Below are positions 1-64,000 of a stretch of 64,000 bases of DNA, piece by piece. The notes under the pieces were generated by a model. That model saw only the letters and a program-made list of their open reading frames with translations. It searched no databases and was not told where the DNA came from. The translations under genes were made by a program, and so were the position numbers. This DNA comes from Hyalella azteca (Eukaryota > Arthropoda > Malacostraca > Amphipoda > Hyalellidae), in NCBI RefSeq assembly GCF_000764305.2, contig NW_025939252.1:64230-128229 (forward strand), given 5' to 3'. Numbering within the stretch: position 1 is the stretch's first letter; each line of letters opens with the position of its first letter.

Positions 1-164
1 TTATTCATGTTGATGCCCGTTGATAAAGTGCCCAGAACTTGAGTTGTACATGAACGAACGTCAGTTGTCCGTTGTTGTGAAGTTTTAAATTGTTCCTGTA
101 GCTGTAAAGTTTACTCTCGCTCAACTATTTTAAAGCTACTCGCACACTAGGACAGCTGCTCACG

Positions 165-405
165 TCCTAGTAAAGTTCTTGTGCACTAGTAAAGTTCTAG
201 TGCACTAGTAAAGTTCTAGTGCATAAAGTTCTAGTGCGCTAATAAAGTTCAGCTCATGCCCTAGTATAGTTCTAGTGCACTAGTAAAGTTCTAGTGCACT
301 AAAGTTCTAGTGCGCTAATAAAGTTCAGCTCATGCCCTAGTATAGTTCTAGTGCACTAGTAAAGTTCTAGTGCACTAGTAAAGTCCTAGTGCACTAGTAA
401 AGTTC
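165..405. repeat. tandem repeat, CTAGTGCACTAGTAAAGTT-like unit
   Basis: About a dozen imperfect copies of a roughly 18-base unit (CTAGTGCACTAGTAAAGTT), interspersed with a longer variant containing CAGCTCATGCCC. CTAGTGCACTAG is a palindrome, so the array can form hairpins. There is no coding content. Confidence 0.85.
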
Positions 406-1785
406 AGCTAGCGTGGCTGAGAGCAGCGTGGGAATCGCCCTTTCTCGCGCCGCGGTTACGGCGCCTCGGGAGTTTTTACGTCGCCGGGGTTGTGGCGTTG
501 CCGCTTTTTGCTGCCGACACAAGATCATTTAAGTTCAGATTTTGACTTGATGCCATCGGCTGCTGCCACTAACTCCGCCAACTGGTTAGCATGACGGCCC
601 AAATAATCCAGTAAAATTTATGCTCGACGCTATATGGCTTCTCTAAATCTCCGCATTAGACTTACGAAAAACTCGACTGACTGGTGAATTCCGTCGCGAA
701 TCTGTTAGGTTCTGTTCCATATCGGGGAAATTCTCTAGAGTTCTGTACGCCGTCCATGTGTCGTCGTTTCGAATTAAAAAACTTGTTTAAATCAACTGAG
801 ATCAAAAATGACACTAAACCTTTCAATACTTATCTTCCATTCAATATTGGTGATGATGATGAATTTATTTATCATTCATTTAATTATTAATTTATCATTC
901 ATATTTATCTTTATTGCAGAATGATGAATATCCTACAAATTTAGAACTTGCTTTCGTCGAACTTCTGAAGTTTTAGACCTGTGAAATATCGCTTAGAATA
1001 TTATAGTTTTCAGACAATCTGACAAAATATGTTTATGCGAGTTGACAGAAATATCACGCATGCTTCTATGATTCTTATTTCTATAGTAACGTCATGTCAT
1101 GATACCGCGTGATTTCTTATGTCATGTGCATGTATGCTGGCCTTCAAGCTGCAGCACGCGTAAGATTGATTGATTATCTTTTATTGTTTATCAATTAAGA
1201 TCCGTCTCAATTGATTATCTTTTATTATTTATCAATTAAGATCTGCGTCAATTAATTATTTCGGTGTTACAAACATCATCCTGGGAGATTTTTAACAGAA
1301 ATGCAGCGATGTTTCAGTTCAGCTTAGTAAATTGTTTTTAAATTAAAATCGAAAGTATAAATTACGATCTTGAATTAACTTACGCAATTCAGGGTAACTA
1401 CAAAATTTAGTGTATCAGTGAATTATATTATCTTATTGTGTATATATTCATTTCATTCACTGAGTGAATGAAAGGCATACTTTAGCTCATAGAAATTCAA
1501 TTACAAATAATCAGCCTGCTGAACGTCGCAGTGCTGGTTGTTAATAAATATTTTAAAATTTCTCTATAAATCGTGCGCCACGCAGAAATGTTCTATTAAT
1601 TACCTGTCAAGATTAGTTTAATTTATTTGCAGCAATTTTCGCCACAACAACGCCCTTTTAATTTGTTGATGAGGTTTAGTAGCTTTATGAAAGACTGCGT
1701 CGAGATCCCGCGCCGCAGCAAGAGCTTCACCTCATGCAGCCTTCACACGAGCTTGATGGATCGCTCTCGTCCAGACACAAAAAAT

Positions 1786-1950
1786 TCAGAGAACACAGAA
1801 TATACGAAAGCTCATAATATTCTGAGCACACACAATATACGAGAGCTCAAAATATTTTGCGTACACAGTATACGAGAGCTCATAAAATTCAGAGCACACA
1901 GAATATACGAAAGCTCGTAATATTCTGAGCACACACAATATACGAGAGCT
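1786..1950. repeat. tandem repeat of about 36 bases
   Basis: Four to five diverged copies of a unit containing ACACAATATACGAGAGCTC followed by a variable tail with ATATTCTGAG. Short open frames in both strands here are products of the repeat. Confidence 0.8.
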
Positions 1951-2035
1951 TGCCTTGAGCTTCCAGGTCTCGGTGTCAGGGCGCTTGCCCGCGGCGCATC
2001 GTTCTGTACGCCGAAAAAATGTGCGTTTCAAGATT

Positions 2036-2160
2036 TGCGTGTGAGGGATGAATGAGGCTCGTGAGTTGTGAGTGCGTGTGAGGGATGAATGAGGCGCGTG
2101 AGTTGTGAGTGTGTGTGAGGGATGGATGAGGCTCGTGAGTTGTGAGTGCGTGTGAGGGAG
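2036..2160. repeat. tandem repeat of about 38 bases
   Basis: Just over three copies of a unit built from GTGTGAGGGATGAATGAGG and CTCGTGAGTTGTGAGTGC. The periodic reading frames on the minus strand reflect the repeat only. Confidence 0.85.
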
Positions 2161-4481
2161 AACTTGGCCTCATGACAATATGTCGTGAGTCGCCTCCGCG
2201 ATACGAGCAAGCAATCACGTTTAAAGCTTCCTTCAATGCAAGCATGAGCACTTGCTTTACAATTCCTCGATTTGGCCTCCACAAAATTGCAGATTTTGCT
2301 TTTCGTTCACATTTTATTGTTATGTAATTAAATAAACTTCTCTGTATTTTCATGAAGCTAACAACCTTAACATGAGTGCAAGTTCCTGATGCAATAGATG
2401 CGAAAACTGGGAACGTAAGCCTTAGTACTAATTCTTAATAATCGCAATCCTGGAGTTAAATTTGAAATTAAAGAATACTTTACGATCTTATTTTGTAATT
2501 TTAAGAAGCAGATCGGCTGCTGGAGAGTACAGTCGCTTGCTTGACTGTTGCGTAGACAAAACTAACGGTCAGCAGCCACGACGCGCAGCTAAAGCTTTAT
2601 GCGAGTAAAAACATTAATACTTAGTGGCTGGTTACATGAAGTCCTCCACTTGCTTCAGTAATTGTTAATACCAAAGTCTAGGTCAGGCTTTCAGTCTTAT
2701 TGATGTCTGGGTAAATAAGGGCTTTGAAGATGGCGGTACTTGTGTTGGGTGTACTGATTAATGGACGATGTTTTGTCCTGTAATTGTTTTTGACCATAAA
2801 AAGGATTTACATTTGTTGTGTGATTGCACATACAATTATTGGATATTATGAACTATCCATAACACATATTTAGAATAATTATCTTTAGGTGCTGCTTTTT
2901 CGATGAAAATATTTCACGCCCTAGTTTACAGACATATGTAGTCTTTTATATACTTACGGGAGTCATTGTTTTGATGGCATATCAAGTGACCGAAATTCAA
3001 CGTAAATTGAAAATATTGGAAAATACTGCATGTAGCATGACCAAGCAGTTACGCTAATGTATACATTTATCTTCGGGACCATAGAATAGTATGCCCGGTG
3101 CTGCTGGCTGCTAACGCGACGAATTTATTAGAACGGTTGACGTGCACGATGTGCTGGGTATAGAGCGGGCAGATGTGTTGCTATGCGGTTCCTCACTGCA
3201 ACAAAGAACTCCTTAGGTTACTATGGTTATGAGAAGCTTTTACTATGACAGGGAGTGTGACGTATCAGATTTGTCGTTATTTATAGTTTTTGCCAAAGAT
3301 TTGGGACACGTTCGGGATTTTTCTTTTCGATTTGATGGTGTTCAGAAGGCCTTCACGTTAAGAAGTGCAAAACTAATTTTGCTGCGGCGTTAAACTGCAG
3401 TAAGCATCGCTTCACATGGCAATAAACCTTTATGAAACGTGCACAAAATTTGCACGCTATACTTTCAATATCTAAAGTTAAGTGTAACATATGTACTGTT
3501 ATTATTGCTAAATTAGAAAGTATATTCAATTTTCATCTATAGTTTGTGAATTCTTAATGCGATACCTAAGTAATAACGTTTAAAATTACAATTGTTCTGT
3601 ATTTTTATCGTAATTTTTTCTCGCAGTTTTAGTTTAAAATGCTTCAGCCATGCCACAAAAGTATAGAAACTTTCCTGAATGCGTGAACTCATTTTTTTTT
3701 TTTGTTCTGCGAATCGGAAAGATTCCATGTTTTTTTTCAGACGGCGTATCTATAGTGAAAAGTTTCAAACATAACTTTTACCTACCATCAGATAAAACAC
3801 GACTTCAAACCTCATTATCCTACACCCTGCACCACGGTTTTTATTATACATGTAACTCTATAGTCTATAACCAACGTCGTTCACGCTAACATGTCTCTTC
3901 TCACGCCAGTGAGACCCTCAACTTGCCTGCGCTCTGCGACTTCCTTTTTAGCTGTTTGTTTGGGCTGCGATTATATTTTCCTGTCGCGCATTTTCTTCAT
4001 ATGTGTTTGAGACCTTGTTCGTTTTGTGAAGTTTGTGCGATGTCGGTGCATTGCCTTGATTGCGTCATCGCGAGTTGCGCGTAGCTTTCGTATGATGGCT
4101 CGGACACCTGGTGACAAACACCGCTCAATTGTGGATCTAAAATCTGAAACAATGTTTTAGGAATGAAACATGAGGGTTTCGTTGATACCGAAAATTAATT
4201 ACCATATAAGATATTTTCTGTGATATGTATTATACAAATCTTTAGCTGTTCTAAGCAGGAAGCTCATTTAAAAAGAACTAGTGTACTCGGATATAAGAGA
4301 AAAAAGTAATTTATACAATTTTGAAGATTTTCAACCTCTTTCAACGATATTTTAGGTATTCAGTAACAGTTATAAACTGTTATTTTGGTTGAATGCGGAG
4401 AATTCGAAAAGTCATTGAATGTTAATTAAGAGCTCTTACGCGTTGACACAGAAGTCAGATGCAGCCTTAGTCTTATAACGT

Positions 4482-4676
4482 GAACAAAGTGCAGGCTGTT
4501 TGTGAACACAATGCAGGTTGTTTTTGAACAGAGTGCTGGCTGTTTGTGAACAGAGTGCAGGCTGTTTGTGAACAGAGTGTAGGCTGTTTGTGAACACAAT
4601 GCAGGTTGTTTGTGAACAGAGTGCTGGCTGTTTGTGAACAGAGTGCAGGCTGTTTGTGAACAGAGTGCAGGCTGTT
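4482..4676. repeat. tandem repeat of about 21 bases
   Basis: About nine copies of a unit close to GTGCAGGCTGTTTGTGAACA, with single-base variants (AACACAA versus AACAGAG). Confidence 0.85.
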
Positions 4677-6375
4677 AGGCTTGTTTAAAAGCTGTGATGG
4701 ATCCACACTCAGGTCACCCCATCCGTCAAGGCATGGCCAAACGATCTTCACATTCGGCTTTGCTGTCTTGAGACGGTCATTGTTATGTACCACAGTTTCT
4801 GATGTGCGTTTGCTTCCAATCGCAGCGCAGCTAATCCTTCACAAAGCCTTGTTATATTGGCAGTTATGTGCTCACAGATGTGCCGTTAGCGCCATGCCCG
4901 CTGGCGGTTCCCAGGCTACGAGTTGGGCAAGGGAGTGGCTCAGCTCTATTAGGGCATTTGACTGTCGCACTTTTGCAGTGAGACTTTCACACTTTCCGTA
5001 GCGTTTTTTTTTCTTGTGGCACATTGTTAAGAAATCTTACTAAATTCTGTGGCAAACTAAAATATTTCAGTGGTTAATAATTTGTCAAAACCTCCTTAAT
5101 TACTAAATGTGTAATGTGGTGCGTTAAAATAACATGCACAAAGTTCTGTAAGTTAGCATAAAAATAGATGTTATTTTATCAGCCGTCTTTCGTGGTTATT
5201 TTTGTACTCATTATGTGCCAAATTTGCACTCGAGATAACTGTTGCAGAGATTACGGGTTCAAAAACCTTTTTTAGATATACAAAGTGAAGGTAATCCGAT
5301 GTTAAGATCTAATCAAGACCAGAATTCTCTCGCACATGTTGTTTTTAATGAGTTTCTAGGCCGTGCTTCGTCTAAGTACTTAAAAAATTTTAATTTAAAA
5401 AATAAGCCACTGTCAGTGAAGCAATTTAAATGGAAAGGCGAAATTTCTAAATCCAAAACCTTTTACACATTAAAATAGACTCACAACTTACTTGATAAAT
5501 TCAGAAGCAAAACAAATTTTTCCGAGAATCACGTGCTAGAATTTATTCGCTCATCTTTCCAGTCCCTCTGGTTGGCCAATAGTTGGGAGATTAAGTGAAG
5601 TCACCACGCTGTCTCTGTGAGCAAATCTCTTCAAGTGTTTTTTGGAAGCTTGAGATCCTTTGAAGTGTTTTCGAACTTGCCAACCTCTTCCACGAAATTT
5701 TTCTACCTGGAGATCTGGCAGCTGTTGAAGGGACCTTCACTTTTATTGTTGTCGCAGTCTAAATGCTACGCTCACACTGCAGAGTGATATTGTTGATAAT
5801 CAGGCGAATTCTGATGATCAGGCATTGAATTCTATTTGAAAGTGTTCAATAGTGTTTAATAGCCACTATTGAACACTATTTGAAAGTTTTCAATAGTGTT
5901 CAATAACGGCAACTCTGATGCACATGTTGTGCGAGAATTGATAGATAAATAAATTATCAAATTATCTTATCTATCAAATTTTGATAGATAAAATTAGGAC
6001 TTGCGTAGAGCAATGAAGAGATATATAATAATATCTACCAACAAATTTCTGCATGTTTAAAAATTGCGTAAAAGTTCTTGACCATCAATTTGGTTCTGAT
6101 TAAAATATTCATGAATGAACATGGTTATTCTTGACACTTCAGTTTATTATTCCGTGATGCTGCTATACATCGTGAAATTCAGTTTTCAACATTTTCCTTG
6201 AGTTTAAAATTAATGTGGATTCTTTTAGTATTGCGTTTTTTAAGTGTATAATATTGATTGAATTATAAAAAATATAGCATTTATTCTGAAAACTTATGAA
6301 CATCACACGTCTATCCAATGCACTTAACAGTGCGTTTTCGTTCTGCAGAGAAAAACGTGACGAGCTATCAAGTTA

Positions 6376-6525
6376 TGCGCACAAAGCTGCATCCTTCCCT
6401 CGCCTGCATGCGCACAAAGCTGCATCCTTCCCTCGCCTGCATGCGCACAAAGCTGCATCCTTCCCTCGCCTGCATGCGCACAAAGCTGCACTCTTCCCTC
6501 GCCTGCGTGCGCACAAAGCTGATTT
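6376..6525. repeat. 33-base tandem repeat
   Basis: Four and a half copies of a 33-base unit beginning GCGCACAAAGCTGCATCC. Because 33 is a multiple of three, all frames show periodic open reading on both strands, which is a repeat artefact. Confidence 0.9.
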
Positions 6526-9500
6526 CTTCCTGCCTTCTTCCTGCGTAATTGCATGTATGCATGTAAAAATTGATAGTAATGATTAGTGTTGATGGTATAA
6601 TAAGATGGCACGTCATTTCACATTGAATAGTTCAAATCATTGGTTTATATTACATCTAGTCTGCGTTAAGTGCCACGTCTTGCAGCTGCTCAACATCTGC
6701 ATAACAAAAACTCAAGAAATGTGTCATAGCAGCACAGAACAGCCATAAGCTCTTGTTCCCCTCACCACCATGAGTGAGTAACCAAGCCCTGGGAGCCGTG
6801 TTAGTGTTTATGAAGCAAGACGATACCCTCACAGCCCTCAGCGGTCCTGTGACTAGCCTGCACTCTTGTGAGGCCCAAACAAGCGCTCTATCTTCCTTTG
6901 TACGTGAGCGCCTTCATCGAACAGGTTCTGTTTTGCATCTGAGACTTCGCAGCATAGCTTTGATAATCTCATGGCTATAAGTTCTATTTGTAATGCTTAC
7001 AGCTCTAATTTCTATTCGTGAAGGGAAACATCTGGCTCGATATGTAAGCGCCTAAAATACTGAATCCGAGACGAAATGCGTGAAAGAAAATCGTTGCGCA
7101 TATGCGAACAGACGGATCTTAATCACGCATATTTTAGTGACGCGTGTGTGGCCAGAGTGTCCAATGTCAGCCATGCATGCATATAGCGACTATTCTGCTG
7201 CCAAATCCATTCCTCCTACAAGCCAATGATCAAACTATGCTCGTGGCTCACGTTAATAAAAGTTTCGCTGTTAAACTATAATTTCTTAGGCTTAATTGTA
7301 AACACAAATTTAATAAGGACAAGATTGACCTGACGAGAAAATACATCTTTCATTTCCTTACCTATTTGTTTATGTTAATGCTGCACCATCGCCTTTTTTC
7401 TTTATGGAAAGTTTTTCTGATTGTAAAGGCTGATTCTCATTCGGAAATTCGGGTATTTCTTCAACTGGGTACTTTTATTTAATCCGAAACAACAATTGCC
7501 ACGAAACTGGCTAGAGCGCGCTGGAGGCGAAACATACATTTTGCGACGTTTCGGAACGTGAAAAAAGGCCAAGAGTTGGACTTCTGAAGGTCGTGATTGA
7601 TTTATTGTTATGAATTAAAAGTTGAAAATTCAATTCTCATGAATTCTCATAGAACAAAGATAGGAAATGCTACCTCAGCATTAAAGACAAAATACAGCTT
7701 GATGTGCAGTCAAATCATCCTGTTATTATATCGGAGTTTATCCTGCGTCTGGGACAAATGTCGCAAAATATACGAACATTTCTATCCAGGTTTCTTTATC
7801 CCTATATGAGACTCTAATCTTGCAAGATCAATTAAAGCTCAAATGTCATGTTTCTCTATCCTCTTGGGACTCAAATTTCAAGAAATCTCTGAAGGTTTAG
7901 ACGCCATGTCTCGGCATCTCTGTGGGACCAGACGCCAACTCCGTTACAAAGCTGGGGCAGGCAGGTGCGAGTGTTTGCTTCAGCGCCGTGTTTGGCTGAG
8001 GTTTTAGCCGTCGTGTTTGCGGGTAGGGAGGATGTGAGGTGCTGATGTGTGAGTCCACATCCATCAGTATGCACTGCCTTAGCAAGGATATGCAAGCCTG
8101 CTGAAGCCATTGCATTAATTACTTGTATACATAATTAGCAACAGAAGTGTTTTGTAGTAATGTTACCCAGTGATACCAATGACTATTCGGTGAACAGTTC
8201 TGCTTGAAAAATTATTGGGATTGTTTGCATTTGTTCATCTGCGGTTTCTTGACCTCAAAGGTCAACTTCCTTCCTTGAACTCTCTTTTTTATTTCGCCTC
8301 TCATTGTTGCAGTCTCTTTCTGTACGGCGTGAAGACCGTTGCCTCCTTATATTCGAGACCTCTTGATTATTTCAACCTCTGAAGATTCAACGGTCATGAA
8401 ACATTTTTTGCTGTTTCGAGTTTGTTCATTTCAATAAAAATTCAGCAAGAATGATTTTGATTATCCTTGCATATTTCGTTTTACTTGTTTCGCAGTCTTT
8501 CCCAGACTCTTGGTCTCCCGCCAGAGTTACATCTTAAGTAGTTATGCTCCGACCAATTCTCGTGTACGTCTTTTAAATAACAATCATGACGATGTTTGTT
8601 GTTTGAAGTTCATGGCTAAGCGAAAGATGCATTACGCTACACAATTATGTGAATTATTGTTTCTTTTGATTACCTATTCAAAGATTACCTGTTCAGTCGG
8701 CTGTAACTTGAAACGAAAAATAGTTATTTTCACTTGTATTATTGGAATAATTTTCTTCTTTCATCTCATGCAGCCTCTTGCAGCCCATACGTGGCGTCTG
8801 CTGGTTGCCCACACCGTGTGACCGTCGCGACTGCGACTTTTGTGTTACGTTTAAAAAGGCGCGTGTGAAACAGCACGTGTGAGTTCCCTCTTGCCACATG
8901 GGCCTTTATATCGCCAAATTTAACTATTTGACCTTTTTATAAATTGTATTGGGGTACAAAAATTTATGATAGCCCCGAGGCCACTGTATTGTTAAATGTA
9001 TTAAAAACATGAAACATCCAATCGTTGCAATACCAATTAAGAAATCAATTGTTAATTTTGGTCTGTTTTGGCATTTTTTCGTGTGTGGATGTAGCCGTTT
9101 TCTCTTCTTCATGATTGCTTGCTCCTCTACCAAGCCAACCCACTCAGCTCGGGACCAATTCACGGCAAAATTTTGTTTTATTTGCGAAAATTCTGAGTCA
9201 CGTATCAAGAGTTTCCGTTTCATGTTAACTATTGTTTACTTAATTTTAAGATTGTTTGCCCAACTTTCATTACTATTTCATAACTTTTCATCTTCATTTC
9301 AGGATTTTTGTAATCTCTAGACTACAATACATGATTACAATACAATACATGTGTGAATAAAATGCAGCAATTAATTATGCTACTGTAATTGGTATACAAT
9401 TGGAAAGGAGTAAAGATGATTAAATTTTCATTATGATGAATATCAGTTTCATTATGATGAATATCTCAAATTTCAGACTGGAAAGCATACGTAATGGCTG

Positions 9501-10667
9501 TCATCACATATATGCTTCAAGGATCTACTCTATCACTGCACTACATTAATTTTAATGTGACTTTTCATGGTTCGGGAGCATCTATTTTACGTCGGTAGCA
9601 AAGTTCGATGAGCGTGGAGGCTTGAATGGATCTCACGAGTTCGGTATAGATTTATTTCACAGTTGTGGTGTATCGATCGCGTGGCTTTTAGATCGTTAAA
9701 CGATCTGGCATTACCGTGCGCTGGTGCTATCCATTGACGTCACTTTTTCTCTGTCGTGTCTCTTACAGTTCGTTTGTTCGGCGTAAGGCTTGGAACATCA
9801 ATAATACTCAGAAAAATTAGTTCCGTGGGTAAGAAAGCATTTCACTATTTGGAAAATATGACTTTGACTCAGCTCATTTTTCTAAGTGTTCGCAGTAAAA
9901 CATTGAGGTGAAGTTTAGATGTCGCTTCGCTGTTTTCCCGGCAACTGAAACGCGCATTGCCTCCTTTGAAAGGAAACGTAGCTTTGGATTCGGTAATTGT
10001 TAAGTTGACGTTGTTGTGATTGACATTCTTAGGCAGAACGAAGAAATTGTAAGTTTGATGATGGCATGACGCAATGTATGGTGATGATAAGCATTAATGA
10101 TTTATGCATGGTGATATGCATGGTTGTTGGTTATGCATGGTTGTTGACTCATACCACAGTGATCATGAGTAACTCGGGCAACTGGAACCTAGATAGAGTA
10201 ACGCGACACACAATCTTCTTTGTAAGTATTGTGTAAGAAAACTACATTGATCGAAACAATCAAAGAATGTTTTTTCAGTTAACCTCAAAACAATGGAACA
10301 ATCATCCCATTAGATTGTATCAAAAATCTTACAAACTACATTCTAGTTACGCAACAGGCACAGGCGTACTATACTCGCTGTCGATTGGACCGTTTGGTTC
10401 TCATCGAATAATACATAAAATACATTTTAATATTCGGTCCATCAGCGCCTCTAGGAGCCCCAAACTACGTTCACATAATCAAGCGATGCCCGACACGACA
10501 TTACACCAAGTCAGTCATGTTAGCCGGTGATGGGCACGCAATGCCCAGGGCTTCTGTAACCGCATGTCTCGAAACGTGACTTCGACCTCCGCGCGATGCG
10601 CTTCTGACGCCTGCGGCGGTCATGGCTTTCTCCGCCTCAACCATCAGAGTGTCTATCACTCAAAAGA

Positions 10668-10942
10668 ATTAGTGGGTCATATATTGTCCAAATATTGACA
10701 CCCTAGTGGGTCATATATTGTCCATATAGTGACACCCTAGTGGGTCATATATTGTCCATATAGTGACACCCTAGTGGGTTATATATTGTCCATATAGTGA
10801 CACCCTAGTGGGTATATATTGTCCAAATAGTGACACTCTTGTGGGTCATATATTGTCTAAATAGTGACACCCTAGTGGGTATATATTGTCCAAATAGTGA
10901 CACCCTAGTGAGTCATATATTGTCCCAATAGTGACACCCTTT
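10668..10942. repeat. tandem repeat of about 34 to 36 bases
   Basis: About eight copies of a unit containing CCTAGTGGGTCATATATTG and TCCATATAGTGACA. Copies differ by single substitutions (CATATAG or CAAATAG) and by small deletions. Confidence 0.9.
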
Positions 10943-11379
10943 CTAGTCCACAGCACTCGCAGGGAGCGGACGTAGCACTGATACTTATTTTTTTCGATGC
11001 GGAACCCAGCTAGAATGACACGCACAAAGGCACAGAGTGCATCTCTATTTTGACTAAGTTTCACTAGATTTCTTGAGTGTACGGTCACTGGCTGTCAAGA
11101 CGGTGATTGGTAGCATTTTTGTTGAAGCGATCGCCCGAGCATCGATCGGCGATGATGGACTTCAAGTCTCCGGTAATTGTCAGGATATCTGGGAGCGATT
11201 GGCCTAACTTCAGGGTGATTGGCCTAACTTGAGCGGTGATTGGCCGAGCTTCAGTGGCAATTGACCGGGTACGATGGCTGCTGATCATTTGCTCTGATGC
11301 CACAGCACAAAAAGACGTTCCCAAAACCGGGACCAGCGCTGTGGGAGCGGAAATGGATCGCCCTCTGGCGACTGTCCAC

Positions 11380-11485
11380 ATGCCCTCTTCCCCAACCCCG
11401 CTCCCCCACACTTTACCCCCAAACCCCCCTTAACCCCCCACCCCTATCCCTCTGGCCTCAACCCATCTCGCCCCAACACCCACTT
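11380..11485. other. C-rich low-complexity tract
   Basis: A polypyrimidine run with many CCCC and CCCCC blocks separated by a few bases. The minus strand therefore has repeated GGGG blocks that could form G-quadruplexes. No gene is visible around it. Confidence 0.6.
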
Positions 11486-12132
11486 TCTTTCACTACGAGA
11501 AATAAATTAACGTTACAATTTCAATTAAAATGTTATTGTATTAGTAAAGAAATAATTTGTATCTTTATTACAATTTACAATTCTTCATTGTAGTATTGTA
11601 ACTTGTAAAAGTGACCTATATTAACTAATGCGAATAATTCCTGATCTATATTGCTGTAAAGAGCTCTTGACATTTAAAGTTTTAACCTGTTCAATAAATA
11701 GATAACCTTTGGTAGGTTTTGTACATTTTGATTTTCATGGCTGAAAACATTTTCTTCTCTACGGAAACTAATCTTTTGAATTTTCTGCCTATTTATGTCT
11801 TGTATTCACGACATATTTCACTATATTCACCCTCCGACCTTGTCTAAGACAAAATGGCTTGTTATTGGTGCCGGTTTTTGCGTTTCAAATTTGGGCATTT
11901 TCTTGATAATGCTGAAGTTATTCAATATCTGTCGCGAACGTGCGGATGGAAAAAATTTCATGTCTCACAGTCGCTTTGCAGTGAGTATTATTCTTATCCT
12001 ACAGCCTGTATAATATTGTATATTTTATTACGGATTTGCCAGCCTAAACTCCTGCTTCTGCTGCGAGTTGCAGGCCACCGCGTCACTCAGCATGAGGCGT
12101 AGCCAATGCCTAACTGCAGGGCTGGTCCTCTT

Positions 12133-12303
12133 CGGGGCTGCTGCGGGTGTTGGTGTTGCGGGTGTTGGTGTTGCGGGTGTTGGTGTTGCAGGTGTTGGTG
12201 TTGCGGGTGTTGGTGTTGCGGGTGTTGGTGTTGCGGGTGTTGGTGTTGCGGGTGTTGGTGTTGCGGGTGTTGGTGTTGCGGGTGTTGGTGTTGCGGGTGT
12301 TGG
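12133..12303. repeat. 15-base GGTGTTGGTGTTGCG satellite running into a gap
   Basis: Eleven near-perfect copies of GGTGTTGGTGTTGCG, ending where the sequence becomes N. All frames stay open through the repeat and the Ns, so the long reading frames here are artefacts. The gap probably reflects an array too long to assemble. Confidence 0.9.
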
Positions 12304-13168
12304 NNNNNNNNNNNNNNNNNNNNNNNNNNNNNNNNNNNNNNNNNNNNNNNNNNNNNNNNNNNNNNNNNNNNNNNNNNNNNNNNNNNNNNNNNNNNNNNNN
12401 NNNNNNNNNNNNNNNNNNNNNNNNNNNNNNNNNNNNNNNNNNNNNNNNNNNNNNNNNNNNNNNNNNNNNNNNNNNNNNNNNNNNNNNNNNNNNNNNNNNN
12501 NNNNNNNNNNNNNNNNNNNNNNNNNNNNNNNNNNNNNNNNNNNNNNNNNNNNNNNNNNNNNNNNNNNNNNNNNNNNNNNNNNNNNNNNNNNNNNNNNNNN
12601 NNNNNNNNNNNNNNNNNNNNNNNNNNNNNNNNNNNNNNNNNNNNNNNNNNNNNNNNNNNNNNNNNNNNNNNNNNNNNNNNNNNNNNNNNNNNNNNNNNNN
12701 NNNNNNNNNNNNNNNNNNNNNNNNNNNNNNNNNNNNNNNNNNNNNNNNNNNNNNNNNNNNNNNNNNNNNNNNNNNNNNNNNNNNNNNNNNNNNNNNNNNN
12801 NNNNNNNNNNNNNNNNNNNNNNNNNNNNNNNNNNNNNNNNNNNNNNNNNNNNNNNNNNNNNNNNNNNNNNNNNNNNNNNNNNNNNNNNNNNNNNNNNNNN
12901 NNNNNNNNNNNNNNNNNNNNNNNNNNNNNNNNNNNNNNNNNNNNNNNNNNNNNNNNNNNNNNNNNNNNNNNNNNNNNNNNNNNNNNNNNNNNNNNNNNNN
13001 NNNNNNNNNNNNNNNNNNNNNNNNNNNNNNNNNNNNNNNNNNNNNNNNNNNNNNNNNNNNNNNNNNNNNNNNNNNNNNNNNNNNNNNNNNNNNNNNNNNN
13101 NNNNNNNNNNNNNNNNNNNNNNNNNNNNNNNNNNNNNNNNNNNNNNNNNNNNNNNNNNNNNNNNNNNN
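12304..13168. other. assembly gap (865 Ns)
   Basis: Unresolved bases. The left edge is inside the 15-base satellite. The right edge is in unrelated sequence rich in GTCCCGG-like words. Confidence 0.99.
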
Positions 13169-13171
13169 ACA

Positions 13172-13325
13172 CAAGTTTTAAAGTCCGGGACAGAAGTCTT
13201 GTCTCGGTTCATACGTTTATTCCGGGACAAATTTTACCCTCTGTCCCGTTATTTTTTTCCCGGAATTTTCTCGTCTCGTTTCGTCTGTCCCGGTTCATTT
13301 CGAGAAAATTATTTCGAGACGCAGG
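13172..13325. repeat. degenerate GTCCCGG-rich repeat
   Basis: Words such as TCCGGGACA, TGTCCCG and CCCGGTTCAT recur in both orientations, interleaved with TCTCG(T)TTC. This looks like a decayed satellite or foldback sequence beside the gap. Confidence 0.45.
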
Positions 13326-13517
13326 AGTCTAATGTACGGTTGTTGGGGCTTCTGTGGGTGTTGTTGTGGATGCAACCGTAGTAGGTGCTGCTAATGTGGC
13401 TGCCGCGTGGTGCTCCTGTATGTTTTGCTGCATCGCGTTCTGATGCTGGGGCATCTACCAGTTTTAGTAGAGGTATTTTCTTTTGGTTCCGTTGTGCGTG
13501 CCGCTGCGCTGTTATCT

Positions 13518-13606
13518 CTGATCACAACATTACGACATATTCTCTGATCACAACATTACGACATATTCTCTGACTACAATATTACGACATATTTTCTGAT
13601 CACAAC
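13518..13606. repeat. 26-base tandem repeat
   Basis: Three to four copies of a unit of the form TCTGATCACAACATTACGAC followed by ATATTC. Confidence 0.8.
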
Positions 13607-13861
13607 TAACTGGATTGGACAACACTGGACGATGTGTGGTGGAAAAGTCTTGGATAAGAGTCCTGGATAAGAAGAACTCAGCGTTCTTAGCGTAGAAAGG
13701 AACAAGTTTTGGATAAGATGTAACTGGAGGATGTGTGGTGGCTTGGCCAGGTCGCACGCACGTAAGGCTCGGGTGTCGCCGCAGGACACAAGACATCTTG
13801 TGGCGTCGCACGCAACGCTTCAGGGCACCGTCGCCATGGGCGCACATCCTGTCAGCTGCTG

Positions 13862-14230
13862 CTATTGCTGGGTCTGCTGCTCCCGCTCCTGTTGCTGCTG
13901 TGTCTTTATCTGCTGGGTCTGCTGCTCCCTCCTCTGTTGCTGCTGTTGTCTTTATCTGCAGGGTCTGCTGCTCCCGCCTCTGTTGCTGCTGTGTCTTTAT
14001 CTGCTGGGTCTGCTGCTCCCGCCTCTGTTGCTGCTGTGTCTTTATCTGCTGGGTCTGCTGCTCCCGCTCCTGTTGCTGCTGTGTCTTTATCTGCTGGGTC
14101 TGCTGCTCCCGCCTCTGTTGCTGCTGTGTCTTTATCTCCTGGGTCTGCTGCTCCCGCCCCTGTTGCTGCTGTGTCTTTATCTCCTGGGTCTGCTGCTCCC
14201 GCCCCTGTTGCTGCTGTGTCTTTATCTGCT
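13862..14230. repeat. 45-base tandem repeat, open in all plus frames
   Basis: About eight copies of a 45-base unit starting GGGTCTGCTGCTCCCGCC and continuing with TGTTGCTGCTGTG. One copy has an extra T and a 46-base spacing. All three plus frames remain open (one would read a 15-residue Ala/Ser/Pro repeat), but there are no splice or homology cues, so I do not call a gene. Confidence 0.85.
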
Positions 14231-15921
14231 ATATACCGAGAGCATTTCGCCTCAATTTGTATTGCTGAAGCCTTTTACAAGTCTACCACATAATTTAGTT
14301 GACGATCCAATACAGCCAACTTAACCAATCTAAGTCAATTGCACGAGAATTTTGGCAGCCAAATATCCTCAAATACCTACTTTTACGAATATAACCTGCA
14401 TGGCATGAACGACAACAATCTTTACTTCAGTATCCATATTAAGCCGGCGCGCGTGAAATATATTTCTTATTTCTTGTCAGTGTGATAGAGGTATTATTTT
14501 TTCCTTTATACATTATGATTTGACAATAAGGGAAACAAAATCTGGAGAATCAAGATCAGTAGAGCTCTTGTGCCCGTACCGAACTCAGTGCAAACAATTC
14601 AACTAATGTAACGATTTTAGGTTAGAGACCGCATTGATGATTGATTGAATTTCCTGTTGATTTTAAATTCTTTCTCACGTAATGCGGCCGTCTGCCGCTG
14701 CTGCTGCTTTTGTTATTCTTGTTGCTGAATTCTGAGACCTGAGGTTTGATGCAATATCAACGATGGCTGCGGTCGCCAATTATACTGCCTTCCTTTGGTC
14801 GAAGCGACCACCCGCGCGCGAGCTCGCCCCAAGTTCTGTCCATATGTCCTTCCTTCTGACCGCCGTCCATCCTCTCCGTGTTTCGCATCCGCTTCTTGCA
14901 ATATTCAATATTTATTTTGCTGTTTAATCAGGTTCTACTCCATCATTACATTATTTAATCCCTATTTTGTCAAGACTTCTCTCGATTTTCAACCATTTGC
15001 AGCCTGATAAGCTAGTCTGGACTCGCTGTTCGCTGTACGTTCCACATCCATTTTGAGTCTCTACCAGAACTATCCATGCACCATCCCTATGTAAATTTTA
15101 AAAGTAATTTCACGTATACTTTCAATCATTTAATGACCTCCTGCAATAAGTCCAAAATTCAAAGAAAAAATACATGAATAGTGTAAACAAAGATGTTTCA
15201 AACGCTGATGTTCATCAAAAGCTTTCTCAAAATCTTGAAAGGAAAACGGCATTTTCACAAAACTTCATTTACATTTGAGAAATTCTGCGATCATTTCTCA
15301 AAGTACGCAATGTCTTAATCAACTCATTCAGGCTCTTTTGATGATCTTATTACGCATTTTAAATCATTAAATACGTGTCTTTATCTCAATGTAATCGCTA
15401 GCAAGTAGAAGCCCGCGCTGATTGATGACTCCTCAATGCCGTCTGCAACGAAGTGCTGCGTCATCGAAATTATAGAAAGAAATGGCTCACGATCTTCGAC
15501 AAACTTGAAAACATTTGCATTTTTTTGCCATTCTTTCGTTGCTGATGAAACCTTATTATGGATAAATGTGCACAAAACTGATTGTTATGCGAGCAGATCA
15601 CAACAATTTATTTGATGGATTAACTCAGAAACCTTCCATCTCGTATTGGATTACTGCTCGAAGTTGCTATTTTCTGTTCAAATAAGATTTCCGGACTTTT
15701 TTTCATGAAATGCGACTCAATGATATTCCTATTTCTCGCGGCATTTGAATCTCCTTTAATGAATAACCATTAAAAATAAATACCTCCTTTGTGTCTTGTG
15801 ATGTCTTAACCTATGGGCTATTGGTGTATATTTTATTACGGATTTGCCAACCTAAACTGGCCAACTCTTCACCGCCACGTACGTCGACATATTACTAAAA
15901 ATTTTTATTTATTTCTTGCAG
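14231..15921. other. non-coding stretch before the first visible Notch exon
   Basis: No recognised coding or repeat structure apart from a segment at 15827-15862 that nearly duplicates 12016-12051. It ends in a standard 3' splice site (TTTCTTGCAG) at 15912-15921. Confidence 0.5.
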
Positions 15922-16389
15922 ATGTGCTGAAAAATACGTCGGCGAATACTGCCAGCACCTGAACCCCTGCCTGACGGGACCGGGCCCTCGGTGCCAAAAC
16001 GGCGGGTCGTGCCAGGTCGTCTTGACGCCATCAGGTGCCAAGTTCGAGTGCCACTGCCCTGTGGGCTACAATGCATCGCTATGCGAGATCGTAGTGCCAA
16101 ACGTGTGCGACACTCAGCCATGTATGAACGGAGCGACGTGTGAACTGATCACGCTTGAGTCGTACTCGTGTCGGTGTCCCGTCGGGTACCGAGGCGACCG
16201 TTGTCAGCTGGCTGACTACTGTGCACGGCAGCCGTGCAAGAACGGAGCTACCTGCTTCTCTGGGGACTCTTCTTACACCTGTACCTGTCCTCCTGGATTC
16301 ACAGGCCCCACCTGCAGGACAGACGTGGATGAGTGCAGCAGGAGACCGTGCCGTTATGGCCACTGCACCAACACCTTCGGGTCTTATAA
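15922..16389 (+). CDS. N: Notch exon (end of EGF 1 to most of EGF 5)
   Basis: Starts after TTTCTTGCAG with one base of a split codon and reads [11 protein letters not shown], the end of EGF 1. It then covers EGF 2 (with an insertion, [10 protein letters not shown]), 3, 4 and most of 5. It ends in TATAA before donor GTACGT, leaving two bases of a Lys codon completed by the next exon. Confidence 0.93.
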
Positions 16390-19300
16390 GTACGTACATT
16401 CATCTTGGAATAAATTAAAAAACATTCTATTGGTTTCAATCATTCAGGTGTTTTTGTCTAATCATTCTAGTACTATTGTACCTTCTTACCACGTGAATGG
16501 TACAAGTATTTTTCGGCTTAAGTAAAGAGCACAAAAAATTATCATAGTTTGGCATTTGTGTCATCCACTTGACTCGCAACAAATGGTCGACTCGTTTTTA
16601 TTTTTACAAATGCGACTCATGTTTTTGGAAATGTATAGCTTCATTTTATTATTATATTTGTTTAAATTTTTGTCTCAAAGATATCTTTTGATGTATTTAC
16701 TTCAGAAGATATATATTGTATGCATTTTATTTGTACCATTTGTTGTATTGTATTATTTATGTGTACTGTGTTTGTCCAGATGCACATGCGACGCTGGCTA
16801 CACGGGAGTCAACTGTGAGAGTTTGTACGTCCCGTGTCGCCCCTCACCGTGTCGCAACGGCGGGATATGTACTCCACATGACCCACTCTCGTACACGTGC
16901 TCGTGTCCTAAAGGTGAGTCATCCACACTCCACATGACCCACTCTCGTACACGTGCTCGTGTCCTAAAGGTGAGTCATCCACACTCCTCATGACCCACTC
17001 TCGTACACGTGCTCGTGACCTAAAGGTGAGTTATACACACTCCACATGACCCACTCTCGTACACGTGCTCGTGTCCTAAAGGTGAGTCGTCCACACTCCT
17101 CATGACCCACTCTCGTACTCGTGCTCGTGACCTAAAGGTGAGTCATACACACTCCACATGACCCACTCTCGTACACGTGCTCGTGTCCTAAAGACGAGTC
17201 GCCCGCAACTGGCAAATTTATTAGCATTTTCTTTAACGTATAATTCCTCTTCGAATTTCTTTCTACATTCTGTTGGTCTCTGAAAATTTAGTATCCATAT
17301 TTTGTTCTTGAAAATTTATCTAAGCTCCCAATATCTATTCATCCCCAATTGTAAATGAATTATATGTTTGGTTGGTCATTTTTTCACCTTAAGCCTAAAT
17401 TGATTGCTTGCGTTGTTCAAAATTGACGTTAAAGTAGCGTCCATTGTTTGTGTTTTCATTGTTAAGGAATAATGTTAAAGTTATTCAGAGCGTGAGTCAA
17501 GACACGAGCCTCTTGAGGGCTCACAGCCACTCAAGTGAGGACAATTCTAGTGAGGCAGTATAAGTGAGGACAATAAAATTCATAGTGAGGACAATGAGAG
17601 TAATAGCAGTACAAGTGAGTGCAATTCACACGAGGGCGTACAATTGATGTAAACAGGCGTCGGCGGCGAGGGGTGCTCAGTGAAGGACTTCTAGCGCAAA
17701 ACATTAAAACTTTAACTTATTCTTCAAATAAAATAGCTTTTATATGAGTAAACTTCTTATATTTATGTATTTCAAAATTCTGTATATTTTGTGCCAAATT
17801 TATAACTGTTGAAAATATTTTTACATTCGAATAAAGTTACTTATTTCTAGGGAAAACTCATTTTACTCTGGAAGTTATCTAAAGCTTCGAAGTGAAAATT
17901 TTTTGCAAGTTAAAAAATATGTATTTTTATTCTGTTGCGTAACGTCTTTGACAACCAAGTTAACATTAACAATAATTGGAATATTTCTTAAGGTACTCGG
18001 TTAGTTGAGAAATTCTCTGTATATGCGAGAATTTAACATATTGTGCCAATGAGATGGCAAAGGCATCAGCGGTTGTATGAAGTCCATACACTCAACTGAA
18101 CGTTAATTTATTTTGTATGTCAGATACTCGTCCTTCACATTCATCGCGATGATTCATTTCCGCCAGTAACTTGAGTAAACAAGCTCGGTGTGAAGCAGCT
18201 CGGTGCGTGAGCTCAGCTTTGACTAGTCTATGCGCACTCCTTCTTATGTTTACTCTGCATTTACAGATGCTACGAGAACACAGTGTAAATTTTTTATTAT
18301 CTTATAAGTATTAACAACGTAGATGAATATATAGACCTATTAGCGCTGCGAAAAGCAGTGCTTTTTCCTCTCTAAGGATTAACAACGTACAATACATATA
18401 CATATAGCTCAATACATACATATAATACATAATACATATAGCTCAACAAAAAGCAGTTTTTTTCCTCACTTATATGTTCACTTAACATGTGTACCGAACT
18501 TAGCAGTCCCAGCCGATACTGGAGCGCCGCCTCCGTATGTAAATGTTTCCCCACTGAGATCATATTTTCCTCTTTGTTTTCAGGTTTCGTGGGAGTGAAC
18601 TGCGAAGAGAACGTCGATGACTGTCACAACCACCTGTGTCAGAACGGCGCCACGTGCGTCGACGGCGTCAACTCGTACACGTGCTCGTGCCCTCCATCGT
18701 TCACGGGCCGATACTGCGCTGCTGACGTGGATGAATGTCTCGTCAAACCTTCGGTCTGCAAGGTGGGTCACTGTCTGCGAGGTGTGTCACAGTCTGCAAG
18801 GTGTGTCACAGTCTGCAAGGTGTGTCACAGTCTGCAAGGTGTGTCACAGTCTGCAAGGTGGGTCGCAAAATCTGCGTCATTTGACCTTCTTGTCTCTTAT
18901 TAATCAGTCTTGGTGAATATCTTGAACAAGTAGTTCTAGTGTAGCAGGGGCCTTCTTACTGCAAGAAATAGTAAACGAGATCGTGGCTTCGTCGTGACTA
19001 CCAAAGACGAGAAAACTGCTACGTGGAGTTAGGTTGCTACGCGTGCGAATTTATGTATTAGAGCTCTTGAACTGTTGGTGAACATTTTCTATCTTTAAGT
19101 GATATTTTCGTTTGCACAAATACTTGCATGCACCAAGAATAAAAATATTGAATGACTTTACTGAGTTATCATTCTTCATTTAATTTACATTTTCTCTGAA
19201 ATCAAATTCCATCTCACGCCAGTTACTCCGGTCAAAACGATATCACTCGCTTCAATGACCACTTTTTAAATTAAACTTTCTTTCAAGTATAACATTGAAT

Positions 19301-22300
19301 GATGGTTTTTTTCGTGTTTTGCCAATAAGATAACAGCTCAAATAACGTTGTTTCGAGTTACTCTACAGTTACTTTCCAAAAATGCGGTGGAAAAACGGCC
19401 GGCCACATTTTAGTGGCCGGCCGTTCCGTAAAATTCGAACATGATTGTTCTTTCTCTTATGTTAACTTCCGAAAAAACGGTGACATGGTTTTGTTTCACG
19501 CTGCTGCCGACTACTAACACGCCGGTCACCCATTTTTCACCGTTTTTTTTCGAACATTGATAACATTTACTCACAGTAATACTATTTACTTACAGTGATA
19601 CCATTTACTTACAGTGAAACCATTTACTTACAGTGAAACCATTTATTTATCTGTTGCACTGCACAGAACAGGGATACCATTTACTTACAGTGAAACCATT
19701 TACTTACAGTGAAACCATTTATTTATCTGTTGCACTGCACAGAACAGGGATACCATTTACTTACAGTGAAACCATTTACTTACAGTGAAACCATTTATTT
19801 ATCTGTTGCACTGCACAGAACAGGGATACCATTTACTTACAGTGAAACCATTTACTTACAGTGAAACCATTTATTTATCTGTTGCACTGCACAGAACAGG
19901 GATACCATTTACTTACAGTGAAACCATTTACTTATCTGTTGCACTGCGCAGAATGGAGCGACGTGCAGCAACAGCCACGGCGGCTTCTCGTGCATCTGCG
20001 TGAACGGCTGGAGTGGCCAGGATTGTTCCGAGAACATCGATGACTGCACGCAGGCCACGTGCTTCAACGGCGCCACGTGCATTGATAAAGTCGGCACATA
20101 CGTGTGCCAGTGCATGCCTGGAACTGTGAGTTGGTGCCATGTGTGGTGGCTTATTTTTCTGTTATTTATTGTGTTATATCTGGTGAGATGACTGCATCAC
20201 TATTACTGCTATATGGTGCCAATTGTTTCTCTGTTATTTATGGTGTTATATCTTGTAAGATGACTGCAGCCGAAGCCATAAATCAGCAGAATTGCTAAGC
20301 TCGTTCATCAACTTTTCCCGACTTGGCAAATCTTGTTTCCAGACTGTCTTACGGCCAGACAGGTTAATAAAAATAAGTTCGTTTAGCAACTTTTCTAAGC
20401 CATTCCTGTTGACAGACTGGCTTGCTGTGTCACTTGGAAGACGCGTGTGCCAGCAACCCATGTCAGGAGGGTGCCATGTGCGACACATCACCCATCGACG
20501 GGGGCTACATCTGCACATGCCCCACGGGGTACACGGGCACGGACTGCACCGACGACGTGGATGAGTGTAGCGTGGGGCCAATCTGTGAACACAACGGAAC
20601 TTGCGTCAACACCCCTGGGTCATTCCGGTGAGTTTATTTGTGTGGTGAGGCGGTATTACTTATTATATTCCATCGAGGTTCATACTTGATATATTCTATC
20701 GATGTCATCGGATAAGGCGATATTACTTAATCAATTTCATCGAGATCATCTGATAAGGCGATATTACTTGATACATTTCATTAAGGTCATCAAATAAAGC
20801 GAACTCATTACTTGATCCATTCTATGGAGATAATTTTTATATCTCAAGTCTATAATTTAATGAAGATGTATCAAATTAGTTGTAGATTGTCTAGTCTTTT
20901 AGACTAGAATTTTACTTTCTAATTAATTTCGTTCCGTATGGTGTAGGCTCCAAAGATTATCCACTTACAGGATACTTGACTTTTTTAATTTCAGGTTGTC
21001 AAGTTTCTGGAAGAACGGAGATTAAAATTTCTACGTTTTAATATTAAGATGTTTTGTGTTGTGTTTTTCAGGTGTGACTGCTCCAAGGGCTTCTCAGGCC
21101 CGCGCTGTGAAATCAACATCAACGAATGCGAGTCGAACCCTTGCCTCAACCAGGGCACCTGTCTGGACGAGCGAGGCGGCTTCCGCTGTGTCTGCATGCC
21201 AGGTGTGTGGCAAATACGACACTACGTAGGCACCACATGGGTAGGACATGGGCATTACATGGGAACCACGTGGGCATCACATGGGTACCACATGGGCACA
21301 AGATGGGTGACACGTGGGCATCACATGTGTACAACATGGGCACAACATGGTAACACGTGGGCATCACATGGGTAACACGTGGGGATCACATTGGCACCAC
21401 ATAGGCAGCACATGGGCACCGCTTAGCCACCCCATACACGATTTAATAATTGCATGAATCCATCATTCTCATTTACAGTAATGGTTTTCCGGTCCTCGTT
21501 CTGCTTGCGTTACTTATGTCGCATTTGATCAACTCTGTAAAGCATATAAATACCTACATCCCATCGAAAATTCTGATTTGATTTACGTATGACCTTTGAG
21601 TATGCTTATTTTAGTTCTTGAAAATTGGTAATCGCTTTAAATTTTTGCTCACATTATGAGTTCTAATGTTACACGTGCTAAGATAATGGACTCTGGTTGC
21701 GCAGGATACACGGGAGTGAACTGCGAGGTTGACATCGACGAGTGCGCCAGCAGCCCCTGCCTCAACCGGGCGCTGTGCGACGACCGCATCGACGAGTATC
21801 ACTGCAATTGCGTGTCTGGGTTCACGGGGCGTCGTTGTGAGATCGACATCGACGATTGCGTATCACAGCCTTGCGAAAACGGCGCAACTTGCGCAGATCG
21901 CGTCAACGATTACGCGTGTCTTTGTCTGCCAGGCTTCACGGGGCGGAACTGTGAGACCAACATCAACGACTGTCTCTCGTCGCCATGCCGTCACGGCCAG
22001 TGCAGGGATGGCAATAATTCATACACGTGTGAATGTCATCCTGGATACACGGGTCTCTTGTGCCAGACTGAGATCGATGAGTGTGCTATCAGACCGTGCC
22101 AAAACGGAGGCACTTGCAAAAATCTCGTGAACGGCTATCAGTGTGAATGTCCGACGGGTACAGCTGGAGTCAACTGTGAGTACGACATCAACGAATGCTT
22201 TAGCAACCCATGTCGCAATGGCGCCACCTGCGTCAATGGAATAAACCAATATTCATGCAAATGCGCCGCAGGTTTCGCGGGTCTCCATTGTGAGATCAAC

Positions 22301-25300
22301 ATTGATGAATGCGCCTCCCAGCCATGCGCGAACGGTGGTGAGTGCGTGGATTTAGTGAATGGCTACAGATGCCTCTGCCCATCTGGATACTTCGACGCTC
22401 ACTGTCTGTCCGACGTCAACGAATGCGCCAGCAGCCCTTGTCGTAATGGTGGAACCTGCTACGATGATGTCAACCGGTTCATCTGCAAGTGCCCTGCGGG
22501 GTACACCGGCCATCGTTGCGACATGGAGATCGACGAGTGTCAGTCGAACCCATGCCAACATGGAGGAACCTGTCGAGATGCTCTTAACTCCTATCAATGC
22601 ACATGCCATCCTGGCTTCAGTGGTCGTAACTGCGAGGCAAACATCGATGACTGTCTTAGTAGGCCGTGTTATAATGGTGGAACTTGCATCGATCTCGTCG
22701 ACTCCTACAAGTGCGTCTGCGATTTACCCTATACGGGGCACGACTGTGAGGTGCGCATGGACCCTTGTTCCCCCAACAGGTGTCGGCACGGGGCCAAATG
22801 CAATGCTATTGCTAATTACGTCGACTTCTTCTGCGACTGCAAGCTTGGATATACCGGCCGCCTTTGTGATGAAGACATTAACGAGTGCACATACTCCCCG
22901 TCGCCCTGCAAGAACGGCGCAACGTGCCACAACACAAACGGCTCGTATACGTGCGAGTGCGCCTTGGGATACGAGGGCCGTGAGTGCACCGTGAACACCA
23001 ACGATTGTGCCGGTAGACCGTGCCTTAATGGCGGCACGTGCCTGGATGGGTTAGGGCACTACACGTGTCTCTGTGTGGATGGGTTCGGAGGTGTCAACTG
23101 TCAGCACGACTTGGACGAGTGCGCCTCGAACCCGTGTCAGAACGGTGCCACGTGCCACGATTACGTGAACTCCTTCACGTGCCAGTGCCCACTGGGTTTC
23201 TCCGGAACCAACTGTGAAGTCAACGATGAAGATTGCACCAAATCATCTTGCATGAATAATGGCACCTGCAAAGACGGCATCAATAATTACAAGTGCGAAT
23301 GTTTGCCAGGCTTTACGGGTTCTCACTGTCAGAATCACGTCAACGAGTGCGATTCAAATCCTTGCGAGAACAATGGACGTTGCATTGACCAGGTTGGATT
23401 TTATACTTGCCACTGTCCTTACGGTTACACTGGAAGAAACTGTCAAACGTACGTGGACTGGTGCGCTACTCATCCCTGCGAAAACGGAGGTAAATGTGTT
23501 CAGAAACGCAACACTTTCAAGTGCGAGTGTCCGCCGAAATGGACGGGCGTTTTGTGCGACGTCGCTACGGTGTCGTGCGCGGTAGCTGCAGCCAACAACA
23601 ATGTCCCTGTGAGTCAAGTGTGTCACAACGGAGGCAGATGTTATGACAAGGACAACTCGCACGAGTGTCGATGTCTCCCTGGATACGAAGGCTCTTATTG
23701 CCAGCATGAAATAAACGAGTGCGACTCGCACCCTTGTAAAAATGGCGCCACGTGTAATGATCACGTTGGTTCTTACACGTGTACATGCCGGCCAGGCTTC
23801 CAAGGCTTCGATTGTGAGTACAATATCGATGACTGCACTCGTAATCCGTGTCGCAATGGTGGAGTGTGTCATGACCTCGTGAACGACGTGCAGTGCTCGT
23901 GCCCGCACGGAACTGTGGGTAAGATGTGCGAGATCAACCCTAACGATTGCTACGAAGGAGCATGTCACAACGGCGGCACTTGCGTGGATAAGGTCGGCGG
24001 TATTGAGTGTCGCTGTCGCCCTGGCTTTGTCGGAGCGCAATGTGAGGGAGACGTCAACGAATGCTTGTCCAATCCTTGCAACAAGGAAGGAACATCAGAC
24101 TGCATTCAATTAATTAATGACTATAGATGCACCTGCAAGCCGGGCTACATGGGCAGACATTGTGACTCAAAAATTGCATTCGACGTCTGTAGCAGTTCTC
24201 CTTGTCGCAATGGAGGAATCTGTGACTATTCTAAAAACAACAAAGAAAGCTGCGTCTGCGCACCTGGATATTCCGGCAAGTACTGCGAGTTTCCGGTCGA
24301 TGCTTGCAGTAATAATACATGCAAACCTGGAGAAATTTGTCGTCCATACCAAGGAGGCTATCAGTGCGGAGGCCCTCGATCCGCCCCTAATTTCTGTGCC
24401 AACAACCCATGTCTCAACGGCGGAACGTGTGAAATATTTGCTAACAGTTATCATTGCTACTGTCGTGATGGCTACTCTGGTAAAAACTGTCAGTCCAAAG
24501 AAAGAGAAGCATTGCAGACTCGGTGTGCAGAAAACAATTGCGAAGCTAAGAAAAGCAACAAGATTTGTGACCCAGAGTGCAACTACATTGAGTGCAATTT
24601 CGACGGTTACGAGTGCTCTATGGGACGCAATCCTTGGGCAAACTGCGATGCCAGTATCAACTGTTGGGAGGTGTTTGCCAACGGTCACTGTAACGAAGAG
24701 TGTAACAACGCAAACTGCCTCTACGATGGTTTAGACTGTCGTCAAATGACAAAAGGAACCTGCAACGACATTTACGACGCTTATTGCTCCAAGAATTACG
24801 CCAACGGATTCTGCGATCAGGGATGCAACAGCTTCGAGTGCAATTGGGACGGACTTGACTGCGATCAAAGTCCTCCCAAGATTCTTGAAGGATCATTGGA
24901 ACTCCAAGTGAATATGTCACCGTTCGAATTGAGGAAGCACAAGAAGCAGTTCTTGCGGCATCTAAGCAACTTATTGGATTCTCACGTCATCCTACGTCAT
25001 GAGGCTGCCGGTGATGAAATGATTTATCCCTATCAAAAAGATGATGTGACCGGTACCATCGTGTTTCTTGAAGTGGACATAAGGAAGTGTGACCAGACGG
25101 GCACTTGTTATGAAAATATAGCAAATGTGGCAAATCACCTCGCGGCCGTTGCTGATAGTACTTTCCCTATTGTCTCCGTCATTGATCAACCTGAACCTTC
25201 CCCTAACAGCTACACCTACGTTATCGTTGGAATTGTCGGCGTGGCCATAATTGCTGGAATTCTATTCATGATCATCACTTCCAACAATCGCAAACGAGCC

Positions 25301-28300
25301 CGAGGAGTCACGTGGTTCCCCGAAGGTTTCTTCACGAAGTACTCGGCCAGTCCTCCTATCTCTGAGCCGCCCCATCTGAAGAGTAATGTCGATGTAGGCC
25401 AAGAAATGCACAACTTTGGTCAGCTTCCTAACCATCTTCCCGAATTAGACATCACAACCGACAGTTGCGGGGACATCGCCTTGCCTTGCGATTTCAAGGA
25501 CTGGAGTGACGACGACAGCGATTTGCCACCAACGAAGCGCTCGAGAAAAGATGGATCGTCTGCTGAGGTACCTGGAGTTCGATCAGAATACGACGACAAT
25601 GATCCTCGTCAGTGGACTAAACAACACCTGGATGCTGCGGACATCAAACATCCTGACGGCATCGAACTAACTCCGCCCCAACTGGAGCAAGAAGTTCCCA
25701 CGACCGCCTCCAACGGGGTGGACCCGAAGGGACCAATGGGTCTCACCCCACTCATGATTGCGTCATTCAGAGGTGGTGGCATGGAAGGTTACACCATCAA
25801 AGAGGATGAGGACAGCTCGGCCGCTGTCATCCAGGAGCTTATTGAACAAGGGGCCAAGCTGAACGCAACCATGGACCGCACCGGGGAAACATCCCTGCAT
25901 TTGGCAGCCAGGTGAGATTCCGCCTCTTCTTCAATGCTTGAGAATGAACTAAGACTCGTGTTGTAGGCGTTCTGCGTATCCCAACACCTGTTGATATAGC
26001 AATACTGTAAGAGGAGCTCACTTCGACAAAGTTTTACGACTTTAAATGTACTAAGCAAGTTTCCTTGTCAACAGATACGCTCGTGCAGACGCGGCCAAAA
26101 AGTTACTCGATGCCAAAGCCGATGTTAACGCGCAAGACGCCACGGGGCGCACACCCTTGCACGCTGCTGTGGCTGCTGACGCTCGGGGTGTCTTCCAGGT
26201 GAACTATTAACTTTAAAGTTTAATTGCTCCTACGATTCAAGTAATGTCAATTTTCCTATCTGTCATCACGAGAATTAGAATACGTACGTCCTCGCAGCCT
26301 TTTAATTCTTATTTACGACAAACTCTTGAACTTGAAACCCCTTTTACCAATACTTTCTGCCCAACTGCCTCAATTTACGCACGCATTTCAAATTTTACTT
26401 TGGTCAACACTGTCTTCAAAAAATATAACTCAGTACTCACAGCAGTGAGTGACCGAGAGCGCATTTTCTCGTCGACGAAAACTTGAGGTCACGGACAGAC
26501 AGACGGACATGGCGAGCACAATAGTGCATTTTTTCCATAAATGAGAAAATGCGCTAAAAATTATCAAAAATTTACTTCCATGTGACTGTGAACAAACATT
26601 TCCATTTATTTCACGAGCAGATTCTCCTTCGTAACCGCGACACGAAACTCGACATGAAAACCAATGACGGAACCACTCCCCTGATCCTGGCGTGTCGGCT
26701 GGCCATCGAAGGCATGGTCGAGGACCTCATCAACGCTGAGGCGGACATCAACGCCACCGACGACGGCGGCAAGACGGCGCTGCACTGGGCCGCTTCTGTC
26801 AACAACATCGAGGCCGTCCAAATTCTTCTCAAACATGGGGCCAATATTGACATCCAAGACAATAAAGTGAGATTACAGATTTTCTTGTCATATCAGAAGA
26901 AAGCCCATGTATTATCAGGATATGGCTGAAATATTTTTTTTAAATTGACTTCATAGTGGTAATGACCCGTAAATAATAATTAATAACAATATATCATTCA
27001 AATTCATAGTGTGGATACAACCATAATTAAGTGCATCTCTTTGGAACGTAGCTTGCACCAATTAGCCTGAATAGATCGTTATTTTTCCGTTAAATTGTGA
27101 TTAATTCGTACAATTAATTGGGCTCAATAAGTGTATGATTTTGGTCTGCTTAAGTTAGTGCTCAATATTAACTTTTATTTTGTTTCAGGACGAAACTCCT
27201 CTATTTCTGGCGGCTCGAGAAGGCAGTTACAACGCATGCCGCTTACTCTTGGACCATTTCGCAAATCGTGACATCACAGACAACATGGAGCGTCTACCGG
27301 AAGACATGGCGGTGGAACGCTACCACCACGACATCGTCAAACTATTGAGAGATCACCACCCTCGTTCCCCTCAACTGCAGCCCCTCTCACACGCCCCTCC
27401 TAATCTATCTCAGCATCACTTGGGGGGGCAGCATCCTGCAGTTGCAGCCCAGAGTATACCTCACCGGTCCAACACCGCACCACGTAGTAAAGCAAAGCGA
27501 CCGAAGTCACAAATAATGGCGCCTCCTATTAATCCTAACGATTTGATTCCCGATAACAATGCAAGTGTCAAACGAAGTAGCAGCGTCAAGAAGAAGAGGG
27601 ATCCTCCGCCTCCTCCTGTCTCCTCTGAGATGCCGCCCAACTCTCTGGACGGTCACCGTATGATGTTCAAAACGGAGATGAGTCCAGAATTTTCTGGTCC
27701 TTTGAGCATGCCTCAGTTTAGCGAGCTCTCGTTGAAACAGTCGAACCCTGGCTTCCACGACTGCCTAACTTCAGTTACGTCATCCGGGAACATGCATCAG
27801 CAACAGCAGCAGCACCAGACCCTTGATAGTAGTGATCCTTTTAACTTTGTTCAACTTCTCAACAGTGGCGGCACTCCTCCCGCATCCCTTGCTCCGCAGC
27901 CCGTCGTTCATCAGAGACAGCAGTCAATGCCCGCGGCCTTCCCCCCTGTCACTAGTCAGAGCTACAATCCCCAGCAGCAGCTGCATCACACCCACGCGTC
28001 CCCACCACCTCCCAGAGGTGCACATTCAGCGCATACCTCCCCACAGTCTCAGTCTATACCTCATTACTCGATGCATTTACAAAATCCTAGCCATCCTACG
28101 TCACCTAATAAACTTAGACCTCCTCTGCCGACTTCACCCACACACTTAGCTGTTCTTAGGTTAGCCACTGCGTCGTCAGGGTATGATTTTCCATCTACGT
28201 CTTCTGCTCAAAACCTACAATCAGACGAGCGACAGCAACAACAGCAGCTTGTTATGGCGCAACAAAGGCACAACGGCCAGCAGCAGCCGCAACCAAACGC

Positions 28301-28637
28301 TAGCTTTTATCCCCACTACCCGACGCCTCCATCACATCACTCAGGGGTTGAGGGCACCCCCCAGCATCCTCCCAATACCTCGAGCCACGATAGCTTTCCC
28401 ACGCCTTCCCCCGAGTCCCCTGGTCAGTGGTCCAACTCCCCGCACAGTCAGGGGGACTGGGCGGAAAGCGTTAGATCGCCTTCTGTGAGTCTGCTTGCAA
28501 TGGCTGGGCCAGGCCAGCAGCACGTTTATCAAGTAAATACTGTCATGCATCCACGACAGACCATTGGGCTTCCTCCCCAACCGCCTGGTATTCCTCCGCC
28601 TTCGTCACAGGCAACGCAAAGCTCTATTTATATCTGA
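15922..28637 (+). CDS. N: Notch receptor, 5'-incomplete, ten exons
   Basis: Exons join 15922-16389, 16780-16913, 18584-18762, 19952-20125, 20416-20627, 21072-21202, 21705-25911, 26075-26198, 26621-26866 and 27189-28637, all GT-AG with matching phases, giving 2440 residues to the stop. In order: the end of EGF 1 and EGF 2-36, three LNR modules (about residues 1370-1490), the heterodimerisation region, a transmembrane helix near 1603-1624, RAM with VTWFPEGF, the nuclear signal TKRSRK, ankyrin repeats, short glutamine runs, and a C-terminal PEST with TPSPES and WSNSPHS. Notch is the single-pass receptor for Delta and Serrate; gamma-secretase releases its intracellular part to act with Su(H). EGF 12 keeps the O-fucose motif CLNQGTC. 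The signal peptide exon is missing. EGF 35 has only four of six cysteines, and no furin-type basic site is seen in the heterodimerisation loop. Confidence 0.97.
16780..16913 (+). CDS. N: Notch exon (EGF 5 end to EGF 6)
   Basis: Follows TTTGTCCAG and reads [13 protein letters not shown], then [15 protein letters not shown], a segment highly characteristic of Notch EGF 6. It ends CCTAAAG before GTGAGT. The exon end and its donor are then repeated in tandem every 56 bases in the intron. Confidence 0.92.
16914..17195 (+). repeat. 56-base tandem repeat of Notch exon end plus 5' splice site
   Basis: Five 56-base units follow the exon, each a copy of the last 40 or so exon bases (ending TCGTGTCCTAAAG or TCGTGACCTAAAG) and the intron start GTGAGT. 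GT donors of the form AAAG|GTGAG lie at 16914, 16970, 17026, 17082 and 17138. The last copy has lost the GT (AAAGACGAG at about 17191). Confidence 0.93.
17500..17645. repeat. degenerate AAGTGAGGACAAT repeat
   Basis: Within the same Notch intron, words close to AAGTGAGGACAAT recur five or six times with variable spacing. It looks like an old, decayed tandem repeat. Confidence 0.5.
18584..18762 (+). CDS. N: Notch exon (EGF 6 end to EGF 8 start)
   Basis: Follows TTTGTTTTCAG. It completes the split Gly codon and reads [13 protein letters not shown], then EGF 7, then EGF 8 to SVCK. It ends TCTGCAAG before GTGGGT. The phase joins cleanly to the exon at 19952 (NGATC). Confidence 0.92.
18763..18866 (+). 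repeat. 19-base tandem repeat carrying the Notch exon 3 donor
   Basis: Five 19-base units of the form GTGTGTCACAGTCTGCAAG follow the exon end. The junction TCTGCAAG|GTG(G/T)GT or a close variant therefore recurs at 18763, 18782, 18801, 18820, 18839 and 18858. The donor at 18820 would add 57 bases and keep the frame. Confidence 0.93.
19394..19425. repeat. perfect 13-bp hairpin in Notch intron
   Basis: AACGGCCGGCCAC and its exact reverse complement flank a six-base loop. Further inverted matches nearby (CCGAAAAAACGGTGA at about 19470 and TCACCGTTTTTTTTCG near 19540) suggest a small foldback transposon at roughly 19365-19560. Confidence 0.6.
19570..19951 (+). repeat. 76-base tandem repeat carrying the 3' splice site of Notch exon 4
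   Basis: Four 76-base units (GGGATACC at 19671, 19747, 19823 and 19899), each made of 19-base subrepeats (TTACTTACAGTGAAACCAT) and the segment CTGTTGCACTGCACAGAACA. The real 3' splice site, CTGTTGCACTGCGCAG before 19952, is the last member of the series. Each unit therefore carries a copy of the acceptor, plus further TTACAG words that resemble acceptors. Confidence 0.92.
19952..20125 (+). CDS. N: Notch exon (EGF 8 to EGF 9)
   Basis: Begins AATGGAGCG in phase 0 and reads [14 protein letters not shown], then [14 protein letters not shown], the standard Notch EGF 8-9 junction, and stops at CMPGT before GTGAGT. Its acceptor is the final copy of the 76-base repeat. Confidence 0.92.
20416..20627 (+). 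CDS. N: Notch exon (EGF 9 end to EGF 11)
   Basis: Follows CTGTTGACAG and reads [16 protein letters not shown], diagnostic of Notch EGF 9-10, then EGF 10 and most of EGF 11 ([17 protein letters not shown]). It ends TTCCG before GTGAGT, with the Arg codon completed in the next exon. EGF 11 forms half of the ligand-binding site. Confidence 0.93.
21072..21202 (+). CDS. N: Notch exon (EGF 11 end to EGF 12)
   Basis: Follows GTTTTTCAG and reads [19 protein letters not shown], then CLNQGTC, the EGF 12 segment that is O-fucosylated and binds ligand in known Notch proteins. It ends ATGCCAG before GTGTGT, one base into the Gly codon completed at 21705. Confidence 0.93.
21215..21425. repeat. CACATGGGCA-type short tandem repeat after Notch exon 6
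   Basis: About 18 to 20 copies of a 10 to 12-base word (CACATGGGCAC, CACGTGGGCAT and variants) begin a few bases after the exon donor. Several copies contain GGGT(A/G)AC, so weak donor-like words recur, but the exon end itself is not clearly duplicated. Confidence 0.8.
21705..25911 (+). CDS. N: Notch large exon (EGF 12 end through ankyrin start)
   Basis: A single 4.2 kb exon follows GGTTGCGCAG. It carries EGF 13-36, the three LNR modules, the heterodimerisation region, the transmembrane segment ([20 protein letters not shown]), RAM (WFPEGF), the basic signal PPTKRSRK and the first ankyrin motif (GLTPLMIAS). It ends CATTTGGCAGCCAG before GTGAGA. An upstream ATG in the same frame at 21656 lies in the intron and is not the start. 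Confidence 0.96.
26075..26198 (+). CDS. N: Notch exon (ankyrin repeat)
   Basis: Follows CTTGTCAACAG and reads [20 protein letters not shown], the ankyrin consensus, ending GVFQ before GTGAAC. The split Arg codon joins in phase. Confidence 0.94.
26418..26562 (-). mobile_element. dispersed hairpin repeat in a Notch intron
   Basis: About 145 bases here match 45761-45916 in reverse orientation at high identity. Inside are inverted arms AGCGCATTTTCTC (26458-26470) and GAGAAAATGCGCT (26543-26555), with a GACAGACAGACGGACA-like tract between them. Two copies in one window, in opposite orientation, indicate a mobile foldback or MITE family. It fills about a third of the 422-base intron between the exons at 26198 and 26621. 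Confidence 0.75.
26621..26866 (+). CDS. N: Notch exon (central ankyrin repeats)
   Basis: Follows TTTCACGAGCAG. It reads [19 protein letters not shown] and then [13 protein letters not shown], the most conserved Notch ankyrin motifs, ending DIQDNK before GTGAGA. It is 82 codons in phase 0 at both ends. Confidence 0.95.
27189..28637 (+). CDS. N: Notch terminal exon (last ankyrin repeats, C-terminal tail)
   Basis: Follows TTTTGTTTCAG and starts [20 protein letters not shown]. After the ankyrin domain come basic patches ([14 protein letters not shown]) and a proline- and glutamine-rich tail with short Q runs, a modest version of the opa region. The end has the PEST signals TPSPESPG and [12 protein letters not shown], known in other Notch proteins as the turnover degron, and the final residues are SSIYI before TGA. 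Confidence 0.96.
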
Positions 28638-30720
28638 AGAATATTATGCGCTAGCCTTTAAGGTCTTTTTTATGCTCTGCGCCGCCTTTGGTCGTGGCTG
28701 AGCACACAATAGCCATCTTGTACATCACATTGAAACAAGAGTGTACAGACTTAGTGTAAGACATCACATCCCGGCCGTACTTCCCTCCTAGTGTCAAACC
28801 CTTTATAAAATCACCAATATGGTAACATTTTATACGAAAAAAAAAACATTTTTACTGGCTCAACTGTCGAAAAGCTTGAATCGTTCAGTATTTTCCAAAG
28901 CATTAGCTACAGTGGACAGTTTCATGCCTGACAATAGGCTTATGAACCTCCTAAGAATGAATTGGAGCCTCGGAGATGCTTCCAAACGGCTCGTTATAAT
29001 CGTTTGTATTAAGTAAATATCTTCCTACCCCGTCTATTTCCATGACATGATAAATGTGTTCCAAGTACCTTCATTTGTATTATAAAAGTTATTGTTTATG
29101 ATTTACGATCTCTTTTATAATTAGTTTTAGAATACTCAATTTAATTTAAGCATCTCACCTGAGTGGTATTTTCCATCTAAAGTAGAATTATTACAATTAT
29201 ATATGGTTGACCATTACTTAGGCAGCGGCCAAATCTTGTACAGGCTCAGTGAAACTTTAACCTGACTTCTTCGCCATTTGGTGTTCGTAGAATCTTTAAT
29301 TATCATGAAATTTTTCAGAGAATTTATTGTTAAATAATAACTTTTTATTCACTTGTAGTTCCTCAACAATTGGTATCACTTCATAAGCTGCGTCGCACTA
29401 GCAGAGCATTTCATTAAAGAAATTTTCTGTTCAAAATTACTCGTATACATTAAGTTAGTTACGATATATTTACAAATTCTTGAATTATCCAGCTTGTGTG
29501 ATCGTGAACAACTGAATTTAAATTGACACTAAACTGTACCTTCTGTCGTAACTGGTCTAATACAATTGACTGCACATGGAACTAAAAAGAAGATATACAA
29601 TTAATTACATGGGATCAGTTGCCATGCATTAGTTTTCTATGATATTTGGAGATCTCAGTGCATTCCGTGAAAGATTCATAATCCTTGTAATTATTAATTG
29701 TAGGCAATGTCAGGACAGTATCCTTTGGACGAATGATTATTAAACCTTGCCTAGAGCTCATCGCAAAATCGTCTTGAAGTTACAACTCCGAATTCTATGT
29801 GTCGTCAGTTTCCCTAAGTTAAGAATCTCTTGCACCGATTGAACTTTTAAATTCACTTTAAATTTTATTAAAATGTTTTAGCGGTGAGTAGAAAACTTGG
29901 AAATGGAAAATAACTTCTAAACTCCGCGTTCAAGTTGAAGGTGCAATCAATTTCTTGCTAATAATCTTACAATACTCGTACAATTCGTCATGACAATATC
30001 GCTGGATAATTTATTGTATACAATTTGTATCATATCTGTTGAGATATTTTAGATAGGTGATTCGAATCGAATGTTTTTCTCTAACAAAATGTGATGGCAT
30101 AATGATCGTTCAAAAATCATGTTCAAGCGCGTGTTATTTTTATTCTATGTTCTGGCAGATAAATCTTTACACATACTCTTTCAAATTTTAAACCAGAAAA
30201 TTCCTTTTCAATTACCATGCCCTCAAGTATGTGGATCGCAAGAAAGAATGGGTTTGTCACATTATTTTTGTACTTTAGCACCTTTTATAAGTTTCTAAAC
30301 AAAGGATATAAATGTTGTTCTGTTGGAGCTACCTGAGTAAACTCCTTCCGAAGTACCAAAGCATTTTATTGAGAGCCTCTATTAAAAGTTTCTTGTGTGT
30401 TTAGCGATGCCGTACAACTTTTATATCACGCTACGTCACATGAAACTATTTATCGAAGCTGGCAATATATAGTTATTAGATTATCATCTCAATAGTATTT
30501 TAAAATCAACGTGTTTTGATAACATGGGTACAATTACATTGTATTTACGGGCAGCAGTCAGTATTTCAATATCAGCTCCAGATATGTCAAGATCCTGGAG
30601 ATAAATAGGGGGAACCGTATGACATATAATACAAATACACGAATTTTTCAATACAAAGTGAATGCTTTTAATAAAAAGTGTTCTGCCAAAGCATTGACAA
30701 TAAAAAGTGGCGCTGGCTTA
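28638..30720 (+). other. probable Notch 3' UTR and downstream flank
   Basis: AT-rich, without a coding pattern. The first clear polyadenylation signals after the stop are near 30670 and 30699, which would make a 3' UTR of about 2 kb. I see no transposon or tandem repeat in it. Confidence 0.4.
30670..30704 (+). terminator. candidate polyadenylation signals for Notch
   Basis: Two AATAAA hexamers, at 30670-30675 and 30699-30704, each in the context AATAAAAAGTG, about 2.05 kb after the Notch stop and before the next gene. Transcript data would be needed to say which, if either, is used. Confidence 0.35.
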
Positions 30721-31049
30721 AAGCAGGCAGCTTAGTTATGAGTTTGACCCTCGTAAACGCAGGGCGCATTTATAGTTTAGTAGTGTAGTACTGTATAGTG
30801 GTATTGGCGCTAAAAAATGGACTTGGTGGGGCCTGTCGCCTATTCTTGTATTTGTTGCCATTTCTTCACAGGTGTAAGGAAATCTAAAAACAGGCCCTGT
30901 GATCGGATATTTTCTAAACTGACGTTAGTTCGAAATAGCTACTACACTTCTACCAGGTTCCTATCATTTGAGTATTCTGTTTAGAAGTGAACATTTTTAG
31001 TGTTTTAGAAATTTTCAAATGCGTCAATGAATATTTTCTGCTTCTTTAA

Positions 31050-31200
31050 ATTGACAGTGCGGTTGATCGTTTGAGTAGAGAGGTGCGGGTTCGAACCCAG
31101 CTCTGTGCGCCAGTTTCTGTTCATAATCGGCAAGGAGGCCGGGCGGTTAAGCACAGCAGAATTGTAGCAGTGAGTGCGAGACCGCAACAAGCTGTGAATG
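31050..31200 (+). repeat. possible tRNA-derived fragment
   Basis: GTGCGGGTTCGAACCCAG near 31083 contains a tRNA B-box-like core (GGTTCGAACCC), and GAGGCCGGGCGGTTAAG near 31135 resembles a serine/leucine tRNA A box. They are in the wrong order for a tRNA gene. A decayed SINE is the likeliest reading. No cloverleaf can be drawn. Confidence 0.25.
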
Positions 31201-31397
31201 TTTTGCGATGTAAAGAATCGGCGAAAGTCCTACTAAATGCTGAAACCGCTATTATTATGTAGATGCAAAAATTTATATTTATTCCGCAAGTACAGAAAAC
31301 TGTCATCAGCCGGATGGTTTGTGAGTTCTGTAAAAACTAACCATATGATCACAAATTTTTCTCTCTTCTTGGCGCTTTTTATTTATTTTGCCTGACA

Positions 31398-31506
31398 ATG
31401 CAGGCAATGAAAGTATTTATTCGGCTTTCCAATCTATCATCAAGGCGAAGTCAATTTCATAGTAGAATATTGGGTCACTACTTGCATCAATCATGCTGTG
31501 TGCACG
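31398..31506 (+). CDS. PDHX: PDHX exon 1, mitochondrial presequence
   Basis: ATG at 31398 (A at -3) opens 36 codons, [20 protein letters not shown] and onwards, rich in Arg, Ser and Leu and without acidic residues, as in matrix-targeting sequences. It ends CACG before a strong GTGAGT donor. The one leftover base joins GA at 33885 to make Gly, so phase supports the link. It is too short to stand out as an open frame and is called from phase, donor and composition. Confidence 0.75.
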
Positions 31507-34500
31507 GTGAGTTTGAAAAACAAAATAAATAATCAACCCCTTTGAGTTTGAAAACTCTCTTCTAAGTACTATAACCGTCAATGAAATATACTAGGTACTG
31601 TCTACTGATAATGATATAGGTTGTCACTAAGAACTCAGAAGGTACTGCACTTACCTTGCTGCTTGTTGCTATACTAGTACTAGTCTGGAAAAGTCCTATT
31701 TTTGTCTGAAATATCGCGGCTCTAATATCATATAATTTCAGTAGGTATGAAATCTCGCGGCTCGAATGTCATAAATTTTTCTTTGATTAAAAAATCGCGG
31801 TTTGCACTTTGCAAACATGTCATTTCATAAAATTTTCAACTTCCGCAATCACTCGTAGAAATGGAATCACGGCTGGCAAATCCATAAAACCACGGCTCGA
31901 AAAATTCAGTCGCGGCTCGCCAAGTAGATATATTCCATACTAGTACTACTACTAGTAGCTATAAACTATAGTACTGGTCAGACTCAGACCTACAATTTTT
32001 AGGTTTGGTCTTTGGATTCAAATCATTCAATGGATTGCAACTACCTTTAGCTATTTAACAACTTACAAATTTTTTATTTGAATAATCATAATGTGTCACA
32101 GTTTTAGCTACTAATTTTAAGTAGGTAGCTGATCATTTATTTTGGAGGCTGGCAACAATATACTACAAGTATTATGACAAGGTTAGTAGCATTAATGATA
32201 ATTACTAGGAATATTGTACAGTTTTTTTTTACAAAATATGTTAAAAACTTTAATATAATGTGTGATTAAAATTTTAATTTCAGTTATAAAATTATTCATT
32301 AATCCGCTGAGGCTGTGGCCTGTTGTGGGTGATACAAATTATAGTTGAACATGGCTATCTATCCTATCCTATCCACTGTGCAGAGAGTGAACGAAGATTT
32401 AAAGACCAATGGCGACGCATTATCGGCAAAATTTTTGCCTTCAGAAGATCTTGCCGACACATTTAGATTGAAATTCTTGCATTTAATATATTTCTCAGTC
32501 TTCAAGTTCGTCATTACTCAGCGTAAATGGCTTTTCATTAAAAATTACCCGGCGACGCATCTTTAAAATGGCCGGCAACGCTTTGGGCTTAAAAATCCAT
32601 ATATTGGCGATGCTGCATCCACCCTCTGCATAGTGGTATCCTATAATATTGGAATTGCCTGCAAGAATTTGCTTTTTTTTTTATTTGCTCTGAAGAAATA
32701 TGGCAAAGGCTGTAACTTGTAAGAAAAAATAGAATTGACCTTTCTAATTAAAAAAAAAGTTGGATTTGGCTGCAAGATTTTAAATTTATAAAAAATATAT
32801 TACGTTGAACTTGAAGCTACAAGATTTAAGTAATAAGTAGAAATTTTTAAATCTTGAAGTCTATTTTCATTAATTTATTAATTTGAATGAAATAAATAGA
32901 ATTTAATATTTAGATCACTTGATTGCTTACATTGCAAGTTTATCAGAAATTTGAAAGCAAAGAAAACTATTGAAAAAATTTCCATATCTAATGAAGAAAA
33001 ACATTTTAAAGTCCAGCTGAATCATCAGACATCAGTTTTGTATTGTAATTTTTCTACTTGTTTGTAAAATTTTGTGGCTTTAAAGTGACAAATTTTCAAT
33101 ACATTTGAAATTTTGTAGCCCGATTGTGATTGTGCACTTTCATTAACAATTAGATAGAGGGGCAATTCATTGAGCGGAAATCTTTCTTTTCCAAAATTGG
33201 TGAAAACGCTCAAATCGCAGCCCCTAAGGTAGATGTTTTCCATGCTAGCATCAGTTCAAAAACCTAGAACAAAAGTACAAACAATTAGCAAAATAATATC
33301 AATATTGAAAGTATTAAAACATAGATTATCAAATTAACACCAATAAACAAAGTAAAAATGAGTAGACAAACCTATCTATTTACAATTTTGATAGCATATG
33401 AACAGTAGGTGGCATTTAAACTAGGCTTTTGTTTAAAAATCTTCAGGGAGGCTAATGGAACTAAAAAAACCCTAATACAATATACAATAATATAAATACT
33501 TTTTTATTCAGAATGAGGCTGATCAGAATATATTGGCTGCCTTTAATAGAAGTGATCAATTTCACCAACAAACTGAATAATACAGGTCTGGCGCCTTTGT
33601 AATTATAATGATTAAATAAAACCTTACGTTCTGATGGTCTGACCAGCATTATATGTTTTTTTTTATTGGTTAAAAGTTAGGTAAAGTATTTGGTAGGTAG
33701 TGACTTTGTGTGTCTTTGTTAATAAATAAACCACATGCAAACACTTCCATCTTGGATTGATTTGATACATTAATTAATTTGAAATGAATATCCTGTGTTT
33801 CCTATTTTAGTAACTGGAACTTAGGTCTTTGTCTTTATTTTTTTTCAGCTTATTCATGCTTCATTTATGTTTTTTTTATTGCAGGAGAAGGCATCCCATT
33901 GAAAATGCCCTCACTGTCACCAACAATGGTTGAAGGCAAGATTGTCAAGTGGTTCAAGAAAGAAGGAGATCCTATTGAACCTGGAGATGTACTTTGTGAT
34001 ATTGAAACTGACAAGGCGGTTGTTTCTTTTGAAACTGATGAAGAGGGAACACTAGCAAAAATATTGGTAAGCAAGCATTGTATACCATGTGTCTAAGTAT
34101 TCTTGTGTGGACTGTATTTCTTTAATGTCAAAAATATTTATTATTCTTCCAGTTTCAATGTATTAATATGGTTTAAAAATTTATATTAAACATGATTTGA
34201 AAGCTACTATTTGATGACTTGTATATGAATTTTTGTTATAGCAGCTATATTGTTCATACAATTTGTTCCTCAATTTTCACAGGTGGATCAGACAAATGAC
34301 TTGGTCAAGATAGGCACTCTAATAGCTGTGCTAGCTCCTGAGGGTGAAGATTGGAAGACAATTGAAATTCCTGTTGATGCCACTTGCTCCCCGCCTTCTG
34401 CACCATCTGTTAATGTGGATGGCATTGCTATTGCCGTCACTCAACCTTCTTCAGGCATTGCTACATCTGATATCAGGTCATTCATGCTATGTGATGTAAG

Positions 34501-37500
34501 CCTGTTAGCATGCCTCATCATACTTGACAGCTCAATTTTATGTTTCACAACAAAAAATTATCTTTACCCATATATGAGCTTGCCAATTCATCCCCAAAAT
34601 TAAAATCATCACTAGCTTCATATAGAAAGTATCAAAATCTTGCTCTCTGCTCTACAAAATGTACCAAAAATTAATCTCCTTATAAAAACATGTTAAATTT
34701 TGCCTACAAGTATGTTGCTATTTAATTTTTTTTTCTGCAGGAAGTTTGGGCCTTCTGTACGTCTTTTACTTCAAGAGTATGGGCTATCAGCTGATCAGAT
34801 TGTAAAGTCAGGACCTCGTGACGTTCTACTCAAAGGAGACGTTCTCAATTACATCCAGTCTACTGGTGTGAAGAAAGTCAAGAAAACTGGTTGGTGTTAC
34901 GGCATATGCTTTTTATATCCTTCCATTCAATTTCAACATAACCCAAAGTTTATTTCCGTAATGATATATTTGTATTCAAGCATTAATTGTCATTAATCAA
35001 GAACTAAGCAAGCACAATTATACATCCGGGCTAAAAATTTTGTAAAACTTCATTTCTCTTCTTGCAGCAGAATCACCTGTTAAATCCACTCCAGCTGCAG
35101 CTGCCAAAGCTGCTGAGCCTGAAGCTATTCCGTCTACAGCTACCTACTCTGATGTTGATGTCAGCAATATGAGACGTGCTATTGCTAAGCGGCTCCTCCA
35201 GTCTAAAGTTAGTGGTTTTATTTTATCCAATGTAATGGCTAACCATCAGTGTCATGAGCGCTTGATTTTTATTCATGAAAATACAAATGCAAAAAAGACT
35301 TCAAATTCCCATTATGTGAAACCTCGACTCAATTTAATGTAATTAAAAAAGCCAGGAATGTTACATTTTTACATTTGTTTAGTAAAGTGGTTAAAGTATA
35401 AAAGGGTAATTTTTCAACAGAGCGGTACGGCTCACTCATACGCGACGATGGACTGCTGCATTGATGCGCTGCTCGCCCTGCGCAGAAAGTTGAAGAAGGA
35501 TGGCATTGCTGTGAGCCTCAATGACTTTGTGGTGAAGGCCGTTGCCATGTCACTACTTGATCACCCTGCACTGAATAAGGTCTGGCGCGGCGCCAATGTT
35601 GTCACTAATATCTAGCCTAAGTTTTATCAATATTATTGAAGCCTATTCCATTTTGATAAATAATGAATTTCATTGTAAATTATTTCAAATGAAAAAAATT
35701 TCAATCTATAATGATTTATTCGTTGTTAACAAGGTCTGGCGCGGCACCGAAGTTGTCACTAATTTATCAATACTACCTAAAATTTATCAATACTATTGAA
35801 GCCTATTCCATTATGAAAAATAATGAATTTCGTAGTATATTATTTCAAATGACAAAAATTTCAATATATAACAGCATATTCGTTGTCAACAAGGTCTGGC
35901 GCGGCGCGGAGGCGGTTGTGTCGCCTTCAGTTGATGTGAGCGTAGCCGTCGCCACTCCGTCCGGCCTCATCACTCCCATCGTTCGGGACGCGGATCGTCT
36001 TGGCGTCAAGGAAATCTCAAACACGATCAGGGAGTTGGCAGGCAGAGCCAAGATCAACAAACTCAAACCTGAGGAGTTCGAGGGCGGGTCTTTCTCGTAC
36101 GCATTTCTTGGATTTTTTCTTTTTTTTTTGCGATGCATTTCGACTATAAATTTCTAATTCAAACTTTAATGCAGTTCAGATTTTTTCATCTGAAAAAGTT
36201 AGTTATTTTATCACTATTGAATAGTAGCTTACGTTATAATGATTCACTGATTAACTTTGAATCAGTTTAATTACAATTTTTTTATGGTGAATATTCTACT
36301 TCGGTGATCATTACCCTTTTACTTCATATTTATTTCAGATAAATGTTTAATTGCCTCATATTTATTCATTATGAGTAACTTGTATTCATGGAAAATATTC
36401 TAAATTTCCCATGTATTGTAATCTTTTATTTTTGTGCAGAATTTCAAACCTGGGAATGTTCGGCATCCGCGAGTTTACTGCGGTGATCAACCCTCCACAG
36501 TGTGGCATCTTGGCCGTGGGGAGCGGCGCTCCTGTACTTAGTAAGCTTCTGCCATGTATTAATTAATTATCAAGCTTATGTTTTCTTGCATAACACTTAT
36601 TCTAAACTGGCTGCCACTCACTGCACTTTTCTGGCTTAATTTTTATTCTATCATCCTCTAGATTCCTGTCTGAAGCGCTAGTAAACCTTATACTACTACC
36701 ACCCTATCATCCTCTAATTAACTGGGCATGTTTTCAATTGTATTATACTAATGTCGCTAAATAGTTAGAATATCTAAACTGGTCTTGGTATATTCGAAAG
36801 CTGTTACTAACAAGCATCTGAAATATTAGCAAGCTTCATTTGGTGTCGATGGCTTTTAGCGGCAGATTGTTTTAGAACAAAAATAAAAGCTTGTTGTATA
36901 GGATACCTTGGGCTTTTCCAAGTTATTTTTCACTGCTTGTATTGATACCTGAAATGATGATGGTTGATCACCACAGCGTGCAAATAAATGAAATAATATA
37001 GTATTTAAATAAACTCAAGTAAATGCAATGAAAATTGAACAATTTGTACATATATAGGCAACTAGTCAAAATTTGAAAAAAAAACTATTACAAAGCATTC
37101 CAGATTTACAAAATTTTAAACTATCATTCTGTGGCGAGGAGAGAAATAAAAAGTAAACCCTTTATCTGTTATCAAAACTTGATTTCAAGTTAAATCTGAT
37201 TGGTTCGGTAAAGATGCTACTCACGTATAGAAAATTAATTTAAATTTGCTCTAACGTTGAAGTAACATCCCAAGGCCGTGGTCAATCAACTGTGATAAGT
37301 GTATGACTTATGGAACGCACTACCACGTATAGTTGTTCACTGTAAAATAACTTGAATGCGATTTACACTTTTGCCACACGCCACCCTCCTGATCAGTGAC
37401 GGCATTCTGGCGTCCAGCATCAAATTACTTAATTAACAGCATTTCAATTACTTAATTAGCTAATTATTAGCGTATGAAGTTTTTGAACAAACACGAACTT

Positions 37501-37871
37501 CCCCTCTACTCAATTTAACACGTCACTATACAGTATACGCATCTGACATCTTCAAATTTATCAACATAGATGGATTTTGGTAACGTCACTCCCTCTCTCA
37601 ATATCACCTAGAATATTGACAAATTGTCCCTAAGGTGCAATTTATTTCCAAGTTGGAAACCATTTCCCTGAAGTGATCTAGCAATTCCTGTGCAGATGGA
37701 GACGGCGTATTTGAGACGCGCATGCGCGCCACGCTATCGTACGACCGGCTGGTCGTGGACGACGCCGAAGCGACCGAGTTTCTCGCCACGCTCGCTAAAT
37801 TTCTCGAGGATCCCACACAGATGCTGCTAGGCGTACGGGAGGCTCGCACTCGCTCTGTACACCTGCCGTAA
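31398..37871 (+). CDS. PDHX: pyruvate dehydrogenase E3-binding protein (protein X), nine exons
   Basis: Exons join 31398-31506, 33885-34066, 34283-34476, 34741-34889, 35068-35207, 35421-35579, 35894-36096, 36440-36540 and 37696-37871 with consistent phases, giving 470 residues (human PDHX is about 500). In order: an Arg/Ser-rich presequence, a lipoyl domain (MPSLSPTM; lipoyl Lys about residue 80 in ETDKAV), a subunit-binding domain ([13 protein letters not shown]), then an acyltransferase-like core ([27 protein letters not shown]). The protein anchors E3 (dihydrolipoamide dehydrogenase) to the pyruvate dehydrogenase complex in the mitochondrial matrix. The catalytic DHRxxDG of true E2 is replaced by YDRLVVDD, so it should lack acetyltransferase activity, which separates it from DLAT. 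Confidence 0.92.
31507..33884 (+). other. PDHX intron 1
   Basis: 2.4 kb, AT-rich. Words with CGCGGCTCG recur five or six times between 31710 and 31920 without strict period. No exon-like open frame is supported. Confidence 0.6.
33885..34066 (+). CDS. PDHX: PDHX exon 2, lipoyl domain
   Basis: Follows TTTATTGCAG and reads [20 protein letters not shown], then [20 protein letters not shown], including the lipoylated lysine. It ends ATATTG before GTAAGC in phase 0. Confidence 0.94.
34283..34476 (+). CDS. PDHX: PDHX exon 3, lipoyl domain end and linker
   Basis: Follows ATTTTCACAG. It reads [30 protein letters not shown] (the GEDW motif is typical of PDHX and E2 lipoyl domains), then an Ala/Pro/Ser linker. 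It ends ATCAG before GTCATT. Confidence 0.9.
34741..34889 (+). CDS. PDHX: PDHX exon 4, subunit-binding domain
   Basis: Follows TTTTTCTGCAG, completes an Arg codon and reads [20 protein letters not shown], then [15 protein letters not shown], the peripheral subunit-binding fold that holds E3. It ends AAAACTG before GTTGGT, a weaker donor. Confidence 0.9.
35068..35207 (+). CDS. PDHX: PDHX exon 5, second linker and core start
   Basis: Follows CTTCTTGCAG. It begins with an Ala/Pro/Lys linker and then [19 protein letters not shown], the first motif of the acyltransferase core. The acceptor is of the tandem form GCAGCAG, so an alternative start at 35071 would drop one Ala. It ends TCTAAA before GTTAGT. 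Confidence 0.88.
35421..35579 (+). CDS. PDHX: PDHX exon 6, core
   Basis: Follows TTTTTCAACAG and reads [20 protein letters not shown], then [20 protein letters not shown], typical of the E2/PDHX core. It ends CTGAATAAG before GTCTGG. The same AAGGTCTGGCGCGGC string is the start of the next exon, so the exact junction is set by phase and by the absence of a stop. Confidence 0.88.
35580..35893 (+). repeat. PDHX intron 6 made of two tandem units that include the splice junction
   Basis: The intron is 314 bases: units of 154 (35580-35733) and 160 bases (35734-35893), about 80 percent alike. Each starts GTCTGGCGCGGC preceded by AA(T/C)AAG, then (G)TTGTCACTAAT and GAAGCCTATTCCATT. The downstream exon starts with the same GTCTGGCGCGGCGC. 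The donor and acceptor sides therefore share about 20 bases. Confidence 0.92.
35894..36096 (+). CDS. PDHX: PDHX exon 7, core
   Basis: Reads [20 protein letters not shown], then [20 protein letters not shown], and EEFEGGSF, all diagnostic of the acyltransferase core. It ends TTCTC before GTACGC, with the Ser codon finished in exon 8. The acceptor CAACAAG lacks a strong pyrimidine tract and ends in AAG. Confidence 0.9.
36440..36540 (+). CDS. PDHX: PDHX exon 8, core
   Basis: Follows TTTTTGTGCAG and reads [20 protein letters not shown], the best conserved E2/PDHX motif, then [13 protein letters not shown]. It ends with the first base of a codon before GTAAGC. Confidence 0.94.
37696..37871 (+). 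CDS. PDHX: PDHX exon 9, C-terminus
   Basis: Follows TTCCTGTGCAG and reads [20 protein letters not shown], then [19 protein letters not shown], ending SVHLP before TAA. The position of the catalytic His of E2 is Arg here and the DG is DD, as expected of PDHX rather than DLAT. An ATTAAA at 38050-38055 is the nearest possible polyadenylation signal. Confidence 0.93.
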
Positions 37872-40480
37872 CTACAACGCTTTCAAGATCCACCCAGGTA
37901 ACAGGGGCTTTGGTCTCCCACAACGCCCACACACTATCACACAGAATTTTCAGTGCTTGAGTTTCTTTCAGGAAATCACGGCCGTGCTGTACAGGTTAAT
38001 TATGATAATAAGCGAATGGAAAAGGTGTCCAAATTGTTTCTAAGCATAGATTAAAATTTCACAATTTTTTCCCTTGATTGTCTGATCCAATATGCAAATT
38101 ATTAGCGAAGCGCTCTGAATGAGTCTTCTAGTGACGAGTAATTTCTGATGAGTCTTCTAGAGACGAGTAATTTCTAAATCCCTTATGATTTTAGTTGTAA
38201 CGGGATTTAGAACCTGCTTGAATTTTATTGTTATTTGTCATATTAATATGAAATTTTAAATCTATTGCAAATTTCCATTTCGATTGAAGCGTGAACATCC
38301 AAAAAATATTTTTTCATAGGAATCCAGCACCAGTTTAGTGAGAAATTAGCCGAGTTAAAGTTAAGCTTCTGCTGTTTTAGTCTTCAATGAGTTTGATGAG
38401 TTGCGTCATTTGCCAGAACAAATAATGGTCCTGCAAACAATTAAATGGTCATGATATTGATAAAATACAAACTTCCATCATTGAAATCATTATTGGTTTT
38501 CTGAAAATACAGACTTCCATCATTGAAATCATTATTTGTTTTCTGAATTCGACAGCCGCAAGACAAGAAAATTCTTGTTAATGCCTATTGCAACTGAATA
38601 ACTATGAAAATTAAGGAAGATATTTTATTTTATATTTTTAGCTAGGTGCAATTATAATATATTATTTGTAAAGATTCGAAGTAACCAGTATAAGTACGGT
38701 CGCCGATTTGTTCATGTTTTCACAATCCAGCTCATTTTTCTATCCTTGATAAAATTATGGTCGCGCGTTTTATGTTCCTCCGAGGCCTGATCATTTAATG
38801 TGCGTAAAATCCTTGCACTGCCAAATCCTACAGTCCATCGATAGTTTAACGAAAACATATCAGAATTACTTACTCGATCGCTACTGCCGCGGTTTGTTTT
38901 TCCAAGCATCCCGCATACCATGTTCAGGAAGGCATGTAGAGTAATTACATTGTATCGTTCTAAAGAATTTTTCTTGAGTAATAAACTACGCCTTTGTGTG
39001 CCGTGATACGTGATATGCGGTGCTAGTATGGAGTCTTGCTACTTGCTAGGGATACTTACAGCGTAGAGGATGACAAGGACACGACGGTGAACTTTTATTT
39101 TTATCTACCATTTGTGAAGCTGTAACTGTTCTGAAGAAATTTTAGCAAATTATCGTTGTGCCATACACCGGAAAGAATTATTAACAAGAACTATGTCAAA
39201 ATATTGTGAATTCATAGTTGAGGTACAGATAATTAAACTAGTCATCGAAATGCAATCTCTGTTGTTGGCTGACGCCGTCCAGCGAACAGCAGAATGCACA
39301 CAAACTTCCATCACTGAAATTATGTGAGATTATTTGTTTACTTACAAGCATGTATAATTACATTAATGCTATGCACTGTTTATTTATCAGCGAGCAGCTC
39401 TAAGGATGTTTTTACTTTTTGCTGTTGTTATTGTTTCAAAATGCACCCATAGGGGAGTGGGTGAACATTGTTTTTATGGACAAGCATAACTTTCATGAAT
39501 TAAAACCTTCATCATGTCAACCTTACCATCCATTATATTTCGGTCTGTTGTGCTAATTCAAGAATTTGCGTCAATTGAGTACTTGCAAAAATTACCTACG
39601 GGCCTTGTGTCTTGCAATGTTATTTTTCCATAAATCAATATAAGTGAAGCAATTTATTACACGCTTTCTTATTATAGATCTTCAATGATATTTAAGCGCC
39701 TAGTATCTTTTCGCTATCTATCGAATTTCAACATCTGCAAGATTCGTTGTTGTGCGCAAAACGGATGAGAATTGTAAGAAACCTGCGTCGTTGAAATGTT
39801 AATAACATATTTTGTTATCACAAGGAAGATGTAATAGAAAATCAAACATGGCAATTAGATCGCGGAAGAAAGGCTCACAATGTTGCATTTTGTGTAAGGA
39901 ATATCAACGCATTATAGTGTATGTTTTCTAATCCATGCCTTCGACCACAATTCCCTCCATAATAATGATTGATGAGGAATTAATTTATGAAATGAATGCG
40001 GTTATGAATATACCGTGTGCGCTTCTGTTACTTTGTTGAGTGCTCACTTCTGCATGCATGGAAACCTGTGTAATATACAATGACTTACCTTTGCTCCGAA
40101 AGTTTAACTCTCCTCAACCATTATATAGCATTAAACCGTTATTTACGGTTCAATACTGAGTTCTACGAAGCATGTACGCATTGTTCAAACTGACAACGGT
40201 TATTCTTGCGGGTCAGAAACAAGGTATAGAAGAAAATGGAAACATTTTTAATAATTACATTATTAAAAAGGCTGAGACATTAGGTCTCAGCCCTAATGTA
40301 CAACATGCAAAATGGCTTAGTTTAGAAACTGAAATTATATTCACCATCCATATGTCAAAATATTTGCAACTTCTACTCATTTTGAAGAGCTCTCATTGAT
40401 TTCACCTGCATGAGCAACACTTGACCAGTCTTGTTTCACTAGAATTCCATAATGTGAAAGATATTTATTACGAAATAAAT
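37872..40480. other. intergenic stretch between PDHX and mRpL16
   Basis: AT-rich, without a supported coding region. A 49-base segment (around ACTTCCATCATTGAAATCAT) is repeated twice at about 38465-38560, with a fainter echo near 39303. The two flanking genes converge here. Confidence 0.6.
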
Positions 40481-40696
40481 CTACGGAAGTTTGCCGTAGT
40501 ATATCCTGTCGGCGGCGGTAAGCCAATGGTCGCAGCCCAGGATGTTGTTCTGGACAAAATACTTGAAGGTAAGCGGGTTAATGTTAGCCGCCTCGAGCTC
40601 CCGTCTCCGCTCTCTCTTGTAAGCCATCTCCTCAGCTGACGTGGCGTCTGCCAAGCACGGCAAGTTTTGGGCCACCACGCGCAGGATCGGCTCAGC
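40481..40696 (-). CDS. mRpL16: mRpL16 last exon
   Basis: Follows minus-strand ATGTGTGGCAG and reads AEPILRVVAQNLPCLADATS, then NINPLTFKYFVQNNILGCDH, ending YYGKLP and TAG. Phase 0 joins it to the preceding exon (SFAE). AATAAA on the minus strand (plus positions 40464-40469) starts only 11 bases after the stop. Confidence 0.86.
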   Translation of the reverse strand, partial: AEPILRVVAQNLPCLADATSAEEMAYKRERRRELEAANINPLTFKYFVQNNILGCDHWLTAADRIYYGKLP

Positions 40697-43600
40697 CTGC
40701 CACACATTGGGTAATTTATTAAACTGATAGCTTGCATGACGCACAGGCGACAGCTTACGCGTCGGAAGCCCGAGTTAGATTAGACTGCCGGCATTGGAGG
40801 ACAATTTGAGCGCGGCCGTTCATGCACAGTGGAGGTCATCAGGGAACGTACTACTAGAACTCGCTCAAGTACATGTAGCAGCACATTACTCGTATGTAAT
40901 TAGTGGCCTTGGCTAGAAAGGCAATTAGTAATTGGCTGACGGAGTCACAAACTCGTACTGATTGTTGACAGTACGGCCTCAGATATTTTGTATGATGCAC
41001 ACGCTTGAAACTTAGACAGCGGAAACCCGCGCTCCATTCCCGGCATCGGATAACAAATTGAAGATAAGGCATCAGCGTAGCCCTGGTCGTTCAGAACTCA
41101 TCATCAGCTGTACTATCAAAGATAGTTACGAGTTCAATCACTGACGGCCAATCAAGCTAAACCCACCAAGTATAGACGAGGAATCTGCAGCTATCTATAC
41201 ATAGGCCGCCACGTATGGACTTAAGCGAGTTTTGATAGTAAGTCCCCTAGTCATTAGCATGAATCAATTTGAGTGCACCCACCCATGGCAGAATGAACTG
41301 ATATGTAAAGTCACAAAATAAGTCAGAATAAAACCTGGATCCTTGCATCGTGTTCAGTGTTGCTGTCCTGCCATTGTTCTAAGGAGGAACGATGAGCTCC
41401 TCGAAAAGCAGCAAACTGAGTCAATTAACTCACCAATAAAGGTAGTATCGGAAATAATACTTCATTTAGTAAGCATTATTTCACCAGGACGGCGAAGTGA
41501 AAAAACACTATTGTACAAGAGTGACGGAAATAATACTGTAGTGAATGAGCGTCATTTCACCACAACGGATTGAAGGAACAATCTTGTATTGTACAAGCAT
41601 CATTTCACCACGATGGGTTAAGGGAATAAAACTTTCTCGAATAAGCGTTATTTTACGCCGATTATAATTTTTGAATAATTTCATTGAACAAATTAATATA
41701 TTATTAATAATATTGAATTGAACAAGTACGTATAATGACTCTCACCTCCGCGAATGATATTTTGCCACCAAGCTCGATGACGACGCGGTCCTGTTTGATG
41801 GGCACGACGTAGCGGTCGATGGAGGGTTTGCCGCCCCCCATGCGCTTGCCAATACCTTTCTTGGTGCGCGGCAACCACGGCGCGTCAATACGCCACACCG
41901 CGAACATCTTGCGTGGGTCCATCTTCTTGTTGACGGTGTGGCGGATCATCTCTATGTGGCCCCACTCTAGGAACGCCCCGCCACGCGCCTGCAACGATCA
42001 CTTCAACGTCAGGTCATTTGTATTATTCAAATATAAGTACAAGACAATCAGCTCATTCGTATTCTTCAAATATAATTACAAGACAATCAGCTCATTCGTA
42101 TTCTTCAAATATAATTACAAGACAATCAGCTCATTCGTATTCTTCAAATATAATTACAACACAATCAGCTCATTCGTTTCCTACAACAATAATTACAACA
42201 CAATTGGCTGACGTAATTCAACATTTTATCGGGCATCAGGAATTCAACGTACGTTGACACATTTTTGGTCATAACATTACCGCGTGTGAGAAATTACAGC
42301 TTTTTTAAAGTAAACAGTTTGATGTCTATTAGGAAGAGAACTGGAGACTGCAAAATAAAGCGCGCTTTTTAACAGGGCATCACAACGCTACGTCCTTTGA
42401 TCTTTAATACACACCAACTTTGGTCCACATTTGGTGCAATTACATTCTAATTGGAAGAAATAAAATAAGTTCGTTTAACACTTATTCACAAGTCTGTGCC
42501 ACACCCTACATATAATAAACTGACGGATTTAGTGCCTCTTACATCACTCAAATAAATACGACACCGCATATGTCAGTCCCAAAAATTATAAAAAATAAAA
42601 AAATTATCTCTGAACAACAACACCCATCAAAACTAAACCTAGTCATTTACTTCGTTCTGTTCAGTTGGTGATTAAAAAAAAATTTTGTTCAACAATAAGC
42701 AAGCCAATGAAGCTCTAGCTGGATTCATACTTAAATTTATGCCTTTTTTGGGTTTATTTTTGGATTCTGCACAGGAGATCGAAGTTGCAAGTTAGAATCC
42801 CAGTTGCTCATTACGCGAGAGACGACGCAAGCTCTTACCACGACGCCGTATTGGTTGTGCAGGAACTCTGGAGCTTCTCAAGTCCTTAACACGACGCCGT
42901 ATTGGTTGTGCAGGAACTCTGGAGCTTCTCAAGCCCTTACCACGACGCCGTATTGGTTGTGCAGGAACTCTGGAGCTTCTCAAGCCCTTACCACGACGCC
43001 GTATTGGTTGTGCAGGAACTCTGTCTGGAGCTTCTCAAGCCCTCGAATGAGATCGTTTCGGCGCGGATACTTTGGTGCCTTCGTGTTGAACTGCGGCGTC
43101 TTGGGGAGAAAGCGCAACTTCCGCTGTTCCAACTCCGGCAAAACGATATCTGACGATATTAATTATAGTTACTTTTAATTATCGTGTATTCTTCATAGAA
43201 AATTTATGACTTGGAGTAATTGATGCATGCTGCTCAGAAACACGACCTTATGGAATGTAATTATAACCAAATGGACATACAATATATACATGGCACAGGA
43301 CCGAACCAAACCTTGAATAATATTTAAGAAATGTTTTTCTCTCATAATATTTCCAAGAGCAACAGTTGCTCAACTTGATAGTGAAGCATCCAATGTACAT
43401 GGAAGCCTCACGCCAAAGTAGTACGATGAATGATTAATGGCAATCATTAAAGTAGTAGCACAATGAAAAGATTGATGTAATCATTAAAGTAGCAGTACGA
43501 TGAAAGATTAATGGCAATCATTAAAGAAGTAGTACGATGAAAGATTAATGGCAATCATTACAGAAGTAGTACGATGAAAGATTAATGGCAATCATTAGAG

Positions 43601-44016
43601 TAGCAGTACGATGAAAGATTAATGAAAATCATTAAAGTAGTAGTACGATGAATGATTAATGTGGCAATCATTAAAGTAGTAGCACAATGAAAAGATTGAT
43701 GGTAATCATTAAAGTAGTAATACAGTGAAAGATTAATGGCAATCATTAAAGTAGAAGTATGACGAAAGAATAATGGCAATCATTAAAGTAGTAGTACGAT
43801 GCAATATTAATGGCAATCATTAGAATAGCACTACGATGAAGGATTAATGGCAATTATTAAAGTAGTAGTATGATGAAAGATTAATGACTCATTAAATTAG
43901 CAGCACGCTGCGGACGTGAACAGGCGAAACTTACGATCATACGACGGAGGGCGAGGGAAGTTTTGGTAGCTCGCAGAGAAGATGACCGGGATATTTGCTG
44001 CGAATGGACATAACAT
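40481..44016 (-). CDS. mRpL16: mitochondrial ribosomal protein L16, four exons
   Basis: On the minus strand the exons are 44016-43935, 43149-42992, 41988-41746 and 40696-40481, with phases 1, 0, 0, giving about 232 residues. The core reads GGAFLEWGHIEMIRHTVNKK, then MFAVWRIDAPWLPRTKKG, GKRMGGGKPSIDRYVVPIK and RVVIELGGK, all hallmarks of uL16m. The C-terminus has a lineage-typical extension with NPLTFKYFVQNNILG. The protein is part of the mitochondrial large subunit near the peptidyl-transferase centre and A-site tRNA. The N-terminal exon is the least certain: ATG at 44016 gives MLCPFAANIPVIFSAS, but an acceptor-like CGCAG at 43998 would allow an exon further upstream. Confidence 0.88.
40842..41247. 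mobile_element. short inverted-repeat element in mRpL16 intron
   Basis: The left end GGGAACGTACTACTAGAACT and the reverse complement of the right end (GGGGACTTACTATCAAAACT) match at about 80 percent over 28 bases, giving a 406-base element. Its left 150 bases (TACATGTAGCAGC, GGCTAGAAAGGCAATTAGT, GACGGAGTCACAAACTCGTA) recur at 59288-59460. I see no clear target duplication, so the class is open. Confidence 0.6.
41746..41988 (-). CDS. mRpL16: mRpL16 exon 3, conserved core
   Basis: 81 codons, phase 0 at both ends, after minus-strand GATCGTTGCAG and before GTGAGA. It contains the uL16 signature segments RMGGGKPSIDRYVVPIKQD and FAVWRIDAPWLP. Confidence 0.94.
42018..42200. repeat. 39-base tandem repeat in mRpL16 intron
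   Basis: Four to five copies of a unit built from CAGCTCATTCGTATTCTTC and AAATATAATTACAAGACAAT. Confidence 0.88.
42830..42991 (-). repeat. 51-base tandem repeat of mRpL16 exon end plus donor
   Basis: On the minus strand, three extra copies of the last 40 or so bases of exon 2 (AGTTCCTGCACAACCAATAC, then GGCGTCGTG) follow the real exon, spaced exactly 51 bases. Donor words GTCGTG|GTAAG or GTCGTG|TTAAG follow the copies; the genuine one is at 42991. The first copy after the donor reaches an in-frame TGA four codons into the intron, so use of a distal donor would truncate the protein. The genuine exon copy has four bases (ACAG) that the repeats lack. Confidence 0.93.
42992..43149 (-). CDS. mRpL16: mRpL16 exon 2
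   Basis: Starts after minus-strand ATATCGTCAG and reads IVLPELEQRKLRFLPKTPQF, then LQTEFLHNQYGVV, matching the uL16m N-terminal region (LPE..KLRF and the H.QYGI motif). It ends GTCGTG before GTAAGG and joins ARGGAFLEWGH in phase 0. Confidence 0.88.
43420..43890. repeat. tandem repeat of about 37 bases in mRpL16 intron 1
   Basis: About twelve copies of a unit close to GTAGTACGATGAAAGATTAA followed by TGGCAATCATTAAA. Single-base variants and small indels make the copies 34 to 41 bases long. Confidence 0.9.
43935..44016 (-). CDS. mRpL16: mRpL16 exon 1 (start uncertain)
   Basis: Reads ASYQNFPRPPSYD, ending one base into a His codon before minus-strand GTAAGT. The phase and the F.xPxSYD motif fit the exon at 43149. 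I chose ATG at 44016, which gives a protein of normal length. If the CGCAG at 43998-44002 is a real acceptor, the exon would be 43935-43997 and the start would lie upstream. Confidence 0.6.
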
Positions 44017-45566
44017 TAGCAAAATCAAATGATAAACGCATTTATTTATTTCATGAAACAATTCGTAGCGTAACATACGTTTCTCACAGTCCAGTCCCGG
44101 TATTGTAGGTATATCTGCATGCCTATATCTATTCCTGTTAATCAGTAAAATGATACCGTACACTGTTACCTGTTAGCAGCAAGTTCAACACTTAGTTTCA
44201 GAAAATGAAACGGCAAAGCAACCCCGCCAATGTGTAATCACAAATCGGGAATCATGTCATCATAATTTCTCGAGACAATAATCAACATTTCAGTTGTATG
44301 TTTATATCAGGGCATTAGAAATGAGCAGCGTCATCTAATCAAAGCGATATGAATTCCAATTGTTTGGTCTGTAGCCACCAAGAGAGCGCGATGAGTGATG
44401 CATTTCTCGACAGATCAAAGCTCGAGTTCATGTGCAACAATTTAGGGTTAGTTAGATAACAAAGATTTTTTCATTATATTATGATTACTATATAATTATC
44501 GCTGCATAGTAATACAATCAGCTCAAACAAGAAGATCTAAGAGACTAAAAATGCTCGCTCTCAAAATCGATGAATGTACCTATCAAATAATTTCATCTTA
44601 ATATTTGATACATGTTTCCTCAACTAAGAAAATGTGAGACAATAAAACTGGTCTATTTTTTTACATTCTTTTCAGCCTTGAAAATGAAAAACAGGCAAAT
44701 AAAGATTCGAGACGCTCCTTTAAGGGCCTTAGCTCGTAGCTGCAACATCGATATTGACATTTTCTAGAGAACTACAAAAAAAAAAACACACTTATTACAA
44801 TATTTTACACCACCTCAGCTCTACGAGTCTTACAACAGTGGCTTTCAAACTGGGGGTTAACTGCCTTCCAGATTTAACTTATTAATAGTTATTTTAAGTG
44901 ACAGGAAGGAAATATGTTCAATATTCTAATTTAGTCACGGATAACATGTCTTATGATTTATGCGAAATGGGTAACGTGCGTGTTTTGGCGTGGGAACTTG
45001 GGTAACATGGGAACAAATTTCGTTAGCCCCAATCTTGAATATTGAGTAGCCGCACTTGGTAAAGGACAACACGCCACACATTGAAAGAACTTTTACTGCC
45101 CTTGGCATGACCCAAGAGGCAAATGACCTTGAAATGACCTACCAAGCAGACCATCAATAAAGCCAGAGATAAACTACTTCCAAGAATATGACCGTTATTG
45201 CTACTCTCAAAATACACATTTGGTCTCAAGTCTCTTGCAGGTAAATATAATCTGCAATCATCAGTCGAAAACATAAAATCAATAAAAATATTCACCATAA
45301 AACGTGCACAAAAATAAATGCAAGAAACCCTTCAAATTAAGGAAAGGCCAAATAAACCGATACTTTTATTAACGTTACTAATGCAATTACCGATTTCAGG
45401 TCATCAGGGCAGTGCGCATAGCCATGCATATTTACAAGTGAGTACTAGCAATCACAAGAATATATTTGCAAATAATCATACATTATTTTTGAGAATTTGA
45501 TGGAATTTAATGAAATAAAAAAATTTTACTCAGCAAATTGAATGCCTACGTTTAGTCTGTTTAGAC
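44017..45566. other. non-coding stretch upstream of mRpL16
   Basis: AT-rich. No supported gene, transposon end or strong tandem repeat. It would include the mRpL16 promoter if the start at 44016 is right. Confidence 0.5.
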
Positions 45567-45760
45567 CAGTGGTTCCCAAAGTGGGCGATATCGCCCCCCC
45601 AGGGACGATGGAAAGATTTTGGGGGGCGGTAAAGAAGAAGAGGGCGATAAGGGGGCCGGCAGTCCGAAGCCAAAGTCAGAAGTTCGAACGTTTGTTTGAC
45701 GATTTGTTCACAACACGTGCAGCACATGACGCCCAGCCACGGTTTTTTCACCCAGATCTG

Positions 45761-45916
45761 TTTTTAGCGCATTTTCTCATTTATGGAAAAAATGCACTAT
45801 TGTGCTCGCCATGTCCGTCCGTCTGTCTGTCCGTCCGTCCACGACTTCACGTTTTCGTCGACGAGAAAATGCGCTCTCTGTCACTCACTGCTGTGAGTAC
45901 TGAATTATATTTTTAA
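45761..45916 (+). mobile_element. hairpin repeat copy nested in the hAT element
   Basis: Reverse-orientation match to 26418-26562 in the Notch intron. Arms AGCGCATTTTCTC (45766-45778) and GAGAAAATGCGCT (45863-45875) flank a TGTCCGTCCG-type tract. Confidence 0.75.
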
Positions 45917-45917
45917 C

Positions 45918-46873
45918 CTCTCCTGGGTTTAGGTCTCCGCCAACTTAACGGCCGGACTCGCGGCCGGTCTCACGGAGCATTTTCAAATTCAATGATCAAG
46001 GAATATCTCTCGAACTAATGAACGTAACTCGATGAAACTTGTAAAAAATTTTCGAATGTGCCCTCGTTCGCGAGTTTCATTCGTGATTTAAACAGCAATA
46101 CGTGCTTAAATTCGCAGCAATCAAGAAATTTCTCCAAAGTACTGAACAGATTTGAACGAAATCTACTATTTTAGTACCAAACCTCAACAACAGTAATGTT
46201 TAGCTCGTTACAATTTTTTCGTTTGGCTTTCTTTTGCGAGTTGTACGGCTATAAGTAAACGGCTCTTGGTTAAACCAGCCGGTAGAAAAGTCGGTCGTTC
46301 CTCCTATATCTGTATAACTCACGAAAGAAAGCAAAATAAAAGAATTGTCACGAGTTAAACATCACTGGTGGGAGGCTAGGTAATTTATATACAAAGTTTC
46401 GTTGAAACCTGTTCAGTATTTTAGAAGAAATTTCTTCAACGCCGCGAATTTAAGCGACAAATTACCCGGCGATAAGGGCCGAATATAAGGAAGTGTGAAA
46501 TCAAGAATGACGGTGAAATGAAAAAAATCTCGCAAAAAGGTAAAATCCAAAATTTTTTTGAATCTAAAAAGCACCATTTGGTAGTTAGGAATGTATATTC
46601 AAAATTTCTATCAAATCTGTTCGGTAGTTCGGAATAAATTCTTCGATCACTGCGAATTTCGGCCTGTATCGCAGTATAACTCACGAATGAAGGTGAAATT
46701 TAAAAAATTTTCACAAGCCAAACATCACCGTTAAGTTCTGATAAATACGTGTTCCAAGTTTTATTGAGGTGCGTTCATTAGTTTGGAAGATATTCCTTGA
46801 TAATTGAATTTGGAGATTGGTCGTGAGACCGGCGACGAGTCCGGCCGTAAATTTGCCCGAGACGCCCTAGGTT
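45918..46873. mobile_element. foldback unit with inverted repeats of about 100 bases
   Basis: The segment with CGGCCGGACTCG, CGGCCGGTCTCACG and ATTCAATGATCAAGGAATAT near 45950-46015 recurs inverted at about 46780-46855. Between the arms are several related 100-base blocks ending in variants of TTCGTTGAAACCTGTTC or ATTTTCACAAGC. This looks like an internally repeated foldback element, either nested in or forming the body of the hAT element. Confidence 0.6.
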
Positions 46874-47256
46874 TCTAGTGCTGAAACAGTTAAAACAGCT
46901 GAAAAACATATTGGTTCACTAAAAGGGGTTCTATCTGCGAAATACATGCCATCTGCGTTTAACCTTTATCTTTTAAAATTGCAGCGTACTAAATTTTATA
47001 GAAAGAGGAGCATGATTTTATATGTGTCTGTGGGGGGGGGGGGGGCTAGAAATTCACTAGGGAGCCAAAGGGGGCGTCAGCCTGAAAAAGTTTGGGAACC
47101 ACTGGTTTAGACCTTCTACCCTGATGAAAATCGACAAGTAAGATGGCACTTATTTGGAAGAGAAAATTTACAATTTGAAGGGTCTGAAATTATTAGGAAC
47201 TTGAAAAGCAAAATAAAAGTTGACCAAATCAGTGGGTAAATTATCATTGGATATTC

Positions 47257-47262
47257 TTTATT
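47257..47262 (-). terminator. candidate polyadenylation signal for MMAA
   Basis: AATAAA on the minus strand in TTAAATAAAGAATATCC, about 150 bases after the MMAA stop codon, a normal spacing. Confidence 0.5.
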
Positions 47263-47410
47263 TAATTCGCACTCATCTTTATCTCAGCAGAATCGAATTG
47301 ACATTGACCTGCTAAGTTTTTTTTTCTATGCAACAAAAACCATAAATGCGTTAAAACTAGTCCATTTTTTTGGGCAGTTAATAGTATGTATTTCAGAGCC
47401 TTCTTGAATC

Positions 47411-48432
47411 TCATTTTAAGAGTTGTTTGTACTTTAGTACAAGTTCATCACAAGCGTTTCCTGGAGTCACAATCCCAGCTGAAACTTTCTTCTCCATGTC
47501 CGCTAGAACGGCAGCCATGCCGCCGGTGTTCATGAATTCAGTCATGACGGCCTCCTGCAGGTGCGAGTGCAGCCACGTCCTCTGCTGCTCTCGTCTCCTC
47601 TGAAGCAGCTGCCCTGAGGTCAACATTAGTTTTCTGTAGCTGGTCATCGTCGCCCAGAGTTTCTCCAAGCCTTCACATGTGACCGATGATACTCGAAGAA
47701 CGGGTACACGCCAGTCCCGCCACCGAGGACGCGCGTACTTCAAGCTCGACAGATAGTCGGCCTGTGTACGCATGGCAGCAGGTAACAAGTCACCATCCGA
47801 CTTATTCACTATGACCATATCGCACATCTCGACTATACCTTTCTTGAGCCCTTGTAATTCGTCCCCACCAGCAGGAGCAATAATCAGCCCGAAGAGATCG
47901 ACCATGTCAGCGACTGATATCTCACTTTGCCCAACCCCCACAGTCTCCACAATGACGACGTCGTAACCAGCCGCTTCACATAGAACTATTGCTTCGTTGG
48001 TGGAGCGAGTGACACCTCCTAAGTGTCCTCGGGCAGGAGAAGGTCTGATGTAGGCTGAGGGATCAACAGTAAGCTCCGGCATGCGGGTTTTGTCACCCAA
48101 AATCGAACCACCAGTAGTTGCTGACGATGGATCCACAGCCAGAACTGCCACTCTGTGACCACAACCTGTCAAGTGCTTGCCAAACTTTTCGATGAAAGTT
48201 GATTTACCGGCGCCAGGGGGTCCAGACAAACCTATACGCATCGACAAAGAATCAGGCCCTAGACAGGTAAGATTTTCGGCCGCGTCCTTCAAGAGCAAGT
48301 CCATGAGCTGGACAGCGACCTTCTTCTTGCAAGGATGGGTCGTCTCTATGAGGGTTATTGCTTGGGCTAACGAAGCCCTCTGTCTCTGCTTCAGGCCAGT
48401 CCTGAGCTCCTGAGCTTTCAGCCTGGCTGATC
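47411..48432 (-). CDS. MMAA: MMAA exon 2
   Basis: Starts after minus-strand GTTGGACAG with two bases completing a Gly codon, and reads SARLKAQELRTGLKQRQRAS through the GTPase domain to KYKQLLK and TGA. A stop two codons above the first in-frame GTG rules out a contiguous upstream extension, so an upstream exon is needed. Confidence 0.93.
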
Positions 48433-48921
48433 CTGTCCAACACACCACGCGTCAATGCCTTGCTTCCTTGTGTTGACAACGCTCTTTTATATAATCTTCT
48501 CAGTCAAATGTATAATGAACTAATGAATACAATATTAAAATATAACAGTTTACCGCTTTTTCAGATGAAAATGTTCAACAGAAATTACTTCTGTCCAAAC
48601 AAAGTTTGAACACAGTTACAGTGCGTGCAGGAGAAGGGGCAACCCGTAAGCCATTAGCAAATTGAAACAGAAGAGAACTTTGAATATATTTGTAGGGAAA
48701 CACAAGATAAAATGCATCAGAAGGTGAACATGGCTTTTTGCTGTCTATCTCAAACCAGTTTTAATCACAGAGCTGGAGTATTATTTTATGGAGAGGAAAA
48801 AATACCAATTGTATAACAATAATATCTTATTTTCTGAACACTTACCTTCAATAGCATTGCTGAGTAACCTGAAGTTCCCAATCAGATATCGAGAAGAATG
48901 ATTCTTTAAATAGCAAGCCAT
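47411..48921 (-). CDS. MMAA: MMAA, methylmalonyl-CoA mutase chaperone GTPase, two exons
   Basis: Minus-strand exons 48921-48846 and 48432-47411 join in phase to 365 residues. MMAA is a matrix G3E-family GTPase that guards and reloads the adenosylcobalamin of methylmalonyl-CoA mutase in propionate breakdown. The P-loop GPPGAGKST is at about residues 96-104. Switch and metal motifs follow (VLAVDPSSATTGGSILGDKT, ETVGVGQSE) and the guanine-specificity motif NKSDGD; YIRPSPARGHLGGVT is the family signature. The C-terminus has the dimerisation arm. Human MMAA is 418 residues; the difference is a shorter N-terminus. In the second exon an upstream stretch in another frame (STQGSKALTRGVLDRI) also looks presequence-like, so the first splice could differ. 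Confidence 0.94.
48846..48921 (-). CDS. MMAA: MMAA exon 1, mitochondrial presequence
   Basis: Minus-strand CTAAAAATGGCT has a good start context. It reads MACYLKNHSSRYLIGNFRLL, basic and without acidic residues until the end, and ends GAAG before GTAAGTG. One leftover base plus two from exon 2 give Gly, so the phase fits. Confidence 0.78.
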
Positions 48922-50365
48922 TTTTAGTGAGCTGGGTGAAGTTGGAGAAGTTGATGTGGCAAAGTTTCACTATAAATATATAAGATCAAATATATGCACT
49001 CATATTGAATCTTGAACAGCTGAGGGGACAACTGATTTAATGTCTGGATGAAGATTACCAAGGCACAAAGAAAGTGTTAGTTCTTAAAGTTCCTACTAAC
49101 TAGAAGCCAATAAAGTAGTCTTATACTTTTATGTCTAGAAGCAAAGGAGATTCTTCAATTAGAAAAATCTTGCATCTATGTACAAAAAAATATTGATAAT
49201 ATGTATATATACAAAGACTCTAAAACAAATGATGAAGGGCTTTCTTCATTGTATATTATGACTTGTTGCTAAAACTGGGATTAAGCCTGTTGCTAATCAT
49301 TTCTCATTTAAGTAAGAAGTAACTAATTAGAAATATACGATTAATTTCACTTCAATACAATTTTTTACATTGGTCAACTATTTGTAATAAATTCTTCAAT
49401 AACAGGCCTTGTATATACAAGATAAATCATTCTGATAAAGTGTAACAATTTTAAAGGCATACATAATCTTTCTACCCTTATGAACGTAGATACAAATATT
49501 ACCTATCACTATCTTAGCAATTCCCATTTTGTGTTATCCTGATAAGTTCCAAATAAAAATAAAAAATTAAAAAGTTCCAAATAAAATAATAAGTTCCAAA
49601 TAAAAAAAAATTCCACATGACAGTGTACATGTATTAAGTAGCAAATTTCTAATCTTGCTGCAATGATCACAACAACAACGTCAACAAGTATAAATATAAA
49701 AGACCATTAACAGAAATTTCCATCATAGTGAAATTCTAGGAATAGAGGTACTTATGGCTCCGCCTCACAGTCGCATGCTCCAAAACCATATGCCAAGAAT
49801 ACACTAATTACCATGTACCAAGAATACCGCTCCTGTACTGACATTGTTGTATCTGCTATGATTGAGTTGATTATGGCATCGAGTTGAATTTAAAGAATCT
49901 ATTGTTTCCTTATATTTATAAATGAGTTTAGCTGTCAAGGAGCTAAAAAAAAGCACATGATAGGTAACTTTATTGAAAAATTCTGCAGTACTGAACAATG
50001 GACTACTTGGAGCACTGCCTGCTGACTATCACTAGCTTGTTTATTGCCACAGGCTGCCAGGCACATGAGTTTCTTCCCGTTGAATATTAATTGCATTTTG
50101 GATCTCCTCAAATTGATTTCAAACATTTTGAAGAGCACAGTGATAGTAGCAATGATTATAAGTAATATTAGTTATTTTTTAATAGTGCAATTAATACAGT
50201 TCACTAGTATTTTTTCTAAATTAAGTTTCATAGGAAATCAGTTGATAATTGTTTGGTTTGAACAACCCATAGATCCTTTGGAATGCTTGGTACCTTTTAT
50301 ATCTGTATTGACTGTTTTCAATACAGAATTATTGTTGGTCAGACTTTTTTGAGATTTTAATCAAT
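48922..50365. other. non-coding stretch upstream of MMAA
   Basis: AT-rich, with a short AAGTTCCAAATAAA repetition at about 49545-49605. No gene or transposon end recognised. It contains the presumed MMAA promoter. Confidence 0.5.
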
Positions 50366-50655
50366 TTGGACTGGGTATCAAGCCGCATCTCTTTGTGGAG
50401 AGGAACTTTGACTAATTAGCACTGGGTATGTAGCCATGTCTCTTTGTGCAGAGGAACTTTGACCAATTAGCACTGGGTATGAAGCCATGTCTCTTTGTGC
50501 AGAGGAACTTTGACCAATTAGCACTGGGTATGTAGCCATGTCTCTTTGTGCAGAGGAACTTTGACCAATTAGCACTGGGTATGAAGCCATGTTTCTTTGT
50601 GCAGAGGAACTTTGACCAATTAGCACTGGGTATGTAGCCATGTCTCTTTGTGGAG
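50366..50655. repeat. 51-base tandem repeat abutting a reverse transcriptase fragment
   Basis: Six copies of a unit with GCACTGGGTATGTAGCCATG and TCTCTTTGTGCAGAGGAAC, at exact 51-base spacing (GCACTGGG at 50419, 50470, 50521, 50572, 50623). The array stops in TCTCTTTGTGGAGG, where retrotransposon sequence begins. Confidence 0.92.
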
Positions 50656-50835
50656 GCTGGCGTCCTGCCTCTATCTCAGAGCGCAGTCGCCTTTCACGGC
50701 TGTTCACTTCGGAGTGCCCCAGGGCTCAGTCATCTCGCCAGCCCTCTTTAACCACTTCATCTCCGACATCCCAGTTCCGACCCCCAACATTGCCTCATAT
50801 GCGGACGATCTGACTATCTTTGTGTCGTCCCCGAG

Positions 50836-52297
50836 CAGGGTTGGCAATGATTAAATCAAAATGATTAAATCATGTGATTAAATCACTTGATTTTTTTATA
50901 AAAAATCATGATTTTTTTTATTTTTTTGATTTTTCATATATTTAAAAGTATTGAGTGGCAGTCTTTAATTTATATTGAGGTATTGTTATTCATGGTTTAG
51001 TATAAATGTACTATGAATGACAAATTGGTATGTAAACTTGTTGCCTTTAGTGTGTATTAGGTTCCAATAAATGGAATGTTTTTGGTACAGAGGCATCAAG
51101 TGTGCAATACATTGTGCATAGCTAGCAATGCTGGAACCACACGTCTCTCAATGCTTCATTTTCAACAATGTTTTCCATCATTGGCTGCAAGAAATTTGGC
51201 AACATTGTAGCATAGCAATCGGAATTCACTGTCATGGTTACTCCCTCCTCTGAGAACGACTCCAACAGTGTGTTGCAGCTAACAGCCCCATCTTCCAGAT
51301 ATTGTTTTCAAAACATAAGTATTTTAAATGGTATGTTATGCTAACCTCTAGGAAAATAAACTTTCTTCTTTATGTACCTCTGTTACTCTTGTATTTTAGC
51401 TCAAAACTGCTCAATCGGTTCTGCTCCACCCTGTATATTGAGAGGTTGAGATTGTATTGACCTTTTAGGCAATTAGAAAGATTTTCCACCCTAATACGAG
51501 TATTCTAATTAAAATATTTAATTTCAATCTTTAAATAGGTGAATTTAAAACTGGAAACAAAACAATTACAATTATAAGACTATATATAAAATAATTAAAT
51601 GCAGTGAATGGATATAAAATATTTGAATTGTGCACATGTTTATTTCAAACAGTGTTAGCTTTTCTCATAACTCAAGTCTCATTTCAAGTCGTATGAGGTT
51701 TGTTTGGTTATCGTTCAGTTTATGTTTAGTATTGGTTTATTGGTCTGAATTAAATGGGAACAGTGCAGTCAGTCACTACTAGTCAGTGTGTATAGAAGGT
51801 AGAGTCTGGTAGATTTATAGGACATAAAACTAGTAGATCTATTGATAGTGCTGTGCACTGTGCTATCAGCTACCTATCTGTTATGTGACTCTTCAATGTT
51901 TAGGAGATCTGCATTCCTGATATGTTTTTGTATATTGAAGCCAGTTAAATGGTCAATATTTAGCTCATTACCTTGCTCCATACAAACTTTACAAAGCTAA
52001 TGATTAGACTTATCAATAATTGTTTACCCAAAAACCCCTAAGTGGTAAACACCACCTTGGCCTGTTGGCCATTATTGAAGGCAATAAGTGACATTTTTAG
52101 CCATCCATTATGATCCATATACTGTTATTGTTAGTAGGCTAATTGCAACATAAAAAATAACACCTCAAAAAATACAAAAAAAAAGCTGAAAAAAATCAAA
52201 CAAATCAAATAAATCAAAAAAATCATGAAAAATAAAAAAATCATTGATTTTTTATTTTTTTGATTTTTTTTTCAAATCAAAAAAACCGCCAACACTG
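50836..52297. mobile_element. hAT-type insertion with exact 8-bp target duplication
   Basis: Termini CAGGGTTGGCAATGATT and, reversed, CAGTGTTGGCGGTTTTTTT. The flanks carry TCCCCGAG at 50828-50835 and 52298-52305, an exact 8-base duplication; removing the insert restores a continuous reverse transcriptase frame. Both ends have long subterminal runs of AAATCA/TGATTT words. No hAT transposase is visible, so it is non-autonomous. It contains an old mariner-like transposase remnant. Confidence 0.9.
51122..51241 (-). pseudogene. mariner/Tc1-like transposase remnant
   Basis: The minus strand reads VTMTVNSDCYATMLPNFLQP, then VENEALRDVWFQH, and a stop. This resembles the stretch before the second catalytic Asp of IS630/Tc1/mariner transposases (VNS.RY..ML..FL.P....VWFQQDGA). 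It is a short fossil inside the hAT insertion. Confidence 0.5.
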
Positions 52298-53455
52298 TCC
52301 CCGAGGCTTGACGCTGCTGAAGCTGAGCTCGCTGTGCTCCTTAGGAACGTATTGGATTGGTCGGCGGCCAAGAAACTGGGCGTGGCTCCTGGTAAATCCT
52401 CAGTCACGCTCTTCACACCAGACACCCACCAATCTCGATACCACCCTGCAGCCACTATCTGCAACGGCGTCATCCCCCTGGATAAAACCCCTAAAATCCT
52501 GGGCGTCACCTGGGATACGCACTTCACGTTCTCCCCTCATGCAAGAGACATCGCCACAAAAGCGACGGGTTCTCTTCGCATCTTAAAAGCCCTAGCTGGT
52601 ACCAACTGGGGCTTCTCCAAGGAGGACATTATTGCCACCTACCGAGCCATCACGCACCCAATCCTCAACTACGTGGTCCCCATCTGGTACCCTGTTACCT
52701 CACGCACAGCAGTTGCCAGCCTGCAGATAATTCAAAACACTGCATTGAGACGTAGCCACCAGCTGCCTCAAAATGGCCCAGATCCCCCACCTTCACCAGG
52801 AGACTGGCGTCCTCCCATTAGCCGCGCATCTGGACCTGGCTTGTGCCCAGTTCCTCGCCAGCGCCCTCCATCCCTCCCATACCTCATTCCGTATCGTTTC
52901 TGCCCCTCTGGGTGACCACCCCATGAAAGCCTCCATCCAGTCGAGGTTTGGTCACCTGGTCACACCTTTCTTGGATAATGGCATGATGCCTGTGGGTGCC
53001 TACGGAGAGACCAAGTGGGCCCTCCGCAGGGAGATCGCCTCCCGCATTGCGGCGAATGACACCATAAACACCGTACTTGCAGCCTCGCCACCGCCAATCA
53101 CATCAGTGGAGACCTCACTCCCTCGCCCCTACCACTCAGTGCTATCCCAGCTCCGCTCGGGATACTGCAGCTCCCTGGCATTCTATTCCGCCAGGATCGG
53201 ACACTCCCCTAGCTCCGCCTGCCCGGAGTGCAGGGATCCCCTCCAGTCAGTACAGCATCTCTTTGTCTGCCCCGCCTTCCCCACATCTCTCAGCATCTCC
53301 TCACTGTGGGACAACCCAGTGGAGGCAGCGGCTTTCCTGGCCACCCTCCCTGCCTTTGCTCATCTCCCCCCTCTTCCGGTGCCGGCCCCCCCGCCCACCA
53401 CCAGAGCCTCTCCCCAGCAAGCGTGATGGTTGCAACAAACAATAACAACAACAGA

Positions 53456-55020
53456 ATTCTCTCTACCGCAGTAATTTACTGGAAATTGTGGGAGAAGAGG
53501 TTGTGACATGTGGTGCTATAGATTGTGAGATCACTCCAATTTCCCAGAAGCTCATACCTACTCTTTTATATTTATAAAAGCATTGGGCACCATGATTTCT
53601 ATGCATGAAAGATAAGTTAGTTCCAAGGCCAAGGCAGCAAGATTGAAAAATTCTAATATTTTATTACTGAAATTTTGCATTTATATCCCCATTGTTATAA
53701 ATATTTAATAATTTTGGAATCTTGCAGCTTGATCATGTACTTTTGTTGACAATTATATTGATGTACAATATGCATTGACTGTAGTACTGTTGATTGCCAA
53801 GTGCTATTGTGCTAACAAGCTCACTAGTCACTACAGGCTCTACAGCAATTAACTTGCTGTTGCTGGTTTTTAATACTCAATAATGTCCAATAGAAACAAT
53901 ATAGTCTATAAACAAATCTTATTTCTCCTGCTCCAATACTATCCAAAGAGCTTTGTAATTATCATTGTAGTTTTGACTTTGGACCTTTTTCATATATACT
54001 ACGTACTGTCTCTGCCTGTGAATTATGCCAATTTCAGCAGCTCCTTTCTATGACCCTTCCTATATTCCATTACTGAAAAATAAGAAAAATAGCATATTTT
54101 AACACGTTTTTCTTAGCTTAGCTTTGCGTTTGTTTGTTTGTTGTTAACATTGACAACGAAAATTAGCCCACTTCTGATTGCTCTAGAGATCTGAAATTCG
54201 GCATGCAGGCTATTTTCGCCTAACAATTTCAGATACAATCATAAAAACTAGCAATTATAGAAACCTAAATTAGCTTAATTGAGTAAAGTATATATAAATA
54301 GTATATATATATATATAGTATGACGTTATAGACCAGCAGGCGCTTACGCTGCGTATCATCGATACATACGTCAGGGCAAGTAAATTGGCTTGCAACAACG
54401 TTTTTAATGTGTAGCAACAGACTAAAAAGGAGAAAATAAAATACTTAAAAAAAACTTTTTAAAAAACCATGTTTTTCTTGTGGACTAAAAAGTAGAAAAT
54501 AAATTGTGGCTCGCCCCAAAAAACGCGGGTCAGGGTGTACGTTCACCATCAAATTTCCAAAATTCGTGTGTTGTGTGATGATCACGCGAAGTTAATGACC
54601 ACGGGAAGTTAATGATCACGTGAAGTTAATGACCAGGTGAAGTTAATGATCACAGGAAGTCCCAATTAAAATGATGTGAAATTACGAGCCTTCCTGTAAG
54701 CTTACAGATAGGAAAAAAATGTTATAAGGCTGCTGATATGAAGCTTGCAATGGACAAGGTTGTTGTAAATGCTCAATGGCATGTTCATGGATAGGGTAAT
54801 ATCACATCAATAATACGATAATGTCACATCAATAATACGGTAATTAATTGTATATGGCAATATCATATCAATAAAGGAAAAACAAGTAAAAATCACAGAA
54901 AATGTCATTTATTCTAGGTACCTCTACATCATCTACAATGAAAGAGGAGGACTTCAGAGTACTGTTAGTAATGGATGAGTACGCTCTGCATGCTTCAAAT
55001 GTTTTGAAATGAAGTTTTAT
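53456..55020. other. non-coding AT-rich stretch
   Basis: No gene recognised. A few GAAGTTAATGATCAC-type 17-base words repeat four times at about 54588-54660, and ATCACATCAATAATACG is repeated near 54800-54840. Confidence 0.5.
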
Positions 55021-55024
55021 TCCC

Positions 55025-55067
55025 ATTGTCCCGAGTAGCCCCAACCGACGGGGCTACTCGGGACAAT
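55025..55067. repeat. perfect 18-bp hairpin
   Basis: ATTGTCCCGAGTAGCCCC is followed after seven bases by its exact reverse complement. The word TGTCCCGAGTAGCCCC appears again at about 55229-55245, so the two probably mark ends of a small foldback element of around 200 bases. Confidence 0.75.
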
Positions 55068-55257
55068 CTCTATTTTGCGTCTGGCACCTAACGAATAGCA
55101 TATGGAATTTTTTTGACAATGCCATTCGATAGCCCTGCCAATCAGCTATAAAATGAGACTAAACTTTTTTATGAAATGTTTCATCGTAAGAAGTTATTAA
55201 CTGTTATTTAAAACTAATCGTTCAAATCTGTCCCGAGTAGCCCCGGTTGACGGTACT

Positions 55258-55556
55258 CAAGATTTAAACCAATTTCTTAAGTATGATTATGCTGGTATCC
55301 AGGATACTTTACTGGTCTACTTATAGTACTCAGCAATGAACTTGAGGGAGAGTCTAAAAAACTCTCTGCTTTGCTAGGCTAGTGACAGAAATAGCTAGTG
55401 GCAAAGCAGAGAGTACTCTCCCCAGTAGAGTATCATGGCTCATGGGTTCATGGATATTACCAGCATCATCATACATAAGAAATTTCTTTAGATCTTGAAT
55501 AAATGAGGAAATTAAAAATGAACCGATTCTAAAAAATCTCTACTTTGCCACTATGG
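55258..55556. mobile_element. rearranged copies of a hAT-like MITE
   Basis: 55258-55375 matches the MITE at 57029-57210 in reverse orientation (ATCCAGGATACTTTACTG, TTGAGGGAGAGTCTAAAAAA). 55397-55556 matches it in direct orientation, with termini TAGTGGCAAAGCAGAGAG and CTCTACTTTGCCACTA. The middle is more diverged. No clean target duplication was found for either copy. Confidence 0.65.
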
Positions 55557-55581
55557 GAGTTAATAGGAGTTAATTCATTTA

Positions 55582-56947
55582 GGGTAAATGCGGTATAGGT
55601 ATTCCAACATCATGGGTAATTCCAACACTTCTCAACTTTTTCCTTTGAAAAAGCTTAAAAAGCTTTTTTTAAAGCTTTAAACATTTTTTTTTTTTTTTTT
55701 AAGCTTTGTCTTAGTTCCACGCATTTGTTGATGGTTGAAATAGTGACATCATACTATTGTGCACCATATTATTGCCAAAACACTAAGCCTGTGCTGTCTG
55801 GCAGGAAAATGTTAAGATCCAAAGAGAGACAGTGCACATCACCCAGTGAGATTATCGAAAAATGTGTCAAAGTTGATACGTAGTTGACCTTGCTATACCA
55901 AATAGTGATAAACTGTTTGTGTAAAAAGAATATTATGGTTTGAGACTTTTGTCTGTGAATATATTAGGAATCCTTTAAGTATACTTGTATTTGCTGATTT
56001 CAAGTGGTAAATAAATTAATAGATTATTAAGTTAAGTGATGGTTTTAGACACATAAAAACTAATTCCAACACAGCTTGGAATTAGACACACACAGCTCGT
56101 TCCGAGCTGTGTCCAAAAATTATAATTTTCTTAATTAAAAGCTTAATTAAAAAATTATATTTTTTTAATTAAGCTCGTTCCGAGCTGTGTTGTATTCTGA
56201 TACAGCTCACAAAGGTCACAGGGCATCGGAATTCCAACACAGGGCGCCGGAATTACAAATTAATCGAGTTTGAAGCGCTGCTGGAACTGGAATTAGTCTC
56301 ACAATATGTCAAATTTAGTCACACACAGCATCAGAATTCAGGGATTTTATAGCCTAAATTGTAGGGTAAACGCGGTATATTCCGACATCGTAGGTAATTC
56401 CGTCACCTCTCCAGCTTTTCCTTACACAGCAAACGGAATTCGAACACGTGGATGTCGGCAATACGTATCAGTTAAATTTGAAGCGCTGACGCAATACGAC
56501 TCACCACGTTTCGGATATTGCCACACAAAGTGACGGAATATAGGGATTTGGTAGGTTTCCATTCTAAAGGCTTTTTAATAAATAGGCTATGGCAACATTT
56601 TGTGACGTTTCATTGTTGCTGATGCGTAGTGAAGTGTTTTGAGAGTCATGTGAAGGCAACAGAACTTACGTAACACATACGGTTTTTTTTTTATAGTTTT
56701 TCATTTCTCGATGCGTCCTTAATGTGTCAGAATATACCGCGTTTACCCTAGGTTTGAATTCTAAAGGCTTTTAAACAAATATTGCAACAGTTTGTGACAT
56801 TTCAATGTTGCTGGCGCGTAGTGTGGTGTTTTGAGAGTGACGTAAAGCAGTCAGAACTCGAGTTGCATATACAGTGATATTTTTGAAGCCATTCATTTCT
56901 TGCTTATTGCTACGTCCTTAATGTGTCCAAATATATCGCGTTTGCCC
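55582..56947. mobile_element. TA-flanked MITE interrupted by a second copy of its family
   Basis: Begins TA|GGGTAAATGCGGTAT and ends ATATCGCGTTTGCCC|TA, inverted termini with TA at both edges, as in the Tc1/mariner superfamily. At 56362 a related element (56364-56748) has inserted at TA; without it the outer element is about 980 bases. It includes GAGCTGTGT inverted repeats around 56080-56190. No transposase. Confidence 0.75.
56364..56748. mobile_element. inner 385-bp TA-flanked MITE
   Basis: Termini GGGTAAACGCGGTATATTCC and, reversed, GGGTAAACGCGGTATATTCT, nearly perfect over 24 bases, flanked by TA on each side. Its right part closely matches the outer element's right part (TCTAAAGGCTTTT, TGCGTCCTTAATGTGTC), showing one family nested in itself. 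Confidence 0.82.
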
Positions 56948-57028
56948 TAGCAGGAATCTCACGGCTCCAAAAATGGCAGGAAAGCTCTAGTCACGGGCTC
57001 ACGGCACACGGCTTACCATGTAGCCTTG

Positions 57029-57210
57029 CATAGTGGCAAAGCAGAGAGTTTTTTAGACTCTCCCTCAAGTTCATTTCTGAGTCTTATAAGTAGAGCAGTA
57101 AAGTATCCTGGATACCAGCATTTTTATACTTAAGAAATTGGTTTAAATCTTGAGTAAATGAGGAAATTAAAAATGAACTGATTCTAAAAAATCTCTGGTT
57201 TGCCACTATG
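57029..57210. mobile_element. 182-bp hAT-like MITE with 8-bp target duplication
   Basis: Termini CATAGTGGCAAAGCAGAGAG and, reversed, CATAGTGGCAAACCAGAGAT, extending to about 28 bases. TAGCCTTG is duplicated exactly at 57021-57028 and 57211-57218. No coding capacity. Confidence 0.88.
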
Positions 57211-57218
57211 TAGCCTTG

Positions 57219-59287
57219 TAGGTAGATGTTTTCAACCCCTGTGCGGCTGTGCCTGTGATAAATAAGGCTGTTATCAAGCATGCCATGGGCTGTGGTAAAT
57301 ATCTTCTTCTCATAGTATCTAAGTATCATACAACAAATAAACAATGAAAGCTTAAAAAAATAAAACTTAGGAACTTGAAAATGCAGCCTTCAGTATTGAT
57401 TTTTGCAATGCACAAAACATTTCAGCATAAAAATTCTGTTCAATTAAAGAATGGCTACGTAGATATTTGATACAAATAAAATATGACTCAAGTCTCAACA
57501 CAGACACAGTAAGTTTAAAATTTATTCATATATTAGGCCTACTGTCAGTCTGTCCGTGTCCAGGGTCCAGGAGTGCCAGGACCAATGTCCATCAGAAACA
57601 TCTATCACTCAGAGAGTCAGAGTCAGTTGCGTTAGATCATGATTAGCCATTCACCATTCAGCCTATATATGGAGGCTGACTCTAATTAAAAATGATTCAC
57701 CATTCATGAATAATGAACTGTGAACATGATTACATCACATGTAGACCGCCAGCTAAGCCCAGCTCTACCTTTGAACACAGTTTGAAGAGTGGGCTGAGTT
57801 TAAGTTTAACCCATTCCCATTTCCTATTGGGCATTAACGATTAACCTTCCAGTTTTGCAAAAGCCGTAAGGTCGACACTCAAGAGTTCAAAAACTAATTA
57901 AATAACAAAGATCAGGAGCATTGCTAAAACAACCCAACGACAAATTTCACTAGTTGGTCGAAATAATCCTTTTAATGACGTGAAGATTTGACAAGTTGTT
58001 TCGCGGAGGCGGAGAGGAAAAATAGTAGTCGGCTGGACTGCAAGGCTCATAGGTGATGTCACGACGGTACCGGGTACTGTGTGACAGAAAACTCGAACTA
58101 TAGTAACGATGTTTGCCTCGCACTCTTGCTTCTCTGCAGCGAGATGAAAAAGCAACAGCTAATCGTACGCTTTATACCTCTAACATAGGGAAGTTTCAAT
58201 CAGAAGACATTCAGCATTTGCCTAAGCTGATAAATTTATTACAAAGCCTAAAGTTCCGTTTTTCTGATATAGGGCGATTGCCGTAGGTCATCTTTGCCAA
58301 TTTTTCATACTTTTCGTTCATATTCCTTTCCGTGGGAGAGTGAGCCGCATCGACAGTTATGGGACCAATTTTCATAGCACGCTTGCCACGCATAACTTAG
58401 AAAGAATTCTACCTTGACTCTATAACCTACGAAGCTATTCATTGATATAACGCTTCTGCAAGCGTTGGAATTTTGTTTGTCCACTCCACTTTAATTAACG
58501 TTGTTTGGTGAGCGACAAATTGGTTAGGCGTGCCGACGCCGCTAATTCCGACACAAAAATAGAAGAGCACAAGAACAATTCTGACAAAGCTCGCACGCGC
58601 GTTTTTTGATAAACAGCTTTGTTGGTGATTAGGTTAAGATCGATTTCGATTTGACAAAATATACGTTAAAACATGGCGTTTAGCGAGCCGCTTGAAACAT
58701 GCCTGAACATGAACAGCTATGCTTTGCCTCAGAACTACGAAGTGACAGACCACGCTAGATACACCGCATGACACTCCAGCTCCGAAAAGGTTTGGTCACA
58801 CATCGGTGTTCCTTGGCACTTGCTTTCCAGAAAGTATCCGGCTTATTTTCACCTGAGTCTCATTTTCTTCCCTCAAGAAACCAATCGCGTTTCTTGCAGT
58901 CATTGTAATTCTTGCAACGACAGTCTGGACTCGGTGCAGTTCTGAAGGAACTAGACAGTACACCGCTCGCGAGGGCATCGATTGACGGAATATCGTTCTT
59001 ACTTCTTAGCAAATTTGCAGCGATTTTTACCCATGAAGCATCGTCCAGGATGTAAAACTTACTCGCACAGCCATCACATCAAATTTCGTATGAGTCAATT
59101 GTAAATCTCTCGACGAAAACAGAAAAGGTGTTAGCTCACCGTTGAATCATTTAAATAGCCAACCATTTCATCACAAAAATGCCAATTTCCGTAATTTTTT
59201 CTTAATGTAGGTGCCAGACGCAACATTTCAGTACCGATATATTTATAGGGATAGAACGTCGTATACCGGTATACGTACGTAGCTGCA
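57219..59287. other. stretch without recognised genes
   Basis: Minus-strand open frames of 60 to 86 codons occur (for example 57898-58155 and 58211-58393), but none resembles a known protein or has exon partners that I can find. Possible small exons cannot be excluded. Confidence 0.45.
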
Positions 59288-59470
59288 GGGGATGTACTAT
59301 CAAAACTCGCTTGAGTACACGCAGCGTCCCAAATACATGTAGCGGCCGATTTCTCGTCTGTGATTGGTGGGTTTAGCTAAAAAGGCCATCAGTGATTGGC
59401 AGATGGAGTTACGAACTCGTAACATTTTTTTATAGTAAGGCCTCTGCCGGATAGCTCCAGCCACTGGAAG
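59288..59470. repeat. dispersed repeat related to the element at 40842
   Basis: GGGGATGTACTATCAAAACT, TACATGTAGCGGCC, CTAAAAAGGCCATCAGTGAT and GAGTTACGAACTCGTA match, in the same order, the left part of the element in the mRpL16 intron. The minus-strand open frame across it (59300-59962) reads partly alike in both copies, so the family may have had an ORF, but I cannot name it. Confidence 0.55.
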
Positions 59471-59892
59471 GCGTATGACACGCCGATAACGTGCACGTCG
59501 CTTCAGAAATACACTCGATCCATACGCGCTACCTCTCGAAATGTAGCACTGGTCGTCCGCAACACGAAGACGACGGTTCTTGACTGCAGCCAGGAGTACT
59601 TGTAATTGTTGTAGGAGTACTGCGTGCTGCTGGTACGTCATGAGTACTGCTTGCCGCTGGTACGTCATGACCCTATCAAAATTTTGATTCCAATCAGCTG
59701 GCACACGGACGCCCCAAGTTCTTTTACCGGTGTAAATTAGAAGCTCTATGTCCGCTTTAGGTTCCGGTTGCCGGAGCGAAATAAGCGCCGAAAGAGAATC
59801 TTGTGAAATACCTGTTGAGCTTGGGGCGATCGTGGGGCGCGCGTATTCGGTACCTGATACGTTCGGGACAGACACGGCCGAATCTGAAAAAT

Positions 59893-59982
59893 GCNGTGCA
59901 ACACACGCAAAGATGTTGATGGTGCAACACACGCAGAGATGGTGATGGTGCAACACAAGCAAGGATGTTGATGGTGCAACAC
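59893..59982. repeat. 27-base tandem repeat
   Basis: Three copies of a unit with GATGGTGCAACACACGCA and (A)AGATGTT, directly left of the inverted repeat at 59983. One ambiguous base at 59895. Confidence 0.85.
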
Positions 59983-61733
59983 CATTTGCCGCCTATTTAT
60001 TATTCGCCTATGATTAACACTTTAATGCACCTCTGACGGCAGCGTCTGGTCACTAATATTTTCAAAGTTTATTTCTCTTGTCTAAAATGTATACTGTTGA
60101 ATCAAATAACACGGAATTGTGTGAAAAATGGTATCTTTAAGCAGATTTTAACTAATAAAATTCACGACATGAAGTATTACATACTTTTTAACTCATAGAA
60201 GAACTGTTCTAAATGACCTTTATTGCTGCAGACAACATCAAAGAGTGATGCATTTTGCTTGAAATTACATCAGAATTAGAATTATATCAGAATAACATCA
60301 GAACGTTAAAACGGAACGCTGACAGTAAACCATCAAGTAAAGTTAATTAATGAAATATTAGTTTGTTTTGTTTCTTTGAATCCTGTCGTTGTCCTAAATA
60401 CCCTTCGGGTCGATCTATTAGAATAGAATAGAATAGAAATGTCGGCACTGAAGAAATAGGCCCCTGGCCTGTTGCAGATTCTTGAATTATTCGTGACTTG
60501 ATTCACAAGGGATCCGGTCTTTGGAACCCGATCTTTCCATAACTGACGATTGATTGAGATAGCTGCTGGACTTATTGCCTGGTCAGTTCATACTCGGAGC
60601 GTCAACGATGCTATCAGGGAGGCTGTTCCACATGTTGGTGACTCGAAGCGAGAAGAAATGTTGTCGCATGGATGTGTTACAACGCAGTTTTTTTAGTTTA
60701 TAGCTGTGGCCCCTGGTGTTGGTTCTTGTTTCAAATTCTAGTAATCCTTCTGGAACCTTGTATAAGCCATGAGTATACTTGTATGCTTCAATGAGTTCCC
60801 ACGCAGACGTCGATAACTGAGGCTTGGAAGCTTCATAATCTTCAATCTTTCCTCATAGGACTTGCTTTTTAAGCCCGGAATTATCCTTGTTGCACGTCTT
60901 TGAACACTCTCTATCAAATTTCTGTCCTTTTCAAGTTTCGTTGACCACACGACGTTTCCAAACTCTAGATCAGTCCAAGTCGTTTATTGGCTTTATTAAC
61001 TTGACCTTCAATATGCGTAGAAAATTTCAACTCATTGTCGATATTAAGTCCTAAATCTTTTTCCATTGTCGACTTCGACATCATCACTCTGTCGTTGCAA
61101 CCGTGTCTTCTCATACTGTAATCTTGCTGTTCATTATTCTTGCCAGGGTGGATTACTTTACATTTGTCAGCGTTAAAACGCAGCTGCCACCTATCAGCCC
61201 AGTCAACCAGCCTGTCAAGATCACCTTGTAACTGTACTTTTTGCGACGTATTCTTCACTGTATTATAAATTTTTGTGTCGTCAGCATACATCGAGCACAC
61301 GCTAGACACAGCTTCTGGCAGATCGTTTATAAAAGAAACGAATAGAATAGGCCCGAGAACGCTTCCTTGTGGCACGCCGCTGCGCACTGGAGCCCAGTCT
61401 GATACGGACCCATTAATACTGACACGTTGCCGTCTCCCTACAAGAAAATCTCTGATCCATTGGAGTACATTACTCTCAATTCCCAAAGACTTCAATTTAC
61501 GCAACAGCCGCTCATGTGGGATATTTATGTGATTTGTGGAATATTTCATGTCGTGAATTTTATTAGTTAAAATCTGCTTAAAGATACCATTTTTCACACA
61601 CTCCGTGTTATTTGATTCATCAGTATAAATTTGGACTAGAGAAATAAACTTTGAAAATATTAGTGCCCAGACGCTGCCGTCAGAGGTGCATTAAAGTGTT
61701 AATCATAGGCGAATAATAAATAGGCGGCAAATG
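59983..61733. mobile_element. reverse transcriptase fragment between 200-bp inverted repeats
   Basis: Left arm 59983-60180 and right arm 61537-61733 are inverted copies at about 93 percent identity (outer ends CATTTGCCGCCTATTTATTA, inner ends near TTCACGACATGAA). The region between holds a minus-strand non-LTR reverse transcriptase fragment. No target duplication is visible. This is either a foldback element that captured retrotransposon sequence or an inverted duplication made around a truncated retrotransposon. Confidence 0.8.
60410..61597 (-). pseudogene. non-LTR reverse transcriptase fragment (CR1/L2/Jockey-like)
   Basis: The minus strand reads LLRKLKSLGIESNVLQWIRD, SGVPQGSVLGPILF, FINDLPEAV, MYADDTKIY and WQLRFNADKCKVI, motifs 3 to D of the reverse transcriptase, then EKDLGLNID and NKANKRLGLI. 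About 30 residues are then missing before EFGNVVWSTKLEKDRNLIES and RRATRIIPGLKSKSYEERLK. A TTCTATTCTATTCTA microsatellite near 60420-60440 is a likely 3' end. The first 20 or so codons lie in the inverted repeat. The N-terminal endonuclease is missing. Confidence 0.88.
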
Positions 61734-64000
61734 AACGGCTAACGGTCGGTAACTGCTGAACATTGGTAAATTTTCAACGGGTGTGATCAGTTCGACTAAG
61801 TTTTATTAAGGGACAGAAAGAAGACGAATATGAATTCAAAATTCATTTCCTTCTGAAATGAACATGGCAAAAAATTTACTTATAAAAGTTTAATTAATTC
61901 ACATTTGAGAGAAAAAATCCTAATTTGTTTATATCATGTGGAGACTTTGATTTAAAAGTTGAACGTGCCGTACATATTTGGATTGACCAACATTTGACAA
62001 CACTCCACGGACATCACTCCTGACATTTAATTATTGTAGGGATCTTAGCTGAATATTCAGGTGTACTTTGGGAAACAGAGGAAGAATAAGAATAATAGTA
62101 ACTAATGTGTGGGACGTAGAATAAGTTATGGTGTTGACGATCTCGTAGCAGTGTAAGAATTCAGAGCTGACTTGTTGTGGGACCAAAGCAAGGACTAGTT
62201 TAGTGAATTCAGACAACTGCAGAGGGAGAAGTCAACCCGGATAGAAGATCACAAGAGGCTATCACGAAGACTCAAGTGTTGTGCATATATAATTTGTTAC
62301 TGTGATGTGAGAAACCTCTACTATGCTGTGCCCTAGCATATGAAAGAAGAGTTCTGTACCCTATTACGATACCCATGTTCGCGTTAACTTGTTCGATTTC
62401 TTAAGTTAAGTGTTCACTTTTCATTAATATTAAATTAATTGTGATAACTCGAGATCATTATTTAACCTCGGCACGAAAGATCATTACAATTATCTATTGC
62501 CCATCCTCGGGCAAACCTCAAGCTTCTGCTTAAGCTATCATGGAAACAATCTTCGTTGAGTAATCTAACTTACTAAAATGTTTTAAATACTAGCAGTAGA
62601 ATTGATTTTCATCGAGTTTCCTCCATCTGAAATCGTCTTCTCAGAAATGCAATTGAAGTCCCCTGTACGAGGCAGCTGCTCAAGCCTCTGGATTCGAGTT
62701 GCGTGATGCTCAGACCTGACATTGAATCCAACGGGAGATGCGGTGAAAGCTTTTAGCTTTCCATCGTCTGGACGAAGCAGGTTAACCATTCATGAGATCA
62801 GCGAAAGGGCTCAGGGAAGCAATATTCAGCGCATCGCTTAATTAAAATGGTTAAGCCTCTGACGTTGAAAACACTGACGACGCTCGGCCGCTGGACACTT
62901 GCATGATACATTTGCTCCACCTACTCTATGAGCGCCACTCAGCTTCTCTTTGCTTAAGAAACACATAAGCCTTGTCCCCTGCATGTGGCTCGTAAACGGC
63001 CTCATTGGAATCTTGGCTTCAACTCAAAAAAGTTGTTTACTGTTATGAGGTCTCGCTCTCATAGACGTCAGCTGTACTCTGCATTTCACAAGAAAATACG
63101 TCAAGCTCGTTGAACGCAATTTTATGAATCGAACTAAGATTGTTCATTAAAGTCTTACAACAGCTCGGGTCGGTTAGTTGCAATGAGGGAAGAGTTCTTC
63201 TGCGAAAAACTGGAGTTCGGCGTCTACAACGGCAAACTAGCAGCTCCTGTTCATCGAAATATTAGGTTCAGATATGCGTCCATGATGCCCGGTATGTCGG
63301 GCGAAACGTTTCAATACACGACATTCAAAACACTAATCTTCCCAAGTTCGGTCCATGATGTTGGCATCCCGTGTCATTAAGAGACAAATTCCTTACAATT
63401 ATATTAGTAAGTACGTTCGGTGCATGATGTCGGACGCATTGATATTCGTAAGTTCGGCCGAGCTTGAGATTAGAGGCTGGCTTAGGCAGTCCGCTATCAA
63501 TATCTGGAAGCGAGGCTCTCCTTTGGTCTATAACTGGCCTCACGATGCCGGCATATCGAGAACCGCCGCCGTCTCTATCACAGCCCTAAACGATGTTTTA
63601 GGGCTGTGCACGCCAACAGAGAGTAGCACGATGATAACAACGTAGAGGTGTCATGAAAAGTAATGTTCAGGCTATGGCACAACATTCCTTGATGCGCTGT
63701 GAGTGTGTTGAGATAAACTTCGTTTTGATATTATTTTGAATGAAAAGCCTAATTGCCTTTTAAATGCATCATAATGCACTAACTGGGTCGATTGTGATGA
63801 AATAAACTCAATGAGATCGTGATGAACTCAATTATTATATATTTGCCCCGCATTATTATTAGCTCAAAACTGTGCATCGAGAGCCATCGGCAGTTTTCCA
63901 AAATTCGTGCTTTATTTTGGCCATATAATGAGACACGGAACAAAATATTTTTAACACGTTGAATGCGGTTGAGTCGTATTCAACGCGTATCATATACCGA
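61734..64000. other. stretch without recognised genes
   Basis: No transposon end, tandem repeat or known protein recognised. Short open frames at 62583-62789 (-), 63183-63380 (+) and 63355-63645 (+) lack supporting evidence. Confidence 0.45.

Follow-up and report, generated by a model that had tools for sequence, protein, structure and literature searches.

Introns that arose by tandem duplication have been published in Drosophila, where, according to the excerpts available of PMC2891723, nine of 31 near intron pairs were assigned to sliding and five to tandem duplication. The excerpts of PMC4974935 provide ATP2A1, the fission yeast genes SPOG_01682/SOCG_00815 and the potato RdRp as comparison cases; the potato duplication crosses an intron-exon boundary, and AGGT repeats are present in the fission yeast genes. 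The neointrons of Daphnia pulex, as described in the portion of PMC4202315 consulted, have direct repeats of 4-17 bases, a staggered-break mechanism with growth by later breaks is proposed for them, and the young introns have a high AT content. Intron 6 of PDHX, a metabolic gene of the small freshwater crustacean Hyalella azteca, belongs with these published cases of intron gain. It is unusual in still displaying three borders and two bodies, together with what may be a remnant of the first duplication. Among the matches listed for amphipod intron gain, crustacean introners, PDHX introns and Hyalella azteca introns, no title or abstract opening was about intron 6.

As in the tandem-duplication introns of PMC4974935, so far as the excerpts go, the borders of intron 6 copy one AAG/GT exon segment (the slash marks the splice border) and the coding sequence is unchanged; as in the fission yeast genes of that paper, several repeat units lie within one intron. 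It differs from those cases in that only about 17-52 nt of each unit look exon-derived, the rest being AT-rich, and in that the large unit would have been duplicated afterwards. With the young introns of D. pulex, likewise a crustacean, it has in common direct repeats at opposite ends, an insert without a recognized source and later internal repeats, but its repeat equals or exceeds the range given in the consulted portion of PMC4202315, and its units are already 12% divergent. Like the near intron pairs of Drosophila in the excerpts of PMC2891723, it lies 18 nt, a multiple of 3, and in the same phase, from an apparent intron in insect-like open reading frames (ORFs). There is also a likeness to stwintrons and recursive splice sites, as the partial texts of PMC7138796 and PMC8469720 present them, since the internal site would allow removal in one or two steps. 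Unlike stwintrons, the PDHX units stand side by side with abutting AAG/GT rather than nested, and their two-step use is putative.

The gene is located at 33.9-37.9 kb of the window, which is the whole stretch of 64,000 nucleotides that was analysed (contig NW_025939252.1, positions 64,230 to 128,229). Its spliced product is P0001, annotated at NCBI as pyruvate dehydrogenase protein X component isoform X2 [Hyalella azteca]; its domains are of the 2-oxoacid dehydrogenase acyltransferase and lipoyl types. The joined exons and P0001 are the same except for one residue, where intron 4 ends in CAGCAG. This is a tandem acceptor (35065-35070), the alanine provided by its upstream acceptor is absent from P0001, and PDHX isoforms differing by one residue may be formed there. 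At intron 6, excision of 314 nt restores an in-frame coding sequence equal to the NCBI-annotated protein, in agreement with the perfect read-through described in an earlier note on this DNA. Since P0001 joins LNK to VWRG, the junction is supported on the basis of the annotated protein. In translation, an early stop ends the protein if unit 1, unit 2 or both are retained.

Table 1. Positions of the intron 6 features of PDHX in the window
Feature	Position	Strand	Remarks
PDHX exon 6	35421..35579	+	ends ...LDHPALNK/; identical here to P0001; exon map
PDHX intron 6	35580..35893	+	314 nt, GT-AG, phase 0, two head-to-tail units
PDHX exon 7	35894..36096	+	ends GGSFS/; exon map
Unit 1	35580..35733	+	154 nt; repeat analysis
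Unit 2	35734..35893	+	160 nt; 87.6% identity to unit 1 over 153 aligned columns
First border copy (intron donor)	35574..35597	+	AATAAG/GTCTGGCGCGGCGCCAAT; 20/24 bases in common with third copy
Internal border copy	35728..35751	+	AACAAG/GTCTGGCGCGGCACCGAA; acceptor abuts donor, possible zero-length exon; 21/24 in common with third copy
Third border copy (acceptor and exon 7 start)	35888..35911	+	AACAAG/GTCTGGCGCGGCGCGGAG
Exon 6 stretch TGTCACTACTTGATCA	35548..35563	+	proposed source of exon-6-like piece in units
Exon-6-like TGTCACTAAT, unit 1	35600..35609	+	both units carry TGTCACTAAT
Exon-6-like TGTCACTAATTTATCA, unit 2	35754..35769	+	14/16 vs exon 6; overlaps unit-2-specific internal repeat
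AT-rich remainder, unit 1	35610..35727	+	118 nt; body GC 23%; no second genomic place found
AT-rich remainder, unit 2	35770..35887	+	118 nt; body GC 25%; no second genomic place found
Candidate branch site TATAAT, unit 1	35707..35712	+	read by eye
Candidate branch site TATAAC, unit 2	35867..35872	+	read by eye

The division into two units, with the lengths that the earlier note had assigned to them, is borne out by the repeat analysis (Table 1). Within the 153 aligned columns, 10 transitions and 9 transversions separate the units (K2P 0.136), and there are 8 gap columns. The junctions at 35579/35580, 35733/35734 and 35893/35894 read AATAAG/, AACAAG/ and AACAAG/, each followed by GTCTGGCGCGGC, so that the border AA(T or C)AAG/ reported earlier is present at both ends of the intron and between its units. 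Over 24 positions, any two of the three border copies have 20-21 bases in common. The donor and acceptor borders of intron 6 share 17 contiguous bases (3 upstream and 14 downstream); border sharing in the six other PDHX introns measured (2-5, 7 and 8) comes to 0-4 bases in total. With at most 3 mismatches, the border pattern has three matches in the window, compared with a mean of 0.03 in 100 shuffles. A 15-mer of the border, AAGGTCTGGCGCGGC, occurs three times in the 519-Mb Hyalella azteca genome, and all three occurrences are in the intron 6 region. When the 142-nt body of unit 2 was searched against the same genome with E up to 10, only unit 1 and the query itself matched; this DNA search passes over very common words, so the single-locus result is not absolute. 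The unit bodies have a GC content of 23-25%, the six other PDHX introns 25-34%, and exons 6 and 7 53-60%. Unit 2 alone has a 15-nt internal direct repeat, AATTTATCAATACTA, at 35761-35795 with a spacing of 20 nt. Elsewhere in the gene, a short stretch of intron 1, ACTGAATAATACAGGTCTGGCGC (33572-33594), resembles the border between exons 6 and 7. This match was rejected: its score of 27, next to 25 for the next best in the window, is not clearly above chance.

Intron positions were compared in exon-sized PDHX-like ORFs taken from contigs, the eukaryote genome searched being that of Hyalella azteca. The ORFs come from one set of all 83 matches and from the best 120 of 1311, a choice that favours long matches and would hide short fragments. 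Among the matches listed, 167 of 198 profile-matched fragments cross LNK/VW without an insertion of at least 5 residues, and the other 31 fail this read-through test mostly through a later start. The 21 ORFs classed as exon-like end within 6 residues of the conserved 3′ end of exon 7, although some may be prokaryotic or cut by the end of the contig. None of the 21 listed breaks at LNK/VW; 20 cover the point and all 20 read through. Seventeen of the listed ORFs are unbroken, while four (P0160, P0209, P0215 and P0221) break 18 nt downstream, with an apparent phase-0 intron exactly at +18 nt, after VWRGAE/. P0160 is thrips-like (86% to Thrips palmi), P0209 is mealybug-like (78% to Planococcus), and P0215 and P0221 are aphid-like (80-84% to Macrosiphum and one other record). 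In P0215 and P0221, the first residue of the in-frame insert is V and the last two are FQ, which is what translation of an unspliced GT...CAG intron would give. Among the matches listed, the +18-nt intron is found only in thrips-like and hemipteran-like ORFs and is absent from the arthropod-like P0206, P0208, P0153 and P0163. The animal-like P0153, P0155 and P0163 appear to start at (S or R)VPEVN, which puts their break some 21 nt upstream of LNK/VW, and the residue Q before it could represent a CAG acceptor. Breaks are thus seen on both sides of LNK/VW in the sampled ORFs and none at LNK/VW itself. Since none of the 21 breaks there and 20 read through, the position of intron 6 looks new relative to this sample, which has no named amphipod. 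The earlier note had read the intron as a tandem duplication and probably young, a reading to which an intron at the same position in distant arthropods would have been contrary. No such intron was found in the exon-like ORFs. The intron is young in a relative sense only, its units being 12% apart.

The origin favoured here, tentatively and at a little under even confidence, is that intron 6 is a new intron position that arose by local duplication of an exon segment spanning AAG/GT, followed by AT-rich insertion and a later duplication of the unit. About 52 nt, made up of 33 nt of the present exon 6 and 19 nt of exon 7, would have been copied in tandem. The first GT would then have served as donor and the second AG as acceptor, with no change to the protein. 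Some 120 nt of AT-rich DNA without a recognized source would subsequently have entered the young intron. A single duplication of the whole unit with its own border repeats would have followed, for which unequal exchange or slippage between the repeats is the probable cause. A separate insertion must be assumed because uniform decay does not leave an intact border next to a remainder that cannot be aligned. We infer the order of events, the length of 52 nt, the insertion and any use of the internal border. Both borders, with their 17 contiguous shared bases, are copies of one exon segment containing AGGT, and removal of the intron restores the coding sequence, as the AGGT model has it.

The first bases of the units carry the exon-like signal. 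Beyond the shared 12-mer, similarity to exon 7 at the protein level is equalled by 0 of 500 shuffles for unit 2 and has P 0.022 for unit 1; at the DNA level the values are P 0.022 and P 0.044, respectively. Under another scoring, the exon 7 extension of unit 1 is not significant (P 0.23). In a breakpoint model, the likeliest end of the similarity is nt 14 at 5-16% divergence and nt 19 at 20%. In both units, the exon-7-like segment (19 nt) is directly followed by a stretch resembling TGTCACTACTTGATCA of exon 6, which begins 32-33 nt upstream of the junction. The order of exon 7 and then exon 6 is the one predicted by tandem duplication of a 52-nt exon segment around AAG/GT, and it lends the tandem-duplication idea moderate support after several tests, less for unit 1. 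The chimera score of exon 7 plus exon 6 is 12 for unit 2, a value reached by one of the 1500 noncoding controls and none of the 279 coding ones, and 8 for unit 1, matched by 55 of 1500 and 79 of 279. For the columns identical in both units, the chimera fit is equalled by 22 of 3000 noncoding controls; among coding controls, 8 of 565 equal it when the final 80 nt of exon 6 are used and 15 of 557 when all of exon 6 is. The P values for the exon-6-like columns common to the units are 0.007-0.027. This support covers the first 28-36 nt of the units and is weak in unit 1. Several points count against the duplication: the exon 6 match is short, several tests preceded its discovery, and where it is best it coincides with the internal repeat specific to unit 2 (family D3), which overlaps the exon-6-like piece and so weakens its last bases as evidence.

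The whole unit as an exon copy and sole source was not established. For unit 1, a single shuffle in 100 and 14 of 600 GC-matched real noncoding segments align to the exon as well as the whole unit does; for unit 2 the figures are 8 of 100 and 103 of 600. When the comparison with exon 6 is anchored at the acceptor, the similarity falls short of significance (P 0.35-0.54), a second anchored test gave none, and AAYAAG is all that clearly recalls exon 6 there. In local tests, the body of unit 1 gives P 0.23 with exon 6 and P 0.85 with exon 7; for the body of unit 2, the exon 6 match is reached by 0 of 600 controls and exon 7 gives P 0.89. With wider controls, 13 of 2004 noncoding segments and 45 of 724 coding ones match exon 6 as well as unit 2 does, and the match of unit 2 counts mainly because of its predicted place. 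A tblastn hint that the unit body resembles a stretch of 10 residues (E 0.049) was not upheld by the anchored tests. The tandem AGGT duplication proposed in the earlier note stands in part: copies of one exon segment supply both splice sites, with exon-6-like sequence after exon-7-like, while derivation of the entire 154-160-nt unit from the exon is not established. The same note had set the AT-rich body apart from simple exon duplication, and 118 nt of each unit are without demonstrable exon homology. The exon-like piece would amount to about 17-52 nt per unit, and the AT-rich rest is probably separate in origin.

A de novo intron at a staggered double-strand break, where an overhang of 17-24 nt was filled on both sides of an AT-rich insert and the unit was duplicated later, is somewhat unlikely as the origin. 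It explains in one step the passage from an intact border to an unrelated body, and short direct repeats do surround the insert. The border repeat (17 contiguous bases; 20/24) lies at or above the range of 4-17 bases for Daphnia neointrons, and the insert has no recognized source, as in most of them according to the consulted portion of PMC4202315. However, exon-6-like sequence after the border copy is not predicted by such a break unless the filler was partly templated from the nearby exon.

Relocation, or sliding, is unlikely. Here, an ancestral intron 18 nt downstream, after VWRGAE/, would have been displaced when the upstream exon end was copied onto exon 7 and splicing moved to AAG/GT, so that intron 6 would now open with 18 nt of former exon. 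The four insect-like ORFs with an apparent phase-0 intron at that very distance, inside the span of about 32 nt and in the common phase looked for in a near intron pair, agree with this, as do the units themselves, which start VWRG(A or T)(E or N) and continue with GT. Yet the +18 intron is confined to thrips-like and hemipteran-like ORFs, other arthropod-like ORFs being without it, and the end of the exon 7 similarity is not fixed at nt 18, the best estimates being 14 or 19. Joining the end of exon 6 to exon 7 without the intron requires an RNA template or a precise deletion, and the exon-6-like stretch is left unexplained. In a fuller version, which we consider improbable, an old arthropod PDHX intron moved 18 nt upstream when a break was repaired with spliced RNA or cDNA as template and the final exon 6 codons were thereby placed on exon 7; the abandoned exon end would still be readable at the unit starts, and the doubled unit would have created a zero-length exon and two-step splicing.

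It is also improbable that an old intron at the same position had its acceptor region (intron end plus exon start) duplicated and its original donor lost. The GC content of the bodies does resemble that of the six other PDHX introns, the excerpts of PMC4974935 report the potato duplication across an intron-exon boundary, and arrays of donors exist in the Notch gene of the window. Such an origin nevertheless requires exact loss of the original donor, and none of the 21 sampled exon-like ORFs, though no named amphipod is among them, has an intron here. An introner or other transposable element carrying its own intron is very improbable and was rejected for want of dispersed copies: even though aquatic organisms are reportedly 6.5 times likelier to hold introners (PMC9860276, in the part available), the genome search, which skips common words and is to that extent not absolute, places the two body copies and the border 15-mer at this single locus, and the repeat analysis lists no inverted repeat that would link the two ends of a unit.

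The Notch gene has its own repeats at splice sites. A 56-nt tandem array at 16871-17200 begins in an EGF exon and enters the intron; it has five strong donors AAAG/GTGAGT in succession (16912-17136), and its sixth copy reads AAAGACGAGT. At the end of a second EGF exon, a 19-nt array (18754-18864) has six donors, AAG or GAG/GTGKGT, 19 nt apart (18761-18856). These two are the only TRF arrays in the window with a period of at least 10 and AGGTR in the consensus on either strand. They indicate that duplications across splice sites do occur in the window. Tandem repeats are abundant in the window, with 52 overlapping TRF rows, so the overlaps of Notch arrays with splice sites need no special cause. 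An open stretch of about 4.25 kb (21659-25912) has Pfam EGF in 23 stretches together with Notch LNR, NOD and NODP.

The donor of intron 6 fits 6 of 9 consensus positions, the other PDHX introns 5-7. The acceptor, called weak in the earlier note, is the sole AAG acceptor among the seven PDHX introns measured, but it is not the poorest in pyrimidines (10 of 17, as against 7 in intron 5, with 10 in intron 8), and both units have a short T-rich stretch and a candidate branch site 22 nt before the acceptor. The inner border is nearly the same sequence as the outer ones and could therefore be recognized by the spliceosome. The sequence suggests that splicing could take out intron 6 as a whole (35580-35893) or, in principle, in two steps via the internal AAG/GT; successive removal of unit 1 and then unit 2 would leave zero extra bases.

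Introns whose origin can still be read from their sequence are few. With three copies of the founding border, two bodies and a candidate 52-nt trace, intron 6 makes models of intron birth, growth and position change testable on one gene. How a new intron position may arise via local DNA duplication can be read from it unusually well.
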